NCBI GenBank assembly: GCA_016214745.1
Contig: JACRNW010000002.1
Location: 1 to 48,271 of the forward strand
Length of the DNA stretch: 48,271 nucleotides
Direction of reading: 5' to 3'
From: Candidatus Falkowiibacteriota bacterium
GTDB taxonomy: Bacteria; Patescibacteriota; Patescibacteriia; XYB2-FULL-38-15
Position numbers and translations under genes: made by a program. The first letter of the stretch is position 1. Every line of letters starts with the position of its first letter. Shown one piece after another: positions 1 to 48,271 of this stretch. Below the pieces are notes generated by a model, which did not search any database, was not told where the DNA came from, and saw only the letters and a list, made by a program, of their open reading frames with translations.

Positions 1-1
1 C

Positions 2-805
2 GCGCCGAAGGGAAAGGTCTTGGGAATTGATCTTGATCCGCGGGCGATTAAAATCGCGAAGTCAAGAATCGGAAATGCGGATAGGTTGGTCGCGGTGCAA
101 GGAAACTATAAAGACTTGAAAAATATTGTTCTTCAAAAAGATTTTAAAAATATTTCAGGCATCTTGATTGATCTCGGATTTTCTTCCATGGAAATCGCGG
201 ATCCTAAAAAAGGTTTTTCTTTTCAAATTGATGCGCCGCTCGATATGCGCTATGGCGAAGAAGGGGAGACGGCGGCGGATATTTTAAATCGAAGCAGGGA
301 ACAGGAGCTCGAAAGAATTTTCCGCGAATACGGCGAAGAGAAGTTTCCCGGAAGAATCGCCAGAAAAATTTGCGAAATTAGAAAAGATAATCCGATAGAC
401 ACGACTTTCAAATTAGTAGACGCGATTGCCGAAGTAGTTCCTAAAAAATTTCAGTTTGGCAGAGTCCATTTTGCCACAAAAGTTTTTCAGGCTCTTCGCA
501 TTGCCGTAAACCATGAACTTGAAAATTTAACCGAAGTTTTGCCGCAAGCGATTCGAATTCTTCCGCCGGGCGGACGGCTCGCGATAATTTCGTTTCATTC
601 TCTGGAAGACAGAATTGTTAAACAATATTTTAAAAAAGAATCAACCGATTGCGTTTGTCCAAAAAGCATTCCGGTCTGCAGCTGCGGCCACAAAGCGATT
701 TTAAAAATTTTAAATAAAAAACCAATAGTACCCAGTGAGGAGGAGGCAACCAATAATCCCAGGTCTCGGAGCGCGAAGCTTCGAGTCGCTGAGAAATTGA
801 AGTAA
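2..805 (+). CDS. rsmH: 16S rRNA (cytosine1402-N4)-methyltransferase RsmH, 5'-truncated by window edge
   Basis: SAM-dependent methyltransferase that methylates N4 of C1402 in the 16S rRNA decoding centre. The reading frame is open from base 2, so the true start lies outside the window and the first visible residues (APKGKVLGIDLDP) already belong to the SAM-binding region. Family motifs visible are GILIDLGFSS, the PLDMRY block, the FATKVFQALRIAVN block, PPGGRLAIISFHSLEDRIVK, and a Cys-rich tail (CVCPKSIPVCSCG). It sits directly upstream of an ftsL-like gene, the classic dcw-cluster order. The family assignment is secure; the N-terminus is missing. Confidence 0.95.
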   Translation, partial: APKGKVLGIDLDPRAIKIAKSRIGNADRLVAVQGNYKDLKNIVLQKDFKNISGILIDLGFSSMEIADPKKGFSFQIDAPLDMRYGEEGETAADILNRSREQELERIFREYGEEKFPGRIARKICEIRKDNPIDTTFKLVDAIAEVVPKKFQFGRVHFATKVFQALRIAVNHELENLTEVLPQAIRILPPGGRLAIISFHSLEDRIVKQYFKKESTDCVCPKSIPVCSCGHKAILKILNKKPIVPSEEEATNNPRSRSAKLRVAEKLK

Positions 806-819
806 GCCGAAAGTCATTT

Positions 820-1185
820 ATGTCAAAATTTCTGGCACTGATCCAAAACAAAAACAAAAAAGAACGGGCTGACGACGTTAGGCCTCGTTCCTGGTATAGA
901 TTTTTCATAAACGTCAAAACTTTTAATATTTTGATTTTGGCGTCAATTTGTTTTTTTGGCGCGCTTTACCTCGCCCAAATTAACAGCATGGCAATTAAGG
1001 GTTTTGAGATTAAAGATCTTGAGGACAAGCAATCCGCGCTTAAAGAAAATATCAGAAAAGTGGAGTTCCAAGTTGCGGAAATGCAGTCAACCGCGAAAAT
1101 TCAGGAGAGAATCAATAGTTTGAGCATGGTTAGCGTGGCGAAAGTTGATTACGCGAAAACGAGCGGAACGGTCGCCGTCAAATAG
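820..1185 (+). CDS. ftsL: FtsL-like cell-division membrane protein
   Basis: 121-aa bitopic protein: a basic cytoplasmic N-terminus (residues 1-33), one TM helix (about 34-52), then a Lys/Glu-rich segment with coiled-coil character (about 58-105). This is the FtsL/DivIC topology. FtsL recruits and activates the FtsWI septal synthase together with FtsB/FtsQ. It starts 14 nt after rsmH stops, which is the usual rsmH-ftsL order; position plus topology carries the call because sequence conservation in this family is poor. FtsI or MurE would normally follow, but here the next stretch is non-coding, so the dcw cluster is broken after this gene. Confidence 0.75.
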   Translation: MSKFLALIQNKNKKERADDVRPRSWYRFFINVKTFNILILASICFFGALYLAQINSMAIKGFEIKDLEDKQSALKENIRKVEFQVAEMQSTAKIQERINSLSMVSVAKVDYAKTSGTVAVK

Positions 1186-1398
1186 AAATGAGCCGCATAA
1201 AACCAGCATCTGCGTTTATCGGCGTATAGATCTGCGTGCTTCTGCGGAACGTCCCGCCGATTGGCGCAGATTCAAACGCAGAATAACGCTGAAAATAAAT
1301 CTGTACGTATTAGCATTATAAATATTTCGCAGTTTTTCCGGAGGTAGTGTCAAAGAATTAACCCTTTGGCAAACTCTGATAAAAACTGCGAGCTAACG
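1186..1398. repeat. Non-coding stretch with degenerate dispersed repeats
   Basis: No convincing gene. Between about 1205 and 1310 the sequence repeats variants of CTGCG, TCTGCGTGCTTCTGCGGAA and CGCAGA on both strands, giving several short inverted repeats. This resembles decayed dispersed intergenic repeat sequence. A short inverted repeat (TGTCAAAG with CTTTGGCA, about 1348-1372) follows. An open frame through here from a TTG near 1366 has no ribosome site and crosses a terminator, so I do not call it. Confidence 0.45.
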
Positions 1399-1438
1399 GC
1401 TTCTTCTTACCTTTGTTCAAGGATGAAGAAGCTGTTTT
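1399..1438 (+). terminator. Rho-independent terminator
   Basis: GCTTCTTC (1399-1406) pairs with GAAGAAGC (1425-1432), with an inner CCTT/AAGG extension and a T-run from 1434. It probably ends transcription coming from the rsmH-ftsL side. Confidence 0.7.
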
Positions 1439-1539
1439 TGTTTTGGGGAAAGATGCTTTACAATGTATATAAATATATAGTACTATTAAAATGTACTAAT
1501 CTATATGACAACCAGTTGGGCAAAATAATAAATAATTTT

Positions 1540-1668
1540 ATGTATGCATTATTGCTTCTTGCAATTGCAATTTTAATTTTTGTTGGGTTATTTGTTATTC
1601 ATCCTCTTTTGGGATTAATTGTGTTGCTCATAATTATAGCAATTGTCTGGGGTGTTTTTAGAAATTAA
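1540..1668 (+). CDS. Very small hydrophobic membrane protein
   Basis: 42-aa protein starting at the ATG at 1540. It consists almost only of Leu/Ile/Val with a Pro-Leu-Gly break in the middle (FVIHPLLGLIV), predicting two short membrane spans or a hairpin, and ends VFRN. The start was chosen because the upstream in-frame codons overlap the terminator at 1399-1438. It ends 7 nt before the ATG of the secreted Cys-rich protein, suggesting co-transcription. Function is unknown; it may be a spurious ORF, but its composition fits a genuine one- or two-TM microprotein. Confidence 0.45.
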   Translation: MYALLLLAIAILIFVGLFVIHPLLGLIVLLIIIAIVWGVFRN

Positions 1669-1675
1669 AAATAGT

Positions 1676-2572
1676 ATGTCTCGTAATAATTTTAAAAAAA
1701 TCTTATTTCTAATTTACTCCGTTTTGATTGTTATAGTTCCGTTACGAGTTTTTGCAACTTCAGGCGCCTGCTCCTACCATGGTGGGGTGGATTGTAGTGC
1801 CGGTCCATTGGTAGGCGGAGGAGTTATTTGTAATGATGGATGGAGCGATAGTTCTGTGAATTATTATGATACTTATATCTGCGGCGGAACAGATCCGAGA
1901 ATGCAAACTCTAAGTAAAGCGTGCAGTGGACTAAATCCGAATGACTATCCAGATTACAGTAAATTACAAATACAGCTTCAAACGGATTGTATGGAAAATA
2001 TGTGTCCTACCACACCATGTGCAAATTCCGTAGAATTTATAAATGGTCTCAATAATTGTATAGGAACATCAAAGGACGAAGCATATGTGCAAGTACTAAA
2101 TAAATGTACTGAACTTAAATTAAATCAAATTTGTCCTGAAAATTCAACATATCAAAGTACGGACAACTTATGTCATTGCAACGAAGGGTTTTTTATTAAT
2201 GATAATAAATGCGTTAAAAATACTTGTCCAGATAATTCTTTTTTATGGGAAAATGTTGTTAATCTGAAGGAAGATAAAGATTCATTTCTCTTAACTAACA
2301 ACGATAAATGTGTTTGCGTATCAGGATATGTAAATTATAAGCATCAATGTATAAAAGAATCAGAGGTACCAAAACCCGCGTACACTCCGCCGCCAGCGCC
2401 TGCTCCGACGAAGATTATTGCGCCAGTGGCAAATACTGATACGATACACACAGAAGATACTAACCAGCCAATTCAAGATATACAAAATCAGACTTTTGTA
2501 GAAGACCCCATAGTTAAAAAATTACCTTGGTGGCAAAGATTATGGGAGTGGTTTAAGAGTTTATTTAGATAG
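1676..2572 (+). CDS. Secreted Cys-rich protein with SHGGVDC-type domain
   Basis: 298-aa exported protein. Residues 1-27 form a signal peptide (basic NNFKK, a hydrophobic stretch, VFA). The mature part starts with a Cys domain: GACSYHGGVDC, then GVICNDGW. A middle region has many spaced Cys, including EGF-like phrases such as CHCNEGFFINDNKC and CVCVSGYVNYKHQC. A Pro-rich linker (about 248-262) follows, and it ends with a Trp-rich amphipathic tail (PWWQRLWEWFKSLFR), a form common in CPR secreted proteins. The start at 1676 is chosen over an upstream GTG-type codon because it begins the signal peptide. Function is unknown; a surface role is inference. Confidence 0.6.
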   Translation: MSRNNFKKILFLIYSVLIVIVPLRVFATSGACSYHGGVDCSAGPLVGGGVICNDGWSDSSVNYYDTYICGGTDPRMQTLSKACSGLNPNDYPDYSKLQIQLQTDCMENMCPTTPCANSVEFINGLNNCIGTSKDEAYVQVLNKCTELKLNQICPENSTYQSTDNLCHCNEGFFINDNKCVKNTCPDNSFLWENVVNLKEDKDSFLLTNNDKCVCVSGYVNYKHQCIKESEVPKPAYTPPPAPAPTKIIAPVANTDTIHTEDTNQPIQDIQNQTFVEDPIVKKLPWWQRLWEWFKSLFR

Positions 2573-2663
2573 AAAAGTTTTAAATATTGACAAAACTTTA
2601 GTTTTTTGATAGTATAAAAATATGTTAAATATATTGTTTAATTTGTTGAAAAGGGGAGAGATT

Positions 2664-2969
2664 ATGTCAGAGGCTTTGATAGCCTACAAATATCGCTTCC
2701 CCGAACATTTAGAAATCTCTATTAAAAAATCCGAAGACGGAGGTTATATTGCTTTTGTAGATAATTTACCTGGTTGTATGACTCAGGCCGAGACGAGTCA
2801 AGAGCTTTTTGAAACGGTTCATGATGCCGTCTACACTTACCTCAAAATTCCTAAGCATTACAAAATTTATATGCCAACCTTTTTCCCTCCCGAAGAATGG
2901 CGGAAAGAAATGGGCATAAAGATACCAAACAAATACCTTGAAGGAAAATTGATGTTGCAACAAAGATAA
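2664..2969 (+). CDS. hicB: HicB-like antitoxin
   Basis: About 101 aa. The conserved HicB fold signature is visible: YKYRFPEHLEISIKKSEDGGYIAFVDNLPGCMTQAET, followed by a helix (SQELFETVHDAVYTYL). HicB neutralises the HicA mRNA interferase and usually represses its own operon. The ATG at 2664 is preferred over the one at 2622 because AAAGGGGAGAG lies just upstream of it. There is no obvious DNA-binding C-terminal domain; the tail is short and basic. The stop overlaps the hicA ATG by 1 nt, so the two are translationally coupled. Gene order is antitoxin first, the reverse of classical hicAB. Confidence 0.75.
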   Translation: MSEALIAYKYRFPEHLEISIKKSEDGGYIAFVDNLPGCMTQAETSQELFETVHDAVYTYLKIPKHYKIYMPTFFPPEEWRKEMGIKIPNKYLEGKLMLQQR

Positions 2970-3202
2970 TGAGTGATTTTTTCTTTCCATGTAAACGGAG
3001 AAAAATAATGAGAGCTCTAAAAAAATTAGGGTTCTGCCTTGAAGAGGGTTCAAAACATGCGTTAGCGGAGTGTATTCCAAATGGAAAAAAGACGACTATA
3101 CCAAGACAAAGGGAAATAAAAAGGGAAATTGTTAATAGTATAGCGTCGTTCTTGTTAGATAAGGATGTTGAGAAGGAACAATTACTTAAATTACTTAGAT
3201 AA
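2969..3202 (+). CDS. hicA: HicA-like mRNA interferase toxin
   Basis: 77 aa, close to normal HicA length. The dsRBD-like arrangement is visible: a helix (KRRKIMRALKKLGF), then the catalytic-His strand region (EEGSKHA, H30), then KKTTIPRQREIKREIVNSI as the final strand and helix. HicA cleaves mRNA when freed from HicB. The start at 2969 is kept because the N-terminal helix needs it. The active site is GSKH rather than the more common GSH/GGH spacing. It is followed directly by a terminator, so hicBA forms a self-contained unit. Confidence 0.7.
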   Translation: MSDFFFPCKRRKIMRALKKLGFCLEEGSKHALAECIPNGKKTTIPRQREIKREIVNSIASFLLDKDVEKEQLLKLLR

Positions 3203-3217
3203 AAAATTTGATTATAC

Positions 3218-4378
<1,161 letters not shown>

Positions 4379-4402
4379 ATAGTGCCCATAATTTAGTTTT
4401 TG

Positions 4403-4411
4403 TGGTAAAAT
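4403..4411 (+). promoter_or_regulatory. Extended -10 promoter, likely leaderless
   Basis: TGGTAAAAT (TG-N-TAAAAT) ends 8 nt before the ATG at 4420, the same geometry as the tgt promoter. Confidence 0.5.
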
Positions 4412-4419
4412 AAACTAAT

Positions 4420-4791
4420 ATGGCCCAAAAGGTCACAGGCGGTTTAATAAGAGATGTTTTTCTGGACACTATCCGGGAGATTTTGTATTTTCCGGTTTGG
4501 TGGTATACCCGCGGACTTCTCCGGGCGGGAAGTTTTTCTTGGCAGAGAATAAAAAATATGGAGCTGCGCCTGGGCGTTAAAGTTTGGGTCGTGAATATTT
4601 TTAAACCGATGTTTGGCCAGCGTGATATCGCAGGAGTGCTCATAAGTTTCTTTATGAGAATTTTCCAGATAATCGGCCGGACACTGGTTTTAATTTTATG
4701 GACCCTGGTAATGATTCTTGTATTTTTTATCTGGATTATTTTGCCGATTTTAGTGATTTTGGGAATTATTTTAAATTTAGCGGCGGCGTAA
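4420..4791 (+). CDS. Conserved-type membrane protein upstream of ClpC-like ATPase
   Basis: 123 aa. The N-terminal half is amphipathic and Trp/aromatic-rich (IREILYFPVWWYTRGLL), with a short re-entrant or peripheral segment (LGVKVWVVNIFKPMFGQRDIAG). The C-terminus holds one or two TM spans (about 70-120, a long Leu/Ile/Val/Trp stretch). I do not recognise a named family. It lies 94 nt upstream of the membrane-anchored ClpC-like ATPase in the same direction, so a joint membrane role is possible, but this is only context. Confidence 0.6.
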   Translation: MAQKVTGGLIRDVFLDTIREILYFPVWWYTRGLLRAGSFSWQRIKNMELRLGVKVWVVNIFKPMFGQRDIAGVLISFFMRIFQIIGRTLVLILWTLVMILVFFIWIILPILVILGIILNLAAA

Positions 4792-4885
4792 GTTAAAAGT
4801 TAAAAATGTAAAGTGTGAAGTTACAATTCAAAGTTCAAAGTCAACAACTTTTAATTTTTCACTGCAACTTTTCACTTTTATTTGT
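4792..4885. repeat. Short AT-rich intergenic repeat tract
   Basis: Repeated AAGTTAAAA, AAAGTTCAAAG and TTCACTTTT phrases on both strands form short inverted repeats. Similar phrase repeats occur near 29540-29590 and inside murB (28531-28561). Confidence 0.5.
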
Positions 4886-7657
4886 ATGACGGTCGAAAAA
4901 AATAATAACTTATTAATCTGTCCTGCCTGCGGCGGAAAGGGAAAAGTGGGGGCCGGAAAATGTCTGGCATGTCAGGGATATGGCGCTGGCCTTTGGCGCG
5001 CCGGCAGATTTTTGTATTGGAATAGGGCAATCAGCGGCCGTGAACTGCAAAGAGGGAAAATAGAAAGATTTTTAAGAGTTATTTTCGCCGGAGCGACTTT
5101 TCTTTTTGGTTTTGGAGCTTTGGCGTTTTTAGTCTGGCGCGTTTCGGAAATTGGCTTCATTTCAATTTTTAATTTCTCATTTTGGATTTCCGGCAATTTG
5201 GCCGTAACTTTATTTTTAATTTCTCTCATCGGCGATTTTTATTTGATTTATCGTTTTTCGGAAGAGCAGGCGGCCAAAGGCAGAGTGGAAAAGCGTGGAT
5301 ATGAAGAAAAAACCAGTGAAAAGATAAAAACGGCGCCGATGCAGGAGATTACCGACTGGATGGCGGTTCGGCAACTGTCGGCTAAAGAAAAAATTGACGT
5401 AGCGAAAACTTTAAGCCCCGAAGCCGAGCACGCGCTCGTTGACGCCTGGAAAGCGGCTCTGAAGTTTGGCCATCGCGAAGTTACGCCGCTCCATATTTTT
5501 GGCGCGCTTCTTTTTTTCGGAAAAGCGGCCGTGGTTTTTGGCCGGCTGGGCATTAGTTTAAAAAATTTACAGGAAAAAATTATTAAACAGCTCTCGGCGC
5601 TCCCGATTGATTTGCCGGAACGGGGAGAACCAGCGATTTCCTCGGCGGCGATTTTGGTTTTCCTTGACGCGTATTCTTTGGCTTACGAATCCCGCCGCGA
5701 GCAGATTGATATTGCCGAACTTATTTTAGCCACGGCGCGGGCCGAGGCGATTGTGGAAGAAGTTTTGTATTCTCTGGAAGTTGATTTAAATAAATTACAA
5801 AATGTGGTGGAGTGGCTTAAGATTTCCGAACTTTTGAGAAAAAAATGGAAAGAATCGCGGGCCCTGGCGCGGCTCCGGCCGGGCGGAACAATGTCCCGAG
5901 CCATGACAGCTATGGCTACGCCGTATCTTGACCAATTTAGCCGAGATTTAACTTTGATGGCCAAGTACGCGTATCTCGCGCCGTGCATTGGCCGGGAAAA
6001 AGAAACGGACGAAATTTTGCGGATTATTGAAGGCGGGCGGCAAAGCGTGATTTTGGTCGGCAATCCCGGCGTCGGGAAAAATACGATTGTTGAAGGTTTG
6101 GCGGAACGGATGCTTGAGGAAGACGTGCCAAAAATTTTACAGGATAAAAGATTAATCAGTTTAAATGTCGGCCAGCTCGTGGCCGGAGCGTCGCCGGCTG
6201 ATGCCCAGGAACGGCTTTTGATAATTTGCAGTGAAATTGCCCGGGCCGGCAATATTGTTCTTTATATTCCGGATATTGAAGGATTAATCGGCATCACCTC
6301 CGGCGCGGAAGAAAGCGTTGATCTCTCGCGCGTCTTGGCCGACGAACTTGGCAAAGGATATTTTTTCGTCTTGGCCACGGCAACGCTCGGAAACTGGAGC
6401 CGGCACATTGAATCGTCAACTCTTGGAAATGTTTTACAAAAAATTGAAGTCAAGGAACCGGAAATAAACGAGGCCATCCAAATTTTGGAAGCCAAAGCGG
6501 GCGGCGTTGAATATCAGAATAAAATAATTTTTTCTTACAGCGCTCTGGAAAAAGCAGTCACTTTGTCCGACAGATATTTGCACGAAAGATTTTTGCCGGA
6601 AAAAGCCATTGAAATTTTACGCGAAGCGGCTCATTACACGCGAAGCAAAAAGGGTGAGGACGCGATTGTGGGCGGCGAAGACGTAGCCGAAGTCGTGGCG
6701 CAAAAAACAAAGATTCCGGTGACGGCTGTAACCGAAGGCGAAACTGAAAAACTTTTGCGGCTTGAAGAAGTGATGCACCACCGCGTTATCGGCCAGGATG
6801 AAGCGGTGAAAATGGTGGCCGCCGCGCTCCGGCGGGCGAGAGCCGAACTTCGCGAAGGCAAGCGGCCGATTGCAAATTTCTTGTTTTTAGGGCCGACCGG
6901 CGTTGGTAAAACCGAAACCGCAAAAACCGTGGCTGAAGTTTATTTTGGCAGCGAAGAAAATATGATTCGCCTTGATATGTCAGAATATCAAGATCAGGCG
7001 AGTATTTATAAATTAATCGGCGCGCCGGCCGGAGGATCTCCTGGATTTCTAACCGAGGCGGTGCGGAAAAGTCCTTTTACTCTTTTGCTTCTGGACGAAA
7101 TTGAAAAAGCTCATCCGGATATTTTAAATGTTTTTCTGCAAGTGATGGACGACGGCCGCCTGACCGATAACCAGGGGAGAACAATTGATTTCACAAGCGT
7201 TATTTTGATTGCCACTTCAAACGCCGGGTCACCGGCAATTCAAGACGGGATTCGGCAGGGTTTGGGAATTGAAGCGGTTAAAGATCGTTTAATAAATATA
7301 GATTTAAAACCGTATTTCCGCCCGGAATTTTTAAACCGTTTTGACGGAGTGATTGTTTACAAACCGCTCGCGGAAAATGAAATTGAAACGATTGCCGGTT
7401 TGATGCTTGACAAAATTGCTAAACAATTGGAAAATAAACACGGAATTGTTTTTGAAGCGACTCCCGAGGCCGTCGCGGAACTCGCTAAAGCAGGCTTTGA
7501 TCCGGTTTTTGGCGCGAGACCTCTCCGCCGCGTGATTCAGGAAAAAGTGGAAGATGGTTTGGCTAATTTGCTTTTAACAAAACAAGTCGGCCGGCGGGAC
7601 AAAATTATTCTTGAAGCCGGCGGAAATTTTAGAGTGGAGAAGGCGAGGGAGTTGTAG
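4886..7657 (+). CDS. Membrane-anchored ClpC-like AAA+ ATPase with N-terminal zinc motif
   Basis: 923 aa, Clp/Hsp100 class I architecture with additions. Residues 12-29: a DnaJ-like CxxC...CxxC zinc ribbon (CPAC, CLAC). Residues about 66-86 and 103-122: two TM helices. Residues about 170-310: Clp_N-like helical repeats. D1 (about 370-560) is degenerate: the Walker A is GNPGVGKNT (Asn where Thr/Ser is normal) and the Walker B region reads VLYIPDIEG instead of the usual FIDEIH. D2 (about 640-850) is canonical: GPTGVGKTET (about 668), LLLLDEIEKAHPD (about 733), IATSNAG, and sensor 2 GARPLRR. So D2 is the likely motor. It is presumably a substrate unfoldase for ClpP or a stand-alone disaggregase; a ClpP-docking loop was not clearly identifiable and no clpP is in the window. 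The last gene of a short same-strand run. Confidence 0.85.
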   Translation: MTVEKNNNLLICPACGGKGKVGAGKCLACQGYGAGLWRAGRFLYWNRAISGRELQRGKIERFLRVIFAGATFLFGFGALAFLVWRVSEIGFISIFNFSFWISGNLAVTLFLISLIGDFYLIYRFSEEQAAKGRVEKRGYEEKTSEKIKTAPMQEITDWMAVRQLSAKEKIDVAKTLSPEAEHALVDAWKAALKFGHREVTPLHIFGALLFFGKAAVVFGRLGISLKNLQEKIIKQLSALPIDLPERGEPAISSAAILVFLDAYSLAYESRREQIDIAELILATARAEAIVEEVLYSLEVDLNKLQNVVEWLKISELLRKKWKESRALARLRPGGTMSRAMTAMATPYLDQFSRDLTLMAKYAYLAPCIGREKETDEILRIIEGGRQSVILVGNPGVGKNTIVEGLAERMLEEDVPKILQDKRLISLNVGQLVAGASPADAQERLLIICSEIARAGNIVLYIPDIEGLIGITSGAEESVDLSRVLADELGKGYFFVLATATLGNWSRHIESSTLGNVLQKIEVKEPEINEAIQILEAKAGGVEYQNKIIFSYSALEKAVTLSDRYLHERFLPEKAIEILREAAHYTRSKKGEDAIVGGEDVAEVVAQKTKIPVTAVTEGETEKLLRLEEVMHHRVIGQDEAVKMVAAALRRARAELREGKRPIANFLFLGPTGVGKTETAKTVAEVYFGSEENMIRLDMSEYQDQASIYKLIGAPAGGSPGFLTEAVRKSPFTLLLLDEIEKAHPDILNVFLQVMDDGRLTDNQGRTIDFTSVILIATSNAGSPAIQDGIRQGLGIEAVKDRLINIDLKPYFRPEFLNRFDGVIVYKPLAENEIETIAGLMLDKIAKQLENKHGIVFEATPEAVAELAKAGFDPVFGARPLRRVIQEKVEDGLANLLLTKQVGRRDKIILEAGGNFRVEKAREL

Positions 7658-7671
7658 TTTAAAAATTAGTT

Positions 7672-8757
7672 ATGTACTTTATCCCTTTTATCGTCACATT
7701 TTTGTTGGCGGTTTTTTTGACCGGGCTCGTCCTTCGGCTGGCTTTAAGATATAAAATTGTTGACGAGCCGACTGAACCGAGAAAAATTCATAAAAAGCCA
7801 ATGCCGCTTTTTGGAGGCTTCGCGATTTTTTTATCATTTTTCGGAATCCTGGCTTATTACATTTTTTTTACGGACAAAATTTTAGGTAGTGAAATTGTCG
7901 TGAAAAATTTAATCGGCGTGTTTTTGGGCGGCGCGCTTTTAATGGTCGGCGGATTTTTAGATGATAAATATAAATTGGCGCCAAAGTATCAAATCATTTG
8001 GCCGATTGCGGCGGTGATTGCTGTAATTGTAAGCGGCGTCGGGATAGATCAAGTTACAAATCCTTTCGGCGGACTTTTGCATCTTGATTCCTGGCAGAAA
8101 ATTATTTTTTGGTGGCAGGGCATTCCATATAAAATTACGATTCTCGCCGACCTTTTCACTTTTGTTTGGTTAATGGGAATGATGTACACGACGAAATTTT
8201 TGGACGGCTTGGACGGTTTGGTTTCCGGAGTTTCAACCATCGGCGCGGTAATAATTTTCTTTGTGAGTTTAATGGCCGAAGTCGCCCAGCCGGGCACGGC
8301 CATGCTTGCAATAATTTTCGCCGGAGCTTGCGCGGGATTTTTGGTTTGGAATTTTAATCCGGCGAAGATTTTTTTGGGTGAGGGCGGAAGCTTATTTACG
8401 GGATTTATTTTGGGAGTTTTGTCCATTATTGCCGGAGGTAAAATCGCGACCACACTTTTGATTATGGGTTTGCCGATTTTAGACGCCGCGATTGTCATTT
8501 TGCGGCGGCTAATTTCCCGGCCGAAAAGTTTGGTTTTGGCCGACCAAAAACATCTGCATTTTCGACTGCTCGACGCCGGAATGACCCAGCGCCAGGCCGT
8601 GCTTTCCTTGTATTTTGTCACCATGGCTTTTGGTACCTCAACTCTAATTTTAAAATCAGAAGGAAAGTTGTTTGCTCTTGTGACCCTGGCGGTTTTGGGC
8701 GTGCTTTGGATAGTGGTCCTGATAAAAGGCCGCCATAATGAGCAGAAAATAGAATAA
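7672..8757 (+). CDS. Undecaprenyl-phosphate sugar-1-phosphate transferase (WecA/MraY family)
   Basis: 361-aa polytopic membrane enzyme that moves a HexNAc-1-phosphate from a UDP-sugar to the lipid carrier, starting surface polymer synthesis. Visible signatures: DEPTEPRKIHKKPMPLFGG near the N-terminus (WecA/TagO type), the Mg-binding DD (residues 97-98, GGFLDDKY), TKFLDGLDGL, FLGEGGS (usually FLGDxGS), and HLHFRLLDAGMTQRQ on the last cytoplasmic loop. The PRKIHKKP motif favours WecA/TagO over MraY. It starts 14 nt after the ClpC-like gene. Confidence 0.85.
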   Translation: MYFIPFIVTFLLAVFLTGLVLRLALRYKIVDEPTEPRKIHKKPMPLFGGFAIFLSFFGILAYYIFFTDKILGSEIVVKNLIGVFLGGALLMVGGFLDDKYKLAPKYQIIWPIAAVIAVIVSGVGIDQVTNPFGGLLHLDSWQKIIFWWQGIPYKITILADLFTFVWLMGMMYTTKFLDGLDGLVSGVSTIGAVIIFFVSLMAEVAQPGTAMLAIIFAGACAGFLVWNFNPAKIFLGEGGSLFTGFILGVLSIIAGGKIATTLLIMGLPILDAAIVILRRLISRPKSLVLADQKHLHFRLLDAGMTQRQAVLSLYFVTMAFGTSTLILKSEGKLFALVTLAVLGVLWIVVLIKGRHNEQKIE

Positions 8758-8760
8758 ATA

Positions 8761-9200
8761 AATTCCCCTCTTAAGGTAAGAGGGGTTAGGGGAGTTATGA
8801 ATCATTTTTATAATGACCCAGTGATAAAATCACGAAGGCGCAATTTGCGGAAAAATCAGACTGATACGGAAAGAAAGTTATGGAGCGTATTACGCGCCAA
8901 GCAGATAAATGGTTTAAAATTTTTTCGTCAGTATGGAGTTGGTCCATATATTTTAGATTTTTATTGTCCAAAATATAGATTAGCAATAGAACTGGATGGC
9001 AGTCAGCACGGCGAACCCATTAATAGGCAACGAGACGAGAAGAGGGAAGAGTATTTAAAGGGTCAGGATATTAATATTTTAAGGTTTTGGAACAATGAAG
9101 TCTTAAATAATTTTGAAGGAGTGGAAGAGAGGTTAATGGATGAAATTAAGCGGCTTTCATAACTCCTCCTAACCTCCCCTTACCTTAAGGGGAGGGGTAA
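8761..9200. mobile_element. Inverted-repeat-bounded DUF559 mini-element
   Basis: Left end (about 8764-8800): CCCCTCTTAAGGTAAGAGGGG followed by TTAGGGGAGTTATGA. The right end (about 9159-9197) is its near-exact reverse complement, TCATAACTCCTCCTAACC then CCCCTTACCTTAAGGGG. The start codon of the DUF559 ORF lies in the left repeat and its stop codon in the right repeat, so the element is ORF plus ends with nothing spare. Each end also contains its own small palindrome. Related ORF-less ends occur at 26317-26354 and near 28000-28022. Confidence 0.6.
8797..9162 (+). CDS. DUF559 (Vsr-like/PD-(D/E)XK fold) nuclease-domain protein
   Basis: 121 aa. Family motifs: LRKNQTDTERKLW, RAKQINGLKFFRQYGVGPYILDFYCP, LAIELDGSQHG (the D...ExD-like putative metal site), and ILRFWNNEVL. 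DUF559 proteins share the Vsr/very-short-patch endonuclease fold; their biology is poorly known. The whole ORF sits inside an inverted-repeat pair, which suggests it helps its own DNA to spread or is carried by it. Length and motifs look intact. Confidence 0.85.
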   Translation: MNHFYNDPVIKSRRRNLRKNQTDTERKLWSVLRAKQINGLKFFRQYGVGPYILDFYCPKYRLAIELDGSQHGEPINRQRDEKREEYLKGQDINILRFWNNEVLNNFEGVEERLMDEIKRLS

Positions 9201-9258
9201 ATTTGGCTAATATTAGAGAAAATATTGCAATAAGGTATAAATAATCTGTCAAAAGCCC

Positions 9259-9287
9259 TTGACAGATTGTTGTTTTTATGGTATTAT
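9259..9287 (+). promoter_or_regulatory. Consensus sigma70 promoter at start of GC-rich island A
   Basis: TTGACA (9259-9264), a 17-nt spacer, TATTAT (9282-9287), then AAAGTGTTGACAA. The promoter of the GC-rich cassette at 27.3 kb has the same form: TTGACA-N17-TATCAT followed by AAAGTGTTGGCAA. Confidence 0.75.
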
Positions 9288-9293
9288 AAAGTG

Positions 9294-9408
9294 TTGACAA
9301 TAAGATAAGTTGGTTTGAGAGAGACCCCCGCTTAGCGGGGGAAACCACCCTGAATTATTTTTATAAATAATTTAATTACGGGCGGATTCTCTCCGCCCGT
9401 TTTTGTTT
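9294..9408 (+). ncRNA. Promoter-proximal structured RNA ending in a terminator
   Basis: Between the promoter and the first island gene there is a possible RNA of about 110 nt. Hairpin 1: outer TGGTTT/AAACCA enclosing CCCCCGC (9325-9331)/GCGGGGG (9335-9341). An AT-rich linker follows, then the terminator hairpin (9378-9400) with a T-run. It could be a stand-alone small RNA or an attenuator leader for the island. No ORF of note inside. Confidence 0.45.
9378..9404 (+). terminator. Terminator/attenuator hairpin upstream of island A genes
   Basis: ACGGGCGGA (9378-9386) pairs with TCCGCCCGT (9392-9400), followed by TTTTT. It lies between the promoter at 9259 and the first ORF, so the island genes need read-through or another start. 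Confidence 0.8.
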
Positions 9409-9573
9409 GTCTAAATGACTTGAGGCGGCGAAGATTCGTCGATTCAAGCTAGGGTAGAAGCGCAAGTTTCTGCCCGAAGGAAGGAGCCCCAAACCGCACG
9501 GTGCGGAGAGAGGGGACAAGAGTTCATTGACTTCCCTGCAGAAATGCGGGGCAAAAGAAGGGAAGGGGAAAGA
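9405..9573 (+). ncRNA. Structured leader 1 of island A
   Basis: GC-rich leader with several plausible hairpins: CTTGA...TCAAG (about 9418-9448), GGGTAGAA/TTTCTGCCC (about 9452-9475), CCGCAC/GCGG nested in CCCC/GGGG (about 9487-9520), and CCCTGCA-GAAA-TGCGGGG (about 9535-9552). It ends with a purine-rich ribosome site. The phrase AGTTCATTGACTT, then a GAAA-loop hairpin, then CAAAAGAAGGRAGG is shared with leader 2. Confidence 0.5.
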
Positions 9574-10011
9574 ATGAAGGCGTACTTTTTCGTGATGGTG
9601 GGGTGTCTGATTCTGGGCGTGCTCGTAATGTTCGCGTTCGTGTTGTTCGGTGATCAGCCGGTTTCCGACGTGGGCAAACCCGCGGTCGTGGACGAGCCGG
9701 CCGGGACGAAGAACATCCCGCAGCCGGAGGAAGTGGCCGAGTGCCACGCCGATTCGGACTGCGAGATCGGTCTGGAGTGCTTCCGTGGCCAGTGCAGCTA
9801 CCCGTGCAGGGGCGCCTTGATGTGCCCCGTGGGGATGGTCTGCTCGGCCACCAGGTACTGCGAGGGCCATCCGGCCTGTCCGGACTACGGCCCGGAGATC
9901 TGCGACGGCCTCGACAACGACTGTGACGGTGTGATCGACGAGGAGGTTTGTCCGGGTCCTGTCGAGAGGTTGTTCTTAAACCCTGCGTCCCCATTCTGGA
10001 TTGGGCCATAA
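9574..10011 (+). CDS. Exported Cys-rich protein with 'DGLDNDCDG' motif
   Basis: 145 aa. An N-terminal signal-anchor (residues 4-25) is followed by a Pro/Glu linker, a Cys-rich region (CHADSDCEIGLECFRGQC, CPVGMVC, CEGHPAC) and the metal-binding-like motif ICDGLDNDCDGVIDEE. The latter is widespread in surface proteins of Myxococcota and relatives and occurs in some CPR. The ATG at 9574 follows GGGAAGGGGAAAG. Third codon positions are strongly G/C, unlike the native neighbours. Probably a surface or periplasm-facing protein; specific function unknown. Confidence 0.6.
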   Translation: MKAYFFVMVGCLILGVLVMFAFVLFGDQPVSDVGKPAVVDEPAGTKNIPQPEEVAECHADSDCEIGLECFRGQCSYPCRGALMCPVGMVCSATRYCEGHPACPDYGPEICDGLDNDCDGVIDEEVCPGPVERLFLNPASPFWIGP

Positions 10012-10305
10012 ATGACAATCCACCTTCCAAACGTCCTGGCTTCTAAAAGTATGCCAGGAAAGTTCAACCGTCAGGTTGAGCGCTTGCTAGAGTTTTGCGA
10101 AATCACGCAGCGATGCGTGGCAAGCAGCTTCAGCGAGTCAGGGAGCGGAACCCATCACAATGAGTTCCGCCCTTTTCCGAGACCGCCACCCAAAAAGGTG
10201 ACGGACTCAGAGAAGGAAGTTTCCCGGCCGCGAATTATCGCGTGTCCGGGGCAAAGTTCATTGACTTTCGCCGAAAGGCGGACAAAAGAAGGAAGGGAGA
10301 CAGAG
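10012..10305 (+). ncRNA. Structured spacer 2 (recurrent RNA architecture)
   Basis: Ordered stems: A CCTGGC (10035-10040)/GCCAGG (10053-10058); B TCAACC (10063-10068)/GGTTGA (10074-10079); C outer CTTGCT (10083-10088)/AGCGAG (10132-10137) enclosing AAATCAC and inner CACGCA (10104-10109)/TGCGTG (10114-10119); terminator-like GCGGAAC (10145-10151)/GTTCCGC (10164-10170) then CCTTTT; D CACC/GGTG (10187-10200); ACTCAGAGAAGGAAG; a CCCGG/CCGGG hairpin (about 10222-10250); and a GCC-GAAA-GGC hairpin just before the ribosome site. The same order recurs in the next two spacers. Confidence 0.65.
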
Positions 10306-10881
10306 ATGAAGAAGGTAATGGCTCTGTTCGCGGTGTTCATGATCGGCTGCAACAACACGTTCATCGACCTGACTCCGTGCTACGACGTCTACGCAGAAGT
10401 TCTGCCGGAGCTTCCGATGTACGATGATCAGCTGCCTATCCTCGGACTCCGAATCACGAACGATACGTGCGATACGGTATACGTCAAGTACATACTCACC
10501 GAACTTCGGCGGTTGGATGACGACTCGGCATTTTCCATCTGCAGCGTGTTCGATTGCTCGACATTCAGAGCATACCAAGATGGAAGGCTGGCCGTGGAGA
10601 GTGCGCCGCCCGGTGGAGGCAGCTGTTTGCTTGAGATTCACGTCAACTGGACTGGAACGGGCGATGGTTTGCCGTTCGGCGAAATCTCATCCCGCGGTTC
10701 AGCCGAGTTCGTGTACACCGCGATGATCCGGCCAGATGCTCCCTCGGGTCGATACCAGTATATCCTCACGGGGTACTGGATCGATGAGTTCGAGGTCGTG
10801 ATGAGCTGTAACGTCGAGGATCAGCCCGTTCCGAGCAAGCTCGGCGTTCCGATTCTCGGACCGGTCATTACCGTTTTGTAG
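10306..10881 (+). CDS. Lipoprotein, 'GCNNTFIDL' type
   Basis: 191 aa. Lipoprotein signal: MKKVMALFAVFMIGC, with the lipidated Cys at residue 15, followed by NNTFIDL, shared with the next gene (GCDNTFIDL). The mature domain is probably beta-rich (alternating hydrophobics, YVKYILTELRRLD, RYQYILTGYW) with scattered Cys (Asp-Thr-Cys, SICSVFDCS, MSCNVED). No named family recognised. The ATG at 10306 follows AAGGAAGGGAGACAGAG. GC-rich codon use, unlike native genes. Likely anchored on the outer face of the membrane. Confidence 0.6.
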   Translation: MKKVMALFAVFMIGCNNTFIDLTPCYDVYAEVLPELPMYDDQLPILGLRITNDTCDTVYVKYILTELRRLDDDSAFSICSVFDCSTFRAYQDGRLAVESAPPGGGSCLLEIHVNWTGTGDGLPFGEISSRGSAEFVYTAMIRPDAPSGRYQYILTGYWIDEFEVVMSCNVEDQPVPSKLGVPILGPVITVL

Positions 10882-11154
10882 TTCCTTCCAAACGTCCTGG
10901 CAAATTCCAAATCAAGTATGCCAGGAAAGTTCAACCGCCAGGTTGAGCGCTCGCTAAAGTTTTGCGAAATCACGCAGCGATGCGTGGCAAGCAACTAAAG
11001 CGAGTTAGAGCGGAACCCATCACAATGAGTTCCGCCCTTTTCCGAGATCGCCACCCAAAAAGGTGACGGACTCAGAGAAGGAAGTTTCTCGGCCGCGATG
11101 TTTCGCGTGTCCGAGGCAAAGTTCTTTACAACAAGGAAGGAAAGAGAGAAAAAG
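10882..11154 (+). ncRNA. Structured spacer 3 (recurrent RNA architecture)
   Basis: Close homologue of spacer 2. A CCTGGC (10896-10901)/GCCAGG (10920-10925), with a longer loop; B TCAACC (10931-10936)/GGTTGA (10941-10946); C CTCGCT (10950-10955)/AGCGAG (10999-11004) enclosing CACGCA (10971-10976)/TGCGTG (10981-10986); terminator-like GCGGAAC (11010-11016)/GTTCCGC (11029-11035) then CCCTTTT; a CACC/GGTG hairpin; ACTCAGAGAAGGAAG; CCGCG/CGCG hairpin; and a ribosome site. In stem C a U-G pair of spacer 2 becomes C-G here. Confidence 0.65.
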
Positions 11155-12531
11155 ATGAAGAATACGTTGATGGTTCTGTCCGTGGTTCTGTTCGCGGTCG
11201 GTTGCGACAACACGTTCATCGATTTGAGCAGCGAGTGCGAAACGAGCGCGGACTGCGCCGACGGCGACCCTTGCACGGTGGACATCTGCGACGTCGACAA
11301 CACCTGCGTCCAGATCCCGTCCGACAATCCGGCCTGCGATCCGGTGGACGACCGGGATGCCGACACCGATGCGGATGTCGGAGCCGAAACGGACGCCGAC
11401 GCCGACGCGGACGCTGATGCACACACCGACATCGTTCCCGACGACTACGAGGGCGACGAGCCCGGAGAGTGCGACGATCACGTGGACAACGACCGCGACG
11501 GTCTGTTCGACTGCGACGATCCCGGTTGCGCTCCGGGTCCGGCCTGTGAGACGCCTCCTGGCGCTGACGCCGATGCCGACGCTGATGCTGATGCGGACGC
11601 GGATGCAGACGCCGACGCAGATGTCGGAGTTGAAACGGACATCGACGCGGGCGCTGATGCGGATACCGATGCCGACGCAGACGCCGATGCTGGTTGCATG
11701 CCGACCGAAGAGCTCTGCGACGACCACACGGACAACGACTGTGACGGCGAAACGGACGAGTTGCCGGGGTGCGTATTTTGCCCCTCGGATTCCATGATCA
11801 CCTGCTACTATGATGCCGACCACGATGGCTACGGCGTTCCGGTACCGCCGATACGCGCATGCCCCTCTGCCTGTGTCGGCGACTGGACACCATTTTCAGG
11901 CGACTGCCGCTACTGGGATTCGGCTAGTTATCCCGGGGCAGAAGAAGTCTGCGATGGGCATGATAACGACTGCGACGCCGGAGTGGACGAAGGATGTTCC
12001 TGCTCTGACGGCGAAGTCGTTGTTTGCCACTGCGGCGAGGTGCTCGGAGAGTCCCATTGCGGCACCGATCATCTTTACGACGGGTCATGCGATTGTTCGG
12101 TCTGCGGGGACGGCGTCTGCTTCACGATCGGGGTATTCCAAGAGAATTGCCCGGCTGATTGCGGACTTCCCACCTGCGGAGACGGTGTCTGTGGCAGCGA
12201 TGAGACGTTGTTGACGTGCTCTCGCGATTGCGGCATGTGCAGGTTCAACTGGAATCTCGCCGGCTCGGCTGATCCGCCAGCGGCATGCGGTTCCTGGTGG
12301 TACATCTGGGACCGAGTACGTTGCGGCGGCTGGATTGGCCTATCGGCTGAGACTCCCACTACGGCGTGTCTCGATGCACTCCGGGCGCGGCTCGCTCTGC
12401 CTCCGGGCGTCGAGGGCCGCATCTACGGAGTCGATTCGGCCGGCCATACCTTGGCCGTCTCGATCGTCGATCCGGCATCGTCAGGCGGGCCGACGTGGCC
12501 GAGCCAACTCGGTTGGGCGTATTCCTTCTAG
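11155..12531 (+). CDS. Large Cys-rich lipoprotein with Asp-Ala repeats and 'DNDCDG' motifs
   Basis: 458 aa. Lipoprotein signal ends FAVGC, followed by DNTFIDL, as in the previous gene. Then come a Cys module ([18 protein letters not shown]), two low-complexity Asp-Ala tracts (residues about 62-87 and 138-180) that could bind divalent cations or act as spacers, and [15 protein letters not shown]. Two DNDCDG-type modules follow: [17 protein letters not shown] (about 185) and [18 protein letters not shown] (about 264), then further Cys repeats ([16 protein letters not shown] and [15 protein letters not shown] types) and a Trp/Cys C-terminal domain. The layout matches Myxococcota-like surface proteins. 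GC-rich codons; the repeat DNA also creates open minus-strand frames that are artefacts. Confidence 0.65.
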
Positions 12532-12772
12532 CCAAGAAGTTTGCCTCTGACAAATTCCCAAAAGGTTATGTCAGAGGAAATCGTCCGAGTCCTTCGGACG
12601 GTGGCTCGTAGATTTTCCTAAATCACCGCAAGGTGACAGCAAGAAAAAATACGAGCTTAGAGCGGAACCCATCACAATGAGTTCCGCCCTTTTTCGAGGA
12701 CATCACCCGCCCAAATTCGCTGACGCGAACTTCAGTCGGGTGGTGCACTCAAAGAAGGAGGCCAAGTAATAG
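12532..12772 (+). ncRNA. Structured spacer 4 (recurrent RNA architecture, divergent sequence)
   Basis: Same order of elements as spacers 2 and 3 but with mostly different stem sequences. A CCTCTGAC (12544-12551)/GTCAGAGG (12570-12577); B CGTCCG (12582-12587)/CGGACG (12595-12600); C GCTCGTA (12604-12610)/TACGAGC (12650-12656) enclosing AAATCACC (CACC 12624-12627)/GGTG (12632-12635); terminator GCGGAAC (12662-12668)/GTTCCGC (12681-12687) then CCCTTTTT; D CACCCG (12704-12709)/CGGGTG (12737-12742) with inner TTCGC/GCGAA; then ACTCAAAGAAGGAGG, which is itself the ribosome site. Pairing is kept while sequence changes, which is covariation. Confidence 0.7.
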
Positions 12773-12976
12773 ATGGAGGCGCTCGTGAAGATTGTAAGGG
12801 TTGTGATGGGGATTGTGGTGGCGGTAGCGTACCTTTACATCTTGCTCAGTTTCGTCAAGAAGTACGAGCGTCGCCGGCTAATGGTAGTCGGCGAAACGGG
12901 GGACGGCGGGGATCGCGTGTTCCCAATCATGTTGTTCGTCGCTTTCGTCGGGACCTTGTTGGTCCTTGGCGAATAG
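12773..12976 (+). CDS. Small two-TM membrane protein
   Basis: 67 aa: TM1 about residues 8-27, a basic loop (KKYERRRLMVV) with a Gly/Asp stretch, TM2 about 48-65, ending VLGE. Ribosome site AAGGAGG upstream of the ATG at 12773. The first of three tightly spaced small membrane genes (9-nt gap, then a 4-nt overlap), so an operon. Function unknown. Confidence 0.6.
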   Translation: MEALVKIVRVVMGIVVAVAYLYILLSFVKKYERRRLMVVGETGDGGDRVFPIMLFVAFVGTLLVLGE

Positions 12977-12985
12977 GAGGTAGCG

Positions 12986-13300
12986 ATGTTTTCCGAAGTG
13001 ATGTTCTGGATCGGAATCGTGTGCTTCCCGGTGTTCCTCGTGGTGCGCTGGATGGAAGCGCTGAAGGCCGAGCGGTTTCCGGTGGGGAAGATTGTTGCGG
13101 TCACGCTGGCGTTCGTGCTTTGCTTGGCCGCGGCGCTTCTCTACAAGTTCTGCTTCGTTTCGCACGGCCTTTCGGGACCGTTCAAGCAACTCGGAGCGAT
13201 TCTCGTGATTATCGCCCTGGGTGTGACCGCGGTCATCGGCTTCGTGAAGACCGCGCCCGCCATTCCGTGCACGCCGCCGAGAGAAAGGAGGAGCGGTTGA
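12986..13300 (+). CDS. Small polytopic membrane protein
   Basis: 104 aa, three predicted TM helices (about 4-22, 34-54, 68-88), with a basic loop WMEALKAERFPVGK between the first two and a Cys/Arg-rich C-terminal tail (TPPRERRSG). Ribosome site AGGAGG. No recognised family. Stop overlaps the TTG start of the next gene. Confidence 0.6.
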   Translation: MFSEVMFWIGIVCFPVFLVVRWMEALKAERFPVGKIVAVTLAFVLCLAAALLYKFCFVSHGLSGPFKQLGAILVIIALGVTAVIGFVKTAPAIPCTPPRERRSG

Positions 13301-13461
13301 TCAGGAAGGTTGCGTGGGATTTGGCCAGCGTGGCGATCATCGTTTTCACGGTGGGAGTCGTCGGCATCGCCGACCAGATCGCTCCGCACACGACGGTCCG
13401 ACTCATGCAGCGGTTCGAGCCGCAGCTGGATCGGTTCGTCACGTTCCTGCTCCGCGAGTAA
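13297..13461 (+). CDS. Small single-TM protein, TTG start
   Basis: 54 aa from the TTG at 13297, which overlaps the preceding stop (TTGA) and follows AAAGGAGGAG. One N-terminal TM (about 6-25, LASVAIIVFTVGVVGIADQI), then an amphipathic tail (VRLMQRFEPQLDRFVTFLLRE). Tight coupling and the ribosome site support it despite its size. Confidence 0.5.
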   Translation: MIRKVAWDLASVAIIVFTVGVVGIADQIAPHTTVRLMQRFEPQLDRFVTFLLRE

Positions 13462-13514
13462 CGGCAGCAGTCGTCACTCACGGATAGGTAACTCAAGGAG
13501 GGAAAAAGAAGGAG

Positions 13515-13583
13515 ATGGCCGTGCGTACCAGCCACGCCGAGACGAATGAATGGCGACTTTGCGTGGTAGAAAAAGCTCTGTAG
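13515..13583 (+). CDS. Possible 22-aa peptide
   Basis: ATG at 13515, stop TAG at 13581-13583. The Shine-Dalgarno-like CAAGGAGGG lies about 10 nt upstream and GAAGGAG abuts the ATG. The product begins MAVRTSHAETNEW and ends VVEKAL. It could be a real micropeptide, a leader peptide, or chance; the two purine-rich boxes are the only support. Confidence 0.3.
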   Translation: MAVRTSHAETNEWRLCVVEKAL

Positions 13584-13700
13584 GCGAGCAAGTCATTCCG
13601 GGGAAAGTCCACCTCGATAGGGTCGTACCTAAACGGACTGGGGAGTGAATAAAGTAGCTCCCCACATTTTTCGAGAGCATCATAGTAAATGGTGTTTTCA
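13584..13700 (+). ncRNA. Structured 3' region of island A
   Basis: AGTCC (about 13607) pairs with GGACT (about 13635), enclosing ACCT-CGAT-AGGGT, and a GGGGAG/CTCCCC terminator hairpin follows. No protein-coding potential seen. It may be part of the 3' UTR of the small membrane operon or of the 22-aa ORF transcript. Confidence 0.35.
13640..13671 (+). terminator. Terminator hairpin in island A
   Basis: GGGGAG (13640-13645) pairs with CTCCCC (13658-13663), followed by ACATTTTT. Confidence 0.65.
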
Positions 13701-13715
13701 AAAGATGTTTTAAAT

Positions 13716-13808
13716 CCTGGAGCGAGTGAGTAAACCTCGTTCAGCAAACAAATCTCTCTCTGTTTGTCTGGACATTCGAGGATTGCTCACTCACTCCAGG
13801 GTTTTTTA
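13716..13808 (+). terminator. Long nested-hairpin terminator closing island A
   Basis: CCTGGAGCGAGTGAG and ACCTCG (13716-13739) pair with CGAGG and CTCACTCACTCCAGG (about 13777-13800). An inner hairpin CAAAC/GTTTG (about 13745-13766) sits inside the loop, and TTTTTT starts at 13802. Far longer than native terminators such as 3218-3246. Confidence 0.85.
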
Positions 13809-13814
13809 TTTATC

Positions 13815-13844
13815 TTGCAGCCAGCAGAAAAACGCGCTATTATA
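13815..13844 (+). promoter_or_regulatory. Promoter of DUF192 gene
   Basis: TTGCAG (13815-13820), an 18-nt spacer, TATTAT (13839-13844). The ATG at 13875 follows about 30 nt later. Confidence 0.5.
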
Positions 13845-13874
13845 AATGCAGGAAGAGAAATTAATTTTAAAAAT

Positions 13875-14315
13875 ATGGAACGTTTTTATTCAGTCATTTT
13901 TATCATAGTTTTGGCGGCGGCGGGATTTTTAAAAGTAGGTCAATACGCAGAGGAGCACGGTTCAGTAATTATTGATGATGTGAAAGTTAAAGTAGAAATT
14001 GCCGACGAGCCGACGGAAATGGCCAAGGGCTTGAGTAACCGCAAAAATTTAGACGAAAACCACGGTATGCTTTTTGTTTTTGCTACGCCTGGTCAGCCGG
14101 CTTTTTGGATGAAAGATATGAATTTTTCCATTGACATTATTTGGATAAAAAATGATGTAGTTGTTGATATTGCTCCAAATCTTCCGGTCGTAGCCGCGGA
14201 ATTTTTATCAACTTACACGCCAAAAGAACCGGCAAATTATGTTTTGGAAGTTAACGCCGGATTTGCGAAGGAGCATGGGATAAAAGTGGGGGATGGGGTA
14301 GATATTAAAATTTAA
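13875..14315 (+). CDS. DUF192 family exported protein
   Basis: 146 aa. An N-terminal TM/signal segment (residues 5-20) precedes a complete DUF192 domain: VKVEIADEPTEMAKGLSNRKNL, NHGMLFVFATPGQPAFWMKDMNFSIDIIWI, then VLEVNAGFAKEHGIKVGDGV. DUF192 proteins are small exported beta-barrel-like domains of unknown biochemical role. The start at 13875 is chosen because it lies downstream of a promoter and gives a normal signal segment; a longer in-frame extension would run through the island terminator. Codon use returns to the native AT-leaning pattern here. Confidence 0.85.
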   Translation: MERFYSVIFIIVLAAAGFLKVGQYAEEHGSVIIDDVKVKVEIADEPTEMAKGLSNRKNLDENHGMLFVFATPGQPAFWMKDMNFSIDIIWIKNDVVVDIAPNLPVVAAEFLSTYTPKEPANYVLEVNAGFAKEHGIKVGDGVDIKI

Positions 14316-14318
14316 AAT

Positions 14319-14894
14319 ATGCGCGAAATTGATATGCCAAAAGTGGAGGGGGAAAGAAATGTTGAGGAGCGAGATTTTTTAAAAATTAAGAAAGAGATAG
14401 CGGAATTTCTCCAGCACAAATTGCGCCACACTCAACATTTCGGAGACTTTAGCAGACAAAGTATAGAAATAAAAAAACAGAGGACTGATTATTTGGAGGG
14501 AATTATTAATTCTTTGGAAAGAGGAAATCTCTCACCGGCCCGGGAATATTTTGCGAAGCTTATGGAAGAAAAAGAAGGGGTAGTAGCAAGACTAGCCGGG
14601 GATTTGCGTGAAGCAATAGCGGCCGCGAAGCCGAAGATAGATAAACTTAACAAAGAAAACGCGCGGCTTCTTGAAAAATTGGAAAAGGCAAAAGATAGGG
14701 GTGATGTGGGAAAGATTCAGGCAATTATTAAAGAAATTGGCAATGTAGACGATGCTATCGGAGGGGTTGGTCAGGGACAGGAAGAAATAAGACAAAGTTT
14801 GAAAAAAGCTCAGGATGATCCGGATTTGGAAAAGTTTAGAAAATTTGTCGCGGCGATTGACGCGGAGTTGGAACGGGCAATAAGAAAAAATTGA
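14319..14894 (+). CDS. Coiled-coil protein of unknown function
   Basis: 191 aa, cytoplasmic, rich in Lys/Glu/Leu. The region from about residue 50 to 165 is mostly helical, with heptad-like spacing (KPKIDKLNKENARLLEKLEKAKD). No signal peptide or TM. Starts 3 nt after the DUF192 gene, so the two are probably co-transcribed. No family recognised. Confidence 0.6.
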   Translation: MREIDMPKVEGERNVEERDFLKIKKEIAEFLQHKLRHTQHFGDFSRQSIEIKKQRTDYLEGIINSLERGNLSPAREYFAKLMEEKEGVVARLAGDLREAIAAAKPKIDKLNKENARLLEKLEKAKDRGDVGKIQAIIKEIGNVDDAIGGVGQGQEEIRQSLKKAQDDPDLEKFRKFVAAIDAELERAIRKN

Positions 14895-14914
14895 TTTTTT
14901 AAAAGCAGAAATTT

Positions 14915-15136
14915 ATGGAAAGAGGATTTGGCATAGAAAAACAGTCCGAAGAATTTCCTTTTCAGGCGGGCGATAGAGTATCTGTTAAAAACAACGAAAC
15001 TGGCAGGGTAGAGAATTGGTGGCTTTTCACCGGTTGGGATGAAAAGCCCGGCAAGGCCGTTGTGCAAAATCTTGAAGGTTTTATAAAGAAGGTTGATCGG
15101 GACACTTTGTTAACGCCCCAAAAAGAGAAAGAGTGA
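14915..15136 (+). CDS. Small conserved-type protein with SH3-like composition
   Basis: 73 aa: FPFQAGDRVSVKNNETGRVENWWLFTGWDEKPGKAVVQNL reads as short beta strands separated by turns (an SH3-barrel-like pattern), then a charged tail. It begins 20 nt after the coiled-coil gene. Function unknown; the fold suggestion is inference from composition. Confidence 0.55.
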   Translation: MERGFGIEKQSEEFPFQAGDRVSVKNNETGRVENWWLFTGWDEKPGKAVVQNLEGFIKKVDRDTLLTPQKEKE

Positions 15137-15137
15137 G

Positions 15138-15166
15138 TTGACAATTTTTTTGATAAATGTTTTAAT
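15138..15166 (+). promoter_or_regulatory. Promoter of rplU
   Basis: TTGACA (15138-15143), a 17-nt spacer, TTTAAT (15161-15166). The -35 overlaps the end of the preceding gene. Confidence 0.55.
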
Positions 15167-15203
15167 AGTTGAATGTTAATTTTTTAATACTCAAAAATAG
15201 ATT

Positions 15204-15515
15204 ATGTTTGCAGTAATTAAAACAGGCGGGAAACAATACAAAGTAAAAGAAGGTGAAATTTTAAAGATTGAAAAAATCGCCGGAGCGGCCGGCGATAAGA
15301 TTGATTTTGAAGTTTTGCTCGTGACGGATGAGGACGGCAAGGATGTGAAAATCGGAAAGCCGATCGTGGCTGGCGCGAAAGTCGCTGCCGAGATTTTGGA
15401 GCAGGGCCGGGCGAGAAAAGTTAATGTTATTAAATACAAACCAAAAGTCCGCTATCGCCGCAAAGCCGGACACCGACAGATGTATACGAGAGTGAAAATT
15501 GGAAAAGTTGGCTAA
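15204..15515 (+). CDS. rplU: 50S ribosomal protein L21
   Basis: 103 aa, full length. MFAVIKTGGKQYKVKEGEIL at the N-terminus and KYKPKVRYRRKAGHRQMYTRVKI at the C-terminus are diagnostic; the latter binds 23S rRNA. In most bacteria rpmA (L27) follows in an operon; here a terminator and then the opposite-strand recR follow, so rplU stands alone. Confidence 0.97.
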   Translation: MFAVIKTGGKQYKVKEGEILKIEKIAGAAGDKIDFEVLLVTDEDGKDVKIGKPIVAGAKVAAEILEQGRARKVNVIKYKPKVRYRRKAGHRQMYTRVKIGKVG

Positions 15516-15546
15516 TGGATATTGGCTATTAGATATTAGCAATTGA

Positions 15547-15573
15547 AAATCCGCCCTATCGGCGGATTTTTAT
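15547..15573 (+). terminator. Terminator after rplU
   Basis: AAATCCGCC (15547-15555) pairs with GGCGGATTT (15561-15569), followed by TTTA. It can act for both convergent genes. Confidence 0.75.
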
Positions 15574-15616
15574 TATTCGCATATAATTTGCAAATCTTCG
15601 CAAATTGATTCGCGTG

Positions 15617-16258
15617 CTACATCTCTTTTCTGCCTTTCAGGGCGTCGGAAACCGTAACTTCGTCGGCGTATTCAAGGTCAGATCCCATTGGGAGGCCGCG
15701 GGCGAGGCGTGTGATTTTAATCGGTTTGCCAAATGATTTTATGAGTTTGGTAAGATACAACATCGTGGTTTCGCCTTCAAGATCCGGGTTTAGAGCGAGA
15801 ATAAGTTCTTTGATCGCGCTATTTTCCGCCAGAGGCGGATCCGCCTTGGGCGGAGAATTTTTGAGGCGGGCGACCAGTTCTTTGATTTTTAATTGATCTG
15901 GCGTGATGCCGTGAAGCGGATCCAAAACTCCGCCTAGAATATGATAAGTACCGTGATATTCGTTGGTATTTTCAATGACCGGTAAGTCTTGGTACTCGGC
16001 CACGACGCAGATTATTCCGTGATCGCGCCGGGAGTCGCCGCAAATTGCGCAGGGATTTTTTTCAGAAAAGTTTTGGCAGATTTGGCAGACGGCGATTTGG
16101 TTTTTCAGGATACCGAGGGCCGCGGCGAATTTTTCCACATCCGCTTTCGGTTGTTTTAACAAATAAAAAACAAACCGGAGCGCGGTTTTTGGTCCGACGC
16201 CCGGCAGGTGAGAAAAATAATCAACTAAATTTTGCAGAGAAGGAGGAAAATTGGACAT
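15617..16258 (-). CDS. recR: Recombination mediator RecR
   Basis: 213 aa. Helix-hairpin-helix region (FSHLPGVGPKTALRFVFYLL), a zinc finger with C58, C61, C70 and C73, and a Toprim domain (GIICVVAEYQDLPVIENT, YHGTYHILGG). RecR works with RecO/RecF to load RecA on gaps. Unusual: bases 15825-15854 are a dispersed palindromic repeat (TCCGCCAGAGGCGGA followed by a GGCGGA copy) inserted in frame, adding PPKADPPLAEN to the protein. It ends close to dnaB, which lies upstream on the same strand. Confidence 0.95.
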   Translation of the reverse strand: MSNFPPSLQNLVDYFSHLPGVGPKTALRFVFYLLKQPKADVEKFAAALGILKNQIAVCQICQNFSEKNPCAICGDSRRDHGIICVVAEYQDLPVIENTNEYHGTYHILGGVLDPLHGITPDQLKIKELVARLKNSPPKADPPLAENSAIKELILALNPDLEGETTMLYLTKLIKSFGKPIKITRLARGLPMGSDLEYADEVTVSDALKGRKEM

Positions 16259-16282
16259 CTTCGCGGTTGGCGTTTGAAATTT

Positions 16283-17647
16283 TTATTGCTGTTCTTCCAC
16301 GCGGCGTTCCAGGTTTTTGAAACTCACCCGGTTCTCATCAAAAAACAAATTCACAATGCCGGTTGGACCGTTTCTGTGTTTGGCAATATGAATTTCGGCG
16401 ATGTTTCTTTCTTCCGGCGTTACTTCGCGGAAGTTCCGGTCCATGGCTTTGCGGTAAATAAACAAGACCACGTCGGCATCCTGTTCGATTGAGCCCGATT
16501 CGCGGAGATCCGCCAATTTCGGGATGGCCGGGGAGCGCGCTTCCACGGCGCGGGATAATTGAGACAAGGCAAGCACGGGGATATTTAATTCTCTGGCGAT
16601 TCCTTTTAACGAACGCGTGATTTCCGCGACTTCCTGGACGCGGTTGTCGGCTTTTTGCGAACGGGATTCCATCAATTGCAGATAGTCAATAATCAAAAGG
16701 CCCAGGCCATTTTCAATTTGAAGCCGCCGGGCCTTGGTTCGGATTTCCATAATATTTGAAGTTGCCGAATCATCAATAAAAATTGGGGCTTCGGAAAGAG
16801 TTCCCATGGCGTGGCCGATGCGCGGAAAATCATCATCCTCGTCGCGGTCGGACAACTTTCCAGTCCGCATTTTCCAAAGGTCCACTCCGGCTTCGGAGCA
16901 AAGTAAGCGGTCAACCAGTTGTTCTTTTGACATTTCCAAACTGAAAATACCAACCGGAACTTTTGCTTTTGTGGCGACATTTCGCGCGATATCCAAAGCG
17001 AGTGAAGTTTTGCCGACGGAAGGGCGGGCGGCTAAAACTATGAGATCAGATTTTTGGAGACCGGCCAAGATATTGTCCAAATCATGATAGCCGGTCGTGA
17101 GGCCGCGGAGTTTGCCTTTTTCCCGATGGAGTTCGTCAATCCGGTCAAAGGCCTCGGTTAAGATATTTTTAATCGGAATGAAAATTTGTTTCAGGTATTT
17201 TTGGGAAACAGAAAAAAGTTTTTGTTCAGCTTTATCTAAAACAACTTCCACGTCTTCTTCTTCGTTATAACCAAGAGAAGTGATTTCTCCGGCCGCGGTT
17301 AGAAGCCGGCGCAGAGTCGCTTTTTTCTGGACGATGTTTGCGTAATGGACAACATGCGAGGCGGTCGGGACGGAGTTCGCGAGAGTCATCAAATAACTTC
17401 TTCCGCCGATCATCTCCAATTTGCCGTGTTCTTCAAGTTTTGAAGTCAAACTTAAAATATCAATCGGTTCATGCCGGCCGAAAAGATCCAAAATCGCTTC
17501 ATAAATCACGGCGTGACTTTCTTTATAAAAATCTTCCGTCCGGACAATGTCGGCAACGCGGATAACGGAATCTTTATCAATTAAAAGCGCGCCCAAAAGA
17601 GATTGTTCGGCTTCAATATTTTGCGGAGTGATTTTTTCGATAGCCAT
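16283..17647 (-). CDS. dnaB: Replicative DNA helicase DnaB
   Basis: 454 aa. The N-terminal domain (PQNIEAEQSLLGALLIDKD) is followed by a RecA-like motor: Walker A ARPSVGKTSLALDIA (about residue 207), VGIFSLEMSKEQLVDRLL, Walker B LLIIDYLQLM, ALSQLSRAVEARSPAIPKLADLRESGSIEQDADVV and the C-terminal FHRNGPT-type loop (here KHRNGPTGIVNLFF). The start is set at the ATG at 17647; one more codon set upstream would be TTG. Hexameric fork helicase. 24 nt upstream of recR. Confidence 0.97.
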   Translation of the reverse strand: MAIEKITPQNIEAEQSLLGALLIDKDSVIRVADIVRTEDFYKESHAVIYEAILDLFGRHEPIDILSLTSKLEEHGKLEMIGGRSYLMTLANSVPTASHVVHYANIVQKKATLRRLLTAAGEITSLGYNEEEDVEVVLDKAEQKLFSVSQKYLKQIFIPIKNILTEAFDRIDELHREKGKLRGLTTGYHDLDNILAGLQKSDLIVLAARPSVGKTSLALDIARNVATKAKVPVGIFSLEMSKEQLVDRLLCSEAGVDLWKMRTGKLSDRDEDDDFPRIGHAMGTLSEAPIFIDDSATSNIMEIRTKARRLQIENGLGLLIIDYLQLMESRSQKADNRVQEVAEITRSLKGIARELNIPVLALSQLSRAVEARSPAIPKLADLRESGSIEQDADVVLFIYRKAMDRNFREVTPEERNIAEIHIAKHRNGPTGIVNLFFDENRVSFKNLERRVEEQQ

Positions 17648-17751
17648 AAGCGGCAATTTAGGTTCTTAAATCTTAAACGATTTGGGGGAAAAAGGCAAAT
17701 GGGTTTTTGCACATTTTGTCCACGCCTCATAATTGAAGAAAGAGGGGTATT

Positions 17752-17780
17752 TTGAGTTATGATTTTGTTTATGCTATAAT
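17752..17780 (+). promoter_or_regulatory. Promoter of the amino-acid permease
   Basis: TTGAGT (17752-17757), a 17-nt spacer, TATAAT (17775-17780) with an extended TGC before it. The ATG at 17813 lies 32 nt downstream. Confidence 0.6.
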
Positions 17781-17812
17781 GTTTTAAAGATTAGAACTAA
17801 TTTTAGCAAGAT

Positions 17813-18949
17813 ATGAACAAAAAATTCTTCCATGCCATCGCCATGATGGTCGGCATGATTGTCGGAGTAGGAATTTTTGGCGTGCCTTACGCCGTGGAAA
17901 AGGTCGGTTTTGCCCTCGGCGCCACCTACATTTTTATTTTAGGCATGCTTCTTTTGCTTGTGCATATTCTTTACGGCGAAGTCGCGCTCCGAACCGAAGG
18001 AAAACATCGGTTGGTCGGCTACGCGGAAATATATCTCGGGAGCAAGGGTAAGATGGTGGCGGCCTTGGCCCAGATTTTTTCTTTTTACGGCGCGTTGATT
18101 GCCTACATCGTAATCGGCGGGCAATTTTTACACATGTTTTTGGCGCCGATTTTGGGCGGAACAGTTTTGATGTACCAGCTTGGATTTTTTATTTTTATGT
18201 CGCTTTTTGTCGGTGCCGGATTGAAACTTGTGGCCTCAATTGAATTTGCCATGACGATTTTTCTTTTGGCAATTGTGGGAATTATTTTGGTTTTTGGTTT
18301 ACCTTATGTTTGGTATCCAAATCTTTACGTGATGAACTTGAAAGAAATATTTTTTCCTTACGGCGTAATTCTTTTTGCTTTGGGCGGCGCGGCGGCCGTG
18401 CCGGAGATTCGCGATCTTTTGCGCGGTCAGGAGAAAAAAATGAAAAAGGCGATCATCTGGGGAACGGCGATTCCGCTCGCCATCACAATTCTTTTTTCTT
18501 TTGTGGTGATTGGCGTCTCCGGAGAAAATACCAGCGTCGAGGCGATCAGCGGTTTGATTGGCCCCCTCGGAAATAATATTGTTATCTTGGGCGCCATTTT
18601 TGGATTTTTGGCGATTGCCACCTCTTTTCTGGTTTTGGGACTTAACCTGAAAGAGATTTTTAAATTTGATTATAAAATTAATGGCTGGTTATCATGGCTT
18701 TTGGTTTGCGCCATTCCGTTTATAATTTTTCTTTTGGCCAAACCGGCGTTTATTTCGGTCATCGGTTTTACCGGCGCAGTGCTCGGCGGAACTGAAGGAC
18801 TTTTAATAATTTTGATCTGGCTCAAAGCAGAGCGAGAAGGAAAGAGAACGCCGGAATATAAAGTAAAAATTTCCGAGTGGGTTTTAAGTTTGGTGGCTTT
18901 TGTGTTTATTTTAGGAATGATTTATAGAATTATTTATCCCGAGGCGTAG
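17813..18949 (+). CDS. Amino-acid permease of the aromatic/neutral amino-acid (HAAAP-like) family
   Basis: 378 aa, about 11 TM helices. The N-terminal MMVGMIVGVGIFGVPYAVEKVG matches the substrate/Na-site helix 1 of the APC superfamily, in particular the Trp/Tyr permease-like branch. Further signs: GEVALRTEGKHRLVGYAEIYLG, ALGGAAAVPEIRDLLRGQ (conserved helix-6 region) and EREGKRTPEYKVKI near the end. Imports an amino acid, useful for a cell that probably makes few of its own; substrate is not determined by sequence. Preceded by its own promoter and followed by a terminator. Confidence 0.8.
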   Translation: MNKKFFHAIAMMVGMIVGVGIFGVPYAVEKVGFALGATYIFILGMLLLLVHILYGEVALRTEGKHRLVGYAEIYLGSKGKMVAALAQIFSFYGALIAYIVIGGQFLHMFLAPILGGTVLMYQLGFFIFMSLFVGAGLKLVASIEFAMTIFLLAIVGIILVFGLPYVWYPNLYVMNLKEIFFPYGVILFALGGAAAVPEIRDLLRGQEKKMKKAIIWGTAIPLAITILFSFVVIGVSGENTSVEAISGLIGPLGNNIVILGAIFGFLAIATSFLVLGLNLKEIFKFDYKINGWLSWLLVCAIPFIIFLLAKPAFISVIGFTGAVLGGTEGLLIILIWLKAEREGKRTPEYKVKISEWVLSLVAFVFILGMIYRIIYPEA

Positions 18950-18967
18950 AATTTTTTATAGAGATCG

Positions 18968-19002
18968 AAAAACACGGCTGAGTCTGGCCGCGTTTTGTTT
19001 TT
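18968..19002 (+). terminator. Terminator between permease and folD (convergent)
   Basis: AAACACGGC pairs with GGCCGCGTTT around a TGAGTCT loop, and GTTTTT follows. Confidence 0.6.
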
Positions 19003-19009
19003 AGAAAAA

Positions 19010-19831
19010 TTATTTGGCGAGGTTTAGGACATTTCGCAGAAGCTCGGCCACGGTCATTGGGCCGACGCCTCCGGGGACGGGAGTAATAAAACAGGCTTTC
19101 GTGGCTGCTGATTCAAAATCAATATCGCCAACTGTTGTTCCGTCGTCCATTCGCGTCGTTCCGACATCAATTAAAATCGCGCCGGGTTTTATGGCGTCAG
19201 CCGTAATAATTTTTGCTCGGCCAAGAGCCGTGATCACGATATCGGCGTCGGAGATTTCAGTGGTTAAGGTTTCCGGGGCGATGATGGTTTTGATATCATT
19301 GCCTGTTAGAATTTTTTCTAACGGTTTTGCTAAAATTTCGCTATTTGCCAAGATGGCGATTTTTTTATTTACGAGTTCCGTGCCAGTGGACTCAATTAAT
19401 TTCAAAATTCCCGAGATGACCGGCGGGATATTTTCCGGTTCGCCCGCGAGAATTTTTTTAATATTTTCCGGGTGAAATCCGTCGGCGTCTTTTTTTGGAT
19501 CAATCGCGGCAACGATTTTATTTTCGTCATAACCCTGGGGTAGGGGAAGCTGGACAACAATTCCGTGGATATCCGGCCGCTCGTTCAATTCTTGAATTTT
19601 CGCGATAATTTTTTCTTCCGGTTCCGTGGCAAAAAATAAATATTTTTCAAAATGAATTCCAACTTCGGCGGCGGCTTTTTCTTTTAAGCCAACATAGAGA
19701 TGCGAGGCCGGATCAGCGCCAACTAAAATCACGGCCAAGCCGGGAGCGATTCCCAGTTCAGTAATTTCTTTTTTTATTTCCGCGCGGATTTCCGCGGCGA
19801 TTTTTTTGCCATCGATGATTTGTATGGACAT
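19010..19831 (-). CDS. folD: Bifunctional methylene-THF dehydrogenase/cyclohydrolase FolD
   Basis: 273 aa. Interconverts 5,10-methylene- and 10-formyl-THF. Visible: LYVGLKEKAAAEVG with the catalytic Lys, HGIVVQLPLPQGYDENKI, PKKDADGFHPEN, and the C-terminal FITPVPGGVGPMTVAELL. The NADP site has IAILANSEILAKP in place of the usual VVGRSxIVGxP, a visible divergence that may affect cofactor preference. With glyA it forms a one-carbon pair on the same strand, now separated by GC-rich cassette B. Confidence 0.94.
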   Translation of the reverse strand: MSIQIIDGKKIAAEIRAEIKKEITELGIAPGLAVILVGADPASHLYVGLKEKAAAEVGIHFEKYLFFATEPEEKIIAKIQELNERPDIHGIVVQLPLPQGYDENKIVAAIDPKKDADGFHPENIKKILAGEPENIPPVISGILKLIESTGTELVNKKIAILANSEILAKPLEKILTGNDIKTIIAPETLTTEISDADIVITALGRAKIITADAIKPGAILIDVGTTRMDDGTTVGDIDFESAATKACFITPVPGGVGPMTVAELLRNVLNLAK

Positions 19832-20144
19832 TGATTTTTTTCTTTGGGAGTATTAGAATTGGGATTAGAAGGAGGGTACGATGAAGAAGTTTGTTATGAA
19901 GATGAAGAACGTCTTTTGGGCCGGCGCTGGGTTGCTGATACTGCTTCTCGTCGTTTACGTTGTTGCGGGGGAGGCCTATCACTTCTTCGCAAGGCCGTGG
20001 AACCTCGACGACTGGGTGTTGGCGGTTTCGGTGGTGGTCACTCTGGCGTTGTTCGGTCCGCTCGTGATTCACGAGGAGATTCTGCGGAGGAGAATTGCGA
20101 GGAGATCGTCGCAAGCTCAAGCTGGTGGCAATTGATTCTTGTCC
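19832..20144 (+). mobile_element. GC-rich cassette B inserted between glyA and folD
   Basis: A stretch of about 310 bp on the opposite strand to both neighbours, carrying its own -35/-10 (TTGATT, about 16-17 nt, TAGAAT at about 19854), a strong AAGGAGG site and one GC-rich ORF. Its right edge abuts the glyA stop codon; glyA gains six extra residues there. No T-run terminator is seen at its 3' end, unlike the other cassettes. Calling it mobile is inference from composition and position. Confidence 0.35.
19881..20135 (+). CDS. Small two-TM protein, GC-rich cassette B
   Basis: 84 aa: TM1 about 11-30, loop AGEAYHFFARPWNLDDW, TM2 about 46-66, then a basic tail (EEILRRRIARRSS). The loop and TM2 resemble the 70-aa protein at 21875 (AGDNDYFRIPLRAWDLSEQV), suggesting paralogues. 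ATG at 19881 preceded by AAGGAGGGTACG. GC-rich codon use. Confidence 0.55.
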   Translation: MKKFVMKMKNVFWAGAGLLILLLVVYVVAGEAYHFFARPWNLDDWVLAVSVVVTLALFGPLVIHEEILRRRIARRSSQAQAGGN

Positions 20145-21425
20145 CTACAACACCGAGAATCCCTGGTAGATAGGAAACTTCGTCACAAGTTCGCGAACAC
20201 TTTCGCGGACTTCTTTTTTTATATTTTCGTCGGCAATATTTTTTACAATTTTTACAATCATTTCGCCAACCAATTTCATTTCATTTTCTTTCATGCCGCG
20301 GGTGGTTAAGGCCGGAGTTCCGAGCCGAATGCCGGACGGATCGGTTGGTTTTCTGGTGTCATACGGAATCATGTTTTTGTTGACATAGATTTCCACTTCT
20401 CCCAGCGCGTCCTCAACTTGTTTTCCGGCGAGGCCGGTATCGGTCAGGTCAATCAAAATCAAATGATTATCCGTGCCGCCGGAAACTAATTTTAATCCGC
20501 CGGCCAATAGTGTTTCGGCCAGAACTTTAGCATTTTTTACGATTTGTTTTTGATATTCAATAAAATCGGGTTGCAGCGCTTCGAGCATTGCCACGGCTTT
20601 GGCGGCGATTACGTGTTCAAGCGGGCCGCCCTGCATTCCCGGAAAAACGGCCGAATCAATTTTTTGCGCCAGATTTTTTTTATCTTCCGGCCGCAGGCGG
20701 TCGGCAATTTTTGATAAGATTAAAGCGCCGCGCGGACCACGCAAAGTTTTGTGAGTTGTAGTTGTGACAACGTCGCAAACCGGAACCGGGTCAGAATGAA
20801 TTTTTGCGGCGACGAGTCCCGCGATATGGGCAATATCGGCCATTAAATACGCGCCGACTTCGTCCGCAATTTTCCGGAAAGCGGCAAAATCAATTTCTCT
20901 GGGGTAAGCCGAAGCGCCAGTCAAAATCAGGCGCGGTTTTTCGCGGAGTGCGATTTCCCGGACATCATCCATATCAATCCGTCCGGTGTCTTTACTCACG
21001 CCGTAAAAAACAACATTGTAAAATTTTCCGGAAAAATTTACCGGCGCGCCGTGCGAGAGATGGCCGCCGTGCGCCAGATTCATTGCCAGAATTTTATCGC
21101 TGGGATTTAAAAGTGCAAAATATGCCGCGGCATTGGCTTGGCTGCCGGAATGAGGCTGGACATTAGCATGTTCAGCGCCGAAGATTTTTTTTGCGCGGTC
21201 AATCGCCAGATTTTCCGAAACATCAATAAATTGGTTTCCACCATAATAACGTTTGCCCGGATAGCCTTCGGAATATTTATTGGTGAGCGGCGTGCCCATT
21301 GCTTCAAGCACGGCGCGGGAAACGATATTTTCCGAGGCGATCATTTCCAAACCAGACCGCTGGCGGTTAATTTCATTTTCAATTGCATCCGCGATTTCTG
21401 GATCAAATTTTGATAAAAAAGACAT
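20145..21425 (-). CDS. glyA: Serine hydroxymethyltransferase
   Basis: 426 aa, PLP enzyme making glycine and methylene-THF from serine. Visible: [42 protein letters not shown], and [13 protein letters not shown] with the Schiff-base Lys at residue 226. C-terminus: the family typically ends at FPxY; here KFPIY is followed by QGFSVL and a stop lying right at cassette B, which suggests the original stop was lost when the cassette inserted. Pairs functionally with folD. Confidence 0.96.
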
Positions 21426-21440
21426 AGGTATTTAGAGATT

Positions 21441-21788
21441 GTCATGCCCGACCTGATCGGGCATCCAGTCAAATTAAATTTTTATATAAATCTTCCCATT
21501 CGGGATTAATTTTTTCAATTAGTGCAAGTTTCCACTTTCTATTCCATTTTTGAGTTGTTTTTCTCTTTGAATAGCATTTACAACATTGGGTGTTTCCTCG
21601 TAATACACCAATTGGTGTACGTTATACTTTTTGGTAAATCCATCTGCTAAATTATGTTTGTGCTCATAAACTCTGTGGACTAAATTATTTGTTACTCCAA
21701 TGTATAGTGTACCATTTCGTCCGCTTGTCATTATATAAACATAATAATTTTTCATAAAACTGGATTCCCGCTTTCGCGGGAACGACAA
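21441..21788. mobile_element. GIY-YIG mini-element bounded by inverted repeats
   Basis: One flank (21441-21469) reads GTCATGCCCG...CGGGCATCCAGT. The other (about 21761-21788) is the inverse, ACTGGATTCCCG...CGGGAACGAC. Both belong to the GTCATTCCCG/CGGGAATCCAG dispersed-repeat class. The GIY-YIG reading frame fills the space between, and its inferred stop (21469-21471) lies in the repeat, the same plan as the DUF559 element. An ORF-less pair of the same repeats occurs at 27822-27885. Confidence 0.6.
21469..21755 (-). pseudogene. GIY-YIG nuclease-domain gene with a frameshift
   Basis: From the ATG at 21755 the frame gives YYVYIMTSGRNGTLYIGVTNNLVHRVYEHK, GFTKKYNVHQLVYYEET and AIQREKQLK, a classic small GIY-YIG protein. 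It then hits an early stop at 21519. One base more in the A-run near 21538-21545 would restore the expected C-terminus (KWNRKWKLALIEKINPEWED, then LYKNLI) ending at 21469. So it is a one-base deletion in a homopolymer: either real decay or a sequencing error. Single-domain GIY-YIG proteins of this type are common but of unknown role. Confidence 0.75.
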
Positions 21789-21817
21789 GGATGGGTGTTT
21801 TTATTTTACATCTCTCC

Positions 21818-21846
21818 TTGACAAAAAGCAAAAAATGTTAGACAAT
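21818..21846 (+). promoter_or_regulatory. Promoter of GC-rich cassette C
   Basis: TTGACA (21818-21823), a 17-nt spacer, GACAAT (21841-21846). Confidence 0.55.
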
Positions 21847-21874
21847 ATTATGTTCGTCGGATTAGGATGGGAGG

Positions 21875-22087
21875 ATGATGATGGTGGCAGAACAACACGC
21901 GGGGAACGAGGTAGTTTTTTGGGGGATTCTGTTTCTGATCGTCGGCGTGGCAGTGATCGGCGCCGTGGCGGGGGACAACGATTACTTCAGGATTCCGTTG
22001 CGCGCCTGGGACCTTTCCGAGCAGGTTTCGCTCGCTCTCGGAATAGTCGCTCTTCTCGTCGGCACTTGCCTTGTCGTTTTTACCTAA
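21875..22087 (+). CDS. Small two-TM protein, GC-rich cassette C
   Basis: 70 aa (three consecutive Met codons at the start; GGGAGG directly upstream). TM1 about 14-33, loop AGDNDYFRIPLRAWDLSEQ, TM2 about 50-69. The loop-TM2 pattern parallels the protein at 19881. Followed 12 nt later by a lipoprotein gene with its own GGTGGTGAG site. Function unknown. Confidence 0.55.
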   Translation: MMMVAEQHAGNEVVFWGILFLIVGVAVIGAVAGDNDYFRIPLRAWDLSEQVSLALGIVALLVGTCLVVFT

Positions 22088-22099
22088 TGAGGTGGTGAG

Positions 22100-22435
22100 A
22101 TGAAAAGGCTTGTTGCGGTTGTTTTGGCTGCGTTAATCGGTTGCGGCGGACAAGCTGTCCAGTCTCCGGTCGACATCGAAGTAGTAGAAGCTTTGTACGT
22201 AGAACTGTCTCTCACGCGCATCGGCGTGGCCCTCTGTTTGACGTCGCGATCGGTTGAATGGAGTGTCGCCATTGATCCTGCGCGAAGCGACGTGCGCCGT
22301 CTTCGAGACGAGTACGGCGTCTACTATGAAAGCGATCGGACCGGCGCGTACTGCGGCCCGGTCTGCCAAGAGATGCAGAATTTTTTGGCGGAGGCCAATC
22401 AAGCAGGATTAATTTCCTGCGAGGAGAAGGAGTGA
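22100..22435 (+). CDS. Small lipoprotein, GC-rich cassette C
   Basis: 111 aa. Lipoprotein signal MKRLVAVVLAALIGC (lipid Cys at residue 15), then GGQAVQSPVDI. The mature part has two Cys pairs (YCGPVC, SCEEKE) and a helical end (CQEMQNFLAEANQAGL). No family recognised. Same cassette as the two-TM protein at 21875, the same pairing of lipoprotein and small membrane protein as in island A. Confidence 0.55.
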   Translation: MKRLVAVVLAALIGCGGQAVQSPVDIEVVEALYVELSLTRIGVALCLTSRSVEWSVAIDPARSDVRRLRDEYGVYYESDRTGAYCGPVCQEMQNFLAEANQAGLISCEEKE

Positions 22436-22440
22436 AGGAT

Positions 22441-22496
22441 AACTCTTGTGATGCCGGTTGTGCTCAGAGCATAATCGTGTCGCAGGAGTTTTTTTA
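22441..22496 (+). terminator. Nested-hairpin terminator of cassette C
   Basis: AACTC (22441-22445) pairs with GAGTT (22486-22490), with an inner TGCT/AGCA hairpin in the loop and TTTTTTT after it. It resembles the ends of cassettes A and D. Confidence 0.75.
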
Positions 22497-22528
22497 TTTC
22501 AAAAACCCGGCGGGGGAGGCGGGTTTGT

Positions 22529-24097
22529 TTAGAAATTTTTTACCATGTATGTTCCGTCGGGATGATAGCCGATTTTTTTATAATATTCCCGGACGCCGAC
22601 ACCGGAAATAACAGCCACTTTTTTGACGCCGGATTTTCGCGCAATTTTTTCCGCCTCGGCCATTAATTTTTTTCCAAGACCAAGATGCTGTGTCGCGTCG
22701 GGAGATTTTTGATCAATTGGCACGAGATGTCCATAAGTATGAAGTTCGCGAATCAGGGCTGCGTCTTCTAATTCCGGCAAGATAGTTGGCGTTTTAAAAT
22801 TAGGAATTCTCAAACGAACAAAAGCGTAGAGGATTTTTTTGTCCGGTGATTCAAAACTGATAAAATATTCCATGCCGCCGGACGCGGCGTATTTTTTTGT
22901 AAATAATTTTGGGACAGCATTTCTGATTTTTTTTTGATGCCCGACCTCGCGGCATCTGATACATTTACATTGTAGACCCCGTCGCGTCATTTCGGCGGTA
23001 ATGACTTCCCGCAGATTGGAAACTTTATTTCCCGCCGCAATACTCGGGCTCGGAATGTCGCGGATCAGACGATTGACGCGGACGTAAGGCGGAATTATTT
23101 TTTTAATATTGATGAGTAATGCTACGAGTTGTTTTTCCGAATACGGTTTGTATTTTCCTTGTTTCCACCATTTGTAAATTTCCGAACCGTGCGTCACGAC
23201 ACAAGGATAAATTTTAATCATATCCGGCTGGAAGTTGGGATTCCTAAATACTTCGCGGAACATCTTTAAATCCTTGGCCGGAGTGGAGCCGGGGAGGTTT
23301 GGCATCAAGTGGTAGCAAATTTTAAATCCAGCGTTTTTTAAAAGTTTTGTGGCACGGATGGTTTCGGAAATATTGTGTCCGCGGCGGTTTCGCTGTAAGA
23401 TAGAATTGTAAATACTTTGCACGCCGAGCTCCACTCTTGTGGCACCGAGTTCTCGCATTTGTTTAATTTCTTCGGGCGTAATATAATCTGGCCGAGTTTC
23501 AAGAGTGATGCCAATAATTCTGTGCTTGGCGGTTTCATTTGTTTTTTGCGCTGCAGCCAAGTTTTTACTTTTTCTGCCGTTCGCACCGTCAAAACATCTT
23601 TGGATAAACCATTTTTGATATTTGTCCGGAAGAGCCGACCAAGTTCCACCGATCACAATCAGTTCCAGCTTGTCGGTTGGATGGCCGTTCATTTCCAAAA
23701 CTTTAATTCTTCCGACGACTTGTTTTTGGGGATCAAAATGAAAAGCTACGGCCCGCATCACGGCCGGTTCGTTGGACAAATAACTTTTTGGCATATTTTT
23801 TTCCGTCGGACAATAAGCGCAGCGTCCCGGGCAAGGATAGAATTTTGTTAAAACGGCAATTGGCGCCACGCCGGAAATTGTCCGCACTTCGCGTTTTTTG
23901 AGGAGCGCCTCCAACCGTTCATCGCGTTTGATTTTTTTCTGCCGCAAGAGTTTTTTATAAATTTTAAAAATATCGGCGGAGAGGGGCGAGGCCATTTTAA
24001 ACTCGCCGGCGGTCTGGCGTTTAATCTGCGCCAAATCAGTGCGGCTTTGGGGCCGGGATTTGATAATTTTTCTGGAGATGGTTTCTAAAGTATTCAT
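22529..24097 (-). CDS. elp3: Elp3-like tRNA uridine-34 carboxymethyl-forming radical SAM/GNAT enzyme
   Basis: 522 aa. N-terminal basic region, then the radical SAM cluster C89-x3-C93-x2-C96 (FYPCPGRCAYCPTE), MNGHPTDKLELIVIGGTWS, ITLETRPDYI, TRVELGVQSIY, and a C-terminal GNAT acetyltransferase domain (LGLGKKLMAEAEKIARKSGVKKVAVISGVGVREYYKKIGY). Elp3 uses acetyl-CoA and SAM to make cm5U at wobble position 34; bacterial and archaeal Elp3 can act without the other Elongator subunits. The start at 24097 is 3 nt from the divergent methyltransferase ATG; an upstream alternative would overlap that gene. Gene order suggests the two act in one pathway. Confidence 0.9.
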   Translation of the reverse strand: MNTLETISRKIIKSRPQSRTDLAQIKRQTAGEFKMASPLSADIFKIYKKLLRQKKIKRDERLEALLKKREVRTISGVAPIAVLTKFYPCPGRCAYCPTEKNMPKSYLSNEPAVMRAVAFHFDPQKQVVGRIKVLEMNGHPTDKLELIVIGGTWSALPDKYQKWFIQRCFDGANGRKSKNLAAAQKTNETAKHRIIGITLETRPDYITPEEIKQMRELGATRVELGVQSIYNSILQRNRRGHNISETIRATKLLKNAGFKICYHLMPNLPGSTPAKDLKMFREVFRNPNFQPDMIKIYPCVVTHGSEIYKWWKQGKYKPYSEKQLVALLINIKKIIPPYVRVNRLIRDIPSPSIAAGNKVSNLREVITAEMTRRGLQCKCIRCREVGHQKKIRNAVPKLFTKKYAASGGMEYFISFESPDKKILYAFVRLRIPNFKTPTILPELEDAALIRELHTYGHLVPIDQKSPDATQHLGLGKKLMAEAEKIARKSGVKKVAVISGVGVREYYKKIGYHPDGTYMVKNF

Positions 24098-24100
24098 TTT

Positions 24101-24832
24101 ATGAAAGATGAAGTCGCGAAAAAAATATTGGATAAAATTAAGGCCGATTACGCGGTAATCGCGCCCCAGTTTTCGGCAAAAAGACAAAAATTTTGGAATG
24201 AGATGCGCGATTTTGCCGAAAGTTTGGGGCCGGGCGACCGCGTGCTTGATTTGGGATGCGGCAACGGAAGATTGTACGAGGTTTTGAAAGAAAAGTCAAT
24301 TGACTACACGGGCGTTGATAATTCGCCGGAACTTTTGGATTTTGCCAAAAAGAGGTGGGGCAAAAATGAATCTCGGCGATTTTTGCTGGGCGACGCGACG
24401 AATTTGGATTGGTGGAAAGGGGAGAAATACAGTGTGGTTTTTTTGATTGCCACCCTGCATCACATTCCGTCGGAAAATTTGCGGAAAAAAGTTTTGGAAA
24501 ATGTCAGCCAGGTTCTTTCGCCAAACGGATTTTTGATTATGACCAACTGGGCGCTTTTCAGGAAAAAATATCTGATACTTGTCGTGAAAAATATAATTTT
24601 AAAATTATCCGGCCGGAGCGATTTGGATTTTGGCGACGCCGTGGTTCCCTGGAAGAGTTCCGAAACCGGCAAGGTTATGGCCGAGCGTTATGTTCATGCT
24701 TTTACTTTACGGGAATTGAAGCGTCTCGTCAAAGAATCGGGATTTGAAATTTTGGAAAATTTTTATTCCATTGACGACCGCAAAGCGCATTTTTGGAATG
24801 GGAAGAATATTGTCACAATCGCGAAAAAGTGA
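24101..24832 (+). CDS. Trm9/ALKBH8-like tRNA cm5U methyltransferase (predicted)
   Basis: 243 aa, class I SAM methyltransferase: VLDLGCGNGR (residues 48-57), YTGVDNS (about 69-75), LLGDATNL, ATLHHIPS. Several features match the eukaryotic Trm9 family specifically: the N-terminal YAVIAPQFSAKRQKFW (yeast Trm9 has a very similar YNEIAPHFSxxRYKPW), VVPWK (residues 181-185), and ERYVHAFTLREL (195-206), corresponding to the RYYHxYREGEL block. Trm9 methylates cm5U34 to mcm5U34. It is divergent from and 3 nt away from the Elp3 gene, which would make its substrate. Specific function is inference; a generic methyltransferase is the alternative. A Trm112 partner is not in the window. Confidence 0.65.
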   Translation: MKDEVAKKILDKIKADYAVIAPQFSAKRQKFWNEMRDFAESLGPGDRVLDLGCGNGRLYEVLKEKSIDYTGVDNSPELLDFAKKRWGKNESRRFLLGDATNLDWWKGEKYSVVFLIATLHHIPSENLRKKVLENVSQVLSPNGFLIMTNWALFRKKYLILVVKNIILKLSGRSDLDFGDAVVPWKSSETGKVMAERYVHAFTLRELKRLVKESGFEILENFYSIDDRKAHFWNGKNIVTIAKK

Positions 24833-24921
24833 TAAAGTGCGATACAAATCTACGAATGCATACGAATAATACGAATTATTCGTTTCATTCGCATTAATTC
24901 GTATATTAGTATCGTGTTATT
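24833..24921. repeat. TACGAAT-rich inverted repeats
   Basis: Multiple TACGAAT/ATTCGTA copies in both orientations, including ACGAATAATACGAATTATTCGT-like palindromes at about 24862-24880. No gene. It probably folds in RNA or DNA and provides the murC upstream region. Confidence 0.55.
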
Positions 24922-26313
24922 ATGGATTTAAAGACAGCGAGAAAAATTTACATGATTGGTATAAAGGGCGTTGGCATGACAGCCATTGCCCAGGTTTTAA
25001 AATTGCGCGGCAAGGAAGTTACGGGCTCCGATACGCACGAGAAATTTTTTACCGATGAAGTTCTGGCAAAAAGCGGAATAAAATTTTATGAGGGATTTGA
25101 GGCGGCCAATTTAGAAAAAGAAAAACCGGACTTGGTAATTTATTCCACGGCTTATACTGAAGAAAATCCGGAACTGGCGGCGGCGCGGAAAAGTGGTTTG
25201 CCAATTTTAAGTTATCCCGAAGTGCTTGGGCAAATTTTAAAAGAAGGTTTTGGTATCGCGGTTTGCGGAACGCACGGGAAAACCACCACGTCGGCGATGT
25301 TAGGATTTGTTTTGCAAGAACTTGGCGCGGATCCGACCGTGATTGTCGGTTCAGCCGTGCCGCAGCTTGGCGGCAATGCGCGGGTAGGAAAAGGGGAGTA
25401 TGTTGTGATTGAGGCGGACGAGTATCAAAATAAATTTTTGTATTTTAAACCGCGGGCAGTGGTTTTAACGAGCGCGGAATATGATCATCCTGATTTTTTC
25501 AAAACCGAAGCAGATTATTTTGATGCCTTCAGAAAATTTGTGGCAAAAATTCCGGCGGAAGGATTTTTGGTCGCGTGCGCTGACGATAAAAATGTGAAAG
25601 AAATTTCAGCCTCGGTGTCGTGCAAAATTATTTTCTACGGTTTGACAGTCGGCGATTGGCAGGCGAAAAAGATTGTTCAGAAAAATGGCGGCATGGAGTT
25701 TGAAGTTTTTGGAAAAGACAAGTCGCAAGGAATTTTTAAAATCAAGTTGCTCGGTAATCATAATGTGGCCAATGCCCTGGCAGTGATCGCCACGGCAGCG
25801 GAATTAGGATATGGCCCTTCGACAAGCTCAGAGAATAAATTGCGCGGGGCGTTAGAAAATTTTTCCGGCGCGGTGCGGCGGTTTGAAATAAAAGGCGAAG
25901 TGGCTGGCGTTATTGTGGTTGACGATTACGGCCATCATCCGACTGAAATCAAGGTGACGCTCGAGGCGGCGCGGCAAAAATATCCGGATCGGCGGATTTG
26001 GTGTGTTTTCCATCCGCACACTTTTACAAGAACTAAGGCGTTGCTTTCTGACTTTTCAAAATCATTCGGCGCGGCTGATAAAACAATTGTCATTGATATT
26101 TACGGTTCGGCAAGGGAGGTTGCTGGCGGAGTGAGTTCAGAAGATCTCGTGGAATTAATAAAAAAAGAGGGCAAAGATGCTCTCTATATTCCGACTATTC
26201 TCGAAGCCGCGGAGTTTTTGGCGAAAGAAGTTAAAAGCGGCGACGTTGTGATTACCATGGGCGCAGGCGATGTCTGGCGGATCGGAGAATTATTGTTGGA
26301 AAAGTTGAAATAA
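24922..26313 (+). CDS. murC: UDP-N-acetylmuramate--L-alanine ligase
   Basis: 463 aa. ATP-dependent addition of the first peptide residue to UDP-MurNAc. Visible: IYMIGIKGVGMTAIA, GSDTHEKF, the P-loop GTHGKTTTSAML, VIEADEYQNKFL, LLGNHNVANALAVIA, RRFEIKGEVAGVIVVDDYGHHPTEI, VFHPHTFTRTKAL. Unusual: bases 25815-25832 are a copy of the widespread dispersed repeat CCCTTCGACAAGCTCAG, in frame, coding PSTSSE after LGYG. Confidence 0.96.
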   Translation: MDLKTARKIYMIGIKGVGMTAIAQVLKLRGKEVTGSDTHEKFFTDEVLAKSGIKFYEGFEAANLEKEKPDLVIYSTAYTEENPELAAARKSGLPILSYPEVLGQILKEGFGIAVCGTHGKTTTSAMLGFVLQELGADPTVIVGSAVPQLGGNARVGKGEYVVIEADEYQNKFLYFKPRAVVLTSAEYDHPDFFKTEADYFDAFRKFVAKIPAEGFLVACADDKNVKEISASVSCKIIFYGLTVGDWQAKKIVQKNGGMEFEVFGKDKSQGIFKIKLLGNHNVANALAVIATAAELGYGPSTSSENKLRGALENFSGAVRRFEIKGEVAGVIVVDDYGHHPTEIKVTLEAARQKYPDRRIWCVFHPHTFTRTKALLSDFSKSFGAADKTIVIDIYGSAREVAGGVSSEDLVELIKKEGKDALYIPTILEAAEFLAKEVKSGDVVITMGAGDVWRIGELLLEKLK

Positions 26314-26316
26314 ATT

Positions 26317-26454
26317 TCTCCCCTTAAGGTAAGGGGAGATCAAGAGGGGTTATGAGCGGTGGATTTAGTGGCACGGTTCATAACGCCCCCGCCCGCCACG
26401 CAAGCCAGCCCCGCCTGCAACGCTATGCTTGCATTAGCGGGCAGGTTGCTGGCG
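26317..26454. repeat. ORF-less relative of the DUF559 element ends, plus 78-bp repeat copy 1
   Basis: 26317-26354 (CCCCTTAAGGTAAGGGG... AGGGGTTATGAG) resembles the left end of the DUF559 element including its ATG. Then TTCATAAC (26377-26384) matches its right end, leaving only about 30 bp between. A GC-rich 78-bp block (26377-26454) follows that is identical to 27905-27982. It reads like a deletion derivative. Confidence 0.55.
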
Positions 26455-27204
26455 CGTTTTGCCGCGGTGTGGTGAATCCTGGACGTAGGTCGGCAAACAA
26501 ATACCGGAAATTTTTTTGCGCAATTGGCGCATTATTTTTTTACCTTTTTTTATCGGAACCCAATATTTTTTTGTCCCGCGCGCCGGGTCGCATTGATGCA
26601 GATAATATGGTTTGATGGCAAGATCGACAAGACTATAAAACAATTTCTTTAGGGTGTCTACGTCGTCGTTTATGCCGCGGAGCAAAACCGATTGAGAGAG
26701 AAGGGGAATACCGGCTGTCGTGAAAATTGCGACAGCTTTTTTAAATTGTGGCGTAATTTCTTTTGGATGATTAATATGAATTATAATCCAAAGCGGCGTG
26801 GCGCGACGAAGTATGGCCGCCATTTTTTTTGTGATGCGCGATGGAAGTGTAACTGGAATCCGAGTGTGGACGCGCAGAAGTTTAATATGCGGAATGGCGG
26901 ACAGGCGTTTCAAAATGTCCGATAAAATTTTTGGAGGCAGGAAAAGTGGATCGCCGCCGGACAAAATCACCTCGCGGATGGTTTTGTCTTTTTTAATATA
27001 ATCAATCGCGGCAGCCATTTCATCTTTGCTAAGTTTGCCGTTTTTTCCGTTCACCATATTTTTTCTAAAACAAAAATCGCAGCGCGAAGGACAAGTGTAA
27101 GTCGGACAGAAAATCACCCGGTCGGAATATTTTTTGATAATTCCCCGAACTGGCGAATATTTTTTCTCGGCCAACGGATCATCAGATTCTATTTTATATT
27201 TCAT
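26434..27204 (-). CDS. KamA-like radical SAM protein (lysine 2,3-aminomutase family), shortened C-terminus
   Basis: 256 aa, short for the family (about 330-420 aa in characterised LAMs). Radical SAM cluster C38-x3-C42-x2-C45 (CPSRCDFCFRK), VILSGGDPLFLPP, HTRIPVTLPSRIT, QSVLLRGIND, YYLHQCDPARGTKKYWVPIKKG, and near the end PTYVQDSPHRGK, where the final Lys aligns with the PLP lysine. The last residues (TRQQPAR) come from the 78-bp repeat, so the natural C-terminus has been replaced or trimmed. Substrate is uncertain: free lysine, or a lysine on EF-P (EpmB-like). Confidence 0.75.
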   Translation of the reverse strand: MKYKIESDDPLAEKKYSPVRGIIKKYSDRVIFCPTYTCPSRCDFCFRKNMVNGKNGKLSKDEMAAAIDYIKKDKTIREVILSGGDPLFLPPKILSDILKRLSAIPHIKLLRVHTRIPVTLPSRITKKMAAILRRATPLWIIIHINHPKEITPQFKKAVAIFTTAGIPLLSQSVLLRGINDDVDTLKKLFYSLVDLAIKPYYLHQCDPARGTKKYWVPIKKGKKIMRQLRKKISGICLPTYVQDSPHRGKTRQQPAR

Positions 27205-27253
27205 AATATTTAAAGTTTATAGAAGATTCCTTTTAAAGACAAGTACTGTCCCA

Positions 27254-27282
27254 TTGACAAAATTGTCAGAATATAATATCAT
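27254..27282 (+). promoter_or_regulatory. Promoter of GC-rich cassette D
   Basis: TTGACA (27254-27259), a 17-nt spacer, TATCAT (27277-27282), then AAAGTGTTGGCAA. Nearly the same block as the promoter of island A (9259-9300). Confidence 0.7.
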
Positions 27283-27353
27283 AAAGTGTTGGCAAATGCT
27301 TGTCGGCCGCATGGTGCGCTGGCGGGTATGAATCACGAGAGGAGGGAAAATAG

Positions 27354-27728
27354 ATGCCGCTCATCGTAGTTCATAGTGCACGAAGAGTTGATAATTACAC
27401 GGGCGGCGCAATGGAATTGCGCCGACTGCTCCGCGATGCCTGCTTGAGCATCAAGGAACTGAAGCTCAGTGCAAGCGACATCGTGATCGAAATCTGGGAC
27501 GTATCGGTAAACGCCTTCGTAGAAGGTGAAGAACACGCTCCGGTCGTCATCGTGGTTGAACTGCTCTTCGACAATCCGGAACGGACGATTGAGGTCCGCA
27601 GAAAGCTCGCCGAAGCCCTCGGTAAAGCGGCGAAGGGCTACTACACCATGATCGATGGTTCGTCATGGCCGGTAGAAGTCGCGGTCAAGCGCTTCAGCCC
27701 CGAGAAGGACGCCTTCTGGAACGGCTAG
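27354..27728 (+). CDS. GC-rich cassette D protein, possibly tautomerase-like
   Basis: 124 aa. N-terminus MPLIVVHSARR would expose Pro after Met removal, as in the tautomerase superfamily. Two alternating helix/strand units are visible: LRRLLRDACLSIKELKLSASDIVIEIWD, then EHAPVVIVVELLFD followed by PERTIEVRRKLAEALGKAAKGYY, ending VEVAVKRFSPEKDAFWNG. That repeat of beta-alpha-beta with Pro-1 fits a fused tautomerase, but key residues cannot be confirmed, so treat as hypothetical. GAGGAGGG upstream; strongly GC-rich codons. Confidence 0.6.
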   Translation: MPLIVVHSARRVDNYTGGAMELRRLLRDACLSIKELKLSASDIVIEIWDVSVNAFVEGEEHAPVVIVVELLFDNPERTIEVRRKLAEALGKAAKGYYTMIDGSSWPVEVAVKRFSPEKDAFWNG

Positions 27729-27760
27729 GCTACCGCCAGAACAGACAAGGAGTGAAGTAC

Positions 27761-27815
27761 GCCCGCATCGGTCAACTCTGATTCGTCGGAGTTCGGCTGG
27801 TGCGGGATTTTTTAT
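27761..27815 (+). terminator. Nested-hairpin terminator of cassette D
   Basis: CCCGCA (27762-27767) pairs with TGCGGG (27801-27806); an inner AACTC/GAGTT hairpin sits in the loop; TTTTTT follows. Confidence 0.8.
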
Positions 27816-27821
27816 TTTTTT

Positions 27822-27885
27822 GTCATTCCTATGAAAATGGGAATCCAGAAATAGGAACTGGATCCCCGATCAGGTCGGGGATGAC
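27822..27885. repeat. ORF-less inverted pair of the GIY-YIG-type repeat
   Basis: GTCATTCC...GGGAATCCAG, a 9-nt gap, then CTGGATCCCC...GGGGATGAC. The same repeat class as the GIY-YIG element ends but with no ORF between, as expected for a non-autonomous copy. Confidence 0.65.
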
Positions 27886-27904
27886 ATAATGGGGTCGGGT
27901 TATT

Positions 27905-28022
27905 TTCATAACGCCCCCGCCCGCCACGCAAGCCAGCCCCGCCTGCAACGCTATGCTTGCATTAGCGGGCAGGTTGCTGGCGTTGCGGGCAGGCCCAGCC
28001 CCTCTTATCTTAAGAGGGGTGA
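27905..28022. repeat. 78-bp repeat copy 2 and a DUF559-type end
   Basis: 27905-27982 is identical to 26377-26454 (starts TTCATAACGCCCCCGCCC, ends GGCAGGTTGCTGGCG). It is followed by CCCCTCTTATCTTAAGAGGGG at about 28003-28019, the palindromic core of the DUF559 element ends. Confidence 0.65.
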
Positions 28023-28052
28023 TTGATACGCCTTGTCTTTGCCATTAATTTC

Positions 28053-28061
28053 TGCTAAACT
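28053..28061 (+). promoter_or_regulatory. Extended -10 promoter of murB, likely near-leaderless
   Basis: TGCTAAACT (TG-N-TAAACT) ends 10 nt before the murB ATG at 28072. Confidence 0.45.
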
Positions 28062-28071
28062 TATAGAAATT

Positions 28072-29046
28072 ATGATAGATAAACTGAAAGAAAAATTAGG
28101 TGAGGGAGTTTTGGAAAATGAACCGTTGGCAAGTCATTGCACTTTTAAAATCGGCGGGCCGGCCAAATATTTTTTTATTGCTAAAAATTCCGATGAAGTT
28201 GTGAACGCCACTAAAGTGGCTATGAAGTTGGGGATTAAATTTTTTGTTTTGAGTGGCGGGAGCAATGTGCTTTTCGCGGATACGGGGTTCGATGGATTGG
28301 TGGTTAAAGTTAATAGTTCATGGTTCATGGTTCATGGAGCGGATTGTAAAATTGAAACGGATGCCGGTGTGAAACTTGCCGAGGTGGTAAAAGCCGCGGC
28401 GGAAAATGGTTTATCAGGATTGGAATGGGCCGCCGGAATTCCGGGAACAGTCGGCGGGGCGGTGCGCGGAAATGCCGGAGCATACGGGCACGCGATGGGA
28501 GAATCCGTGGAGAGTGTGGAAGCAATAAAAGTTTCAAGTTTCAAGTTTCAAGTTTCAAGTTATAACAAAGAGGAATGCAGATTTGGTTATCGCGACAGCA
28601 TTTTCAAACGCGAAGGTGGGATTATTTTGAAAGTGGTTTTGAAATTGGCGACGGGCGATAAGAAAAAAATAAAAGAAGAAATGAATAAAATTTTAAAAGC
28701 GCGGGATGGGAAAATTCCGACCGACTCCAGTGCCGGATCATTTTTTAAAAACGTGGAAGTGACAGATGAAATTGTAAAAACAATTAAAGAATACACTCAT
28801 GAAGATATTCCGGCAGATTTTATTTCCAGAGGAAAAATTCCCGCGGCCTGGCTTATTGAACAATGTGACTTGAAGGGTAAACAGGTCGGCGGAGCGAAGG
28901 TTTCGGAAAAGCATGCCAATTTTATTGTGAACGCGGGAGGCGCGACAGCCGGCGACGTTGTCGCTCTCGCAAGCTTGGTTAAAACTAAAGTCAGAAATGA
29001 GACAGGCGTTCAACTTAATGAAGAAATAGAATATGTCGGCTTTTAG
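28072..29046 (+). CDS. murB: UDP-N-acetylenolpyruvoylglucosamine reductase
   Basis: 324 aa flavoenzyme, second committed step of peptidoglycan synthesis. Visible: HCTFKIGGPAKYF, VLSGGSNVLFAD, GLEWAAGIPGTVGGAVRGNAGAYG, CRFGYRDSIFK, PTDSSAGSFFKN (catalytic Ser region), AAWLIEQCDLKGKQVGGAKVSEKHANFIVN. Two short tandem repeats sit inside the gene in frame: GTTCATG repeats at 28316-28337 (encoding SSWFMVHG) and GTTTCAA x 4 at 28531-28561 (encoding SFKFQVSS). Same phrase repeats are otherwise intergenic. The start was chosen at 28072 next to the promoter. Confidence 0.95.
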   Translation: MIDKLKEKLGEGVLENEPLASHCTFKIGGPAKYFFIAKNSDEVVNATKVAMKLGIKFFVLSGGSNVLFADTGFDGLVVKVNSSWFMVHGADCKIETDAGVKLAEVVKAAAENGLSGLEWAAGIPGTVGGAVRGNAGAYGHAMGESVESVEAIKVSSFKFQVSSYNKEECRFGYRDSIFKREGGIILKVVLKLATGDKKKIKEEMNKILKARDGKIPTDSSAGSFFKNVEVTDEIVKTIKEYTHEDIPADFISRGKIPAAWLIEQCDLKGKQVGGAKVSEKHANFIVNAGGATAGDVVALASLVKTKVRNETGVQLNEEIEYVGF

Positions 29047-29098
29047 GTGTTGTCCGTTGCAATTTGCGCTATAATGTTTTAAAATAAATAAATTGTTT

Positions 29099-29527
29099 AT
29101 GAAAATTTCCCTAAAATGGACAAACCTGACGCCGATTGAAAGTATTGATGTTTTTGTGGAAGAAAAAATCGGCGGATTGGCGAAATTTATTCCGACTTAC
29201 GACACAACTGGCGTGGCTGAGGTTTGGGTAGAAGTCGGACGGACGACAAAACATCATAAAACCGGAGGAATGGTATATCTTGCTGAAGCAGATCTTCGTT
29301 TGCCGGGGAAAGTTTTGCGGGCTGAAGAGACGCATAAGGATTTGCGGCAAGCGATTGTTTTAGTAAAAAAAGAATTAGAGCGGCAGATTAAAACTTATAA
29401 AGAATCCAAAGACGCGAAAGCGAAAAGGGGAGCGCGGTTGGCAAAGAGAATGACGGTCGTGGCAAAAGGCGTGCGACCAGCGGATGAAGACATAAAAGGC
29501 AAGCGAGAACGGGAAGAAGGAATTTAG
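29099..29527 (+). CDS. hpf: Ribosome hibernation promoting factor (HPF/RaiA)
   Basis: 142 aa. MKISLKWTNLTPIESIDVFVEEKIGGLAKFI, then AEVWVEVGRTTKHHKTGGMVYLAEADLRLPGKVLRAEE and DLRQAIVLVKKELERQI, the short beta-alpha-beta-beta-beta-alpha domain that binds the 30S A/P site. No long-form dimerisation domain; instead a basic tail (AKRGARLAKRMTVV). Start ATG at 29099; a TATAAT lies at 29070-29075. Confidence 0.88.
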   Translation: MKISLKWTNLTPIESIDVFVEEKIGGLAKFIPTYDTTGVAEVWVEVGRTTKHHKTGGMVYLAEADLRLPGKVLRAEETHKDLRQAIVLVKKELERQIKTYKESKDAKAKRGARLAKRMTVVAKGVRPADEDIKGKREREEGI

Positions 29528-29602
29528 AAATAATTTTTGATTTTCAATTCTCAATAAATTTTTAATTTTACATTTTTAACTTTTAATTTGAGCGAAGCGA
29601 AT

Positions 29603-30145
29603 ATGGTTCCAAGTAAAGTTTTTTTTACGAAAGGCGTCGGAAGGCATAAAGAAATGTTGCAGTCTTTTGAAGCTGCGTTGCGTGACGCCGGTATTGAAAA
29701 GTTTAACATTGTCTGCGTTTCAAGTATTTTTCCGCCGGGATGCAAAATGATTAACAAAGTCCAGGGACTTACGGAACTCAAGGCGGGAGAGGTGGTTTTT
29801 TGCGTAATGGCAAGAAACGCGACCAATGAACCGAACCGGCTTATAGCTTCGTCAATTGGTTTGGCCGTGCCGTCTGATCCAGCCCAATATGGATATCTTT
29901 CTGAACATCATCCGTTCGGCGAGACAGATCAAAAAGCCGGAGAATATGCTGAAGATTTGGCGGCTTCCATGCTTGCCTCAACGCTCGGCGTGGAATTTGA
30001 TTCCAATCAGGCATGGGATGAGCGTGAACAAATTTATAAAGTCAGCGGGAAGATAGTTAAAACAACGAACATTACTCAATCAGCTGTGGCGGATAAAAAT
30101 GGTTTATGGACGACGGTTATTTCCGCGGCGGTTTTTGTGCCTTAA
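29603..30145 (+). CDS. pdaD: Pyruvoyl-dependent arginine decarboxylase
   Basis: 180 aa. Makes agmatine from arginine using a pyruvoyl group formed by self-cleavage. The N-terminal [34 protein letters not shown] matches PvlArgDC, and [11 protein letters not shown] contains the Ser-Ser cleavage pair at residues 40-41. EEREQIYK-like [23 protein letters not shown] forms the C-terminal block. The ATG at 29603 is the start that matches the family. Between hpf and secA; a first polyamine step with no other polyamine genes in view. Confidence 0.9.
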
Positions 30146-30153
30146 TATTTTTT

Positions 30154-32865
30154 ATGTCATTACTTCAAAAGATTTTTGGCGATCCGAATAAAAAAACAAT
30201 AGAAAAAATAATGCCGATTGTCCGGCAAATAAACGACCTCGAATCTAAGTTCGAGTCGTTTTCTTTTGAAGAATTAAGGGATGAAACAAAAAAATTCAAA
30301 GAACGGCTGGAGAAAGGCGAGAAGTTGGACGATATTTTGCCCGAAGCTTTTGCCGTGGTCCGCGAGACGGCGAAGCGTGTTTTGGGCCAGCGGCATTTTG
30401 ATGCGCAGTTAATCGGCGGCGTGGTTTTACACCGCGGCCAGATCGCGGAAATGAAAACCGGCGAAGGAAAAACTTTGACCGCGACTTTGGCAGTATATTT
30501 AAATGCGCTTACCGGCGGCGGCGTGCATGTCGTCACCGTCAATGATTATTTGGCAAAAAGAGATGCTGTTTGGATGGGGCAAGTGTATAACGCACTAGGT
30601 TTATCCGTTGGTTGTGTTCAGCACGAATCGGCATTTTTGTATGATCCGGGGTATAAAGGTGAGACTCCGTCAGAGGAGGGCAGCCAGGAAGCCAGTTTTA
30701 AAGTTGTCCAAGAATTTTTGCGGCCGGTTCCAAGAAAAGAATCTTACGCCGCGGACATTCTTTACGGCACGAACAATGAATTTGGTTTTGATTATTTGCG
30801 CGACAACATGGTCACGAGTTTTGACAATATGGTCCAGCGCGAATTGAATTATGCCATCATTGATGAAGTTGACAGCATCTTGATTGATGAAGCGCGCACT
30901 CCTTTGATTATTTCCGCGCCGGCGGAAGAATCGGGTGAACTTTACGCCAAATTTGCCGACCTCGTGCGGCGGCTAAAAGAAAATGAAGATTATAATATTG
31001 ATGAAAAAATGCGCGCCGCGACTTTGACCGAAGCGGGCATTGCCAAAATGGAAAAATGGCTAGGCGTGGAAAATATTTATACCTCCGGCGGTATTACCAT
31101 GGTTCATCATATTGAGCAGGCATTGCGCGCCGAAACTTTATTCAAACGCGACCGAGATTATGTTGTCCGCGAAGGCGAAGTGATAATTGTTGATGAATTT
31201 ACCGGACGGCTGATGATCGGCCGGCGTTACAGCGAAGGTTTACATCAGGCAATTGAAGCCAAGGAAGGCGTGCGGGTTCGAGAGGAATCAAAAACTTTGG
31301 CGACGGTTACTTTTCAAAATTTATTTCGGCTTTACGGGAAACTCGCCGGTATGACAGGCACGGCCTTGACTGAAGCGGAAGAATTTTCCAAAATTTATAA
31401 TTTGGAAGTCGTTTCCATTCCGACAAATAAACAAATGATTCGCGTCGATTTGGCCGACAGAATTTATCGGACAGAGCAGGGAAAATTTACGGCCGTGGTT
31501 CGCGAAATCAAGGAACGGTATGAAAAAGGCCAGCCGGTTTTGGTTGGTACTATTTCCATTGAAAAAAATGAAATTTTGAGCGCGATGCTTCTGCGCGAAG
31601 GCGTGCCGCATAAAGTTTTAAACGCCAAACATCACGAAAAAGAAGCGGAAATTATTGCTCAGGCCGGACATCTCGGCGCCGTGACGGTCGCGACCAATAT
31701 GGCCGGCCGCGGCGTTGATATTATTTTGGGCGGAAACCCGGCCGATCCAAAAGAAGCGAAAAAAATTCGCGAACTCGGAGGCTTGCATATTCTCGGCACC
31801 GAGCGGCATGAATCTCGACGGATTGATAATCAGTTGCGCGGCCGCGCCGGACGTCAGGGCGATCCCGGCTCATCACAATTTTATCTTTCGCTTGAAGATG
31901 ATTTGATGAGAATTTTTGCCGGCGATCGACTGAAAGGTTTAATGACGCGGCTCAATATGCCGGAAGATATGCCGATTGAAAATCGGATGGTTTCCCGTTC
32001 GCTTGAATCGGCGCAGCGCCGCGTGGAAGGCCACAATTTTGATATTAGAAAACATTTGCTTGATTATGATGATGTTTTAAATAAACATCGCGAAGTGATT
32101 TATAAAAAACGCCGCGATATTTTGGCGGCCGAAGACAGCAAGGCAAAAGTTTTGGAAATGGTTGAAGATGAAATTGAGCAAGTTGTTTTATTTCACACTG
32201 CTTCAGAACAAGAAGGGGAATGGAATTTGGAAGAAATTTACGAAGTGGTTAGCACGATTTTTCCAGTGCCGCCGGAAGCGCGCATTAAAATGGACGATCT
32301 CCGCCGATGGGCCGGAGACAAAATGCATGACGCGGCCGTCCGGACTCGCATCATTGAATATTTGATGGAACTCGCGCGGAAAGCTTACGAAGATTTGGAA
32401 AAGCGCATTGCCGAACAGGCGGCGAAAATAAATCAGGACGGCGTCGCGGTAATGCGGCAGATTGAAAAAGCCATGACACTTCGGGCGATTGATTCACTTT
32501 GGGTTGATCATTTAAGCGCGGTTGATTATTTGCGCACCGGCATTGGTCTTCGCGGCTACGGCCAGCATGATCCGCTTGTTGAATATAAAAAAGAAACATA
32601 CAGAATGTTTCAGGAATTAATACATTTTATAAATAGAGAGGTCGTCTACAATATTTATAAAATCGGCCTGGAAACCAAAACCGCGCCATCGCTCCTGCAG
32701 CGCCAGGGCGTAAAATTATCCGCGCCGGCAAAAGAAGGAGATAATAGAAATCAGGCCGCTGATATTAAGTCGAAGCCTCGGACAGCCGAAGGAGAAAAAA
32801 TCGGGAGAAACGATCCGTGCCCGTGCGGTTCCGGGCAGAAATACAAAAAGTGTTGCGGAAAATAA
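30154..32865 (+). CDS. secA: Preprotein translocase ATPase SecA
   Basis: 903 aa. Walker A at about residues 100-108 (MKTGEGKTL), [105 protein letters not shown], and the C-terminal zinc/SEC-C motif [15 protein letters not shown]. Drives secretory proteins through SecYEG; secD and secF follow about 1 kb downstream. Start at 30154, 8 nt after the preceding stop. Confidence 0.97.
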
Positions 32866-32870
32866 AAATC

Positions 32871-32892
32871 CCTCTCCCCTTGAGGGAGGGGG
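32871..32892 (+). terminator. GC-rich palindrome after secA
   Basis: CCCTCTCCCC-TTGA-GGGAGGGGG forms a hairpin directly after the secA stop. Without a strong T-run it may be a repeat of the CCCCTT...AAGGGG class rather than a terminator. Confidence 0.4.
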
Positions 32893-32910
32893 AAAATTGG
32901 TTGATAAATT

Positions 32911-33393
32911 ATGAAAAAAGTTCAAACACTTTGCATAGTACGTGAACCGCAGAGAATTTTGCTCGGTATGAAAAAATATGGTTTTGGAGTTGGGAGATGG
33001 AATGGTTTTGGTGGGAAGGTGGAAGACGGGGAAAGTGTTTCGGCGGCGGCGGCGCGGGAGCTTTGGGAAGAGGCGGGCATTCGGCCACTGGATTTTGCAG
33101 AACTCGGGATAATAGATTTTGAATTTGAAAGTGATCCGAAAATTATTGAAGCACATATTTTTTGCGTTACTAAATTTGAGGGGGAAATTTCTGAAAGCAA
33201 CGAAATGAAACCGCAGTGGTTTGGTGTTTCCGAAATACCGTTTGGCAAGATGTGGTCTGACGATGAATATTGGATGTCACTTTTTTTAGAGGGGAAAAAA
33301 TTTAGGGGAAAATTTATTTTTGACAGGCCATCTGACGCGGAGTATAGATCAAAAATTATTGAGAAAAATATTCACGAGGTGGAGGAGTTATAA
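32911..33393 (+). CDS. Nudix hydrolase, MTH1-like (8-oxo-dGTPase type)
   Basis: 160 aa. The Nudix box GX5EX7REUXEEXGU lies at residues 35-57 (GKVEDGES...RELWEEAGI). The preceding KKYGFGVGRWNGFGGK is the MTH1/NUDT1 substrate-pocket pattern, including W30 and N31. Predicted to remove oxidised purine nucleotides. Its own start follows the palindrome after secA. Confidence 0.88.
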   Translation: MKKVQTLCIVREPQRILLGMKKYGFGVGRWNGFGGKVEDGESVSAAAARELWEEAGIRPLDFAELGIIDFEFESDPKIIEAHIFCVTKFEGEISESNEMKPQWFGVSEIPFGKMWSDDEYWMSLFLEGKKFRGKFIFDRPSDAEYRSKIIEKNIHEVEEL

Positions 33394-33410
33394 AAAGTTA
33401 AGTATAATTT

Positions 33411-33698
33411 ATGTCAGAAAGATTTAAAAGCCCAGAAATAAATAGCCCAGAAAGAATTTTGTCTCCTGAAGAAATTGAACAGTTGGGAGGAGAAATGGGA
33501 GAATATGCAAATGGACTACGGGCAAGGGTTGAGGAAATAAAAATTGAATTAAATGATCCGGCGATTGATGCAAGCCGCGCAGAAACGCTTCGGGCCGAAA
33601 TGGATGAACTAAAGGAACAAATGGAAGGTCTCGGCGAGTTTGTGTCAGATATTGAACAAGGGCGTTATGAAGAGATTGTAGTAAAACTAGGGCGATAG
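33411..33698 (+). CDS. Small acidic coiled-coil protein, unknown
   Basis: 95 aa, acidic, helical: LSPEEIEQLGGEMGEYANGLRARVEEIKIELNDP then ETLRAEMDELKEQMEGL. N-terminus is a short Ser/Pro-rich segment. No TM or signal. It starts 17 nt after the Nudix gene. No family recognised. Confidence 0.55.
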   Translation: MSERFKSPEINSPERILSPEEIEQLGGEMGEYANGLRARVEEIKIELNDPAIDASRAETLRAEMDELKEQMEGLGEFVSDIEQGRYEEIVVKLGR

Positions 33699-33770
33699 GA
33701 CCACTTTACACTTTAATCCATTTGCGCTAAACTCATAAAATATCCACAAGGAGGATAATTTTTTTAATCT

Positions 33771-35834
33771 ATGAACAAAATCAAAAGATTCCTCGCAAAC
33801 GCGGGAAAAAAGTTATTTACAACCGCCAGAGCTAAAGTTTGGTGGCTTATTATTTTAATTCTAGCCATTACGGTTTTGGCCGGATTTTTGGATTATCCAA
33901 AATATTATGACCAAGGAGTAAATTGGCTGAAAAAAACTACAGGCATTGCTTTGCCGGAATTTTATAAATTACCCTTCCGCCTCGGGTTAGATTTACAAGG
34001 CGGAACACATTTGATTTACGAAGCGGATACTTCGGCAATTCCGGAGAAAGATCGTAATGACGCGCTTGAAGGCGTGCGCGACGTAATTGAACGCCGAGTG
34101 AACGCGTTTGGCGTGGCCGAGCCGGTGGTGCAGACAACTAAGGCGGGCGATAGTTATAGAGTAATTGTGGAATTGGCCGGCGTTAAAGATGTGTCTCAGG
34201 CCATCAAAATGATTGGCGAGACGCCGCTTTTGGAATTTAAAGAACAAGCCGCCGCTCCGATTACGGAATTAACCGCCGAACAGAAAAAGGAAATGAATGA
34301 TTACAATGCCGCGGCAAAAAAGACGGCAAATGAAGTTTTGAAAAAAGCTCGAGCAAGGGGTGCGGATTTCGTCGCTTTAGCCAAAGAATATTCCGCCGAT
34401 GAAGCGACAAAGAATGTGGGCGGCGATTTGGGTTTTATTACAAAAAATGGCGCGTACGCGGATTTATATGATGACGCGGCAAAACTTAAGGTTGGCGGAG
34501 TAAGCGGCTTGATTGAAACCGACGCCGATATCAATATTATAAAATTAGTCGCCACAGAGGATTCAAAAGAAGTGAAGGCCAATCATTTATTGGTTTGTTG
34601 GCAGGGAGCGCAAAGTTGCACGGGCACTTTGACCAAAGAAGAAGCTAGGAAAAAAATTGATGAGTTGAAAGCCCAGGCGACAAAAGAAAATTTTGTTGAT
34701 TTAGTTAAAGAAAATTCCACCGAGCCGGGCGCGAGCGAATCAGGTGGCGATTTGGGATGGTTTGGTAAAGGAATGATGGTTAAACCTTTTGAGGACGCGA
34801 CTTTCGCCATGAAAGTCGGAGAAATTTCAGATGTGATTGAAACGCAATTTGGATATCATTTAATTTATAAAACAGATGAACGGGCGGTTAAAGAATACCG
34901 CGTTTCAAGAATTTTAATTGATAAAAAAACAAAAGAAGAAATTTTGCCGCCGGCTGAAGAATGGGCTTATACCGGACTCACTGGCAAACAGCTTACAAAA
35001 GCTCAGGTTCAGTTTGATCCGAATACTAATTCACCGGAAGTCGGTTTGGAATTTAATGATGAAGGAAAAAAATTATTTGGTGAAATTACCGAACGAAACG
35101 TCGGCAAGCCGGTCGCGATTTTTTTGGATGGCGAGGCGATTTCCGTCCCAAGGGTAAACGAGGCGATCAAGGAAGGCAAAGCGGTCATCAGCGGAAATTT
35201 CACAATTCCGGAAGCAAAACTTTTGGCGCAACGGCTGAACGCCGGCGCTCTTCCTGTGCCGATTAATTTAGTCAGTCAGGAAACAATTGGCGCGGCGCTT
35301 GGCCAAGAATCGGTGACTAAAAGTTTAATGGCCGGTTTAATCGGATTTTTAGCCGTAGTTGTCTTTATGATTTTGTATTATCGCTTGCCCGGTTTGCTTT
35401 CTGCTCTGGCTTTGGTTTTTTACGCCGTCTTAGTTCTCGCGCTTTTCAAATTAATTCCCGTGACACTGACCTTGGCTGGTATCGCCGGTTTTGTTTTGTC
35501 GGTCGGTATGGCGGTGGATGCAAATGTTTTGATTTTTGAAAGGTTAAAAGAAGAATTGCGCTGGGGAAAACCACTGGGTTCAGCGATTGACGAAGCGTTC
35601 AGACGAGCGTGGCCTTCAATCCGCGACGGAAATCTTACCACTTTAATTTCTTGTCTGGTTTTGTTCTGGTTTTCCACAAGTATGATTAAAGGTTTTGCTC
35701 TGACACTTTCCGTCGGTGTTATTTTGAGCATGCTTTCAGCTCTTTTTATCACGAAGTCATTTTTACGTCTCATTTCGCCGTGGTTTCAGAATAAGAGCAC
35801 CTGGCTTTTCGGCGTGAAAAGTAAAAATAAATAA
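33771..35834 (+). CDS. secD: SecD with parvulin-type PPIase domains inserted in the periplasmic loop
   Basis: 687 aa, longer than most SecD. TM1 about 22-43; P1 start with FRLGLDLQGGTHLIYEAD and DVIERRVNAFGVAEPVVQ. Residues about 180-370 hold parvulin-like sequence: a partial unit (ADFVALAKEYSADEATKNVGGDLGF, about 193-217) and a full unit (VKANHLLV, LVKENSTEPGASESGGDLGWFGKGMMVKPFEDATF, VGEISDVIETQFGYHLIY, about 267-365). SecD resumes with VQFDPNTNSPEVGLEFNDEG, NEAIKEGKAVISG, LLAQRLNAGALPVPI, then five TMs from about 515 including GMAVDANVLIFERLKEE. SecDF uses the proton gradient to help release translocated protein; the PPIase part suggests folding at the exit. GGAGG lies about 20 nt upstream of the ATG. 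Confidence 0.93.
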   Translation: MNKIKRFLANAGKKLFTTARAKVWWLIILILAITVLAGFLDYPKYYDQGVNWLKKTTGIALPEFYKLPFRLGLDLQGGTHLIYEADTSAIPEKDRNDALEGVRDVIERRVNAFGVAEPVVQTTKAGDSYRVIVELAGVKDVSQAIKMIGETPLLEFKEQAAAPITELTAEQKKEMNDYNAAAKKTANEVLKKARARGADFVALAKEYSADEATKNVGGDLGFITKNGAYADLYDDAAKLKVGGVSGLIETDADINIIKLVATEDSKEVKANHLLVCWQGAQSCTGTLTKEEARKKIDELKAQATKENFVDLVKENSTEPGASESGGDLGWFGKGMMVKPFEDATFAMKVGEISDVIETQFGYHLIYKTDERAVKEYRVSRILIDKKTKEEILPPAEEWAYTGLTGKQLTKAQVQFDPNTNSPEVGLEFNDEGKKLFGEITERNVGKPVAIFLDGEAISVPRVNEAIKEGKAVISGNFTIPEAKLLAQRLNAGALPVPINLVSQETIGAALGQESVTKSLMAGLIGFLAVVVFMILYYRLPGLLSALALVFYAVLVLALFKLIPVTLTLAGIAGFVLSVGMAVDANVLIFERLKEELRWGKPLGSAIDEAFRRAWPSIRDGNLTTLISCLVLFWFSTSMIKGFALTLSVGVILSMLSALFITKSFLRLISPWFQNKSTWLFGVKSKNK

Positions 35835-35947
35835 TAAACGATTAGTTACTTAATTACTACTAGTTACTTAGTTACAACGTGTTGGTTTGAGGTAATTGGG
35901 TAACTAGGTAACTAAGTAATTTGAGAATAATGATAAATTAAATAAAT
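35835..35947. repeat. TAGTTACTTAGTTAC-type inverted repeats between secD and secF
   Basis: Copies of TAGTTACTTAGTTAC (about 35860-35875) and the inverse GTAACTAGGTAACTAAGTAA (about 35901-35920) form a long imperfect hairpin. No coding potential. Another dispersed-repeat class. Confidence 0.6.
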
Positions 35948-36850
35948 ATGGTTAACATTATTGGACACAGAAAACTTTGGTTAATAATCGCCGGCTCTTT
36001 GGTTGTCGCGTCTATTGTGGCAGTTTCCTTGTGGGGATTAAAGTTTGGCATTGATTTTACCGGAGGATCGCTCCTGGAATTGTCTTTTGAAAATCGGCCG
36101 GCTACTTCCGACTTGGCTTCTGACCTCGCAAATTTCGGCGCGGAGAATGTGAGTATCCAGCCAGTGGGCGATCAGGGCATGCTCTTGCGTTTTAAATCGG
36201 TTGACGAAGCAAAACATCAGGAAATTTTAAAACATCTTGAAGAAAAGTTCGGTAAAGTGCAGGAGCAACGTTTTGAATCGGTCGGTCCGACGATTGGCAA
36301 GGAATTGCGGACTAAAGCGATTTATTCCGTGGCGATTGTTTTAATCTGTATTATTATCTACATCGCCTGGGCTTTCAGAAAAGTATCCAAACCGGTCGCT
36401 TCATGGAAATACGGCGTAATCGCCGTGCTGGCTCTTCTTCATGATGTCGGCATTCCGATTGGTCTTTTTGCCGTCCTTGGCCATTTTGCCGGAGTGGAAG
36501 CGAACAGCGCTTTTGTGGCGGCAATTTTGACCATTCTCGGTTATTCGGTAAATGACACAATAGTCGTTTTTGATCGTACCAGAGAAAATCTTATTCATGC
36601 CGGCGGTGATTATGAAAATTTTGACAAGATTGTGAATGAAAGCGTTAATCAAACATTTGCTCGTTCAATCAATACGACCTTCACTACTTTGCTCGCGCTC
36701 GTCGCCGTGTTTTTCTGGGGAGGGGAGTCGGTGAAATATTTTGCCCTGGCTTTGATTGTCGGCATCGGCCTCGGAGCGTATTCGTCAATTTTTATCGCGA
36801 GTCCTGCGCTGGTTGTTTGGGAAGAATTGGCTGTTAGAAAACGAAGATAA
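35948..36850 (+). CDS. secF: Protein-export membrane protein SecF
   Basis: 300 aa, six TMs. FGIDFTGGSLLELSFENRP in the first periplasmic domain, ESVGPTIGKELRTKAIYS, HDVGIPIGLFAVLG, ILTILGYSVNDTIVVFDRTREN, and SINTTFTTLLALVAVFFWGG are all conserved SecF segments. Partner of SecD just upstream. Confidence 0.96.
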   Translation: MVNIIGHRKLWLIIAGSLVVASIVAVSLWGLKFGIDFTGGSLLELSFENRPATSDLASDLANFGAENVSIQPVGDQGMLLRFKSVDEAKHQEILKHLEEKFGKVQEQRFESVGPTIGKELRTKAIYSVAIVLICIIIYIAWAFRKVSKPVASWKYGVIAVLALLHDVGIPIGLFAVLGHFAGVEANSAFVAAILTILGYSVNDTIVVFDRTRENLIHAGGDYENFDKIVNESVNQTFARSINTTFTTLLALVAVFFWGGESVKYFALALIVGIGLGAYSSIFIASPALVVWEELAVRKRR

Positions 36851-36874
36851 TTTAATATAAGATGAGTTTACTCC

Positions 36875-36906
36875 AAGCGGCCTGCCACATCGGCGGGTCG
36901 CTTTTA
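36875..36906 (+). terminator. Terminator after secF
   Basis: AAGCGGCCTGCC (36875-36886) pairs with GGCGGGTCGCTT (36892-36903), followed by TTATTTTTT. Confidence 0.8.
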
Positions 36907-36940
36907 TTTTTTGGGTAAGGGGTGTGGATAATTTTTCATC

Positions 36941-36982
36941 TTGCAAAATAATACGGCGTGGTATATACTATCTATTGTAGTA
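36941..36982 (+). promoter_or_regulatory. Promoter and operator of the blaI-like regulator
   Basis: TTGCAA (36941-36946), a 17-nt spacer, TATACT (36964-36969). The inverted repeat TACTA-N7-TAGTA occupies 36966-36982 and overlaps the -10 box, so a bound repressor would block polymerase. The same operator form occurs at 38483-38499. Confidence 0.75.
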
Positions 36983-36988
36983 AACATT

Positions 36989-37378
36989 ATGGCAAAAAAT
37001 AACAACATAAAAATTTTAGGCGATCTGGAGGCGGAAATAATGGAGACGGTCTGGAAAATTGGCCAGGCTTCGGTTCGCGATGTCTTAACAGAGCTCGAAA
37101 AAAAAAGAAAAATCGCCTACACGACTGTGATGACGGTCATGTCCAGATTGCATGATAAGGGGGTTTTAAAAAGAAAAATGGACAAGAGCGGGGCGTTTTT
37201 ATATTTGCCGGTTAAGGATAAAAAATCTTTTCTCGCGCAGGCTTCCGAAAAAATTCTCAAAAATTTTTTTAGGGAATACGGAGATGTCGCCGTGGCGCAA
37301 TTTGTGGATATTATTGAAACGTCGGACACCAAGCAGTCAGATGAATGGAAAAATAAATTAAGAGATCTCGTAAAATAA
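36989..37378 (+). CDS. BlaI/MecI/CopY-family repressor
   Basis: 129 aa. Winged helix: LGDLEAEIMETVWKIGQASVRDVLTEL, then KIAYTTVMTVMSRLHDKGVLKRKMDKSGAFLYLPV, and a C-terminal dimerisation helix region. Family members bind short inverted repeats as dimers and are released by protease cleavage (BlaI) or metal binding (CopY). No CxCx4CxC copper motif is present, and the neighbour is an M56 protease, so the BlaI-type (proteolytic) mode is more likely. The ATG at 36989 follows its own operator, implying autoregulation. Confidence 0.88.
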   Translation: MAKNNNIKILGDLEAEIMETVWKIGQASVRDVLTELEKKRKIAYTTVMTVMSRLHDKGVLKRKMDKSGAFLYLPVKDKKSFLAQASEKILKNFFREYGDVAVAQFVDIIETSDTKQSDEWKNKLRDLVK

Positions 37379-37379
37379 C

Positions 37380-38441
37380 ATGGAGCGAATTTTCTCGGAA
37401 AAATCCAATATTGTTTTTAAACAAATTATTTTCCTGATCATTGCCGCGTCGGGTGCGTTGTTTTTTTTGTTTTTTGAAATTTATCAAAAGGCGTATCTCT
37501 ATGCCGGCGTTTTAATTCATAAAATAAAGACGGCTTGCGGGTGTACGGAGATGTCTCAATTAATCGCGATGCACCCATGGATTTTCGGCGCGCTCGCAAT
37601 TTTAAGTTTGGCTGTCTTTGCCTTCTTGATTTATTCCGTTTATAAATTAGTGAGATCTATAATCCAGACTAGAAAATTTTCAGCCAAGTATCTTATTAAC
37701 AAAAAATCAAAGCATTCCTCAAAGGTAGAAAGGGCCATTTTAAATCTTAATCTGGATAAGGGCAGAATAGTGGAAATTAGGGGATCGAGGCTGGTGGTAT
37801 TTTGTTTTGGTTTATGGAGACCAAAGACGTGCATTTCCAGCGGCTTGGTAAAAATTTTGCGCAAGGATGAATTGGAGGCGGTATTGCTGCATGAACATCA
37901 TCACGCAATTTCACGGGAGCCGATGAAATTATTTATAATAAAATATTCCCAAAATATTTTATTTTTCCTGCCGGGATTTAAAACACTTATAAAAAAGTAT
38001 TTTACTTTTTCCGAGTTAGCCGCTGACGAGTTGGCAACAGACAATTTTAAAAGCAGATCAAAATTATCCAGGGCGATTTTTAAAATATCGGAAAGAGAGG
38101 AAAAGCAATTATTCCGGGAGAGTTTATCATTATCATTTTTCAGTTCTGTAATTTCGGAAAGAGTAAACAGATTGTCGGACGATTCTTATATGCCGAAGTT
38201 TAAATTATGGAGGAAGAGATTTATTTTGGGATTATGTTCCGTGACCTTAGCGCTTTTAACGATGTTCGTTTTTTTGTCGGACAGCTCTAAGGCATTTGCA
38301 ATGCACAACAACGGCAGTTGTGTTTCCGGAGTAAAGCAAAATCAAGGCGAAAGTTTAGCTTGCAATTTAGATGAAGGTGAGCAGGTCTGTGCCGAAGGTA
38401 GCCATGCCCACAAAGAGGCGAGTGGGTGCGAGGTGAATTAA
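37380..38441 (+). CDS. BlaR1-like M56 membrane metalloprotease with Cys/His-rich outer tail
   Basis: 353 aa. TMs at about 13-31, 66-90, then the M56 domain with HEHHH (residues 171-175; HEXXH zinc site) and SELAADELATDN, and a final TM at about 279-300. In BlaR1 the last segment carries a penicillin-binding sensor; here it is only about 50 aa with four Cys and several His (SCVSG, LACNL, QVCAEGSHAHKEASGC), which suits metal sensing. It starts 1 nt after the blaI-like stop. Predicted role: senses copper outside, then cleaves or triggers loss of the repressor. That mechanism is inference. Confidence 0.8.
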   Translation: MERIFSEKSNIVFKQIIFLIIAASGALFFLFFEIYQKAYLYAGVLIHKIKTACGCTEMSQLIAMHPWIFGALAILSLAVFAFLIYSVYKLVRSIIQTRKFSAKYLINKKSKHSSKVERAILNLNLDKGRIVEIRGSRLVVFCFGLWRPKTCISSGLVKILRKDELEAVLLHEHHHAISREPMKLFIIKYSQNILFFLPGFKTLIKKYFTFSELAADELATDNFKSRSKLSRAIFKISEREEKQLFRESLSLSFFSSVISERVNRLSDDSYMPKFKLWRKRFILGLCSVTLALLTMFVFLSDSSKAFAMHNNGSCVSGVKQNQGESLACNLDEGEQVCAEGSHAHKEASGCEVN

Positions 38442-38462
38442 GGGGTTGTGGATAACTAATAT

Positions 38463-38501
38463 TTGACAGATTAAAGAGAACCTACTACAATATATAGTAG
38501 G
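38463..38501 (+). promoter_or_regulatory. Promoter and operator of the copper structural operon
   Basis: TTGACA (38463-38468), a 17-nt spacer, TACAAT (38486-38491). TACTA-N7-TAGTA (38483-38499), within a longer CC...GG palindrome, overlaps the -10. It matches the operator at 36966-36982 in both half-sites and spacing; the 7-nt centres differ (CAATATA versus TCTATTG). Confidence 0.8.
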
Positions 38502-38543
38502 TTTTTGAATTGGCATTTTTATAATAATTAAATTAGTTAAATT

Positions 38544-40298
38544 ATGAATAAAATAACGATTCCTATTAAAGGAATGCATTGCCGGTCATGTGAAATATTG
38601 GTGGAAAAAAATTTAAAAAACATTCGCGGTATTAATAGGGCGGAGGTAAATTATAAGGCGGGAAAGGCGGATATTTTTTATAATAATAGTTTACCCGCGG
38701 GTGAATCTATTAAGAAAGCCATAAAAGACGCCGGATATGATGTTGGGTATAAAGAAAAAGCGTCTTGGTTTTCAAAAGATAAAAGTGATTATATAAATTT
38801 GTTAAAAGGGGCGGGAATATTATTTCTTGTGTATTCTATCGCTAAATGGCTGGGGCTGTTTAGTTTCGGAATAGATACGGATAGCACAAATATCTTAATA
38901 GTTTTGGTTGTCGGTTTGGTGGCGGGGATTTCTACCTGCATGGCTTTGGTTGGAGGTTTGGTTTTAAGTTTATCCGCCAGGCACGCAGAGAAACATCCCG
39001 AAATATCCGCTAAGCAAAAATTTGTGCCGCATTTATATTTTAATTTGGGAAGAATAATCGGCTTCGGCATATTGGGCGGCGTAATCGGAATGCTTGGGTC
39101 AGTGGTGAGACCATCGATTGGCACTTTGGGGTTTATGACAATAGCCGTCGGCGGAGTGATGATATTTTTGGGATTGAAGTTGGTTGAAATATTTCCCGCC
39201 CTAAAAGATAAAACAATTTCTTTACCCAAGAGCATCGCTAATTTTTTTGGATTAAATAAAGAGCAAAAGGAATACAGCCATAAGGGTTCTTTTATAACGG
39301 GCGTGCTAACTTTTTTTCTGCCGTGCGGTTTTACTCAGGCTATGCAATTGTACGCAGTCTCTACCGGAAGTTTTTCGCGGGGTTTTTTAGTGATGAGTTT
39401 ATTCGCCTTGGGAACGGCGCCGGGACTTTTGGGAATCGGCGGGCTGGCATCGGTATTTAAAGGCAAGAAAGCCAAAATATTTTTCGCGGCAACCGGTCTG
39501 GCAGTAATTTTGCTTGGTTGGTTTAATATTGCAAATGGCAGCCAGCTCGTTTTTGGGGGAAAGGCAAACGGCGCTACCTCTTCCGGAGCCGATTTGTCAG
39601 GAGTTCAGGAAGTAAGGATGACTCAAGGGGGATCCGGATATTCACCCAATGAATTTACAATTGAAAAAGGGAAAAAAGTTAAATGGATTATAAACTCTAC
39701 CAACCAATTCAGTTGCGCCAGTTCGCTTGTAATGCCGAAGTATGGAATAAATGAATATCTCAAAAAGGGTGAAAATATAATTGAGTTTACGCCGACCGAA
39801 GTCGGACAAATTCCTTTTTCTTGTTCAATGGGAATGTATCGGGGTGTGTTTAATGTTGTTGAATCCGGCAGTTCCTCGGTGAATTCCGCCGCCAAACAAA
39901 ATGTGGCGGCCCTGCCGAGCGGCGGAGGATGCGGTGCTGGCGGGGGAGGTTGCGGATGCGGGGGAGGAGCGCCGAAAAAAAGTTTAGATTCGTCTCCAAC
40001 CGCAGCAATAGATTCAAACAGCGAGCAGGTAATTAAAACTCAATACACCTTATCCGAAGATATTGTACCCAATCGATTTGTCGTTAGAAGGGGAGTTCCG
40101 GTCCGATTCGAAATTGATGTAAAGGAAAACGGGCAGGGTTGCATGAGTTCGATCATGGTTCCGGATTTGTATAATAATCCGCAATATTTGCAAGGAGGAA
40201 CAAAAATAGTTATGGCTTTCACGCCGGATAGGGAAGGCGATTATGACATCACCTGCGCCATGGGGGTGCCGAGGGGTGTTATCACGGTTACTAATTAA
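38544..40298 (+). CDS. HMA - TauE/DsbD_2-type membrane domain - double cupredoxin fusion
   Basis: 584 aa. Residues 1-65: heavy-metal-associated domain with GMHCRSC. About 90-345: polytopic 'sulfite exporter TauE/UreH-like' (DsbD_2) domain, with FLPCGFTQAMQLYAVSTGS and LGTAPGLLGIGGL. About 355-450: first plastocyanin-like domain (CASSLVMPKY, then CSMGMYRG). About 459-473: Gly-Cys linker (GGGCGAGGGGCGCGGG). About 496-584: second cupredoxin (CMSSIMVPDLY, then CAMGVPRG). All modules can bind or pass Cu(I). The role may be copper handover between the cytoplasm, membrane and outer face; that is inference. Confidence 0.85.
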   Translation: MNKITIPIKGMHCRSCEILVEKNLKNIRGINRAEVNYKAGKADIFYNNSLPAGESIKKAIKDAGYDVGYKEKASWFSKDKSDYINLLKGAGILFLVYSIAKWLGLFSFGIDTDSTNILIVLVVGLVAGISTCMALVGGLVLSLSARHAEKHPEISAKQKFVPHLYFNLGRIIGFGILGGVIGMLGSVVRPSIGTLGFMTIAVGGVMIFLGLKLVEIFPALKDKTISLPKSIANFFGLNKEQKEYSHKGSFITGVLTFFLPCGFTQAMQLYAVSTGSFSRGFLVMSLFALGTAPGLLGIGGLASVFKGKKAKIFFAATGLAVILLGWFNIANGSQLVFGGKANGATSSGADLSGVQEVRMTQGGSGYSPNEFTIEKGKKVKWIINSTNQFSCASSLVMPKYGINEYLKKGENIIEFTPTEVGQIPFSCSMGMYRGVFNVVESGSSSVNSAAKQNVAALPSGGGCGAGGGGCGCGGGAPKKSLDSSPTAAIDSNSEQVIKTQYTLSEDIVPNRFVVRRGVPVRFEIDVKENGQGCMSSIMVPDLYNNPQYLQGGTKIVMAFTPDREGDYDITCAMGVPRGVITVTN

Positions 40299-40315
40299 TA
40301 AAAATAAATAATTTT

Positions 40316-40519
40316 ATGATAACTAAATTTCAAATTACAAACATAACTTGCGATGCCTGCATAAAATTAAGTAAAGATGTTTTAAAAAATTTGCCCAGCG
40401 TGAAAAAGGTAGAGATTGACAATACCGGATTAGCAACAATTGAACCCGGCGACAATCTTTCCTGGGAAGAAATAAAAAATACTTTAGCTAAAATTGATAA
40501 AAATGCGTTTTTAATTTAA
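40316..40519 (+). CDS. Free-standing HMA-domain metallochaperone
   Basis: 67 aa, one ferredoxin-like HMA fold: FQITNITCDACIKLSKDVLKNLPSVKKVEID, with the CxxC as C13-D-A-C16. Lacks the GM before the motif (ITCDAC rather than GMxCxxC). Probably carries Cu(I) to CopA or the fusion protein. Inside the operon, 17 nt downstream. Confidence 0.8.
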   Translation: MITKFQITNITCDACIKLSKDVLKNLPSVKKVEIDNTGLATIEPGDNLSWEEIKNTLAKIDKNAFLI

Positions 40520-40532
40520 TTAATAATTTTTT

Positions 40533-41576
40533 ATGTACTCAAAATTAAATTTTAAAATTTATGGAGCGGCTAATTCCGGCGATCTGGATTTAATTGAAGA
40601 TAATTTAAAATCCCAGGAGGGGATAAGAGCGGTAAAACTTTTCCCGGCCAAAGGGCATACTGAAATTAAAATGGAAATTGATGCCGCCAAAATTACAAAA
40701 GATCAGGTTTTTGATATTATAAAAATTAGTGGAGATTTGAGAATAGTAGAGCAAGAGGGAATAAAATCAAAGATAAACGCGGAGGCGCAAAAAATGGATA
40801 TTTCGTTGCCGACTGGATCTCCCGGCTGGTTTGAAAATTTTTTGTCGAAAAATCCCTCAAAGGCATTTTTTGTCCTCGGGTTATTGGTCAGTATTTTTAT
40901 AATGTCTTTGATCGCGAATATTTTATTCGGATTTATTTGGTTTAAATCTAGGGAGGTTCAAGCTTCGGGACCGGGGAATTTAGTTCAAAATAATCCCGCG
41001 CCCGCGCCACAAGCTCCTTCTCCCGGTCCGGAAGCTCCGGCAGTCGGTCAAATCCAAGATTTTAGCATCACTAAAAATGATCACGTACGCGGAAATTTCG
41101 ACGCACCCATCACCCTGGTGGAATATTCTGACTTTGAATGTCCATACTGCGGGAAACATTTTCCGACTTTAAACAAAATTTTGAACGACTATAAGGGACA
41201 AGTTCGTCTCGTGTATAAACATTTTCCTTTGAGTTTCCATCAAAATTCCGAGAAGGCGGCCGAAGCATCCGAATGCGCGAGCGAGCAAGGGAAGTTTTGG
41301 GAATATCATGATAAATTATTTGAAAATCAGTCTGGCGGCTACAGTATTGCCAATTTCAAACAATGGGCAAACGATTTAAATTTGGATACTTCTAAATTTA
41401 ATGATTGTTTGGATTCCGGCAAGTTTGCGAGTAAAGTGCAGGCCGACTTAGCGGACGGCCAAAATAGGGGCGTAGGGGGAACGCCGGCGACTTTTGTTAA
41501 CGGGCAATTGGTTTCCGGTGCCGTGCCTTACGAATCGTTTAAAAATGTAATTGATCAAATTTTAAATAATAATTAA
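40533..41576 (+). CDS. DsbA-like thiol oxidoreductase with N-terminal HMA-like domain
   Basis: 347 aa. Residues 1-70 look like an HMA fold without CxxC (FKIYGAANSGDLDLIEDNL). TM at about 112-135, then a Pro/Ala linker. The thioredoxin-fold DSBA domain has C203-P-Y-C206 (DFECPYCGKHFP), the cis-Pro loop GGTPATFVNG, and helical insert. Catalyses disulfide bond formation or isomerisation outside the membrane. Its partner could be the CcdA-like protein at 44960. The metal-less HMA domain may serve in docking. Confidence 0.85.
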   Translation: MYSKLNFKIYGAANSGDLDLIEDNLKSQEGIRAVKLFPAKGHTEIKMEIDAAKITKDQVFDIIKISGDLRIVEQEGIKSKINAEAQKMDISLPTGSPGWFENFLSKNPSKAFFVLGLLVSIFIMSLIANILFGFIWFKSREVQASGPGNLVQNNPAPAPQAPSPGPEAPAVGQIQDFSITKNDHVRGNFDAPITLVEYSDFECPYCGKHFPTLNKILNDYKGQVRLVYKHFPLSFHQNSEKAAEASECASEQGKFWEYHDKLFENQSGGYSIANFKQWANDLNLDTSKFNDCLDSGKFASKVQADLADGQNRGVGGTPATFVNGQLVSGAVPYESFKNVIDQILNNN

Positions 41577-41585
41577 AGATAATAT

Positions 41586-44282
41586 ATGGATAGAAAAATA
41601 AAGTTGAAAATCATCGGGATGCATTGCGGTTCTTGCGAAAAAATTATTGAAATGGAGCTCCGAGATATTCCCGGGTTGAAGTCGGCTAAAATAAATTTTC
41701 AATCCGGAGAAGGGGAAGTGATTGTCAGCGAAGAAGTGAGCGATGAGCAGATTATTAAAGCCGTAGAGAAGGCCGGCTATAGCGTAAATATAATTGGTAA
41801 TGTAAATATCGGCGCGGACGGCGGTAGTTTAATCCATGAAAAAAAAGATCATGATATTGTTTTTGAGAAAAATAATATAGAGAACATGGAAAATAGCCAG
41901 AAAAAAATAGAGTTGAGTGATGGGCGGGCTAATTTTGCAGTGGGCGGCATGCATTGTGTGTCTTGCGCAAAAGTAATTGAGAGAAGTTTACGCAAGGTTT
42001 CCGGCGTAAAAGAAGTTAATGTTAATTTTACCGCCGAAAAGGCCAGAGTAATATTTGATTCTTCAAAAGCAACTTTGAATGATTTGATTACCGCCGTTAA
42101 ATCGGCCGGTTATAAAGCTGTGCCCGTTGATAACTCCGACCTCGAAGCAGAAAGAAAAAGAAAAGAAATGGAAATTAAAAGTTACCGGGTAAAATTTTTA
42201 GTTTCGCTTGCGTTGAGTTTGCCGATGCTGTATTTTATGCTTTTTGATTTTTTTGGATTTATGCCGTTCAGAGCGGCGTTATTGGCTTATGTCGGTATAA
42301 TCTCTTTGGTGCTGACTCTGCCGGTGCAATTTATAATCGGCGCAGGTTTTTATAAAGGCATGTGGAGCAGTTTGAAAATGAAAACATTCAACATGGACAG
42401 TTTGATTGCGATTGGCACAAGCACGGCGTTTTTTTACAGTCTGGCGCAATTTTTAAGTTATGCAATTAGAAATGGATCAGTTGTTGGATTGAACGGCGCC
42501 AAAATTCCTGAATTATATTTTGAAACCGCCGCCTTTCTAATCACTTTCGTCATTTTGGGCAAATGGTTGGAAACCAAAGCTAAGGGCCGCACCTCGGAAG
42601 CGATTAAAAAATTAATGGGTTTACAACCCAAAACTGCCCGAGTATTAAAAGGTGGCGAGGCAATCGATATTCCTATTGAACAAGTTAAAAAGGGTGACAT
42701 CGTGCTCGTGCGTCCGGGAGAAAAAATTCCGGTTGATGGAGTTTTAACAAAAGGAAAGTCAGCAGTAGATGAGTCCATGATTACCGGAGAAAGCATTCCG
42801 GTTGAAAAAAATATTGGTGATAAAATTATTGGCGCAACAATTAATAAACACGGTAGTTTTGAATTTGAAGCGACAAAGGTTGGTGATGAAACAGCCTTGG
42901 CGCAAATCATCCGTTTGATTGAAGAAGCCCAGGGGTCAAAGGCGCCGATTCAAGCCATGGCGGATAAAATTTCCGCTTGGTTTGTGCCGACAGTTTTAGT
43001 GTTGGCCGCCGCGACTTTTGTAGTTTGGTTTTTATTAATGGGCGCCAGCCTTTCCTTTGCCTTGATGGCCTTTACATCAGTGATAGTAATCGCTTGTCCA
43101 TGCGCCCTGGGTCTTGCGACGCCCACCGCCATTATGGTTGGCACCGGTAAGGGAGCAGAGTATGGAGTTTTGATTAAAGGGGGCGAGCCGCTTGAGGCGG
43201 CAAATAAAATTGATACGATTGTTTTTGATAAAACCGGTACTCTGACCAAAGGCCAGCCGGAGGTGACCGATATTATTGGCGCCGGATTAAGCGATGAAGA
43301 TGAAATTATTAGAATCACCGCCAGCTTGGAAAAATTATCCGAGCATCCTTTGGCTGAAGCAATTGTTAAGTATGCCGAAGAAGAAAAGATACAGCTTTCC
43401 GAAGCTGCGGAATTTAAAGCGATTCCTGGGCATGGGGTGGAAGGGGAAATAGCCGGTCAAAAATATTATTTTGGTAATCGTAAATTGGTTGCCGACGTTC
43501 TTGGCCTGGGAATGGATCTTATTGAAAAAAAACTTCGCAGGCTTGAAGAAGGCGGGAAGACGGCAATGATTTTATCTTCAGAAAAAGAAATTTTAGGATT
43601 GGTGGCCGTAGCGGATACTATTAAAGAAAATACTGTTGAAGCCGTGAGTAAATTGCAAAAAAAAGGTATTCGGGTGTTTATGATTACCGGTGATAATCAA
43701 AGAACAGCCGAAGCAATTGCTAAGCAAGTAGGCATTACCAATGTGCTGGCTGAAGTTTTGCCGGAAGATAAGGCCAACGAGGTGAGAAAACTTCAGGGCG
43801 CCGGCGCCAAGGTGGCTATGGTCGGAGACGGAATTAACGACGCTCCGGCCTTGGCTCAAGCTGATTTAGGAATTGCCATGGGTGGCGGCACTGATGTGGC
43901 TATGGAAACGGGCGGAATTGTAATTATTAAAAATGACTTAAGAGATGTCTTAACCGCCATCAAACTTAGCCGAGATTCCATGGGGAAAATAAAACAAAAT
44001 ATGTTTTTCGCCTTATTTTACAATGTCATTGGTATTCCAATTGCAGCGAGGGTATTTGCCGGCCTGGGTCTTGTTTTAAAACCCGAATTGGCGGGACTTG
44101 CCATGGCTTTCAGTTCCATTTCCGTAGTATCTAATTCTCTGTTGCTCAAATATTTTAATCCACAAAAAAGAAATTATATTTCCATGATTGCCCCATTTAT
44201 TTTGGCTATATTGTTTGCTTTGGTGTTTATTGAATTCGGTAAAATCAGCTCTGGTATGGCCGTCGTGGAGGATATGAAATAA
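41586..44282 (+). CDS. copA: Copper-exporting P1B-type ATPase CopA
   Basis: 898 aa. Two N-terminal HMA domains: GMHCGSC (about 11-17) and GMHCVSC (about 120-126). Eight TMs with the CPC ion motif (about 505, [15 protein letters not shown]), TGES actuator motif, DKTGT phosphorylation site (about 548), [17 protein letters not shown] (about 747). These mark Cu(I) (IB-1) ATPases. Main copper export pump of the operon. Confidence 0.95.
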
Positions 44283-44430
44283 AGGGCGTAAAACCCCCCC
44301 CGATATCTGCGCTCGCCTCACTCCGCCTTGGCGGGGTCTCACTCGTTTGATAATACTTCGTGTTATCTTCACTCGCTCGGAAAAACAAAAGGATTTGCTC
44401 TTCCCTCACTCGCTTGATAATAAAAATTTT
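44283..44430. repeat. Non-coding tract with CACTCGCTTGATAAT repeats
   Basis: Repeated ACTCG(C/T)TTGATAAT phrases and a GCCTTGGCGGGG-type half-palindrome near 44320. No gene on either strand. Breaks the otherwise tight copper operon; no terminator recognised. Confidence 0.5.
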
Positions 44431-44934
44431 ATGCGACATGACAAAAAACGGGATAATTCCACTTTATGGATAATTGGCATTACGGTTATTTTAACCGCGC
44501 TGGTTATAGTTGGTTTATCTAAAAATAAACAACAGAGCAGTGGCGTGTCAGAACCAAGCCAGCTGCAGGTTTCGGAGGAAAATTATGATTTTGGCACGAT
44601 TTCCATGGCTAACGGCAAAGTAAGAAAAGTTTTTACTTTTAAAAATAACACGGCTCAAACTATTGTAGCCGAGAAATTGTATACCTCTTGCATGTGCACC
44701 GAGGCCTCGTTTATAAAAAATGGCCAAAGTTTTGGTCCTTTCAGCATGCCCGCGCACGGTTTCATTCCAGAAATAAATGAAAATATAGATGCCGGACAAG
44801 AAGCGCAGATTGAAGTGGTATTTGACCCGGCGGCTCATGGGCCGGCTGGCGTTGGTCCGATTGAGCGCCAAGCTACACTGGAAACAAGCGACGGCCAGCT
44901 GGTATTTAAATTTAAGGCTCAGGTTACGCCTTGA
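44431..44934 (+). CDS. DUF1573-domain membrane-anchored protein
   Basis: 167 aa. N-terminal signal-anchor (about 12-28), then an Ig-like DUF1573 domain: SEENYDFGTISMANGKVRKVFTFKNNTAQTI, LYTSCMCTEAS, and EAQIEVVFDPAAHGPAG. The CMC Cys pair is typical of this family. Often found next to thiol/cytochrome or copper genes; role not established. Start ATG at 44431. Confidence 0.8.
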   Translation: MRHDKKRDNSTLWIIGITVILTALVIVGLSKNKQQSSGVSEPSQLQVSEENYDFGTISMANGKVRKVFTFKNNTAQTIVAEKLYTSCMCTEASFIKNGQSFGPFSMPAHGFIPEINENIDAGQEAQIEVVFDPAAHGPAGVGPIERQATLETSDGQLVFKFKAQVTP

Positions 44935-44959
44935 GAGTTATTTTATTTGCGATTTGTTT

Positions 44960-45745
44960 ATGAAAAATAAAAGACTATATATAATTTTGGGAATACTTGT
45001 CGCGGCGATTGGCTCTTTGCTGTTTTTAAAATCCAGTACCGGTTCCGCGAAAATAATTTGGGATATCTCTGGGGGCGGGACAATATTATTTCCTTTGGTT
45101 TCCGTATCGGCCCTGATAGACAGCATAAATCCTTGCGCTTTTTCCATCCTGCTTTTAACGATTGCGTTTTTGTTTAGTCTCGGCGCGATGAGGGCAGGAA
45201 TAATTAAAATCGGCGCGGCTTATATCTTTGGTATTTTTTTGGCATATTTATTGATTGGTTTGGGGATATTGGGTACATTACATATTTTTAACACGCCGCA
45301 TTTTATGGGAAAATTGGGGGCGTTTATTTTGATTGCGATGGGCGTGATAAATTTACTCAATGAATTTATACCCAAATTTCCCATCAAATTACAAATTCCC
45401 CGCTTCGCGCATGGTAAGATGGCCGATTTAATGAAAAAGAGCTCGCTTCCGACTGTATTTTTTTTGGGAATGCTGGTTGGATTATGCGAATTTCCTTGCA
45501 CGGGCGGCCCTTATCTTATGGTTTTGGGATTATTACGAGATGGCGCGACTTATGTGAAAGGATTATTCTACTTAATTTGGTATAACCTTTTATTTATCCT
45601 TCCGCTCGCCGCAGTGCTCTTCGTCGCGAGTGATAGATCAGTTTTGGAAAAATTGCAGGAATGGAAAAAAAATAATTTAAACAAAACACGTCTGGTTGGC
45701 GGTCTAATTATGATTGTCTTGGGCGTGCTAATTTTTTTAATGTAA
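44960..45745 (+). CDS. CcdA/DsbD-like thiol-electron transporter
   Basis: 261 aa. After a first TM and linker, six TMs with SINPCAFSILLLTIAFL and the paired EFPCTGGPYLMVLGLL; the two Cys (in NPC and FPC) are the redox pair of CcdA/DsbD. Moves electrons from cytoplasmic thioredoxin to outer thiol proteins, so it may keep copper-binding Cys or the DsbA-like protein reduced. The ATG at 44960 is used; the upstream open frame overlaps DUF1573. Confidence 0.85.
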   Translation: MKNKRLYIILGILVAAIGSLLFLKSSTGSAKIIWDISGGGTILFPLVSVSALIDSINPCAFSILLLTIAFLFSLGAMRAGIIKIGAAYIFGIFLAYLLIGLGILGTLHIFNTPHFMGKLGAFILIAMGVINLLNEFIPKFPIKLQIPRFAHGKMADLMKKSSLPTVFFLGMLVGLCEFPCTGGPYLMVLGLLRDGATYVKGLFYLIWYNLLFILPLAAVLFVASDRSVLEKLQEWKKNNLNKTRLVGGLIMIVLGVLIFLM

Positions 45746-45751
45746 AAATTT

Positions 45752-46261
45752 ATGGCTGAAGTCAAAGACTACCAAGATTTAATGAAAAAAATAAACGATA
45801 TAAAAAAAGAAGGAAAGATTGATTTATCTGTTGATGAGGATTTAAGTATTGCGATAATGAATTTAGTCAGCCTGGAAGAACATTTTTTCTTTACCGCAGA
45901 AAAAACCGGCAAGGAAGAATACTATAAATTTTTGGAGACGATTAGAGAAATGAGAAAAGAATTTTTAGGCATGATGATAAAACAATATGAAGGAGAGGTT
46001 TGGTGCATATCAAAGCATTTGCTGGCCGCTTCCATGAGATTAATGGAGGTGGGAACTAAAATGCAATCTCACGGGCAACCGGATTTGTCTAAAAATATGT
46101 TTCATAAATCTTACGAACTTTTTAAATTGTTTTTTTCTTTGAGGCTTAATCTTATACGGTTGCCGGAAATTAAAAAAGAAGATGTTCAAAAAATTGATTT
46201 AGATAAACCATGGACCAAAGAGGAAATTTTAAATAAATTACTTGATTGTTGTAAAGAATAA
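45752..46261 (+). CDS. Unknown helical protein in the copper/thiol operon
   Basis: 169 aa, all-helical, with SLEEHFFFTAEKTGKEEYYKFLETIREMRKEFL, then WCISKHLLAASMRLMEVGTKM, ending LLDCCKE. His/Glu-rich helices and a terminal Cys pair could bind metal or haem, but no known motif is matched. No signal or TM. 6 nt after the CcdA-like gene. Confidence 0.6.
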   Translation: MAEVKDYQDLMKKINDIKKEGKIDLSVDEDLSIAIMNLVSLEEHFFFTAEKTGKEEYYKFLETIREMRKEFLGMMIKQYEGEVWCISKHLLAASMRLMEVGTKMQSHGQPDLSKNMFHKSYELFKLFFSLRLNLIRLPEIKKEDVQKIDLDKPWTKEEILNKLLDCCKE

Positions 46262-46286
46262 ATTACATTGTTGACAGATAATTTTT

Positions 46287-47063
46287 GTGATTCCGTATTT
46301 TAATTTTTTTATTGTCGCGGTAGGCCCCATGCGCTTGCATACGTGGGGATTTTTTGTCGGGCTTGGTATTGTTTGTGTTTTGTGGATAGCGTATGCCAGG
46401 GCGCGACGGTTTGGACTCAGCACAAGCAGGCTCATTGATTGGAGCGTCTGGGCAATTGTCGCGGCCTTTATTAGTGCGCGGATAGCGCACGTTTTTTTGT
46501 ATGACTGGCCTTCTTTTGCGGAACATCCGATCGCCATCTTTAAAATTTGGCAAGGCGGATTGTCGTCCTTCGGCGGATTTTTAGGCGCGGCCGTTGCGTC
46601 TTTAATTTATGCGCGTGTTAAAAAAATAAATTTTTGGCAATATGCCGACGTTGTTATGTACGGCTTTCCTTTGGGACTTGGCATTGGTCGCCTTGGGTGT
46701 TTCATAAATCATCTGCATGTTGGCATTCGCTCATCTTCATTTTTGGCAGTCGCTTTCCCGGACGGTCCCAGGCTTGACATGGGTTTGGTTGAATCACTTT
46801 TCGGTTTTGCCTTATTTGCGGTCTATGTATTTTTAGAACGCAAGAGGCCGCAGAAGAATGCGTATCTTCCGATAACAATGGTTATTTATGGTATTGCGCG
46901 TTTTTTTATTGATTTTGGCCGCGCAACTGATATCCCAAATCCCGACGTCCGTTTCATTGGCTTAACGCTGGCTCAATTTGGGAGTATACTATTAGTAATA
47001 GGCGGCGTGATAATTTGGCGGCATCTTTTTACTAAAAAGGCAGCTCGTTTGAATATCAATTAA
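46287..47063 (+). CDS. Divergent prolipoprotein diacylglyceryl transferase (Lgt) family protein
   Basis: 258 aa, about seven TMs, GTG start at 46287. The Lgt plan is clear: IPYFNFFIVAVGPMRLHTWGFFVGLGI, IWQGGLSSFGGFLGA, GLGIGRLGCFINHLHVG, and ITMVIYGIARFFIDFGR. Compared with remembered E. coli Lgt: HGG is FGG, GRIGNFINGELWG is GRLGCFINHLHVG, so the His103, Asn146 and Glu151 equivalents are changed while the Arg is kept. Either a divergent Lgt subfamily or a related transferase with another acceptor. In the copper operon region; the window also carries lipoprotein signals needing an Lgt. Confidence 0.75.
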   Translation: MIPYFNFFIVAVGPMRLHTWGFFVGLGIVCVLWIAYARARRFGLSTSRLIDWSVWAIVAAFISARIAHVFLYDWPSFAEHPIAIFKIWQGGLSSFGGFLGAAVASLIYARVKKINFWQYADVVMYGFPLGLGIGRLGCFINHLHVGIRSSSFLAVAFPDGPRLDMGLVESLFGFALFAVYVFLERKRPQKNAYLPITMVIYGIARFFIDFGRATDIPNPDVRFIGLTLAQFGSILLVIGGVIIWRHLFTKKAARLNIN

Positions 47064-47090
47064 TGTAATTTATAATTAACCCACAATCAT

Positions 47091-47357
47091 ATGGGCAAAT
47101 TATCGATCGGCAAATATGCTGGTCTCTGCGTCTTGGGCGGAGAGATCGCGTATACGGCGTGTCTTTTTTACGGCACCATGCTCACGGGCAAGGTGGCCGA
47201 ACTTCATCACGCCATCTTTGAACTCCTTCCGGGGTTCACCTGGCTCGGCATCGGGAGTTTCCTGGCCGGCGCGCTGACTATCGCAGTTTGGTCCGGGTTG
47301 GGTGGCGCCTATATTGCTTGGATGCATAATGCAAGTATCAAGGAGCAGGCAAAGTAG
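47091..47357 (+). CDS. Small membrane protein, DUF5676-like
   Basis: 88 aa, two TMs (about 7-30 and 50-75). HHAIFELLPGFTWLGIGSFLAGAL matches the GFTWLxxGSFxxG pattern of DUF5676 membrane proteins, which are often found in copper/silver resistance neighbourhoods. It has a higher-GC start than its neighbours. Role unknown. Confidence 0.6.
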   Translation: MGKLSIGKYAGLCVLGGEIAYTACLFYGTMLTGKVAELHHAIFELLPGFTWLGIGSFLAGALTIAVWSGLGGAYIAWMHNASIKEQAK

Positions 47358-47473
47358 CTGAAATCAAAATATAATTTAGGGCCGAAGAAAAAGGGGGATT
47401 TGGGATTTGTCGGTTCGCCAAATATTAATGTATGACAAATACAAAAATTTTTAGTTTTTGATTATTTATTATT

Positions 47474-48271
47474 ATGAAGCAGAAAATTTTTCAGGCCGAT
47501 GCCGCGAATCACGAACACCGTGCCGGAGAACACGAGGCAGGGCACGGCCATGAAAAGATGTCTCACGGGATGTCCCACAAAAATATGCCGAAAGAACATG
47601 AGGGGCATGAAAAGCATGCGGGCCACAGTTTAAAAATGTTCGCGAATAAATTTTGGGTTAGTTTAATTTTAACTATTCCGATTCTCCTTTATTCAGAATT
47701 GCCCCAAATTTTTTTTAACTGGCAAGCCCCGGCGTTTTTTGGTTCGTCGTACGTGCCGCTTATTTTAAGTTCGGTTATATTTTTCTACGGTGGATGGATT
47801 TTTATAAAAGGAGCGCGGCAGGAAATTGAAGAAAAGATTCCGGGCATGATGGCTCTCATCTCCTTGGCTATTTCCGCCGCTTATTTATACAGCGTTTTCA
47901 CAACATTCACAGAGGGTCATACTCTTTTTTGGGAACTTGCTACTTTAATTACCATCATGCTTCTTGGCCATTGGCTCGAAATGCGGGCGGTAGCGGGAGC
48001 GTCGGGAGCCCTGAAGGCGCTGGCAAAACTTCTACCCGATACGGCAGAAGTCGTAAGGGGAGAAAAAACGGAAATCATTTCTTTGATGGAGTTGAAAATT
48101 GGAAATATTGTTTTAGTAAAACCGGGCGGCAAAATTCCGGCGGATGGAAATATTGTGGAAGGTAGGTCGGATGTTGACGAAGCGCTTATCACCGGCGAGT
48201 CAAGGCCGGTCGCCAAAATTTCAGGAGATGAGGTAATTGCCGGTTCTATAAACGGCGACGGTAGTTTGAAA
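47474..48271 (+). CDS. copB: Second P1B-type ATPase (CopB-like), cut by window end
   Basis: At least 266 codons; open to the last base. The N-terminus is His/Met-rich (HEHRAGEHEAGHGHEKMSHG and more up to about residue 55), typical of CopB-type (IB-3) Cu/Ag pumps rather than CxxC HMA domains. Four TMs follow, with LGHWLEMRAVAGASGAL, then the actuator DVDEALITGESRPV. The CPx and DKTGT motifs lie outside the window, so the ion type is inferred from the N-terminus and context. Confidence 0.85.
   Translation, partial: MKQKIFQADAANHEHRAGEHEAGHGHEKMSHGMSHKNMPKEHEGHEKHAGHSLKMFANKFWVSLILTIPILLYSELPQIFFNWQAPAFFGSSYVPLILSSVIFFYGGWIFIKGARQEIEEKIPGMMALISLAISAAYLYSVFTTFTEGHTLFWELATLITIMLLGHWLEMRAVAGASGALKALAKLLPDTAEVVRGEKTEIISLMELKIGNIVLVKPGGKIPADGNIVEGRSDVDEALITGESRPVAKISGDEVIAGSINGDGSLK

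Follow-up and report, generated by a model that had tools for sequence, protein, structure and literature searches.

A divergent elp3 and trm9-like gene pair of Patescibacteria and a predicted Trm112-independent route to mcm5U34

Can a bacterium form the wobble nucleoside mcm5U with an Elp3 and a methyltransferase that resembles Trm9? The question is raised by a locus on contig JACRNW010000002.1 of a Candidatus Falkowiibacteriota bacterium (assembly GCA_016214745.1), which was analysed over its whole length of 48,271 nucleotides and is referred to here as the window. This host belongs to the Patescibacteria (CPR), and its genome comprises 923,119 bases in 19 contigs, of which the window is one, with a completeness of 95%. 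A previous reading of the letters alone (the sequence-only reading) had claimed that an elp3 gene diverges here from a gene for a Trm9-like methyltransferase, and had proposed a compact, eukaryote-like pathway to mcm5U. Elp3 is the only Elongator subunit found in prokaryotes (PMC2584109, PMC6367351). A catalogue of 2020 lists mcm5U and mcm5s2U for archaea and/or eukaryotes and does not assign them to bacteria (PMC7694415); a review of 2017 had identified no homologues of the Trm112-dependent methyltransferases in bacteria (PMC5372719). The presence of Elp3 in bacteria was already known, as was the clustering of the Elp3 and Trm9 genes in S. solfataricus, noted in 2008 (PMC2584109). A full-text search, with subscription papers and preprints outside its reach, returned no paper linking Elp3 with Patescibacteria or CPR and no description of a bacterial Trm9.

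The two genes lie as had been claimed, on opposite strands with 3 nt between their ATG codons (Table 1), and the start of the methyltransferase is backed by its relatives, whose alignments open at the same methionine. The Elp3 protein scored 620 bits against TIGR01211 (cut-off, 350), and the nearest solved structures are the Elp3 of M. infernus (500 bits) and that of Dehalococcoides mccartyi (DmcElp3, 439 bits). The window protein has in common with DmcElp3 the CX3CX2C cluster motif, the zinc motif and the KAT residues; it differs at the N-terminus, where the alignable part is preceded by a basic extension of some 65 residues like that of archaeal Elp3, and in its linked Trm9-like partner, and we know of no such partner for the D. 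mccartyi enzyme. The CxCxxC form of the zinc motif is typical of bacterial and archaeal Elp3 (PMC6367351). The DmcElp3 residues K77, K193, E386 and Y441, a set taken from the same work (PMC6367351), align with K143, K259, E451 and Y505, and the three-cysteine motif of the radical SAM domain and the KAT residues are all retained. It has been demonstrated in vitro that archaeal Elp3 forms cm5U34, with an acetate-derived group, by radical SAM/KAT chemistry (PMC13315578); judging from its sequence, the window Elp3 is predicted to form cm5U34 in tRNA as well.

Table 1. Position of the two genes and of their motifs in the window.
Feature	Position	Strand	Remarks
elp3, radical SAM + GNAT, predicted tRNA U34 carboxymethyltransferase, 522 aa	22529..24097	-	ATG 24097, stop 22529
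trm9-like class I SAM methyltransferase, 243 aa, predicted cm5U34 carboxyl-O-methyltransferase	24101..24832	+	ATG 24101, stop 24832
3-nt gap (TTT) between the divergent ATGs	24098..24100	.	
Elp3 [4Fe-4S] motif C89-PGR-C93-AY-C96 (CX3CX2C)	23810..23833	-	spacing as in D. mccartyi Elp3 CPGKCIYC
Elp3 zinc motif CKCIRC (377-382)	22952..22969	-	CxCxxC
Elp3 C-terminal GNAT/KAT core, includes REYYKKIGY	22550..22696	-	Pfam Acetyltransf
Methyltransferase N-terminal block YAVIAPQFSAKRQKFW (Y17-W32)	24149..24196	+	R28 = yeast Trm9 R29
Methyltransferase SAM-binding motif I DLGCGNG (D50-G56)	24248..24268	+	
Methyltransferase HH (H120, H121)	24458..24463	+	H120 = Trm9 H115; H120 in 113/138, H121 in 135/138
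Methyltransferase lid strand 1 DAVVPW (D179-W184)	24635..24652	+	as Trm9 D(V)xVPW
Methyltransferase lid strand 2 RYVHAF (R196-F201)	24686..24703	+	R196 = Trm9 R241, V198 = Trm9 Y243
Methyltransferase N236, close to the C-terminus	24806..24808	+	= Trm9 N271; N in 131/138

For the methyltransferase no equivalog cut-off was exceeded in a Pfam/NCBIfam search, which returned generic class I methyltransferase families only. Among the PDB sequences, the top match of the single sequence was Trm9 of Y. lipolytica (5CM2), and a profile made from 30 relatives also placed 5CM2 first (99.5 bits over residues 26-222), followed by 3SM3 (91.3 bits), a Methanosarcina methyltransferase without an assigned function that nearly equals 5CM2 by profile and by structure. 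Against the family profile, full-length yeast Trm9 scored 131.9 bits, the tested paralogues unlinked to Elp3 at most 113, and the E. coli enzymes UbiG, UbiE, Tam, BioC, CmoM, CmoA and CmoB from 47 to 17 bits (UbiG 47, CmoM 35, CmoA 30). The reciprocal question was put, with only part of the 5CM2 sequence as the query, to the host genome and to a class set of 95 genomes, made up of the host and of relatives that with few exceptions belong to its class: the methyltransferase was the best and sole match in the host (E 3e-10), and of the 56 class genomes with the family, 55 had a family member as the best match. A second Trm9-like methyltransferase, unlinked to Elp3, with an RYYYY lid motif and no counterpart of R29, occurs in one class relative (G054), and this copy (L218, C77:1-1500) outranks the Elp3-linked one as the best match of yeast Trm9 in that genome.

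The likeness to eukaryotic Trm9 extends over the N-terminal block, the HH pair, the VPW/RYxH lid and the asparagine near the C-terminus. The blocks that had been described as specific to Trm9 are all found, YxxIAPxFSxxRxxxW at residues 17-32, VPW at 182-184 and RYxHxF at 196-201, and they are conserved among 138 family sequences. It has been reported that R29, H115, R241, Y243 and N271 of yeast Trm9 matter for tRNA binding and catalysis (PMC5372719). Four of these five are retained in the window protein (R28, H120, R196 and N236, for R29, H115, R241 and N271), and the conservation of their columns in the 138 sequences is, in yeast numbering, 100% for R29, 82% for H115, 92% for R241 and 95% for N271; the position of Y243 is occupied by V198 in the window protein and by valine in its lineage, and by tyrosine in 85 of the 138 relatives (62%). 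In the same alignment, this residue set is not common to the paralogous methyltransferases or to the E. coli enzymes. The AlphaFold model of the protein (pLDDT 94) has a class I fold with a two-stranded lid over the active site, whose strands (residues 179-185 and 192-199) are formed by DAVVPW and by ERYVHAF and match the description of the Trm9 lid. A Foldseek search with this model returned 3SM3 first and 5CM2 second, the latter with the highest target-normalised TM score in the list (0.82). By alignment, a helix at residues 155-169, which connects core and lid, is apparently missing from Trm9; as a conjecture, this helix could stabilise the bacterial protein when it is alone.

In the phylogenetic tree, the Elp3-linked bacterial proteins and Trm9 form one group, apart from the paralogues and the E. 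coli enzymes (support 92/81). The yeast Trm9 sequence included in the trees lacks the long internal insert of the protein and was checked by a 254-bit match to the Y. lipolytica chain of 5CM2 and by the occurrence of R29 and H115 at the published positions. The addition of a haloarchaeal homologue sharpened the resolution only modestly; yeast Trm9 and this homologue are sisters (99/97), and the two together are sister to the bacterial clade (81/64). The branches are long, and the AU test did not reject a grouping of Trm9 with other methyltransferases (p 0.33). The tree is thus in agreement with a common descent with Trm9, which it does not prove, and it suggests, with modest strength, that the bacterial methyltransferases are a bacterial sister lineage and not a eukaryotic import, no sign of a recent import being visible in it. 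Searches of phage and plasmid collections gave generic methyltransferases only, besides one haloarchaeal plasmid gene. The profile and best-match comparisons, with the tree in agreement, favour the earlier claim in that the window protein stands nearer to Trm9 than to the remaining methyltransferases with which it was compared. As for the epithet eukaryote-like, it holds for the features shared with Trm9 and fails in the sense of eukaryote-derived, given the place of the bacterial clade beside haloarchaeal and eukaryotic Trm9. We predict that the protein works like Trm9; we refrain from assigning it to the Trm9 family proper, since the tree does not settle the matter and Trm112 was looked for and not found, as described below.

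It could be argued that Elp3 makes cm5U34 and that the methyltransferase is directed to another product or position, i.e. a uridine ester of the cmo5U type as in the case of CmoM, a different nucleotide in the same tRNAs, or a protein. We consider this unlikely. Class I methyltransferases readily switch substrate, Trm9, the nearest of the characterised homologues, is remote (28% identity), and its Y243 is not retained in the window protein; nevertheless, the residues that are conserved are those with which Trm9 orients its substrate, and the gene partner is Elp3, the maker of cm5U. CmoM, the cmo5U34 carboxyl methyltransferase of E. coli, is also a class I enzyme that forms a carboxyl methyl ester on a wobble uridine, and it was rejected as the nearest kin: the 35 bits it reaches with the family profile compare with 132 for yeast Trm9, it is without the Trm9 residue set, and it stands separate in the trees.

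A Trm9-like function of the methyltransferase, which is the reading that we prefer, is accompanied by a conserved association with elp3. In the class set, 53 genomes carry both genes, 3 the methyltransferase only, 4 Elp3 only and 35 neither (n = 95; Fisher p 5e-18, a value that ignores shared ancestry and is hence too small). The genes are divergent on one contig in 47 of the 53 two-gene genomes (37 within 500 nt, 7 within 2 kb and 3 further apart), and in two of the four genomes counted as Elp3 only (G023 and G090) a more diverged family member adjoins Elp3 in divergent orientation. A profile search of GTDB genomes yielded 80 methyltransferase loci, which include Kuenenbacteria, Uhrbacteria, Nealsonbacteria, Berkelbacteria, Peregrinibacteria, Gracilibacteria and other lineages; at 62 of them a divergent Elp3 gene is adjoining. 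In a phylum sample of 333 Patescibacteria genomes, in which the methyltransferase was accepted at 110 bits or more, Elp3 is present in 119, the methyltransferase in 86 and both in 84, and 74 of these 84 have the genes as divergent neighbours within 2.5 kb. Since 35 of the 119 Elp3 genomes have no methyltransferase at the 110-bit threshold, methylation is not obligatory. The pairing is a phylum-wide arrangement, neither a matter of chance nor peculiar to the host genome. The gene pair described in the sequence-only reading is confirmed. Family members were also detected in records labelled Omnitrophota (L118), Lysobacteraceae (L126) and Ignavibacteriales (L142), in L126 and L142 together with a divergent Elp3; these may be misbinned contigs or cases of transfer, and were not counted as spread beyond Patescibacteria.

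The genomes of Patescibacteria are compact, and related lineages can preserve their gene order; the pair might in principle be a frozen divergent order that joins elp3 to a generic methyltransferase with no functional coupling. This is very improbable, as 84 of the 86 methyltransferase genomes, which represent many lineages of the phylum, have Elp3 too, and in 10 genomes the neighbourhood has been lost and both genes have been retained. That the pair is a product of assembly chimerism or contamination, or of a recent transfer from archaea or eukaryotes, is hardly credible despite the nearby GC-rich islands of the window, which are unlike core genes, since dozens of Patescibacteria genomes that were assembled independently, some of them in 1 to 3 contigs, show this arrangement, orthologues are 80% identical within the genus and 59% within the family, and the bacterial proteins form their own clade.

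Other features of the window were recorded. The GC content reaches 0.61 at 9376-12800, compared with about 0.43 for most of the window, and this segment, which looks like a foreign or cassette-type island, carries two tandem lipoprotein-like ORFs (10012-10881 and 11098-12531), both with the motif GC[ND]NTFIDL and separated by direct repeats of about 215 nt (10047-10262, 10914-11127, and a part at 12657-12708). A small lipoprotein-like ORF in the style of this island (MKRLVAVVLAALIGCGGQ...) lies beside elp3 at 22100-22435. Further along, an identical direct repeat of 78 nt (26377-26454 and 27905-27982) flanks a radical SAM ORF similar to lysine-2,3-aminomutase (26434-27204) and an ORF at 27354-27728, a segment that is possibly an insertion or mobile element.

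The MnmE-MnmG-MnmC/MnmM route (xnm5U34) is directed to the same nucleotide position, C5 of U34, and probably to the same tRNAs, with a different chemistry and unrelated enzymes. The sequence-only reading had called for a search of the genome for this route, and MnmE and MnmG are both absent: MnmG (TIGR00136) was not found over the cut-off, and MnmE (PF12631) was not found, in the host genome or in any of the 95 genomes of the class set, in searches whose controls were positive in E. coli, B. subtilis and others. Matches to MnmG in 19 class genomes (about 17-24 bits) were discarded as weak matches to an FAD motif. In the phylum sample, MnmG is over the cut-off in 6 of the 333 genomes, and these 6 have neither Elp3 nor the methyltransferase; around 200 of the 333 have neither MnmG nor Elp3, and any C5 chemistry of U34 in these bacteria would call for another explanation. 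The 2-thiolation enzyme MnmA is over the cut-off in 87 of the 95 class genomes. It was not found in the host assembly (95% complete), and this may be an assembly gap, because a genome of the same genus has MnmA in two pieces.

Trm112, the obligatory partner of eukaryotic Trm9, had been named as another protein to look for. No match to PF03966 was found in the host genome, and the cut-off was exceeded in only 3 of the 95 class genomes, the search control being positive in bacteria and archaea; the predicted pathway would therefore be a Trm112-independent version, and this absence is its main departure from the known Trm9 systems. Activity without Trm112 has a precedent in Trm11 of Thermococcales (PMC5372719). 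In one Patescibacteria genome (G023; L235, C4:186300-188600) we observed an ORF of 359 aa in which a methyltransferase domain accompanies a zinc domain similar to Trm112 (PF03966, 35.8 bits), an arrangement that recalls the archaeal Trm112-methyltransferase fusions.

The tRNAs with U34 in the host genome include Lys-UUU, Gln-UUG, Glu-UUC, Arg-UCU and Gly-UCC. The C34 isoacceptors (CUU, CUG, CUC, CCU and CCC) are also present, so a modification is not needed merely to read the codons that end in G, and the likelier gain would be in the precision and efficiency of codon reading.

From these analyses we consider it highly probable that the two genes constitute a minimal, Trm112-independent pathway for the wobble uridine, U34 to cm5U to mcm5U, or to mcm5s2U with MnmA. 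In this pathway Elp3, alone and with SAM, acetyl-CoA and its [4Fe-4S] cluster, would place a carboxymethyl group on C5 of U34, and the Trm9-like protein, acting without Trm112, would transfer a methyl group from SAM to the carboxylate of cm5U34, yielding the ester mcm5U34 as the predicted product. In the relatives with MnmA, and probably in the host too, the Lys, Gln and Glu tRNAs would be 2-thiolated as well, giving mcm5s2U34. The route would stand in for MnmE/MnmG, which the class is missing. With the systems formed by Elongator (Elp1-6) and Trm9-Trm112 or ALKBH8-TRMT112 it would share Elp3 as the catalytic subunit making cm5U34; unlike in eukaryotes, Elp1, 2 and 4-6 are not expected in the host genome, no Trm112 was found, thiolation would depend on the bacterial MnmA and not on Ctu1/Ctu2, and the two genes are divergent and 3 nt apart. 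A stand-alone Elp3 is shared with the archaea that have Trm9 homologues (Haloferax, Sulfolobus), in which thiolation is due to NcsA/Tuc1. The window pair differs from the archaeal systems in its occurrence in Patescibacteria, in its divergent arrangement and in having no Trm112, with which archaeal Trm9 reportedly works, according to a statement in PMC7694415 that cites van Tran 2018.

Extended to the phylum, the reading that we regard as probable is that in a large part of the Patescibacteria, which has no MnmEG, mcm5(s2)U34 is made by Elp3 as a stand-alone enzyme together with a Trm9-like methyltransferase that does not depend on Trm112. No earlier case of an mcm5U pathway in bacteria would then be on record; by its use of MnmA for thiolation the route would be a hybrid, and its methyltransferase would be a bacterial sister of the archaeal and eukaryotic Trm9 lineage that maybe keeps the form that preceded the dependence on Trm112. 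The phylum-wide pair, found where MnmE/MnmG are missing, could explain the modification of the wobble uridine in part of a very large bacterial group, and it makes a directly testable chemical prediction. It would also offer a minimal system of two enzymes, free of Trm112, for the study of Elongator chemistry and of the origin of the eukaryotic pathway.
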